From: a virus
Length of the DNA stretch: 22,693 nucleotides
Strand: one strand, 5' to 3'
IMG/VR virus record: IMGVR_UViG_3300025413_000136
Location: 1 to 22,693 of that record
Each line of letters opens with the position of its first letter. Within the stretch, counting starts at the first letter, position 1. The notes beneath the pieces were generated by a model that was not told where the DNA came from, searched no databases, and saw only the letters and a program-made list of their open reading frames with translations. Position numbers and translations under genes: made by a program. This document shows, in pieces, positions 1 through 22,693 of this stretch.

Positions 1-581
1 TTAGTTACAATCTCGTCGATCAATCCAAAATCAAGTGCTTCTTGGGCACTCATAAAGTTATCCCGTTCCATAGCATTGTAAAACTCTTCAAAAGTTTTAC
101 CCTTAGAATTATGGTTAACATAAATTTGAGTGAGATTTTGTTTCATCTTCAAAATCTCTTTTACTTGGATTTCCATATCTGTAGCCTGTCCGCCAGCACC
201 ACCCGATGGTTGGTGAATCATGTGTCTAGCGTTTGGTAGCATTTTACGCTTGCCAGGAGCACCAGCAGTAGCAAGCAAACTTCCCATACTACAGGCTTGG
301 CCCATGACGATTGTGGATACATCAGGCTTAATGAATTGCATAGTATCGTAAATAGCCATGCCCGCTGTAACTACACCGCCCGGGCTATTGATAAAAAAGT
401 TAATGTCTTCATTGCCCTGACTTTCTAAAAATAACAACTGTGCTACAATCAAACTAGCTGAATGTTCGTTTACATCTGTATCCAGCATAACAATACGGTC
501 CTTTAACAAGCGACTGTAAATATCATAACTACGTTCTCCGCGAGCTTCTTGCTCGATTACCATCGGCACTAAATTAGGCAT
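1..581 (-). CDS. clpP: ATP-dependent Clp protease proteolytic subunit ClpP (C-terminal end cut by the window edge)
   Basis: This is a serine peptidase of the ClpP family (S14), which forms a barrel that degrades proteins fed in by a Clp ATPase. I translated 193 codons; the frame is still open at base 1, so only the last few residues are missing. The catalytic triad is visible: Ser98 in [10 protein letters not shown], His123 in MIHQPSGG and Asp174 in MERDNFMS. The oxyanion and strand motif INSPGG lies at residues 64-69. The start at 581 is preceded by a GAGGAAT ribosome site, and the stop of the upstream small ORF lies one base away. No ClpX or ClpA partner is encoded in the window, so it probably relies on host unfoldases or acts on phage-specific substrates. 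Phage ClpP genes are known in marine T4-like myoviruses. Confidence 0.95.
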
Positions 582-582
582 C

Positions 583-717
583 TTATTCCTCTATTTTATC
601 TAATGAATGAAAACTTTGAAAGGGCGCTTTATACACTGAGTAATTAATTGCTTCACTTAGTGTATTAAAAATCTTTGTTTGTAATGAGTTGAGTAACCAG
701 TATTTTAATTTATACAT
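583..717 (-). CDS. 44-residue basic hypothetical protein between mazG-like gene and clpP
   Basis: This short ORF starts [10 protein letters not shown] and ends DKIEE. Its ATG overlaps the TAA stop of the upstream MazG-like gene (AATGTATAA), and its own TAA ends one base before the clpP ATG. It therefore fills the whole space between two real genes with no slack, which argues for genuine, translationally coupled coding. It has aromatic and hydrophobic residues in the N-terminal third, but no clear membrane segment and no motif I recognise. Function unknown. The alternative is that this is a non-coding leader that happens to be open. Confidence 0.55.
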
Positions 718-1081
718 TCTTTTTTACAAACGGTTCTAAATTTGGTGGAACCCAACCTACTGGCTTTAACACCTTGCCGTCCTCACGCTTACGCACGAGT
801 CCAGTCTCTTTATCGATCTTAGCAAAGTTAGTTGACATAACTTCACGCCATGCACCTTCAGCATCAAACCCTGCACTATGTATAGCACCAATTGTAACAA
901 CTAGAATATCAACGAGTGCATCTAGTGTTTCAACTGTGTCATTATTATTGATAGCTTCTTTGAGTTCTTTAAACTCTTCTTCGATTAAATTGACATAAAG
1001 CGCAAACTGGTCTTTATTAAAAGTGTCAACTGTTTGGCCACAGGCCTTCATAAACTTTTCTTGATCTCTAAACGGATTCAT
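710..1081 (-). CDS. MazG-like all-alpha NTP pyrophosphohydrolase
   Basis: This 123-residue protein has the all-alpha NTP pyrophosphatase (MazG / phosphoribosyl-ATP pyrophosphohydrolase-like) pattern. An acidic helix LIEEEFKELKEA (residues 32-43) is followed by ETLDALVDILVV (51-62), which supplies the second set of metal-binding acidic residues. A later helix GAWREVMSTNFAKID (76-90) and the tail VGWVPPNLEPF are typical of phage versions. The family hydrolyses nucleoside triphosphates or related compounds to monophosphate and pyrophosphate. In phages it is proposed to clean the dNTP pool or modulate alarmones. The ATG overlaps the upstream membrane-protein stop (ATGA at 1078-1081), so the two are probably co-translated. 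The substrate cannot be read from the sequence. Confidence 0.85.
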   Translation of the reverse strand: MNPFRDQEKFMKACGQTVDTFNKDQFALYVNLIEEEFKELKEAINNNDTVETLDALVDILVVTIGAIHSAGFDAEGAWREVMSTNFAKIDKETGLVRKREDGKVLKPVGWVPPNLEPFVKKNV

Positions 1082-1551
1082 TCTTCTTCCTCGATGCCTT
1101 CGTATTCGGCAAGTTGTTTTTGGAAAGTCTTTAACTGCTCAATCAAATTAGTAATGCCGCCATAGTTCATAGTGATAGCACTATAACCCATTTTGAACTC
1201 TAGCCTGTTGTCACTGTTCATTCCTAGCGTGTAATAAGTCACAGTAGGCTTCTTAGGTTCTGGAATATATCCACCGCCATCTCCACCACCATGTTCAGGC
1301 TCTTTAGGAAATGGAACTACGTTATTAGGTTTCTTAAAAAATAATTTATCAAACATATGATTCTCTCTCATATTAAGCCAGCGAGCTAGCGGATTACAAA
1401 TTAACGGTAATGACATCAGAAATATCCATACCGTCTGTGTACACCAAGTATACTGTCTATAGGGACTGTTTACAACCAATACGACTGAACTAATATAAAA
1501 TACACCGCACCAGAACAGCCAATGCCCTCCAGTGCGGTCAAACAATTTCAT
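1078..1551 (-). CDS. Two-helix inner-membrane protein with a cytosolic C-terminal domain
   Basis: This 157-residue protein has two predicted membrane segments, about residues 10-27 (WLFWCGVFYISSVVLVV) and 39-57 (TVWIFLMSLPLICNPLA). A basic linker, a Gly-rich stretch (HGGGDGGGY, about 87-95), a compact beta-type region (VTYYTLGMNSDNRLEFKMGY) and an acidic amphipathic end (LAEYEGIEEEE) follow. The start lies one base downstream of the SPFH gene stop, and the gene ends in an ATGA overlap with the MazG-like gene. No family is recognised. The adjacent SPFH membrane scaffold suggests a membrane role, but that is inference. An internal Met (MFDKLFF) could give a soluble form. Confidence 0.8.
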   Translation of the reverse strand: MKLFDRTGGHWLFWCGVFYISSVVLVVNSPYRQYTWCTQTVWIFLMSLPLICNPLARWLNMRENHMFDKLFFKKPNNVVPFPKEPEHGGGDGGGYIPEPKKPTVTYYTLGMNSDNRLEFKMGYSAITMNYGGITNLIEQLKTFQKQLAEYEGIEEEE

Positions 1552-1552
1552 T

Positions 1553-2482
1553 TTACTTGCCTACGTTGATGAACGGTACAACACCTGACATAGTGCTAGG
1601 CAACTTGCCATCCCACTTTTCAATTGCCTGCAACTGAACATATTGTGCGCCACCATTTGACTGGATAGCCTGTGCTTGGATAGCAATAGCCTTAGCTTCA
1701 CCATCTGCTTGTGCAATACGTTGTTCAGCTTCTACTTTGATACGAGCCAAGTCTTGTTCAGCCTTTTGCTTGTTCTGTGTAGCAATAACTTTCTGTTCAA
1801 CAGCCGCTTGGTACTCTTGGCTGAATCCAAAGTTAACCAAACTGATTTCACTAATGTCCAAACCATACTTGCCTACTTTGTTTTGTAGTTCAGTATGGAT
1901 AGCAGAGCTAACTTCATCACGCTTGGTTACCAATTCTTCACTATTATAGTGGGCAGTGGTAGCTTTGAATGATTCGTTAATAGCTGGCAACAGGATCTTG
2001 TTTTCCAAATCTAGTCCAAACTCCTTGTACATAGTAGCCGCTTTGGCACCATCAATGCGATAGTTAACCACAATGTCTGTATGTACAACCTGCAAGTCCT
2101 TAGTACCCGCTTGAGCACCTTTCAAGTCTGCTTTTACAACACGAACTTCAACTTCCTTGACCTGACTGATTGGGTTTACAAAATGCAAACCTTCACTTAA
2201 AGTTTCTGGATTAACAGTACCTAGCGTAACCTGTACACCGATATAACCTGCTGGAACGATTGTAAATGATTCAAACAATGTAAACAAGATTACAGGCAAC
2301 AAAGACAATACCCAAAGACGTTTGAGCATACTTGGATGTGCTTTGATACTATCTGTATCTTCTTTATAACGCTTAGCCGACTCAATAGCGTTTTCATAAT
2401 TAGTTTTATTGTTGTAATCAATCAAGGCAAGCCCTGCCAAGACTACAATACCGAGTAATACTCCGAGAACGATTGTGAACAT
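1553..2482 (-). CDS. SPFH/Band 7 (prohibitin-like) membrane protein
   Basis: This 309-residue protein has two hydrophobic segments (about residues 2-21 and 55-72), then an SPFH domain from about 73 to 250. That domain begins with the characteristic VPAGYIGVQVTLGTV and contains GLHFVNPISQVKEVEVRV. A coiled coil rich in Ala, Glu, Lys and Gln (about 235-275, ARIKVEAEQRIAQADGEAKA) follows, ending in a hydrophobic tail. This is the layout of prohibitins, HflC and HflK, which form membrane rings and restrain FtsH-type proteases. Prohibitin-like genes are recurrent in marine T4-like phages, where a role in stabilising the infected membrane or blocking host proteolysis is only proposed. An AAGGA ribosome site precedes the ATG. 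The nearby clpP and lipoprotein genes fit an envelope and proteostasis theme. Confidence 0.92.
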   Translation of the reverse strand: MFTIVLGVLLGIVVLAGLALIDYNNKTNYENAIESAKRYKEDTDSIKAHPSMLKRLWVLSLLPVILFTLFESFTIVPAGYIGVQVTLGTVNPETLSEGLHFVNPISQVKEVEVRVVKADLKGAQAGTKDLQVVHTDIVVNYRIDGAKAATMYKEFGLDLENKILLPAINESFKATTAHYNSEELVTKRDEVSSAIHTELQNKVGKYGLDISEISLVNFGFSQEYQAAVEQKVIATQNKQKAEQDLARIKVEAEQRIAQADGEAKAIAIQAQAIQSNGGAQYVQLQAIEKWDGKLPSTMSGVVPFINVGK

Positions 2483-2490
2483 ATTTTTCC

Positions 2491-3042
2491 TTAATTAAGT
2501 TCTTTAAATGCTTGTTCTTGGCGACTAGCCGCAAACTCACGTTGTTTAGCTTCTTCTTTTGCACGGCGCAAAATGTTAGCGTCACCTGTAGGCAATGCTA
2601 CCAAAACGTATACACGGAAACGAGTACCTTCTGCTACACGCTTGATTTCTTTAACTTCAACGCCTGTAAGGTCTACAGTTGAGCAACTAGTACGCATAGC
2701 CATTTCGGACATTTCTGTACTTGCACGTTCGCTATCTGTACGATAGATCTTTGTACGTTGACTTACAGTACCGCCTGCCGCCATACAAATCTTGCCATAA
2801 GCATCTGCTTTGGCTTTGATATCAGCCATGCTAAAGTCTGAACTTACAGCACTACCGGCTTCGTAAACAGCACTATTACTCAGTGGAGGTTGTGACATCC
2901 ACTTTGGTGCTTGATCAATTGCACGTTCGACATAACGTTCTTGACGTTCGCGTTCGTTATCAGCACGTTTTTGATACGGATCAGTTGTACCACAAGCCGC
3001 AAGAATTGCAACTACAGGAACTAGCAATAACATCTTTTTCAT
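2491..3042 (-). CDS. LPP20-like outer-membrane lipoprotein
   Basis: This 183-residue protein starts MKKMLLLVPVVAILAAC, a textbook lipoprotein signal with lipobox L-A-A-C and lipidated Cys17. The mature part has a charged helix (DNERERQERYVERAIDQAP), then WMSQPP and a mixed alpha/beta domain with AYGKICMAAGGTVSQRT and GTRFRVYVLVALP, resembling LPP20-family lipoproteins. The end is a charged helix (RRAKEEAKQREFAASRQEQ). A GTG start at 3072 is possible, but I chose the ATG at 3042: it sets the signal peptide at the N-terminus and overlaps the upstream entericidin-like stop as ATGA. A Gram-negative host is implied. The role could be superinfection exclusion or envelope remodelling (inference). 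Confidence 0.82.
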   Translation of the reverse strand: MKKMLLLVPVVAILAACGTTDPYQKRADNERERQERYVERAIDQAPKWMSQPPLSNSAVYEAGSAVSSDFSMADIKAKADAYGKICMAAGGTVSQRTKIYRTDSERASTEMSEMAMRTSCSTVDLTGVEVKEIKRVAEGTRFRVYVLVALPTGDANILRRAKEEAKQREFAASRQEQAFKELN

Positions 3043-3164
3043 TTTGAACCACCCATCTTTTCTTTTGTCCACTCTGCTGTGGATTGAATATCCTTACCTA
3101 CACCTGCTACTGTTGAGCAAGCGGCAAGGGCCGAAATCAAAATAAGAGCAACTACCATTCTCAT
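3039..3164 (-). CDS. Entericidin-like small lipoprotein (41 aa)
   Basis: The predicted protein is 41 residues. It begins MRMVVALILISALAAC, a lipoprotein signal with lipobox L-A-A-C and Cys16, and continues STVAGVGKDIQSTAEW. The stretch after the lipid-anchored Cys matches the entericidin A/B pattern (C-N/S-T-x-x-G-x-G-x-D-I-Q). Bacterial entericidins are tiny envelope lipoproteins tied to an antidote/toxin pair and programmed lysis. The start overlaps the upstream 42-aa gene stop and the end overlaps the LPP20-like start, both as ATGA, so three envelope genes are translationally coupled. Family match is from motif memory, not a search. Function in the phage is unknown; lysis timing or envelope stress is plausible. 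Confidence 0.78.
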   Translation of the reverse strand: MRMVVALILISALAACSTVAGVGKDIQSTAEWTKEKMGGSK

Positions 3165-3289
3165 TTTGCTAACTCCTGACTTTGTGTTTTAACTGTGTCT
3201 ACACCTTTGTCTAACATACGAGCAATACCGCTGAACCCAACAGTAGCCAGTATCAATCCAAAGATAGTGCCTGCTATAAATGCCTTCAT
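3161..3289 (-). CDS. 42-residue single-helix membrane microprotein
   Basis: This ORF encodes 42 residues starting MKAFIAGTIFGLILATVGFSG, one membrane helix at about residues 3-20, followed by an amphipathic charged tail (ARMLDKGVDTVKTQSQELAK). An AGAGG ribosome site stands six to seven bases before the ATG. It is the first gene after the promoter at 3318-3346, and its stop overlaps the entericidin-like start as ATGA. It has no family I can name. Its position first in an envelope operon suggests an inner-membrane role. Confidence 0.75.
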   Translation of the reverse strand: MKAFIAGTIFGLILATVGFSGIARMLDKGVDTVKTQSQELAK

Positions 3290-3317
3290 AAGTGCCTCTC
3301 TGTGTGTTTAAAATTTA

Positions 3318-3346
3318 ATTGTACATGAAACCGTGCCAAACGTCAA
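3318..3346 (-). promoter_or_regulatory. sigma70-like early promoter for the envelope/clpP operon
   Basis: On the minus strand, TTGACG (3341-3346) and TACAAT (3318-3323) are separated by exactly 17 bases. The -35 box overlaps the 3' end of the upstream gene at 3343. The first downstream start codon is at 3289. Confidence 0.75.
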
Positions 3347-3783
3347 CCTTCAGATTTACCAATCGTGTCCTTGTATCTACATTCGATATTGGCATGACTA
3401 TTAAACTTGCCGGGTAAATTCAAAAGAAGATTCTTACGTCCGTTTTCTCTAGCATAATAACAGATACTGTTCATCTGTTCAAGACCGGTTTCGGTTTGAT
3501 CCACATGATGCATTTGTCCATCTACAGCAATATCATAATGCGCTGTACATTCATTGTTTAAGCCAAATTCAAAACGTTCTTCTTCTAGATTGGTAATCTG
3601 CCCAACATCGTGTTCGGCAACCAAATGACTATCTACATCAATATTGCACCCGTCTTTATCGTAGACTTTTGGTGCTTCAACCGAAGTAGTTTGGGGCAAA
3701 GCAGTAGGAGGATACGGAGCAAGATTGATATCAGAATGTCCAGTTATCCAAAGAAAAAAGATTAGTAGAACTGCGTACCACAT
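3343..3783 (-). CDS. Exported or membrane-anchored hypothetical protein
   Basis: This 146-residue protein begins with a short hydrophobic segment (MWYAVLLIFFLWITG), likely an uncleaved anchor or signal. A Pro/Thr-rich linker (NLAPYPPTALPQTTS) follows, then an acidic domain with three or more Cys (DGCNIDV, NNECTAHY, NSICYYA, ANIECRY), which would suit disulphides in the periplasm. No family is recognised. It has its own sigma70-like promoter just upstream (3817-3845). Its 3' end carries the -35 box of the next operon. An envelope location is inferred from the N-terminus and cysteines. Confidence 0.75.
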   Translation of the reverse strand: MWYAVLLIFFLWITGHSDINLAPYPPTALPQTTSVEAPKVYDKDGCNIDVDSHLVAEHDVGQITNLEEERFEFGLNNECTAHYDIAVDGQMHHVDQTETGLEQMNSICYYARENGRKNLLLNLPGKFNSHANIECRYKDTIGKSEG

Positions 3784-3816
3784 AATTTAATACTTTCTAT
3801 CAGTTACGATAAAAGT

Positions 3817-3845
3817 ATTATAACTGAATTAGCGGTACTTGTCAT
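3817..3845 (-). promoter_or_regulatory. sigma70-like promoter before the exported protein gene
   Basis: On the minus strand, ATGACA (3840-3845) and TATAAT (3817-3822) are separated by 17 bases: one mismatch at -35 and a perfect -10. It overlaps the end of the 3829 gene and leads to the ATG at 3783. Confidence 0.7.
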
Positions 3846-4248
3846 CCAATTCGACGCTCGAAAGTCCAGCAATAGTTTGGAACTTTTCCCAAGCCTTTTT
3901 AGCGGCAGGATTTTTGGCTAGCTCACTATTTGGTAATACTGCTTCTAACCAAATTTCTGGACGGCGACTAGGGTGCGCACCAAACTTACGTGGCTGGTGT
4001 AGTTTACCAGTTTCCCAAAGTTCAATGCTTACACTACGAAAACGGTCTTCGTCTTCATCGGCATAGTTAGCCCACTCTGGATTACTCCACGGACTGTAGC
4101 CATGATATCCGGTCCAAATTCCTGCCCACTGTTCATCATCGTGCGGATCAAAATCTGTACGAGCAATAACAATGAGAACATCGTCGATATCTACCACGCC
4201 ATCGACGATGTCTCGAACACAACGGCTATAACTAAGTCCGATTTTCAT
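3829..4248 (-). CDS. Conserved phage hypothetical protein, acidic, 139 aa
   Basis: This 139-residue soluble protein starts MKIGLSYSRCVRDIVDGVVD. It is rich in Asp and Trp (FDPHDDEQWAGIWTGYHG, WSNPEWANYADEDEDRF) and has a C-terminal helical part (NPAAKKAWEKFQTIAGL). The N-terminus looks like a beta-strand followed by a helix. I do not recognise a characterised family, although similar proteins appear familiar from other T4-like phages. The start is fixed by an ATGA overlap with the coiled-coil microprotein upstream (4245-4248). No catalytic motif is visible. Confidence 0.78.
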   Translation of the reverse strand: MKIGLSYSRCVRDIVDGVVDIDDVLIVIARTDFDPHDDEQWAGIWTGYHGYSPWSNPEWANYADEDEDRFRSVSIELWETGKLHQPRKFGAHPSRRPEIWLEAVLPNSELAKNPAAKKAWEKFQTIAGLSSVELDDKYR

Positions 4249-4406
4249 TTTGTTGAATCTTCAAGTTCTTTAATACGACCTTCAAGTTGCTTGACAGCAC
4301 TTTCTAGTTTTTCAATATGATCAGCTACCTGCTTCATAAACTCGGCAGTATTTTCGCCTGTTACTCTTAGCATATCTGGTACACTAACTACTTGTTCGTT
4401 TGTCAT
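4245..4406 (-). CDS. 53-residue coiled-coil microprotein
   Basis: The 53-residue product starts MTNEQVVSVPDMLRVTG and then forms a long amphipathic helix with heptad-like hydrophobics (about residues 21-50, including HIEKLESAVKQLEGRIKELED), a probable coiled coil for self- or hetero-association. Its ATG directly abuts the stop of the metallophosphoesterase gene (4407-4409) and its stop overlaps the next ATG as ATGA. The tight packing on both sides supports real coding. Function unknown. Confidence 0.72.
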   Translation of the reverse strand: MTNEQVVSVPDMLRVTGENTAEFMKQVADHIEKLESAVKQLEGRIKELEDSTK

Positions 4407-5267
4407 TTAAATCTCCAATAAAATGTTAGGGTTCCAGCCAGTGTCCTCACTGTAACCATCGTTTTCGTAACCACGTGGGTTGCATACAACACGAGTCTCG
4501 CCAATCTTGTAATCAAACGGATGATGAGTATGCCCATGTGTCCACAAGACAATCTGTGGGTGATCCAAAATGAACTCACTCAAGTCACTGTGATATCCAC
4601 CGTTCATCAATGTGTCGCTGCCATACATTGGGTGGCAACTTTGAAAACTAGGACTATGATGTCCAACTACAACACACTTCTTGTCCTTGTTCTCACTGAG
4701 TACATGACGGAAGTATTGCAGAGTCTTATCATGTCTATGAGCAACGTCTAACGCACTCATAGGAGCATAGCTTCTGTAATCATTACGAATGATACGGAAG
4801 TCGTTCATCATACTTTCAATGGCATGCATGGTCAATGGGTCACGTTTGTTCATGTTAGTCCAAAGTGTTCCGCCCATAAACACTACATCATCGATGACCT
4901 TAGTGTCTTGTTCCAGCATATACACGTTGGGAAACTTAGCGCATTCGTCACGCATATAATCAATGCCAGCATAAAACTTGCCATTGTAGAATTCATGATT
5001 GCCCATGATATAAACTACATGGGGAAACTGAAAACTGCAACGCTTCAAAAAGTCACGGAACCGCTGAGCACGTTCTTGCCTACGACCCAAACCAGTACCA
5101 TTAGCAATAGCCCGTTGATCAGCTGTATTGCTAGGCTCAGGATGATCGTGGAGATCCTGGGCGATCATAATATCGCCACCAAGGATCAGTACATCATAGT
5201 TCTGATCATTTTGAATGTTGACGTCACTGAACTCTAAATGGAGATCACTGACCAGTTTGATTCTCAT
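4407..5267 (-). CDS. Calcineurin-like metallophosphoesterase
   Basis: This protein has all metal-site motifs of the calcineurin-like phosphoesterase fold, in order: DLH (Asp8, His10), GGD (30-32), GNHE (89-92), GHH (202-204) and GHTH (245-248). These bind a di-metal centre and hydrolyse phosphomono- or phosphodiesters. I chose the ATG at 5267 (MRIKLVSDLHLEF, 286 residues) rather than 5315 because beta-strand 1 normally begins at the very N-terminus in this family. This start gives a 23-base overlap with the upstream gene. The substrate could be a nucleotide, RNA 2',3'-cyclic end or protein phosphate. A second, shorter family member lies at 21015. Confidence 0.9.
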   Translation of the reverse strand: MRIKLVSDLHLEFSDVNIQNDQNYDVLILGGDIMIAQDLHDHPEPSNTADQRAIANGTGLGRRQERAQRFRDFLKRCSFQFPHVVYIMGNHEFYNGKFYAGIDYMRDECAKFPNVYMLEQDTKVIDDVVFMGGTLWTNMNKRDPLTMHAIESMMNDFRIIRNDYRSYAPMSALDVAHRHDKTLQYFRHVLSENKDKKCVVVGHHSPSFQSCHPMYGSDTLMNGGYHSDLSEFILDHPQIVLWTHGHTHHPFDYKIGETRVVCNPRGYENDGYSEDTGWNPNILLEI

Positions 5268-5904
5268 TTTCGTTTTCCATGTTCTCCAAAGACTGTTCCC
5301 ACATTCTTTGGTCAAAAGATTTATCTACTGGGAATTTTGGTAACCCGTTTTGCTCTGCCCATTGTTTGGCATCTTCTTTATTATACTCGCCTTTTTCAAC
5401 TTTGTCAATAAATGATTTGAGCATTTTATTCATCCAATCATTGAAAGTCATGTTTTCGGCATGAGCACATTTGAAAGCAAACATCAACAAGTCATCTGGC
5501 AAGTCCAAAGGAATGCTTATGTCTGTGGAATAGTCTTCACCTGCCTTAATAGCAAGACACTTAGAAATAAAGTCGTCGTCGACTTCTAAATCAACATACT
5601 CAACATCGTCCCATGCTTCGTTTAAGCTGATTCCACGAGCTTCAGCTTCTTTACGATGCTTGGCCTGCTTATTCTCAGCAATCATACGATAAGCACGTTT
5701 GTTGGTATAGTCACATACTTCTACTTCATATACCTTTTGTGTCTTAGTACTGAATACAATATTAAAACTCCAGCCGCCTTTATCGTGAAGACCATTCCAA
5801 CTAGACAGTTGGTAGGCATTAGGTCCATAGCATGACCAGGTATAATCACCACCTTCGGTGATTCGATAGTCTACCAACTCCATCCATTCTTTCATTGTAA
5901 TCAT
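5245..5904 (-). CDS. Conserved phage hypothetical with possible ribbon-helix-helix segment
   Basis: This 219-residue soluble protein has an N-terminal aromatic domain (WMELVDYRITEGGDYTWSCY, then strands such as GWSFNIVFSTKTQKVYEVEV) and an acidic middle (EYVDLEVDDDF). Around residues 127-165 it has a stretch of the form ISIPLDLPDDLLMFAF, helix, NMTFNDWMNKML, which resembles a ribbon-helix-helix unit. The tail is acidic and repetitive (ENENENQ). The stop lies inside the metallophosphoesterase start region, and the start overlaps the previous stop as ATGA (5901-5904). DNA binding is a weak inference; no enzyme motif is seen. Confidence 0.75.
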   Translation of the reverse strand: MITMKEWMELVDYRITEGGDYTWSCYGPNAYQLSSWNGLHDKGGWSFNIVFSTKTQKVYEVEVCDYTNKRAYRMIAENKQAKHRKEAEARGISLNEAWDDVEYVDLEVDDDFISKCLAIKAGEDYSTDISIPLDLPDDLLMFAFKCAHAENMTFNDWMNKMLKSFIDKVEKGEYNKEDAKQWAEQNGLPKFPVDKSFDQRMWEQSLENMENENENQTGQ

Positions 5905-6506
5905 TGTTCGAATCCTTCCTTAAGAATTTTCTGTTCTTCCAATTCATCTTCAGGCGTATCAAAATCCTGACCGCCATGTTCTATGCATACAGTTTTAATC
6001 CATCCGCCGGGTGTTTGTGTTCCAGGCTTACCACATTCTTCACAAGTAACTCCTGACATAGACTCTGCCATGGACACTAGTCCTCGAATGTAGTCATCTC
6101 CGCCTTGGTAGTAAAAACGTAATGTACCAAACTTTTCCTTAACCTGATCTAAAGTTACCTGCGGAATAGGTTCGGGAATAGCTACAGGGTACTGATCAAT
6201 AAGTTGTTGTCTACGCTTTTCTTTGTACTCTTGATTAATCATATCCTTGTACTCTTCATCAAACAATGTAGAGTCGCCGGCCTTGAGTTGTTCAGCTATT
6301 CGGTTAAATTTGATAGATACCTCTCGCTGACGTTCCTTCCAATCAAGGTGATGTTGGATATTACCCATAAGTTGATTAAGGATTTGAAACCAGCCATCGC
6401 CACATTCAAAACCCCAACACATACAAGTCTCTTGCATTGGCTTGTTGCGGTTAACCATCATCTTTGGGTATACCTTACATAAGTATTCGTCTAGTTCTTT
6501 TTTCAT
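5901..6506 (-). CDS. Conserved phage hypothetical with C-terminal Cys motif
   Basis: This 201-residue protein has an N-terminal part with paired Cys (ETCMCWGFECGDGWF), a charged helical middle (KERQREVSIKFNRIAEQL), and a conserved-looking C-terminal domain KEKFGTLRFYYQGGDDY followed by CEECGKPG and a further Cys/His (TVCIEHGG). The last part looks like a small zinc-binding knuckle. This domain combination is widespread as an uncharacterised phage protein; I cannot assign a role. Both ends overlap neighbours by ATGA, so it belongs to the same operon as the genes on either side. Confidence 0.78.
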   Translation of the reverse strand: MKKELDEYLCKVYPKMMVNRNKPMQETCMCWGFECGDGWFQILNQLMGNIQHHLDWKERQREVSIKFNRIAEQLKAGDSTLFDEEYKDMINQEYKEKRRQQLIDQYPVAIPEPIPQVTLDQVKEKFGTLRFYYQGGDDYIRGLVSMAESMSGVTCEECGKPGTQTPGGWIKTVCIEHGGQDFDTPEDELEEQKILKEGFEQ

Positions 6507-6757
6507 TTTATATCATCCGATGTTTCTGGAAAGTGACTAATAATCAAATCCAGTGCTTCAATAGTACGCATGTTAATTACTACATCCTCTGGGTGTAACC
6601 AATAGCCATCTGGGTTATTATCTGTCTTTGGATTCTTCTTCCAATTCTTTAATTCTTTTTTAAGATACGCACGATAGTCTTTCAAGTTAAGACTAGTAAT
6701 GCGATCAGCAGTTTCACCATCAATCCATTGGTAAGGTTTGTGTTTTGCCTTGCTCAT
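6503..6757 (-). CDS. 84-residue hypothetical protein
   Basis: This small, charged, soluble protein starts MSKAKHKPYQWIDGETADRI. Its central helix is Lys-rich (DYRAYLKKELKNWKKNPK), followed by a hydrophobic helix (NMRTIEALDLIISHFPE). The start shares one base with the upstream stop (TAATG at 6755-6759), and its end overlaps the next gene as ATGA. The operon position supports coding. No family is recognised. Confidence 0.7.
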   Translation of the reverse strand: MSKAKHKPYQWIDGETADRITSLNLKDYRAYLKKELKNWKKNPKTDNNPDGYWLHPEDVVINMRTIEALDLIISHFPETSDDIK

Positions 6758-6930
6758 TAGTATACCTCTTTGGTTATAGTATATTCCTCTTTAGGCCATT
6801 TGGCCTTAAACTCATCTGTCTTTACATATTCATTGTATGCCTTGGCATCAAAGAATACTTTGGTAAATTCTGTTGCATAACTACCGCGCTTGGTAATTGT
6901 TAAGTAAACCGATTTAGCTGTACCTGCCAT
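6757..6930 (-). CDS. 57-residue hypothetical protein
   Basis: This ORF begins MAGTAKSVYLTITKRGSYAT and ends EYTITKEVY. It looks like a small alpha/beta unit: a strand, a helix containing FFDAKAYNEYVKTDEF, and a final strand. Its ATG shares a base with the stop of the 226-aa gene upstream (TAATG at 6928-6932), and its stop shares a base with the next start (TAATG). Exact fit between two genes supports it. Function unknown. Confidence 0.7.
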   Translation of the reverse strand: MAGTAKSVYLTITKRGSYATEFTKVFFDAKAYNEYVKTDEFKAKWPKEEYTITKEVY

Positions 6931-7610
6931 TACTGTGCCGCTTTCACAAAGTTAAGTCTAGTTTCATCATTTCCATGTTTCCAATGTTTACTATGATCCT
7001 TGACCTTAGCTTTAACAATGACACATGGACCGCGTTTTAATTCTGTTTGGCTCATCCAAGAAACCATTTTGTTGTTTATTATAGCACAAATATTCCAGCC
7101 TGTAAAGTTCTTAGACTTAATTACTTCTAATATTTCGCAATCTAAATCTGCCAAACGATCACCAACTGCCGCCAGCCAACCTGCTTCAACAGTTCGTGCG
7201 GCCTTCTTAACTTGGTTGTGTACAGCATCCTTGGCCTGCACACTGGGCAAACAGGCAATCCAACCAAATTCATTTTCTTTAACTGTGTCACTGCCTAGCA
7301 GGCTATTGACTTTGGTTAGGAATTCGTTTTCACCTTCGATAGCTATAAACACTAGACGCTTGTAATACTTGCGAATTTCTTCTGCACGAGCAACATCTTC
7401 GGGTTCAACTTTAAGTACCTTGGTGTCAGGTATGACCATTTTGTTATCTAATGTATAAAGCATTAGGGTTTTGTTGGCCTGTTTGGTATACATGTATACT
7501 CCATCGTCGGCATACACACCTTCGGGAACTTTAAGATATTCTCCGTTGATTCGCTGTGCCGCACAGGCTAGTTCTAATACCTGCTGTGTGGGAAACTCTT
7601 TTGGTTGCAT
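6930..7610 (-). CDS. Conserved phage hypothetical protein, 226 aa
   Basis: This soluble 226-residue protein starts MQPKEFPTQQVLELACAAQR. It shows an N-terminal alpha/beta region (EYLKVPEGVYADDGVYMYT), a middle helix (EDVARAEEIRKYYKRLVFIAI) and a C-terminal region rich in strands and basic residues (LKRGPCVIVKAKVKDHSKHWKHG). The His/Lys-rich end could bind nucleic acid, but no known motif is complete. It is the first gene after the promoter at 7641-7669, so it leads a long operon running at least to 3829. No confident family. Confidence 0.75.
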   Translation of the reverse strand: MQPKEFPTQQVLELACAAQRINGEYLKVPEGVYADDGVYMYTKQANKTLMLYTLDNKMVIPDTKVLKVEPEDVARAEEIRKYYKRLVFIAIEGENEFLTKVNSLLGSDTVKENEFGWIACLPSVQAKDAVHNQVKKAARTVEAGWLAAVGDRLADLDCEILEVIKSKNFTGWNICAIINNKMVSWMSQTELKRGPCVIVKAKVKDHSKHWKHGNDETRLNFVKAAQ

Positions 7611-7640
7611 ATCGCTCTCTGTATGAGTTAATATACAAGT

Positions 7641-7669
7641 ATTTTACATGAATATGAGTTCTTTGTCAA
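7641..7669 (-). promoter_or_regulatory. sigma70-like promoter for the 7610-to-3829 operon
   Basis: On the minus strand, perfect TTGACA (7664-7669) and TAAAAT (7641-7646) are separated by 17 bases. The site overlaps the last codons of the metallopeptidase-like gene at 7644. An AGAGAG ribosome site then precedes the ATG at 7610. Confidence 0.75.
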
Positions 7670-8306
7670 GTCGATCTAAATGCTGATAGACTTTTTTGGC
7701 AATGCGTTTGGTTATTTCGTTTAAGCCAAAATGCTGAATATATGCACGAAGCATTGGGCTAGATAAATTGGATCCTGTGCGCATCTTGCTCATTATGCTA
7801 ATCCTGCTCAAATTTCTACGAGCACGGTCCTTATCCATAGTTCTTAATAGTTCGATAGCTATGCTTACACTATAAGCATCCATTTCATCATAACTGGCTA
7901 GGTATCCGTCATAAGGACTAAAACTGGCTGTATAGTAATCGATAAAACTTCTGCGACTGCTTTGATATTGATGACGGTATTCGTGTACAACTGCATCATA
8001 TATTTCTATGAGAAAACTAGTTATTTGATGTTGCCCAAATTCTTCTGTGCCCGTCAAGTTGTGATGCACAACAATTTCTATAGGAGTTTCTCCATGCAAG
8101 TCGCTTTCGCTGTCATAGTAGGCCATAACATACCACTTGTCTGGATCCCAGTCTTTTTCACGTTTGGTTTTAATTACTAGATCAAAATCATTTTTTTTGA
8201 ATGTGCGTCTAGTTAATGATATTAATTTTTTGAAGTTTGTTAGATCAGGACTCTTTTCTCGAACACTTTTACAAACTTGGTTTACGCGATCGAGAATGAT
8301 GTTCAT
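7644..8306 (-). CDS. HExxH zinc metallopeptidase-like protein
   Basis: This 220-residue protein contains HEYRH (residues 108-112), a zincin HExxH site in a predicted helix (YDAVVHEYRHQYQ). About 30 residues downstream lies an acidic helix (YDEMDAYSVSIAIEL, 139-153), where Asp140 or Glu141 could be the third zinc ligand, as in gluzincins. No signal peptide is present, so it acts inside the cell if active. The remainder has basic helices (RARRNLSRISIMSKMR). The start lies one base before the IF-1 gene stop. A peptidase role is inferred from the motif alone; the family is not recognised. It could cleave a host or phage regulator. Confidence 0.75.
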   Translation of the reverse strand: MNIILDRVNQVCKSVREKSPDLTNFKKLISLTRRTFKKNDFDLVIKTKREKDWDPDKWYVMAYYDSESDLHGETPIEIVVHHNLTGTEEFGQHQITSFLIEIYDAVVHEYRHQYQSSRRSFIDYYTASFSPYDGYLASYDEMDAYSVSIAIELLRTMDKDRARRNLSRISIMSKMRTGSNLSSPMLRAYIQHFGLNEITKRIAKKVYQHLDRLDKELIFM

Positions 8307-8307
8307 G

Positions 8308-8529
8308 TTATAACCTATATGTTATTCTGCCTTTGCTTAGATCATAGACGCTGACTTCTAGTTTAACGCTATCACCTAAGATGATCCTGATTTTGTTTTG
8401 CTTTAGTTTACCGCCCATATAGCAAAGCAAGGGCTTGTCCATATCTCCTACCTTGACTCTAAACATATTGCCAGGTAGCACTTCTTCAATTGTGCCTGTA
8501 AATTCTAATACGTCGTCTTTATTGCTCAT
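8308..8529 (-). CDS. infA: Translation initiation factor IF-1 homologue
   Basis: This 73-residue protein matches bacterial IF-1 along its whole length: the usual size, an N-terminal FTGTIEEVLPGNMFRVKV strand pair, then GGKLKQNKIRIILGD and the hallmark YDLSKGRITYR near the end. IF-1 is an OB-fold protein that binds the ribosomal A site on the 30S subunit and helps IF-2 and IF-3 select the initiator tRNA. A phage copy could bias initiation toward phage mRNAs or replace a limiting host factor. The gene overlaps the AbrB-like gene upstream by 11 bases, so expression is coupled. Identification rests on recalled family sequence. Confidence 0.9.
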   Translation of the reverse strand: MSNKDDVLEFTGTIEEVLPGNMFRVKVGDMDKPLLCYMGGKLKQNKIRIILGDSVKLEVSVYDLSKGRITYRL

Positions 8530-8692
8530 CTTTTACTTTTGTTATGCTCCAAGAGCCATCTCCGTTATCTGTCCACTCAAGTGTGTCTCCTTCTTTCCAG
8601 CCTTGTAGGTCTAGCAATTCTTGTGGTAATGGCAGTACTACGTCTCCGCTACCGTCATCTGCTTCTTCAACTGTTATAGTCCAATGTGTCAT
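8519..8692 (-). CDS. AbrB/SpoVT-like swapped-hairpin protein (57 aa)
   Basis: The 57-residue product starts MTHWTITVEEADDGSGDVVL and continues PLPQELLDLQGWKEGDTLEW. This gives the AbrB/MazE/SpoVT swapped-hairpin pattern: a strand, the proline-containing P-x-x-L/E-L helix, then a G-W-K-x-G-D-x-L strand turn. Such proteins dimerise and bind DNA as transcription regulators or antitoxins. No toxin gene lies beside it; the next gene is IF-1, which it overlaps by 11 bases. It could regulate its own promoter region or the host. Fairly sure of the fold, not of the target. Confidence 0.8.
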   Translation of the reverse strand: MTHWTITVEEADDGSGDVVLPLPQELLDLQGWKEGDTLEWTDNGDGSWSITKVKDEQ

Positions 8693-8706
8693 AATAATAT
8701 TTAACC

Positions 8707-9114
8707 TTACACTTTGTCATCGTCCCAAGGAACCGGAAACCATCCCAAACGGTTAAAGTCCTTTTCAACTTCTTCAGTGATAACACCTTCGGACACATAC
8801 TTAGTACGTTCAAAATACTCGGCATCTTCTTTGCCGTCGATACTCAAACCGCCTCTAATACCGGAACAGTACCAGTCCATGTAGTCACCGCCCTTGCCTT
8901 GCCAATCGGCAACTTTGCCGCCGGCACTTCGCCAGCTACAATGCCACAAGTCTTTTTTGTCATCTTGTCTTAATGCTGGCACTAGTTCCCTAGGGCACCA
9001 ACGCATATTACAAAATGCCGCATAGACATTTTGAGCATAGTCGTCACGAGTGCGGATCTTGTTTAGGATCTCATCATCGCGCCAAATTTCTTCTTCTAAA
9101 TTTCTCAATGCCAA
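8707..9114 (-). CDS. Conserved phage hypothetical protein, 135 aa
   Basis: This soluble acidic protein of 135 residues starts MALRNLEEEIWRDDEILNKI. It is rich in Trp and Cys (FCNMRWCPRELVPAL, DLWHCSWRSAGGKVAD, DYMDWYCSGIRGG), with a C-terminal motif GWFPVPWDDDK. A short acidic-aromatic C-terminus of this type is common in phage hypotheticals. The start overlaps the exported HExxH gene by ten bases. No enzyme family is recognised; the cysteines could bind a metal. Confidence 0.75.
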   Translation of the reverse strand: MALRNLEEEIWRDDEILNKIRTRDDYAQNVYAAFCNMRWCPRELVPALRQDDKKDLWHCSWRSAGGKVADWQGKGGDYMDWYCSGIRGGLSIDGKEDAEYFERTKYVSEGVITEEVEKDFNRLGWFPVPWDDDKV

Positions 9115-9434
9115 GATCCTTGAAAACAGTGACGAGTTTCATGTCCTAGTGTATGCATATTAGTAGCCTTGCCTGTAACTATAGTACAGACGTTTTCACC
9201 TTTATCATTCTTATCCCAAAAGCTACAGGCCTCAACAGCATATCCAAAACCACCAAACTTACGTTTACGGCTTTCACTTTCGCAACGAGCTTGTACATTA
9301 TCTACACTGATCCAAGTAATAGTAGTTTGACTAACCTTGTTATCTGATGTAGGAAAATTATGTTCGGGATTTTCGTCATACGCAAATACGTTAGTACTTG
9401 CTAACATTACTGCTATTAAGATTGCCTTTTTCAT
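9105..9434 (-). CDS. Exported protein with a C-terminal HExxH motif
   Basis: This 109-residue protein has a clear signal peptide (MKKAILIAVMLASTNVFA, cleavage after VFA at about residue 18). The mature protein has Cys51, Cys70, Cys83 and Cys103, suited to disulphides. It ends LGHETRHCFQG, where HETRH (98-102) is a zincin HExxH. The same LGHExxHCF ending is seen in small phage-encoded putative metallopeptidases. A third zinc ligand is not obvious unless the final His109 serves. A periplasmic location is inferred. An AAAGG ribosome site precedes the ATG. This is a second HExxH gene close to the one at 7644, with no visible sequence kinship. Confidence 0.78.
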   Translation of the reverse strand: MKKAILIAVMLASTNVFAYDENPEHNFPTSDNKVSQTTITWISVDNVQARCESESRKRKFGGFGYAVEACSFWDKNDKGENVCTIVTGKATNMHTLGHETRHCFQGSWH

Positions 9435-9458
9435 ACTAGCCTTTCTGGTTGCCTAAAT

Positions 9459-9576
9459 TGGTGTGGACGGGAAGATTCGAACTTCCAAAGTCACTCAATG
9501 AGCTAGACCCGTTCCCTCCGTTCAGCTGGGGGACAGCTTACTAGGAGGAGGTTTACCAAGTTACACTCACGTCCAC
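9459..9576 (-). tRNA. tRNA-like gene with encoded CCA and an oversized anticodon region
   Basis: Read on the minus strand, a perfect 7-bp acceptor stem (GTGGACG with CGTCCAC) is followed by discriminator A and an encoded CCA. The T arm is canonical: GGAAG, loop TTCGAAT, CTTCC. A D-loop-like TTGGTAA is present. The gene is 118 bases long, about 25-30 longer than a class II tRNA. The anticodon stem candidate (CCTCC with GGAGG) encloses 24 bases that contain another hairpin (AGCTG, TCCCC, CAGCT), so no standard seven-base anticodon loop can be drawn. A stem-loop GTC..CTCATTGAG..GAC looks like a long variable arm. The amino acid is unassigned. Confidence 0.75.
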
Positions 9577-9582
9577 GTATGT

Positions 9583-9611
9583 ATTATATATTAGATTTGG
9601 ACGCAAGTCAA
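9583..9611 (-). promoter_or_regulatory. sigma70-like promoter for the tRNA-like gene
   Basis: On the minus strand, TTGACT (9606-9611) and TATAAT (9583-9588) are separated by 17 bases, ending seven bases before the acceptor stem. This spacing puts the predicted transcript start at or next to the mature tRNA 5' end. Confidence 0.75.
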
Positions 9612-9622
9612 CCTTATTTGGA

Positions 9623-9937
9623 TTAAGGATATGTGGCTAATGTTTCGTATGTAACAGTTTCGGTAATTGTAAAACCGTTGTGATGTACTTTTCTATCTTT
9701 GGTAGTTGCTGTGATTCTAGCATCGGCTAGGAATTCATCTTTTGATGCTTCGTCTTTATAGATAATGATATTATGAACAGTGAGCGAACCAGTAGCATCT
9801 TCGGTTCTATGTATATCTAGTATTTTACCAGTAGAGATGTAATTTGTTTGTATATACTCTCTCACCGAAGCATCCGTTACAAAAAATGGATGTGAAAGAT
9901 TTGATCTGGTCATTGTAATAGTTTGTTTAATTGGCAT
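9623..9937 (-). CDS. Conserved phage hypothetical protein, 104 aa
   Basis: This 104-residue soluble protein starts MPIKQTITMTRSNLSHPFF. It is rich in Thr and beta-strand propensity (TGSLTVHNIIIYKDEAS, HHNGFTITETVTYETL), with a central acidic segment. The GGAG ribosome site before the ATG is good. A near-match to the late box (GATAAATA, 9959-9966) lies 21 bases upstream, so it may be a late gene, unlike the minus-strand genes beyond the tRNA. No family is recognised; a small structural or assembly protein would fit late timing, but that is a guess. Confidence 0.7.
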   Translation of the reverse strand: MPIKQTITMTRSNLSHPFFVTDASVREYIQTNYISTGKILDIHRTEDATGSLTVHNIIIYKDEASKDEFLADARITATTKDRKVHHNGFTITETVTYETLATYP

Positions 9938-9958
9938 ACGAATCTCCGATAGACAAAT

Positions 9959-9966
9959 TATTTATC
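9959..9966 (-). promoter_or_regulatory. T4-type late promoter-like box (one mismatch)
   Basis: Minus strand GATAAATA, 21 bases upstream of the ATG at 9937. It differs from the T4 late box TATAAATA at the first base. Confidence 0.4.
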
Positions 9967-9979
9967 AAGAAAAATTACT

Positions 9980-9987
9980 CATAAATA
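9980..9987 (+). promoter_or_regulatory. T4-type late promoter-like box (one mismatch)
   Basis: Plus strand CATAAATA, five bases upstream of the ATG at 9993. The transcript would start at or very near the start codon. There is no Shine-Dalgarno in the gap. Confidence 0.4.
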
Positions 9988-9992
9988 ATTTT

Positions 9993-10748
9993 ATGGTACC
10001 TTATTTAATTAACAACCAACCCTATCTTAATTTAGAATCCGAGGTTGACTTAGCAGGATTAGAAGCTATAGAATTGGATATAGCACTAGGTTTGACTAAA
10101 TCTAGACATCTTATAGTTGATACGGGTTCTAGCTATGAAGCTAGCTATAAAAATGAATGGCAAACTGGAAAGAAAAATCTAATGGATGCTACTTGGGAGG
10201 AAGTTTTAAAAGATCCTAATAATCCATTTTACAGCTACTATGAAAAATTAAATTTCAATTTATCTGATTGCAAATTTTTTACCAAATATGCAGGGGAATA
10301 TCTACAGCTAGGGCAGATGCTGAACCTAAGATGGTGGACTACTCCTAAAGGTTTTAATCACAAAGGTAGGGCTAATATGTGCAAGGACACAGAAGCTTAC
10401 CAATATTTTCCATCATTAAAGGAATGGATCAATAATCAAAAGATTTTTACGGAGATAGGCAGGGTAGTGTTTTTTCTAAACGGCCCAGGTGAAGAACCTA
10501 TAATCCATTGGGATAGATATTTCGGTACTAGAGAACATTACATTTTAATTAACCTGCATCCTGGCACTAGAAAAAATACTTTTATTATAGATAATAATGG
10601 TAATAAACTTTTTGTAGAACCTAAAGTTTATTATTTTGATACAAGAAATTATCACGGCACAACCGGTTTAGGATTCCCATCTTGGACTTTAAGGATAGAC
10701 GGACAATTTAATCCTGCGTGGGCTAGCAAAATGCAATTAAGTGATTAG
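9993..10748 (+). CDS. 2OG-Fe(II) oxygenase-like protein (aspartyl hydroxylase-like fold)
   Basis: The 251-residue protein has a C-terminal jelly-roll pattern with His172-x-Asp174 (IIHWDRYFGTREHY), a second His221 (NYHGTTG) and Arg234 (WTLRIDG). This is the Fe(II) triad plus the 2-oxoglutarate-binding Arg. The beta-strands between (YILINLHPG, NTFIID, VYYFDTRNYHG) match a double-stranded beta-helix of the aspartyl/asparaginyl hydroxylase-like kind. The N-terminal 150 residues are unique. It opens the cassette, lies convergent with the next gene (12-base overlap) and starts five bases after a late-like box with no ribosome site. Substrate unknown. Known family members hydroxylate proteins, small molecules or nucleic acids. 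Confidence 0.75.
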   Translation: MVPYLINNQPYLNLESEVDLAGLEAIELDIALGLTKSRHLIVDTGSSYEASYKNEWQTGKKNLMDATWEEVLKDPNNPFYSYYEKLNFNLSDCKFFTKYAGEYLQLGQMLNLRWWTTPKGFNHKGRANMCKDTEAYQYFPSLKEWINNQKIFTEIGRVVFFLNGPGEEPIIHWDRYFGTREHYILINLHPGTRKNTFIIDNNGNKLFVEPKVYYFDTRNYHGTTGLGFPSWTLRIDGQFNPAWASKMQLSD

Positions 10749-11525
10749 AACATTGTCAAAAAGATGTATAGAATCTTTTTCAATTAATTCATTTAATTCT
10801 CGGGTAGGAATTCCAGTTATACGTATTTGGCGGCGTCTACTTGTGACCAATGGAACTCCGTGGAAAAAGTAATCATTAAACATGTAAACTTTATCGTTTA
10901 CTTTATACGGAATACCTGTATCGGAGTCTAATGAATAAAAGATAGGCGAGCCGCCGTCGGTAAGATTTAAGGTAATACTTATAAAACCTGAATTCCATAA
11001 TTTGTTAGAATTCAAACTACCACCCTTTTCTTTTAAAAAGTTTAGGTTATCTCTGTGTATACTTGCAAAAGTATTAGGTGCTAAACTAACACAACGTATT
11101 CCTATTAATTTAGAAAACGGCAATGATTTAATCCAATCGGTTATTTTTAAATTTTCATATTCGGGTTTAAAAAAATATTCTCCTGAATTTAATAATGTAT
11201 TACGTAGTGCAACAGATCCTAATTTGCTTGCTTCTTTATAATTTGTGTTATCGGTTTGTAATTCTAACATACTAGTAGCCATCCACGAAGCTACTCCTCG
11301 TTCGATAATAGTAGAAGAATCGATAGCCTTTACATTGCATGTATCGTATACATCAGTTGGAACCATATTCCATTTTTCATTAATAGGTTTAGTAAGTTCC
11401 CAACTCCGAATGCCGTTGGCAATTGCACGACTTCTAGGCAAAATATATTCGTCATATTCTTTTACAAATAAATCTTGATCGAAATCTATGTTAAGTTTAG
11501 CATAGATAATATTTTCTAATTTCAT
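10737..11525 (-). CDS. 2OG-Fe(II) oxygenase-like protein
   Basis: This 262-residue protein has His157-x-Asp159 (FASIHRDNLNF), His222 (NDYFFHGVPLV) and a basic strand RRRQIRITG (230-238), whose Arg would bind 2-oxoglutarate. Strands GFISITLNLTDGGSPIFY and KVYMFND fill the jelly roll. The N-terminal half (ERGVASWMATSMLEL) is not recognised. The ATG overlaps the stop of the AsnB-like ATPase gene as ATGA, so an oxygenase and an ATP-dependent ligase-type enzyme are made together. A perfect late box (11539-11546) lies inside the end of that upstream gene. It is clearly different in sequence from the oxygenases at 9993, 12456, 18584 and 19171. Confidence 0.75.
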   Translation of the reverse strand: MKLENIIYAKLNIDFDQDLFVKEYDEYILPRSRAIANGIRSWELTKPINEKWNMVPTDVYDTCNVKAIDSSTIIERGVASWMATSMLELQTDNTNYKEASKLGSVALRNTLLNSGEYFFKPEYENLKITDWIKSLPFSKLIGIRCVSLAPNTFASIHRDNLNFLKEKGGSLNSNKLWNSGFISITLNLTDGGSPIFYSLDSDTGIPYKVNDKVYMFNDYFFHGVPLVTSRRRQIRITGIPTRELNELIEKDSIHLFDNVLIT

Positions 11526-12406
11526 AATGGACTTAAATTATTTATAGCCTGCTCATAAGTTATTTGCCATTCACCTATGAAGTATGGAAAAGTTGCCAGT
11601 ATACGTTCACGCATTGGTATGTTAATTTTGGCAAGTTTTTCAAATCCTGTGTATTTGTCTCTTATTTCAAATTCAGGATAATGTTTTTTGTAAAATGAGT
11701 GTTTAAATTTATCGTTGCTCCAGTAGTCTGTTTTGTCATTGATCAAATCCAAAGTCATTTCATCTTTAAGACAACTTAATATTTGTTCAGGACTAAATTG
11801 ATGAAAACCAGGAATGCCAGGTATTTGATTAAAAATCCAATATTTGTTCCAACTACAGATACGTTCTTTTTCTTGAAAGCACCATTTGCCTAAATATTTT
11901 ACTACTACAGGTTCACCTTGACCTAGTATAGTAAAATTTGGTATTTGTTTTGCTAACCATAAACTTGTAGCACGTTCGCAGGTAGTTTGATAAGATTTTA
12001 CAGTATTTTCAAACTCAGAAGATAATAAGTATTCTTCCACATCTAGATCATAAAAATCTATATCTATATTATGATACTGACAAAATTTTATAGCATAATC
12101 TATATCGTGTTTGTTCTTGCCGTCTTTAAAACGCATAACTGCGGCACGAAATGGAATACCGGCATCTAATAATGCCCATGCAGTTATTTCGCTATCTGCT
12201 CCTCCACTAAGCATTACACTAATATCATCAGTGGCAATATCTGCAATATACTTGGCGGCATATATATTTGCATCTCTAAAATCCATCACAGCATCAGCAC
12301 GACCATAATCGCAAGTAAATGTCTCAGTAGGACTTGTTCGATTTTTAAACCAGCCAGATTCTTTATAGCCAAATTTAAAATGATTGTTTTTAGTAAATTC
12401 AAACAT
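11522..12406 (-). CDS. AsnB-type PP-loop ATPase lacking a glutaminase domain
   Basis: This 294-residue protein has the PP-loop SGGADS (67-72) after strand DISVML, then AWALLDAGIPFRAAVMRF and YHNIDIDFYDLDVEEYL, the alternating strand/helix order of the asparagine-synthetase C-terminal domain. A later QTTCERATSLWLA...GQGEPVV block aligns with the same region of the gene at 16466, the apparent paralogue. Such enzymes adenylate a carboxylate and couple it to an amine. The N-terminal Ntn glutaminase domain with Cys2 is absent, so ammonia or another amine must come from elsewhere. It is driven by a perfect late box (12435-12442) with an AAAGG ribosome site, and ends overlapping the oxygenase start. 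Confidence 0.82.
   Translation of the reverse strand: MFEFTKNNHFKFGYKESGWFKNRTSPTETFTCDYGRADAVMDFRDANIYAAKYIADIATDDISVMLSGGADSEITAWALLDAGIPFRAAVMRFKDGKNKHDIDYAIKFCQYHNIDIDFYDLDVEEYLLSSEFENTVKSYQTTCERATSLWLAKQIPNFTILGQGEPVVVKYLGKWCFQEKERICSWNKYWIFNQIPGIPGFHQFSPEQILSCLKDEMTLDLINDKTDYWSNDKFKHSFYKKHYPEFEIRDKYTGFEKLAKINIPMRERILATFPYFIGEWQITYEQAINNLSPL
11539..11546 (-). promoter_or_regulatory. Perfect T4-type late promoter box inside the AsnB-like gene
   Basis: Minus strand TATAAATA, 13 bases upstream of the oxygenase ATG at 11525, within the last codons of the 11522 gene. It could give the oxygenase its own late transcript. Confidence 0.5.
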
Positions 12407-12434
12407 GATGCCTTTCTAGTGATAAGTACTAGGA

Positions 12435-12442
12435 TATTTATA
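12435..12442 (-). promoter_or_regulatory. Perfect T4-type late promoter box for the AsnB-like gene
   Basis: Minus strand TATAAATA, 28 bases before the ATG at 12406. The plus-strand gene at 12456 starts just beyond it on the other side, with only a weak TATAAGGT-like box and no ribosome site. Confidence 0.6.
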
Positions 12443-12455
12443 AGGTATTTGTTAG

Positions 12456-13334
12456 ATGAAAAAATTCTATATAGCCGATGTGCCGCTATCTACTACTGTT
12501 ACTAGTTGGTTGAAATCAAATACGGATTGGGTTGATCTAATGAAATCTGTAAAACCTAGACAGGATCTTCCTCCTGTTTTAGCTTTTAAGATAAACGATT
12601 TTGATCCTAACACTCTAGCTAATAGTATTTTGGATGCAACTAAGATATATGGTGACCACGGTTGGAAGTCTGCTGAAGGGGAAGCACCGGGCTATACAGG
12701 ATTTAGTTTAGTTTATAACCCTAATCAACAAGATGGGTTAGACCCACATTCTAGCACGTTAGGTACTCCTAAAAATACTGTAGACGAATTCTTTTGGAAT
12801 AAAACTGCCAATCACAAAATATTAAAAGACAGTTACTTTGATGGTTATGGATTTAATGTGCCAACTCCTGCAAGCGAGCATACAGACTTTGGAGTGTTTA
12901 TGCAACGATGCAAACGCACCCGTGTACGTAGTAGGCTCAGTATACTTAACGGCGAGTACTTTTATGAGTCTCGCAAAGATAAACGTGGTTGGCATAAGGA
13001 CGAACCTATCTTTGAAAATTTAAGAATTAATATTCCTATTACAACTAACGATCATTATAAATTTGAATTAGAAAATTATGAACCTGCACACTTAGATGTA
13101 GGGTGGGCCTACAGTTGGGATACGTTTGTGCCGCATAGAGTCTTTAATGAAAAATCAGATCCAAGCCGTCGCATACATATTGTTTTAGGTTTTAGCCCTT
13201 GGTGGGACTATTTGCCAGAAGAACAGGCATGGGTACAGAATGAATTCTACGGAGTTAAACATCCATTTGATATGTTAATAGATGGAGATGTATTTGCAGG
13301 CATTAGTTTCGATCCTATTAAAAAGGTCTATTGA
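12456..13334 (+). CDS. 2OG-Fe(II) oxygenase-like protein
   Basis: This 292-residue protein has an Fe(II)-binding pattern His180-x-Asp182 (RGWHKDEPIFE), His227 (FVPHRVFNEK) and Arg238/239 (SRRIHIVLGF), with strands LRINIPITT and YSWDTF between them. The order is that of the aspartyl/asparaginyl hydroxylase-like jelly roll. The first 140 residues (LAFKINDFDPN, GYTGFSLVYNP) are not recognised. It leads a four-gene plus-strand operon. The next gene begins at the base where this one stops (TGATG at 13332-13336). Start choice is clear as only this ATG fits, but no Shine-Dalgarno precedes it. Confidence 0.75.
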   Translation: MKKFYIADVPLSTTVTSWLKSNTDWVDLMKSVKPRQDLPPVLAFKINDFDPNTLANSILDATKIYGDHGWKSAEGEAPGYTGFSLVYNPNQQDGLDPHSSTLGTPKNTVDEFFWNKTANHKILKDSYFDGYGFNVPTPASEHTDFGVFMQRCKRTRVRSRLSILNGEYFYESRKDKRGWHKDEPIFENLRINIPITTNDHYKFELENYEPAHLDVGWAYSWDTFVPHRVFNEKSDPSRRIHIVLGFSPWWDYLPEEQAWVQNEFYGVKHPFDMLIDGDVFAGISFDPIKKVY

Positions 13335-14098
13335 TGTTATTCAAAGATTTTAAAAATTTCTATCAGCCTTATTTTTATGATCAAACATTAGATGTGATCC
13401 CAGTTACATCTGCAACTATGGAGCAAGCAAATAGTTGTGAGTTTATCTCAGAGTTTGATCATAGCCAAGTTTCAGATCTTCCACTTAAGGAACTAGTTGA
13501 AAAACATATTATTGAATTGCCTAAAGGATTTACATTTATTAGTGCAGGACATGATGCGGATCCAACAGACAAATATCTTCGCCCTATAATATCTAAATTA
13601 CGACCAGATATAAAATACATTAAACCTGACAGAGAGATTGATTTGGATTTTGTTGAAAAATCTGCAAGTAAGTATTTTTCAAATCATCCTTTTTTAACTC
13701 ACACATTGGCAACAGTAGAAAGATTGATAAAAGAAGATATACCTTGCGGACGATTTGGACCATTCATCAGGGGAAGTAAAATTTTAGATAAATGGCTTAT
13801 TCAGGAAATATATGATACTATTCCTATGTATATGATTGGTAATCAATACGCAGATATGGTAGTGCCTAATTTTGTGTTACCGTTCTCAAGGGCATTTATT
13901 AAAAACATAAATTTACCAGAATGCAGATATAAAACTAATCAGATAGGCCCTGTAGTGCTTATGATGGCATTGCTAGATGATGTCAGCATCGCTACTCAGC
14001 CATTAACTGATGGAGACGATTGGAATTGGTATCCACAACTGGTTAATAGGAATTGGCAACGTCCAACATACTATCAACTAGAGGATTTTATATGTTAA
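13334..14098 (+). CDS. Unknown cassette protein, possibly a degenerate PP-loop relative
   Basis: This 254-residue soluble protein starts MLFKDFKNFYQPYFYD at the ATG in TGATG; a TTG three bases upstream is less likely. No family is recognised with confidence. Residues 66-76 read FTFISAGHDAD, which looks like a strand followed by a worn PP-loop (compare FLSGGTDSE in the AsnB-like genes). Further on, HPFLTHTLATVERL...IPCGRFGP is arranged like the Q-x-T helix and GGE segment of those proteins. If related, the second Gly and the Ser of SGGxDS are lost, so ATP hydrolysis would be impaired, leaving a partner or substrate-binding role. This relation is tentative. Confidence 0.65.
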   Translation: MLFKDFKNFYQPYFYDQTLDVIPVTSATMEQANSCEFISEFDHSQVSDLPLKELVEKHIIELPKGFTFISAGHDADPTDKYLRPIISKLRPDIKYIKPDREIDLDFVEKSASKYFSNHPFLTHTLATVERLIKEDIPCGRFGPFIRGSKILDKWLIQEIYDTIPMYMIGNQYADMVVPNFVLPFSRAFIKNINLPECRYKTNQIGPVVLMMALLDDVSIATQPLTDGDDWNWYPQLVNRNWQRPTYYQLEDFIC

Positions 14099-14517
14099 TG
14101 CGTAGAGCTACATTGCAAGAATGTTTGCCTTTAATTAAAACGGCATGGCCAGATTCTTATCACATTCTTCCAATTGATAATTCTTTTGGGTTAGTTAAGT
14201 GGAAAGCATCTGATCTGACAAATGCAGATCCTAAATTCTATGTTATAGAAATAGAACAAAAAATAGTAGCTTGCTTGCATGTATTTTATGCAAGTTCAGA
14301 TGTGCTGTGTATTAGAACTATCTCTGGCACAGCATCTTTAGAACAATGGCAAGCATTGTTTAACATTGCTCTAAGCAATAGTTTAAATGTAAAAAAAGTT
14401 TATATAGTATTTAAAGAGTCTATAAATACCCTTGTCAAAGACTTAGGGTTTAACGATATACAAGGTCCTTTTTGGACTTATGATTGGAAGGTATTCCTGG
14501 CATGGAAAACGGTTTAG
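14092..14517 (+). CDS. GNAT-like acyltransferase (divergent)
   Basis: The product is 141 residues from the ATG at 14092 (MLMRRATLQECLPLIKTAWP). I preferred this start because GAGG lies at a suitable distance and an N-terminal strand-helix pair follows, as usual for GNATs; the second ATG at 14098 is equally possible. Strands FYVIEIEQKIVACLHVFYA and LCIRTISGT and the final LVKDLGFNDIQG...YDWKVF follow GNAT order (last strand after a GF). The acetyl-CoA-binding Q/R-x-x-G-x-G/A loop is not evident, so it may not bind CoA in the usual way. The gene overlaps both neighbours. Confidence 0.62.
   Translation: MLMRRATLQECLPLIKTAWPDSYHILPIDNSFGLVKWKASDLTNADPKFYVIEIEQKIVACLHVFYASSDVLCIRTISGTASLEQWQALFNIALSNSLNVKKVYIVFKESINTLVKDLGFNDIQGPFWTYDWKVFLAWKTV
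14421..14428 (+). promoter_or_regulatory. Perfect late promoter box inside the first GNAT gene
   Basis: Plus strand TATAAATA, 73 bases before the next gene start at 14502. It could give a separate late transcript of the second GNAT. It could also be chance within AT-rich coding sequence (codons for Ile-Asn-Thr). Confidence 0.35.
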
Positions 14518-14978
14518 TAGATATAAAGATACAAGACGATCAAGACGCATTAAAAAATCCAATAGAGATTTGGTACGGAGATCAATTGGGAGGATCTCGT
14601 GCGATGCCATTGTTCTTAAAAACCTATGCAGAAATTATGGAAAAAGGTTTTGCAGGCCCATATACCGCATGGGGAGAAAGCAATAAGTTTAATGTAGTTT
14701 ATTGTACCGATTCTAATCAAAATATTTTAGGTGGGATAGCTTTTGAATATAGACCTTTACTCAAAGAAGGTTGGATTGTGTTAAGTTTTGTAGCGCCTGA
14801 ACAACGAGGCAAACGAATCAATACACTGATGCTTAATTATTTTGAAAAGATGATAAAGGATCGCGGCGGCAATAAAATTTGCAGTCACATACATATTGAC
14901 AATATATCGCGTTTGAAATCAGCAGAAAGGTCGGGAATGAAACCACAATACTACCGTATGCTCAAATGGATAGATTAA
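14502..14978 (+). CDS. GNAT family N-acyltransferase
   Basis: The 158-residue protein has a clear GNAT core. Strand 4 is GWIVLSFVAPEQ, then the acetyl-CoA loop QRGKRI (Q/R-x-x-G-x-G/A type) heads the long helix NTLMLNYFEKMIKDRGG. Strand 5 and helix follow (KICSHIHIDNISRLKSAERSGM), then the closing strand PQYYRMLKWID. The ATG at 14502 has GGAAGG ten bases upstream; a TTG at 14484 is less likely. GNATs transfer an acyl group from acyl-CoA to an amine. It overlaps the upstream GNAT-like gene by 16 bases and ends one base before the convergent methyltransferase-like gene. Confidence 0.88.
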   Translation: MENGLVDIKIQDDQDALKNPIEIWYGDQLGGSRAMPLFLKTYAEIMEKGFAGPYTAWGESNKFNVVYCTDSNQNILGGIAFEYRPLLKEGWIVLSFVAPEQRGKRINTLMLNYFEKMIKDRGGNKICSHIHIDNISRLKSAERSGMKPQYYRMLKWID

Positions 14979-16439
14979 TTATTGCCATTTTCTAGCATAT
15001 ATTGTATTAAACATAAATCTAGAATTAACTACTTGCACATCCCTAAATCCTATATCTGCTAATGTATCTAAATACCAATTTAACGGTTTAGTGACTAGAA
15101 CTCCTACGATTGCTTGTTTTTTCTTAGCAATATCATCTTGCGATATACCGTTATTAAATTTAAATTTGTGATATAATTGTTCAGTTGTATCGTCGTGATT
15201 CATTTTGTCCGTTAAAATTAATATCCCCCCAGGAGCAAGATTATTGTAAATATTTTGTAGATAATCCTTGCGTTCATGTATAAAATGTAAAGTCCAATTG
15301 GCTAGTACTACATCCCATGTTTGTTTTGGAAATACATTACTTAAAATAATTTGATTTTTATTACTGCTTCTTTCATACATGTGCTGGCTATTTTCTACAC
15401 CAAATATATTAGTGTAGCCTAACTTTAGAAATTTATCTACTGTGTATCCTAAAGCACTGCCCACATCTATCAATTTAATGGACTTGTCATTTTTATAAAT
15501 TTCTGTAACATAGTCCACGCACAGATTTAATACTCTATGATAATCCGGAATATGAGTCTCGGCTTCTTTTTGAAATCTATTAGCCACTTGTTCGTCAAAC
15601 ACCCATGGAGTCGACTTGATATACGATTCGGGTTTTACTATCATAGGCATTAAAGATTCTTTATCTTGAGATAATACTGCATCAGTAATAGTTTTAATAG
15701 GACTGATTGCGTTTTTAAAAAACCTCATCATGTATCTTGAGGGAAGAATCACTTTAGATCCTGGACGTTTAATTGCAGTAATATACGTATCGTGAGTATT
15801 AGGATCTTCTAATGGCCTAGGATATAATAGTCCTTCAGTACATCCAAATCCAAAAACATTTAAAAATTTACTTATAGCCGCAGGACTAGCTCTAACACCA
15901 ATACCGTTATATGCCAAATTTAATTCTGTAGAATTTATATGAACATTGTTTATAACATCTATTACAGGACTATCTTTGTGCAACATATGGTGAGGATAGC
16001 TACCATCTAACACAATAACATGATTGCAAATTCTCGACACTTTTTTAAGCAAACTATAGGTGTCCATAAAAGCATATATGACTCCTAACAAGATTACAAC
16101 ATCGTATGTTTTATTCTGTGTATCTAAGAAAGTTTCTATATTGCTATTAACTATATCAAAATTTGTCCAATAATTTCCTAATAGTCTCTGACTAATGTCA
16201 CACATTTCTTTTTGTATTTCCACTCCGGTATAATGTTTAGCACCAAAAGACAAACACCAGTGTCCGGTCGCTCCTATACAACTACCGAGATCTAAAACTG
16301 TAGCATCTTTTAAAAGATTAGAAGGTAATAGTACTTCATGTCTTCTATCTAGAGTTTCGGCTGTAATAGGTACATGTTCTCTGTGTCTTCGAGAATCTTC
16401 GTTTATAAATTCTGGATAATTGATAAAAAAATTGCTCAT
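14979..16439 (-). CDS. Fused double SAM-dependent enzyme: N-terminal methyltransferase and C-terminal CmoA-like domain
   Basis: This 486-residue protein holds two class I SAM domains. The first has motif I VLDLGSCIG (48-56), GVEIQ (72-76) and LLGVIYAFMD, vaguely like CmoB (compare its MGVLYH). The second (about 281-486) begins FDEQVANRF, has LIDVGSALG (323-331), GVENSQHM, then NWTLHFIHERKDYLQNIYNN, LAPGGILILTDKM and YHKFKFNNGISQDDIAKKK. These follow CmoA closely and in order (NFTLQFL, LNPGGALVLSEKF, HHDFKRANGYSELEISQKR). CmoA makes carboxy-SAM from SAM and prephenate; CmoB uses it to carboxymethylate tRNA. CmoA Arg199, said to bind the carboxylate, is Lys441 here. The ATG follows a late-like box (TATAAGTA) by four bases. 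Confidence 0.82.
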   Translation of the reverse strand: MSNFFINYPEFINEDSRRHREHVPITAETLDRRHEVLLPSNLLKDATVLDLGSCIGATGHWCLSFGAKHYTGVEIQKEMCDISQRLLGNYWTNFDIVNSNIETFLDTQNKTYDVVILLGVIYAFMDTYSLLKKVSRICNHVIVLDGSYPHHMLHKDSPVIDVINNVHINSTELNLAYNGIGVRASPAAISKFLNVFGFGCTEGLLYPRPLEDPNTHDTYITAIKRPGSKVILPSRYMMRFFKNAISPIKTITDAVLSQDKESLMPMIVKPESYIKSTPWVFDEQVANRFQKEAETHIPDYHRVLNLCVDYVTEIYKNDKSIKLIDVGSALGYTVDKFLKLGYTNIFGVENSQHMYERSSNKNQIILSNVFPKQTWDVVLANWTLHFIHERKDYLQNIYNNLAPGGILILTDKMNHDDTTEQLYHKFKFNNGISQDDIAKKKQAIVGVLVTKPLNWYLDTLADIGFRDVQVVNSRFMFNTIYARKWQ

Positions 16440-16443
16440 GAAA

Positions 16444-16451
16444 TACTTATA
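16444..16451 (-). promoter_or_regulatory. Late promoter-like box for the double SAM enzyme (one mismatch)
   Basis: Minus strand TATAAGTA, four bases before the ATG at 16439. It overlaps the plus-strand box by two bases, so the two divergent starts share one AT-rich core. Confidence 0.45.
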
Positions 16452-16457
16452 TAAATA
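16450..16457 (+). promoter_or_regulatory. Perfect T4-type late promoter box for the five-gene operon
   Basis: Plus strand TATAAATA, eight bases before the ATG at 16466. The gap TTTCCTCT contains no Shine-Dalgarno, so the transcript would be leaderless or nearly so. Confidence 0.6.
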
Positions 16458-16465
16458 TTTCCTCT

Positions 16466-17386
16466 ATGATAAATTTTACACATAAAAATCATTTAAGATA
16501 TGCTATCGATAATCGACCATTTGGTTATAGAGAAAATTCTTTAGAAAAATATACAGTTAGTCTTGGAACAATTGATCCGGAGCGTTATTCTAAAAGCAAT
16601 TATATAGACGAACTACACAGAACAGCCAATCTTATTAGACAAGATTTAGGCAATGATTTGGTAGTGTTTCTATCCGGCGGAACTGACAGTGAAATTGTAG
16701 TTAGGAATTTTATAGCCACTGGCTTTAAACCTCGCTGTGTTACTATTAGATTTAAAAATGATTATAATGCATCTGATGTAGCAGAAGCACAAACACTTGC
16801 CGATGAGCTAGGAGTTGAACTAGACTTTATAGACTTCGATGTTACTGATTTTTATTACTCAGGAGAAGCAACCGAGTTTGGTAAATCTATACAATGCACA
16901 CAAGTAACTTACTTGATGGTTTATAAAAGCATATTGGATTTAGGCTTGCCCGCAGTAATGGGCGGCGAAGTATTGCTTACTAGAAAAGTTGAACTTGATA
17001 AGTTCTATTGGTATTATACATTCCGCGAAAACGAAGATGCCAGTGCTATGCGTTTTACAAACAAATACAATATACCTTTAGTTAATGAATGGTTTAGCTA
17101 TACACCCGAGTTGTTGTTGCATTATTTAGAAGATAGTGATATACAAAAATTAGTAACAACTAGACACAATTATAAGTTAACCAGTGTAAGTAGTAAGAAC
17201 GCAATACTTGGAAGATTGTATCCAGGCATCAGACAAAGAAAAAAGACACACGGTTTTGAAAACCTGTTGGCTTTTAATTACGAAGCTTACAATGCTATCG
17301 GTGCAGAACAGATCAAACGTTTAGAATCAAGTCTAGATGGTGTAGAGATTTCTACAGCTATTCAACAGTTAAAGGGATTGCAATGA
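16466..17386 (+). CDS. AsnB-type PP-loop ATPase lacking a glutaminase domain (paralogue of 11522)
   Basis: This 306-residue protein has PP-loop SGGTDS (70-75) after strand DLVVFL, then IATGFKPRCVTIRF and ELGVELDFIDFDVTDFY, parallel to the same segments of the gene at 11522. Further shared landmarks are the N-terminal NHL/NHF strand (FTHKNHLRY) and the Q-C-T...GLPAVMGGE block, expected around the acyl-adenylate pocket. No Ntn glutaminase domain or Cys2 is present. It leads a five-gene operon in which every junction is a one- to four-base stop/start overlap, so it is probably made in step with the QueC-like, GNAT-like and two oxygenase proteins. ATP-dependent amide formation is the best guess. 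Confidence 0.82.
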   Translation: MINFTHKNHLRYAIDNRPFGYRENSLEKYTVSLGTIDPERYSKSNYIDELHRTANLIRQDLGNDLVVFLSGGTDSEIVVRNFIATGFKPRCVTIRFKNDYNASDVAEAQTLADELGVELDFIDFDVTDFYYSGEATEFGKSIQCTQVTYLMVYKSILDLGLPAVMGGEVLLTRKVELDKFYWYYTFRENEDASAMRFTNKYNIPLVNEWFSYTPELLLHYLEDSDIQKLVTTRHNYKLTSVSSKNAILGRLYPGIRQRKKTHGFENLLAFNYEAYNAIGAEQIKRLESSLDGVEISTAIQQLKGLQ

Positions 17387-17997
17387 AACTTGTAGTAGGA
17401 GATCCTCCTAGACATATAGAAATATTTTTACCTCCCCATAAAACAAAACTTGGAGTGTTTGTAAGTGGGGGCATGGACAGCGCAATATTATATTATTTGT
17501 TATTGAAAAAAAAGTTTGATACAAATTCTAATCATGAAATAACTCCGTTGTCCATGCACAGGAAAGAAGGATCTAGATATTTTGCAAATCTAGTAACAGC
17601 TTATGTACAACAACAGTTTGGATTGCCTGTTACTAGTCCTATCATTGTTGGGGATAATACATTACCAGAAGAACAACAGGTTAAGTCTGGTGTAGATGAA
17701 GCATATCGGTTAGGATATGAAAGAGTTTATGTGGGGTTAATTGAACAGTTGCCACAGCACATGATCAATTGGCAACCTATACCCTATCAAGAAGGACAGC
17801 GATTCAGAACTCCATTAAAAACTCTAGACAAGAGTTATATAGTTGAACTAATAAAACAATTTAATCAGGAAGCCTTATTTCATATTACTCATAGTTGTAG
17901 TGTACTAGAACTAGGTAGATGCAATGAATGTAATGGATGCAATGAAAGAAGCTGGGGGTTTGCTCAGTTAGGAATTAAAGACCCGGGTACATTATGA
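17383..17997 (+). CDS. QueC-like PP-loop enzyme (7-cyano-7-deazaguanine synthase family)
   Basis: This 204-residue protein has PP-loop SGGMDS (28-33) and a C-terminal cysteine cluster SCSVLELGRCNECNGC (Cys172, 180, 183, 186), followed by NERSWGFAQLGIKDP. That is the QueC signature (SC..., CGxCxxCxxRxxGFxxAGxxDP), whose cysteines bind zinc. TPLKTLDKSYIVELI precedes it, as in QueC (PLxxLxKxEI). QueC converts carboxy-deazaguanine to preQ0 through an amide, using ATP and ammonia. The protein is a little shorter than usual QueC (about 220-230) and the middle is divergent. No FolE, QueD or QueE is in the window, so the substrate must come from the host or from elsewhere in the genome, or the chemistry differs. 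Confidence 0.78.
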   Translation: MKLVVGDPPRHIEIFLPPHKTKLGVFVSGGMDSAILYYLLLKKKFDTNSNHEITPLSMHRKEGSRYFANLVTAYVQQQFGLPVTSPIIVGDNTLPEEQQVKSGVDEAYRLGYERVYVGLIEQLPQHMINWQPIPYQEGQRFRTPLKTLDKSYIVELIKQFNQEALFHITHSCSVLELGRCNECNGCNERSWGFAQLGIKDPGTL

Positions 17998-18584
17998 AAA
18001 TCGAAAAGTTAAACGAAACTCATGCGGACGCTATTCGGCATTTATTTTATATGCCAAAGTTTATGGGTGTTGATCCTTCTCAAAATTATTTTGTAGGCAA
18101 AGAAGAAGATTTTGTAGACTACTATCACAAAATGTTTTGCCAAACGTATTTGTCTGAGTTACAAAACTATCACGCATTTGGCGCAGTAGACGACGATGGT
18201 CAAGTACAAGCTCTGATAGCATTTTATGAATCAAATGAAGATCCTAGTTGGTACTGGAGTCATGTGCGTAGCAAAGATTCTAAACAAATTAAATTAATTT
18301 TAGATGCAGTAGTGGCTTACAATGAATCAAACAATCGTTATAAATTCTACAGCATGTTTCCTTTAAAGTATGATGCACTATACAGAAGACTGGCATTCAG
18401 TAAACAGACCAGCGAACGCTATGGAGCCTTTAACGAGTTTTATATTAAGGCCAGAGAAAAATGTGTATACAATCTTCCTTGGCAAATATTATATAATCGT
18501 ACACTAGTTCCTGTAGATACTGTAGTCCGTTGTACATATCTCAAGCCTGAATACAGAACACTCACGTCAGGCGGAAATTTGTAA
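17994..18584 (+). CDS. GNAT-like acyltransferase (divergent)
   Basis: This 196-residue protein starts MKIEKLNETHADAIRHLF, a strand-helix opening common in GNATs. It continues with YHAFGAVDDDGQVQALIAFYE (two strands), a helix KQIKLILDAVVAYNES, YKFYSMFPLKYDALYRRLAF and a closing strand YGAFNEFYIKA. The fold order fits GNAT, but no clear acetyl-CoA pyrophosphate loop is seen, and a C-terminal extension (LPWQILYNRTLVPVDT) is added. The ATG overlaps the QueC-like stop as ATGA, and its stop shares one base with the next start (TAATG). It probably belongs to the same pathway as its operon partners. Confidence 0.62.
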   Translation: MKIEKLNETHADAIRHLFYMPKFMGVDPSQNYFVGKEEDFVDYYHKMFCQTYLSELQNYHAFGAVDDDGQVQALIAFYESNEDPSWYWSHVRSKDSKQIKLILDAVVAYNESNNRYKFYSMFPLKYDALYRRLAFSKQTSERYGAFNEFYIKAREKCVYNLPWQILYNRTLVPVDTVVRCTYLKPEYRTLTSGGNL

Positions 18585-19174
18585 TGTACTCTCCAGTAAA
18601 GTTATGTCCGTTTGAAAACAATTATTTAAAGCTAGGAACTAATATAGACCTAGCTAACAAACTACAGGATTTTTTTAAAGATCCTGCAAATGATTATCTT
18701 TGGAAAATTTCTACAACAAGACAACGTGTTACACAAGCTCTTAGACATACAGAGTGTGTAATGCTAAGACAACTAAAAGTAAACACTCGTCCTAAAAACA
18801 CTTTGGAATTTAATCAAATTATGGAAACAGTAGATACTGATGCTAGTTCTATTTCATTATTTAAAGATACAGTCAAATGGATGGAAAGTTGTTTCAATGA
18901 TGCTAATGTAGAATGGGGTCGTATTTTCTTTAGTAATCATCATGCTAGTACACAAATAGATCTACACACAGATGAAGGCGCATACTTCAGCTATTATGAT
19001 AGGTTTCATTTTGTTGTGCAATCAGAAGGTGATAATATATTTCATATAAGAGATGAAGATGTGCGTCTAGAGCGCGGATCATTCTACTGGGTAAATAACC
19101 ATGTGCCACATTGGCTAGCAAATAACTCTACCGTGGACAGAATTAATCTAATTGCAGATGCAAGACTAACATGA
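18584..19174 (+). CDS. Aspartyl/asparaginyl hydroxylase-like 2OG-Fe(II) oxygenase
   Basis: The 196-residue protein is nearly all jelly roll. His128-x-Asp130 (DLHTDEGAYF), strands YDRFHFVVQSEG and NIFHIRDEDV, LERGSFYWVNN, then His176 (HVPHWLANN) and Arg186 (VDRINLIAD) form the expected Fe and 2-oxoglutarate site. This spacing and the VxHWxxN-x-D-R-I end are close to aspartyl/asparaginyl beta-hydroxylase domains in bacteria and phages. It is the fourth gene of its operon, with single-base or ATGA overlaps at each end, and directly precedes a TauD-type oxygenase, so two consecutive oxidations are possible. Substrate not readable. Confidence 0.8.
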   Translation: MYSPVKLCPFENNYLKLGTNIDLANKLQDFFKDPANDYLWKISTTRQRVTQALRHTECVMLRQLKVNTRPKNTLEFNQIMETVDTDASSISLFKDTVKWMESCFNDANVEWGRIFFSNHHASTQIDLHTDEGAYFSYYDRFHFVVQSEGDNIFHIRDEDVRLERGSFYWVNNHVPHWLANNSTVDRINLIADARLT

Positions 19175-19977
19175 TAGAAGAATTTTTTAATCAGCCGGGC
19201 GAGTATTGGCGAGATTTATTATACAAGAAAAAATTGCTAGTATTTAAAAACATGCAATTTTCTAAATTAGACTACGTAAAGTTTTGTAGTGTATTTGGAC
19301 GATTATGGGAAGCACAAGATTATCGTAGCAGTAGAGAACGTGTAGAAGCAGTAATCGACGGAAACAATTTTCATGTTATTAGTCCTATGAGTAATTTAAT
19401 TGCTCCCCGCATAGGACAACAAGAAATGCCTTGGCATGCAGATATCCCAAATCATAAAAATAATCCCTTTCCTATACGAACTATATGGATGGTTAAAAAT
19501 CCCAATCCAGAATCAGGCTTAACATCTTGGTTAAACATAGAAGATGGTTTTGATATGTTGCCTGAAGATCTAAAACTACAGGCCGAAAGAATAAAAATTG
19601 TACAGCAGAGTTGGTGGATACCAGGCACTAGTATACAAGAATATGACTTTATTAAAACACATCCTGTTACTGGTAGGAAGTCTCTCAGGTTAAACTATTT
19701 TTGTGAGCCAGATAAAAATGTAAACGATGCATGGATTAAAAATGTAATAGTCGACGGACAACTATTAGATCCCCGTGAAACACTATTGCCCTATTATAAT
19801 TTTTTATTGAGCAAACCAGAATTGTTATACACTCATAAATGGGAAACATACGACATTATAGTCTATGACAATTGGTCGTTTGTCCATAGTCGAACTCCAC
19901 TAATATTTGACAGCGCATTAGAACGATTAATGTATCGCACTAACATAGATCACGTAGTCAAAAAAATAGACCCCTAA
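19171..19977 (+). CDS. TauD/TfdA-type 2OG-Fe(II) dioxygenase
   Basis: The 268-residue protein has the TauD/TfdA layout: His89-x-Asp91 (MPWHADIPNH), then RTIWMVKNPNPESGLTSW (the threonine/strand region that holds 2-oxoglutarate), a helical insert (DLKLQAERIKIVQQ), HPVTGRKSLRLNY and the C-terminal YDNWSFVHSRTPL (His239) with ERLMYRTNI (Arg252 or Arg256). TauD family members oxidise taurine, herbicides, carnitine precursors and clavam intermediates. It is the last gene of the five-gene operon. Its stop codon lies in the loop of the terminator hairpin at 19961-19987. Family assignment is solid, substrate unknown. Confidence 0.85.
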   Translation: MIEEFFNQPGEYWRDLLYKKKLLVFKNMQFSKLDYVKFCSVFGRLWEAQDYRSSRERVEAVIDGNNFHVISPMSNLIAPRIGQQEMPWHADIPNHKNNPFPIRTIWMVKNPNPESGLTSWLNIEDGFDMLPEDLKLQAERIKIVQQSWWIPGTSIQEYDFIKTHPVTGRKSLRLNYFCEPDKNVNDAWIKNVIVDGQLLDPRETLLPYYNFLLSKPELLYTHKWETYDIIVYDNWSFVHSRTPLIFDSALERLMYRTNIDHVVKKIDP

Positions 19978-19987
19978 GGGCCTATTT
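19961..19987 (-). terminator. Intrinsic terminator between convergent operons
   Basis: On the minus strand, the hairpin AAATAG-G-CCC, loop TTAG, GGG-T-CTATTT (one internal mismatch) is followed by a T run of seven. It directly follows the stop codon at 19987-19989 and would end the right-arm minus transcript. The same hairpin lies over the end of the plus-strand gene, whose stop codon sits in the loop, but no T run follows on that strand. Confidence 0.75.
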
Positions 19988-20448
19988 CAAACATACCAAA
20001 TTTCTGTAAAGCCTTCGTCTTCTGTTGGCATTTCAAATCCATCAATCATTTGCTCTATGACATCAGCAGGAATCTCTTTGCCCGGACGACTGGCTAATCT
20101 ACGCTCTAGTTCTGCCTTTTCAGGTGTAGCAAACACTACAGCAATATGCTCATAGTCGGGCAACATATTAAACTTGCGAGTACGACTAGCAATAGTAGTA
20201 CTAGTTTGATCCCAAATGATGTCGTGCCCTAGCTTACGAGCATTAACAACTTGTTCTACCATCAAATCTACAGCCTTAGGCATATATTCTGTAAATACTT
20301 CAGAATAAGTCTTGCCCACTGATCTAGCATAGTCTTCTACAAACACATCTGTTGAAACTATAGTCAAGCCCAACGCCCACTTTTGATTTTTAATCCAAGT
20401 ACTCTTTCCAGATCCTGGAACTCCAATTAGTTGATAACACTTAGCCAT
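19987..20448 (-). CDS. P-loop kinase, polynucleotide kinase-like (AAA_33 type)
   Basis: This 153-residue protein has Walker A GVPGSGKS (9-16) at the N-terminus, a VSTDVF strand end (about 31-36), helix DLMVEQVVNARKLGHDIIWDQT (Walker B-like DIIWDQ) and a lid-like RTRKFNML, with Arg-rich LERRLASRPGKEIP. The order is that of the kinase domain of T4 polynucleotide kinase and related small-molecule kinases. No phosphatase domain is attached, although a separate metallophosphoesterase is coded at 21015. It could phosphorylate RNA or DNA 5' ends in repair, or some other alcohol. An eight-base overlap links it to the upstream microprotein gene. Confidence 0.8.
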   Translation of the reverse strand: MAKCYQLIGVPGSGKSTWIKNQKWALGLTIVSTDVFVEDYARSVGKTYSEVFTEYMPKAVDLMVEQVVNARKLGHDIIWDQTSTTIASRTRKFNMLPDYEHIAVVFATPEKAELERRLASRPGKEIPADVIEQMIDGFEMPTEDEGFTEIWYV

Positions 20449-20620
20449 TTTTCAACCTTTCAATTTCATCTGCGGCTTCTTCTAGCAAGTCTGCTATACG
20501 ATCGCGGGCGCCTTCCTCAACACTTTTACGTCCAGGAATTTGCCTGCGAATCTCTGCTCGTTTGCGTAGACGAAACAATAGACTTTGTTCACTGACTGGT
20601 AAATGACTTTCGTCTATCAT
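20441..20620 (-). CDS. 59-residue helical microprotein
   Basis: The product starts MIDESHLPVSEQSLLFRLRK and is mostly helical and highly charged, with a basic middle (RKRAEIRRQIPGRK) and an acidic end (RIADLLEEAADEIERLKN) that suggests a coiled coil. GGAGG lies five bases before the ATG, and the start overlaps the upstream stop as ATGA. The ribosome site and start context (GGAGGCGTTATGA) is identical to that of the next gene upstream. Basic residues could contact nucleic acid. No family is recognised. Confidence 0.7.
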   Translation of the reverse strand: MIDESHLPVSEQSLLFRLRKRAEIRRQIPGRKSVEEGARDRIADLLEEAADEIERLKNG

Positions 20621-20784
20621 AACGCCTCCACTTTACTTACTGGCACAGTCCATAAGTCGCCCTTAACGTCTTTGAAAAGTAATTCTTGCTCTCCCCAAAG
20701 TCTTGTAGTTGACTCCCCTACTAAAGTAAGAAAGTCACCGGGCTTCAATTGAAAGTGCATCTGTTTTACCATATGCGTATTCAT
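20617..20784 (-). CDS. 55-residue hypothetical protein
   Basis: This ORF starts MNTHMVKQMHFQLKPGDFLT and looks all-beta: LKPGDFLTLVGES, TRLWGEQELLFKDV, GDLWTVPVSKV. This is compatible with a small SH3-like or OB-like barrel. A GGAGG ribosome site precedes the ATG, and its stop overlaps the next ATG as ATGA. Function unknown. Confidence 0.68.
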   Translation of the reverse strand: MNTHMVKQMHFQLKPGDFLTLVGESTTRLWGEQELLFKDVKGDLWTVPVSKVEAL

Positions 20785-20800
20785 AACGCCTCCATATAAA

Positions 20801-21013
20801 TTAACCTTTGATTGTTACTTCGTAAGTAATTGCACTGGTTCCTGAGTCTGTGCTTCTGCCGTAACCAAGAAACTTTCTGCCAATTTCTTTCATAGTAGCT
20901 CGTCCTTCTTTTAGAAGTTTACGAGCATGTTTCATTTCTTTCGATCCAGCTTTAACTTTTACAGTTCCACTGGCGTTACTCCAAACTACATAATCAAAAT
21001 TAACTTTAAACAT
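20801..21013 (-). CDS. 70-residue hypothetical protein
   Basis: I chose the ATG at 21013 (MFKVNFDYVVWSNASGT), one base after the metallophosphoesterase stop and with AAAGG just upstream, over the ATG at 21049 that would overlap more. The protein has strands at both ends (NFDYVVWSNASGTVKVKAG, SAITYEVTIKG) around a basic helix (KHARKLLKEGRATMKEIGRK). It may be a small nucleic-acid-binding or regulatory protein, but no family is recognised. Confidence 0.7.
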   Translation of the reverse strand: MFKVNFDYVVWSNASGTVKVKAGSKEMKHARKLLKEGRATMKEIGRKFLGYGRSTDSGTSAITYEVTIKG

Positions 21014-21014
21014 A

Positions 21015-21572
21015 TCAATCACCTTTCTGGTGGTGTCCTTTAATTTCATTGTCCTTGATTAATCGGATAGCACGTTCCATTGAAATAACGATTTCCCCAG
21101 TTGAGTCCATCCCTACATCCAATGCACGAAATTTTTCCAACCCGCTCGGGCCACCATGCAAGTGTCCGTGAAAGTGCAAAGCTCCTCTGTGCATTTGGTC
21201 CCACTCGGAGATTGGATAGTGAAACATGACAATCTTGTGACCATCATAATTCACATCCAAGTACTTGTGTACTTCCTTAAATGCACCACGGAAAGTTACA
21301 TCATTCAATGTCTTCTTATCATGGTTGCCTTCAATCAAAATCTTTGTTCCGTTCAAACGCTTGATCATACGTCCGGCATCACTGCCTGACATAAATGCTA
21401 CATCTCCCAAAATGTAAACAGTATCTTCTGGAGCAACCTTGTCGTTCCATTCTTCTACCATAGCATTGTTCATGTAGCTGACATCATCGTTGAAACGGGC
21501 TCGTGTCTGTGGGCAGAACTTCATAATGTTCTTGTGCCCAAAATGCAAATCACTAGTTACCCATGTTCTCAT
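21015..21572 (-). CDS. Calcineurin-like metallophosphoesterase (short form)
   Basis: This 185-residue enzyme carries the full motif set: SDLHFGH (Asp8, His10, His13), GDV (56-58), GNHD (82-85), FHYP (His118) and HFHGHLHG (133-140). Its size and motifs fit the small phage and bacterial phosphoesterases that act on phosphodiesters or nucleotides. It is not a close copy of the protein at 4407, which is 100 residues longer with a GNHE and a GHH. GGAGAAT precedes the ATG, and the upstream gene stops one base away. Together with the kinase at 19987 it could form a separate kinase/phosphatase end-healing pair; this is inferred from shared operon only. Confidence 0.88.
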   Translation of the reverse strand: MRTWVTSDLHFGHKNIMKFCPQTRARFNDDVSYMNNAMVEEWNDKVAPEDTVYILGDVAFMSGSDAGRMIKRLNGTKILIEGNHDKKTLNDVTFRGAFKEVHKYLDVNYDGHKIVMFHYPISEWDQMHRGALHFHGHLHGGPSGLEKFRALDVGMDSTGEIVISMERAIRLIKDNEIKGHHQKGD

Positions 21573-21573
21573 T

Positions 21574-21768
21574 TTATTCTCCTACGAATTCCTTAACGGC
21601 TTCAAAACGAGTTGAAGCAGGAACCCACTTAAATTGTTCACGCTTACGGTTAGCCTTTTCCCAATCGAAGTTAACCATAAACCATTCCTTTTCTGTGCTG
21701 AAAGAAACATCGCGAGCGAACTTGACGATGTGAACCCAGCGTCCGTTGAATTTAGCAACAACCATCAT
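21574..21768 (-). CDS. 64-residue hypothetical protein, first gene of the right-arm operon
   Basis: The product is 64 residues, starting MMVVAKFNGRWVHIVKFARD, with a small strand-rich N-terminal half and a charged, aromatic C-terminal half (FDWEKANRKREQFKWVP). AAAGGAG lies at good distance before the ATG at 21768, and a second ATG follows immediately. It is the first gene after the strong promoter at 21796-21824, a position often used for early host-takeover proteins. No family is recognised. Confidence 0.7.
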   Translation of the reverse strand: MMVVAKFNGRWVHIVKFARDVSFSTEKEWFMVNFDWEKANRKREQFKWVPASTRFEAVKEFVGE

Positions 21769-21795
21769 ATTCGCTCCTTTCTATGTAATGTATCA

Positions 21796-21824
21796 ATTAT
21801 ACAATCAGAGTACGATTACGTCAA
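21796..21824 (-). promoter_or_regulatory. Strong sigma70-like early promoter for the right-arm operon
   Basis: On the minus strand, TTGACG (21819-21824) and a perfect TATAAT (21796-21801) are separated by exactly 17 bases, with a short leader to the ATG at 21768. This is the closest match to consensus in the window. Confidence 0.85.
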
Positions 21825-21850
21825 TTCTAGTTGTTGCTAAAATACAACGA

Positions 21851-22318
21851 TTACCAGTCGTTCGTAAACCGGCGCCAATCGTCGTTTAACGGGCTTTCGT
21901 TAGGGTCGTATGTCCAACCCAAGGCCTTCATCATCCGGTGCTTAACGAGCAGATTAGGGCTTCTAAACCGCTCTGTATCATTAAAGCCCATCATAACGCC
22001 CACTTCGCACACTGCTCCAGAACGGCAAATACCCGCGAAACAATGTACAATTACATCCATGCGCTCTTCGAGTGCGTGTTGTAAAAGAGCCACAAGTTGA
22101 TTGGCTTGTTCTTGACTACACTTCATTTCTTCTTCAAGAACATGGTCGTTTTCCTCCACGTCCAAAAATTCAAAACGATGTACTTCTTTGAACTGATGTT
22201 TTGGTGTAGGGAACCAGCTAGCAGGATCCGCAATTTGGATCAGCATACTGTTCTCACCTACTGCGACATGGAACCCTTTTGGAATATCATCTGCCGCACA
22301 ATTTTGAATCCACGGCAT
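21851..22318 (-). CDS. Dual-specificity/tyrosine phosphatase-like protein
   Basis: This 155-residue protein holds the Cys-dependent phosphatase loop VHCFAGICRSG, i.e. His92, Cys93, X5, Arg99, after a hydrophobic strand (RMDVIV), with Ser100 following as usual. The preceding helix EEEMKCSQEQANQLVALLQ and upstream strands (SMLIQIADP, EVHRFEFLDVEEND, supplying the likely general-acid Asp53 or Asp58) fit a small dual-specificity phosphatase fold. It would remove phosphate from protein Tyr/Ser/Thr, RNA 5' ends or nucleotides. An AAGGAGG ribosome site, nearly perfect, precedes the ATG. It ends before the promoter at 21796. Confidence 0.85.
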   Translation of the reverse strand: MPWIQNCAADDIPKGFHVAVGENSMLIQIADPASWFPTPKHQFKEVHRFEFLDVEENDHVLEEEMKCSQEQANQLVALLQHALEERMDVIVHCFAGICRSGAVCEVGVMMGFNDTERFRSPNLLVKHRMMKALGWTYDPNESPLNDDWRRFTNDW

Positions 22319-22327
22319 AATGCCTCC

Positions 22328-22495
22328 TTAATGAATAGATTCTTTTGCGTCTACTTCACATTCGACTACCCAGTTATTAAATTGGGTAAACTTGTTTACT
22401 TCGACACCTAGCCCAACTGCTTCGTTTACAAAGTGCTGTAATAGCGCATTGTACAATTCATCGGGCATAGTGTCTTTATCAAATTTAATTTTCAT
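22328..22495 (-). CDS. 55-residue hypothetical protein
   Basis: This ORF starts MKIKFDKDTMPDELYNALLQ and ends CEVDAKESIH. It has a strand, a helix (NALLQHFVNEAVGLG) and a second strand (QFNNWVVECEV), a compact alpha/beta microprotein. Its ATG overlaps the upstream stop as ATGA and it ends nine bases before the phosphatase ATG, inside whose leader the AAGGAGG ribosome site lies. Function unknown. Confidence 0.68.
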   Translation of the reverse strand: MKIKFDKDTMPDELYNALLQHFVNEAVGLGVEVNKFTQFNNWVVECEVDAKESIH

Positions 22496-22693
22496 CGTGA
22501 TATACTCAATTCTGCGTCAGGATTATCCCAACAGGCGTTACGGTATCTGTAGACAAAGTCGCAAAGACCTTCGTAGCTACCCCATCCATTTTCAGGATTA
22601 AACTTCTTAAACTTCTCTGGATCACTTAACAAAATGTTCCAGCCATCGTCCAACAAGTCTGCAATGTCCCTAGCAAACTTAAAATTAAGTTCT
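22492..22693 (-). CDS. Conserved phage hypothetical protein (N-terminus beyond the window)
   Basis: The frame is open from the window edge, giving 67 C-terminal residues that begin ELNFKFARDIADLLDDGWNI and end NPDAELSISR. The segment is helical, with a aromatic-rich middle (NPENGWGSYEGLCDFVYRYRNAC). Its stop overlaps the next ATG as ATGA. A similar short module appears in uncharacterised phage proteins, but I cannot name it. Confidence 0.6.
   Translation of the reverse strand, partial: ELNFKFARDIADLLDDGWNILLSDPEKFKKFNPENGWGSYEGLCDFVYRYRNACWDNPDAELSISR

Follow-up and report, generated by a model that had tools for sequence, protein, structure and literature searches.

Cap9 of type IV CBASS acts on 7-carboxy-7-deazaguanine (CDG), and the reaction of QatC, a QueC-family protein of ~400 aa with extensions that lies beside qatA, qatB, and qatD, is to our knowledge still unproven. 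Alanine substitution of Y35 (within the YxQxHxxE motif), R99 (VPxRN), Y131 (YPDC), or Y189 (within the zinc region) inactivates E. coli QueC (PMC13329287), and in YPDC the Y and D correspond to residues that read deazaguanine in Cap9 (PMC13279940). QatC has lost the canonical recognition motifs and kept the four-cysteine site (PMC13329287, PMC13279940). A 2026 survey of the QueC superfamily predicted that branches without the canonical signature lack preQ0 synthesis, QatC being the sole one of them tested (PMC13329287). Phages with deazaguanine in their DNA encode QueC (phiSM, SLUR26, Rosebush type, and CP220) or Gat-QueC (9g), accompanied in some by FolE, QueD, and QueE, and dADG is reported to take the place of all guanine in Campylobacter phage CP220 (cited in PMC8306585). 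Outside phages, the front end of tubercidin synthesis in Streptomyces joins the activities of FolE, QueD, and QueE to that of TubE, a CDG-specific phosphoribosyltransferase (PMC6112128).

Here we describe QueC* (a name used here), a divergent QueC-family PP-loop ATPase of 204 aa, encoded on the plus strand with an ATG start at positions 17383-17997 of a 22,693-base stretch of viral DNA (IMG/VR record IMGVR_UViG_3300025413_000136, positions 1-22,693), which we call the window. QueC* shares with canonical QueC (TIGR00364) the PP-loop fold, SGGxDS, a four-cysteine tail followed by R..GF...DP, and a conserved lysine, but it is without YxQxHxxE, VPxRN, YPDC, and the tyrosine after the first cysteine, and it is shorter in the middle. 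The closest solved fold is that of Cap9 (PDB 9NTO), which has a similar minimal length; Cap9, however, has the deazaguanine-reading Y and D (PMC13279940) and an adjoining CD-NTase, and QueC* has neither. Motif loss with retention of the cysteines recalls QatC, from which QueC* differs in its length of ~205 aa and in having no qat-type neighbors. Like the enzymes of the deazaguanine phages, QueC* is phage-encoded and accompanied in some genomes by FolE, QueD, and QueE, but the phage QueC and Gat-QueC proteins inspected have the canonical motifs (CP220 QueC keeps VPFRN, FPDC, and SCY), whereas QueC* forms a separate branch.

Results

A QueC-family gene in a five-gene operon

QueC* is the second of five translationally coupled genes (16466-19977) with start-stop overlaps of 1-4 nt. 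The first gene (16466-17386, plus strand) overlaps QueC* by 4 nt and encodes a PP-loop ATPase with an SGGTDSE loop. A first-pass annotation of the window had called this protein AsnB-like; it is indeed a PP-loop ATPase, but its matches to Asn_synthase (E 9.8e-4) and QueC (E 5e-4) lie below every Pfam cut-off, and MnmA, beta-lactam synthetase, LarE, and AsnB are comparable in fold searches, leaving it with no family assignment. The end of QueC* is overlapped by a coupled gene (17994-18584, plus strand) whose product, earlier described as GNAT-like, has no match in Pfam, PHROG, or NCBIfam, and whose homologues among the loci of QueC* relatives are confined to L008, L012, and L013. The two oxygenases that had been named as partners are borne out: an aspartyl/asparaginyl beta-hydroxylase-like 2OG oxygenase (18584-19174, plus strand; PF05118, Asp_Arg_Hydrox, E 2.6e-8) and a TauD-like 2OG oxygenase (19171-19977, plus strand; PF02668, E 6.5e-18).

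The SGGMDS pyrophosphate-binding loop (residues 28-33; 17464-17481, plus strand), the four-cysteine site C172-x7-C180-x2-C183-x2-C186 (17896-17940, plus strand), and the C-terminal tail R189-x2-GF...G-x2-DP that follows it are exactly as first annotated. An alignment of 38 diverged members has 19 invariant columns that include all four cysteines; both SGGxDSAxLYY and the four-cysteine pattern are present in 38/38. Codon-position differences between QueC* and its homologue in L012 (0.33/0.24/0.50) follow the pattern of purifying selection, and since the changes fall mostly at third codon positions, QueC* is a working gene. Family matches, invariant columns, and this codon pattern rule out a chance ORF: 17383-17997 is a genuine gene.

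Elsewhere in the window, a gene at 11522-12406 (minus strand) belongs to the same PP-loop family as 16466-17386 (plus strand); the two are 27% identical, and each adjoins oxygenase-like genes. This family comprises 11 proteins across the loci, has no glutaminase domain, and shows weak structural similarity to MnmA, beta-lactam synthetase, LarE, and AsnB. A tandem double methyltransferase of 486 aa (14979-16439, minus strand) contains two Methyltransf_11/12-type domains, the C-terminal half matching, with E 1.3e-46, a PHROG annotated as tRNA methyltransferase.

QueC* is a strongly divergent QueC superfamily member

Pfam QueC (PF06508) matches QueC* with E 1.3e-9 (38.4 bits, cut-off 22) in an alignment that covers residues 136-196 only, and the family is also annotated as QueC by PHROG. 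Compared as profiles, QueC* (38 relatives) and canonical QueC align over 176 columns and the whole length (99% probability, E 5.6e-18). The AlphaFold2 model (pLDDT 92.7) finds Cap9 (9NTO) as its best PDB match (E 9.8e-7, 21% identity), with weaker matches to NcsA, TtuA, and LarE, and phage QueC and Gat-QueC as its best viral matches; TM scores with Cap9 and phage QueC are 0.5-0.58. Membership in the QueC superfamily extends over the full length of QueC*, which is nonetheless strongly divergent, in keeping with the first-pass annotation. By score and by tree it lies outside canonical QueC: it reaches 27 bits against the equivalog TIGR00364, for which the cut-off is 150.3, and long branches separate the two groups (support 83 and 91) in a tree where the QueC* branch is partly resolved and takes in a cousin family on a long branch.

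Cousin four-cysteine PP-loop proteins of 245-288 aa (SGGADS ... CGKCFWC) occur at L202:937-1674 (minus strand), L203:898-1764 (minus strand), and L204:967-1707 (plus strand), where they adjoin radical SAM/SPASM-type genes in QueE-bearing phages. On a 345-kb phage contig, L006:9968-11176 encodes a QueC* extended at its C-terminus by a further domain of ~195 aa; the Pfam match covers the QueC part only.

The recognition part of QueC* is rebuilt

The first-pass annotation had pointed to the substrate pocket, and comparison with true QueC finds the known CDG-contacting residues missing. VPxRN is present in 0/38 QueC* members and in 14/14 of the QueC comparison set, and the tyrosine after the first zinc cysteine (Cys-Tyr) is likewise found in 0/38. 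No recognizable YPDC occurs among the 38 members, a loose Y-x-D being present in three at no conserved position; the segment that replaces YPDC contains I-E and a conserved H126. Loose matches to Y/F-x-Q/C are seen in 9/38 members, again without a conserved position. Across the 38-member alignment the family conserves R60, S64, Q99, Y116, H126, P144, K150, and H170, of which K150 and P144 correspond in the profile alignment to the conserved K and P of QueC. With the recognition motifs lost and other residues conserved in their stead, the pocket has been rebuilt in its recognition part, whereas the ATP loop and cysteines are kept.

QueC* is phage-specific and has variable neighbors

Relatives of QueC* were found on 57 viral contigs and one 3.6-kb MAG contig, and none was found at E<=1e-5 in 50,697 records of isolated phages. 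A weak match in Vibrio phage GR11A was rejected as a canonical QueC with all motifs. QueC* is a phage-specific branch that occurs almost only in large freshwater-type phages.

The same-strand gene directly upstream of QueC* encodes IscU in eight loci, a methyltransferase-like protein in six, a metallophosphatase in five, and a PP-loop ATPase in two. At L005:2108-3425, overlapping IscU, QueC*, and IscA genes lie behind UvsE-like and superoxide dismutase-like genes. In ~5/59 loci QueC* is linked to the PP-loop/oxygenase block seen in the window, in some of them (L012 and L013) in opposite orientation, so the window operon is not a conserved pathway, and we rejected functional coupling to the oxygenase operon as a family trait. 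The amide/oxygenase operon of the first-pass annotation therefore holds as five coupled genes in the window but not as the context of the family. Across 59 loci there was no conserved partner gene and no adjacent CD-NTase; neighbors that start with Met-Gly, sought as acceptors for Cap9-like chemistry, were not enriched near QueC* (3/330 versus a background of 27/1215), and PADLOC returned mainly its generic QueC model.

At L020:2250-2483, an acyl carrier protein-like gene begins 2 nt past QueC*, and fatty acid desaturase-like genes follow QueC* in L042, L044, and L046.

CDG supply genes are widespread in these phages

FolE, QueD, and QueE are absent from the 22.7-kb window, as first reported, but this holds for the window only. 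Contigs of QueC* relatives carry FolE (7/25), QueD (11/25), and QueE (8/49), and all three are encoded by 4/4 contigs of more than 200 kb (G002, G003, G011, and G015), the QueE of G003 being weak by score and judged by eye as QueE-like (L121). Six of the nine QueC* contigs above 100 kb have all three genes, one has FolE and QueD, one QueD, and one none; G009 (177 kb) is without FolE, QueD, and QueE. Because every contig above 200 kb encodes the full set, the simplest explanation for the missing genes is that the window covers no more than a small piece of the genome. L008 is 99-100% identical to the right end of the window, and L136 (IMGVR_UViG_3300025426_000985), which bears QueE and comes from the metagenome that also yielded L008, could belong to the same phage.

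Full-length canonical QueC was not found in the contigs of QueC* relatives, where the other matches are N-terminal parts of PP-loop ATPases, with the exception of G007. That contig, which also carries QueC*, encodes at L311:3997-4596 (minus strand) a second, different divergent four-cysteine QueC-like protein of 199 aa. In the four contigs above 200 kb, QueC* is the only over-cut-off match to the four-cysteine half of QueC. Contigs selected for QueE contained a QueC-family member over threshold in 0/22 cases, and the QueC* profile detected distant cousins only, in three of them; the FolE-QueD-QueE cassette thus does not need QueC*. We rejected, as a general rule, the idea that QueC* simply replaces QueC in QueE phages, since QueC is also missing from those that have no QueC*. 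A FolE or QueD gene occurs within ~8 kb of QueC* in 3/59 loci, which by a rough estimate is not above chance; a flap exonuclease clade-marker control returned mostly short contigs and was unusable. FolE-QueD-QueE is widespread among these phages and in most cases has no QueC with it; QueC* itself is accessory. With the cassette widespread without QueC and linkage near chance, the connection between QueC* and CDG is plausible, not proof of a pathway.

A phosphoribosyltransferase accompanies the cassette

A phosphoribosyltransferase (PF00156) stands alongside FolE and QueE in most loci examined; it is present in 9/9 large contigs selected for QueE and in 7/18 QueC* contigs. The isolate Synechococcus phage BUCT-ZZ01, a cyanophage, has consecutive genes for QueE, the phosphoribosyltransferase (UTS52039.1), a small protein, QueD, and FolE (ON615601.1, 69843-72623; L210), and no QueC was found in it. 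Cassettes of FolE, phosphoribosyltransferase, QueD, and QueE also occur at L102:3743-12972 (phosphoribosyltransferase at 4868-5395) and L106:6978-15505 and in L108, L139, L155, L176, and L193, most of them with no QueC over threshold.

A DpdA-like transglycosylase, which the first-pass annotation had suggested seeking, was searched for in the relatives, the window's genome being incomplete, with models that detect the DpdA of phage 9g. None was found in QueC* relatives by phrog_887 (0/28) or by phrog_7068 with phage 9g as the positive control (0/26). A PF01702 (TGT) result of 0/25 was discarded because that model is blind to phage 9g DpdA, and the PHROG models were used instead. The phage cassette, with no detectable DpdA, resembles the tubercidin front end, which has the same four activities. 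This suggests that cassette phages may build deazaguanine nucleotides instead of swapping bases in DNA. Our literature search, which covered few subscription papers, found no account of dCDG in phages or of deazaguanine nucleotide building by phages.

Discussion

We propose that QueC* is very probably an ATP-dependent, acid-activating enzyme, a reaction type that we take from the chemistry of the QueC family. As an N-type ATP-pyrophosphatase, it would adenylate a carboxylate with ATP, and ammonia or another amine would attack the adenylate to give an amide, possibly a nitrile, while the four cysteines would hold a structural metal. Our main reading, to which we give a probability of roughly 0.45, is that the substrate is CDG or a CDG nucleotide. 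CDG would come from FolE, QueD, and QueE that the phage itself encodes in another part of its genome, and the product would be 7-amido- or 7-cyano-7-deazaguanine, for phage DNA or host tRNA. The QueC profile match, the Cap9 and phage QueC folds, K150 and P144, and the CDG genes of large relatives make this plausible. The loss of the recognition motifs, QueC missing from 22 of 22 QueE-selected contigs, linkage close to chance, G009 with none of the genes, and the second four-cysteine protein of G007 count against it. The first-pass annotation had offered a phage that borrows substrate from distant genes or an enzyme with a new substrate, and both readings are possible.

A substrate other than deazaguanine is a tenable, if tentative, alternative, in which QueC* would serve as an amide or other acyl synthetase of hypervariable phage tailoring islands. 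Such islands are rich in PP-loop ATPases, 2OG oxygenases, acetyltransferases, and methyltransferases, and the neighbors of QueC* include PP-loop ATPases, 2OG oxygenases, a desaturase, an acyl carrier protein, and IscU/IscA. Consistent with this idea, every known CDG-recognition residue is gone, the branch stands apart from canonical QueC, and related phages carry other divergent four-cysteine PP-loop proteins beside radical SAM genes. However, with no partner shared by the whole family, nothing points to one particular alternative pathway, and the C-terminal half and fold of QueC* are closest to the CDG-using QueC and Cap9.

Within the CDG reading, a substrate at the nucleotide level seems unlikely, although it would explain the rebuilt pocket. 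The phosphoribosyltransferase would turn CDG into its ribonucleotide, as TubE does, QueC* would amidate the carboxylate, and the deoxy form would enter DNA via the polymerase, without DpdA.

We consider it quite improbable that QueC* is a ligase of the Cap9/QatC type that puts deazaguanine on the N-terminus of a phage or host protein. Cap9 is the best PDB fold match and similarly small, and QatC is also without the canonical motifs (PMC13329287, PMC13279940), but the Y and D kept in Cap9 are missing here, no partner protein is conserved, Met-Gly neighbors are at no excess, and the PADLOC hits were mainly to a generic model. Very improbable, too, is a sulfur or Fe-S enzyme whose cysteines hold an iron-sulfur cluster and which thiolates tRNA or a cofactor, despite the eight loci with IscU directly upstream, the IscU-QueC*-IscA arrangement of L005, and the weaker NcsA, TtuA, and LarE folds. 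LarE reportedly has a three-cysteine pattern, whereas the C-x(5-9)-C-x2-C-x2-C tail of QueC* is the zinc pattern of QueC; most loci have no IscU nearby, and a role in supplying QueE or other Fe-S proteins is the simpler account of IscU and IscA. An orthodox QueC that supplies preQ0 for queuosine boosting or dPreQ0 is scarcely credible, the Pfam and PHROG annotations notwithstanding, given the shortfall against the equivalog and the missing essential residues.

QueC* adds another branch without the canonical signature to the QueC family, one that is confined to phages and stands, in the genomes of large relatives, alongside the genes of CDG supply. It bears on whether deazaguanine can still be accommodated by a rebuilt QueC pocket. 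On a question left by the Campylobacter dADG phages, how a phage could come by deazaguanine DNA, the cassette of FolE, phosphoribosyltransferase, QueD, and QueE, with no DpdA detected, leads to the hypothesis that some phages make it through nucleotide synthesis.
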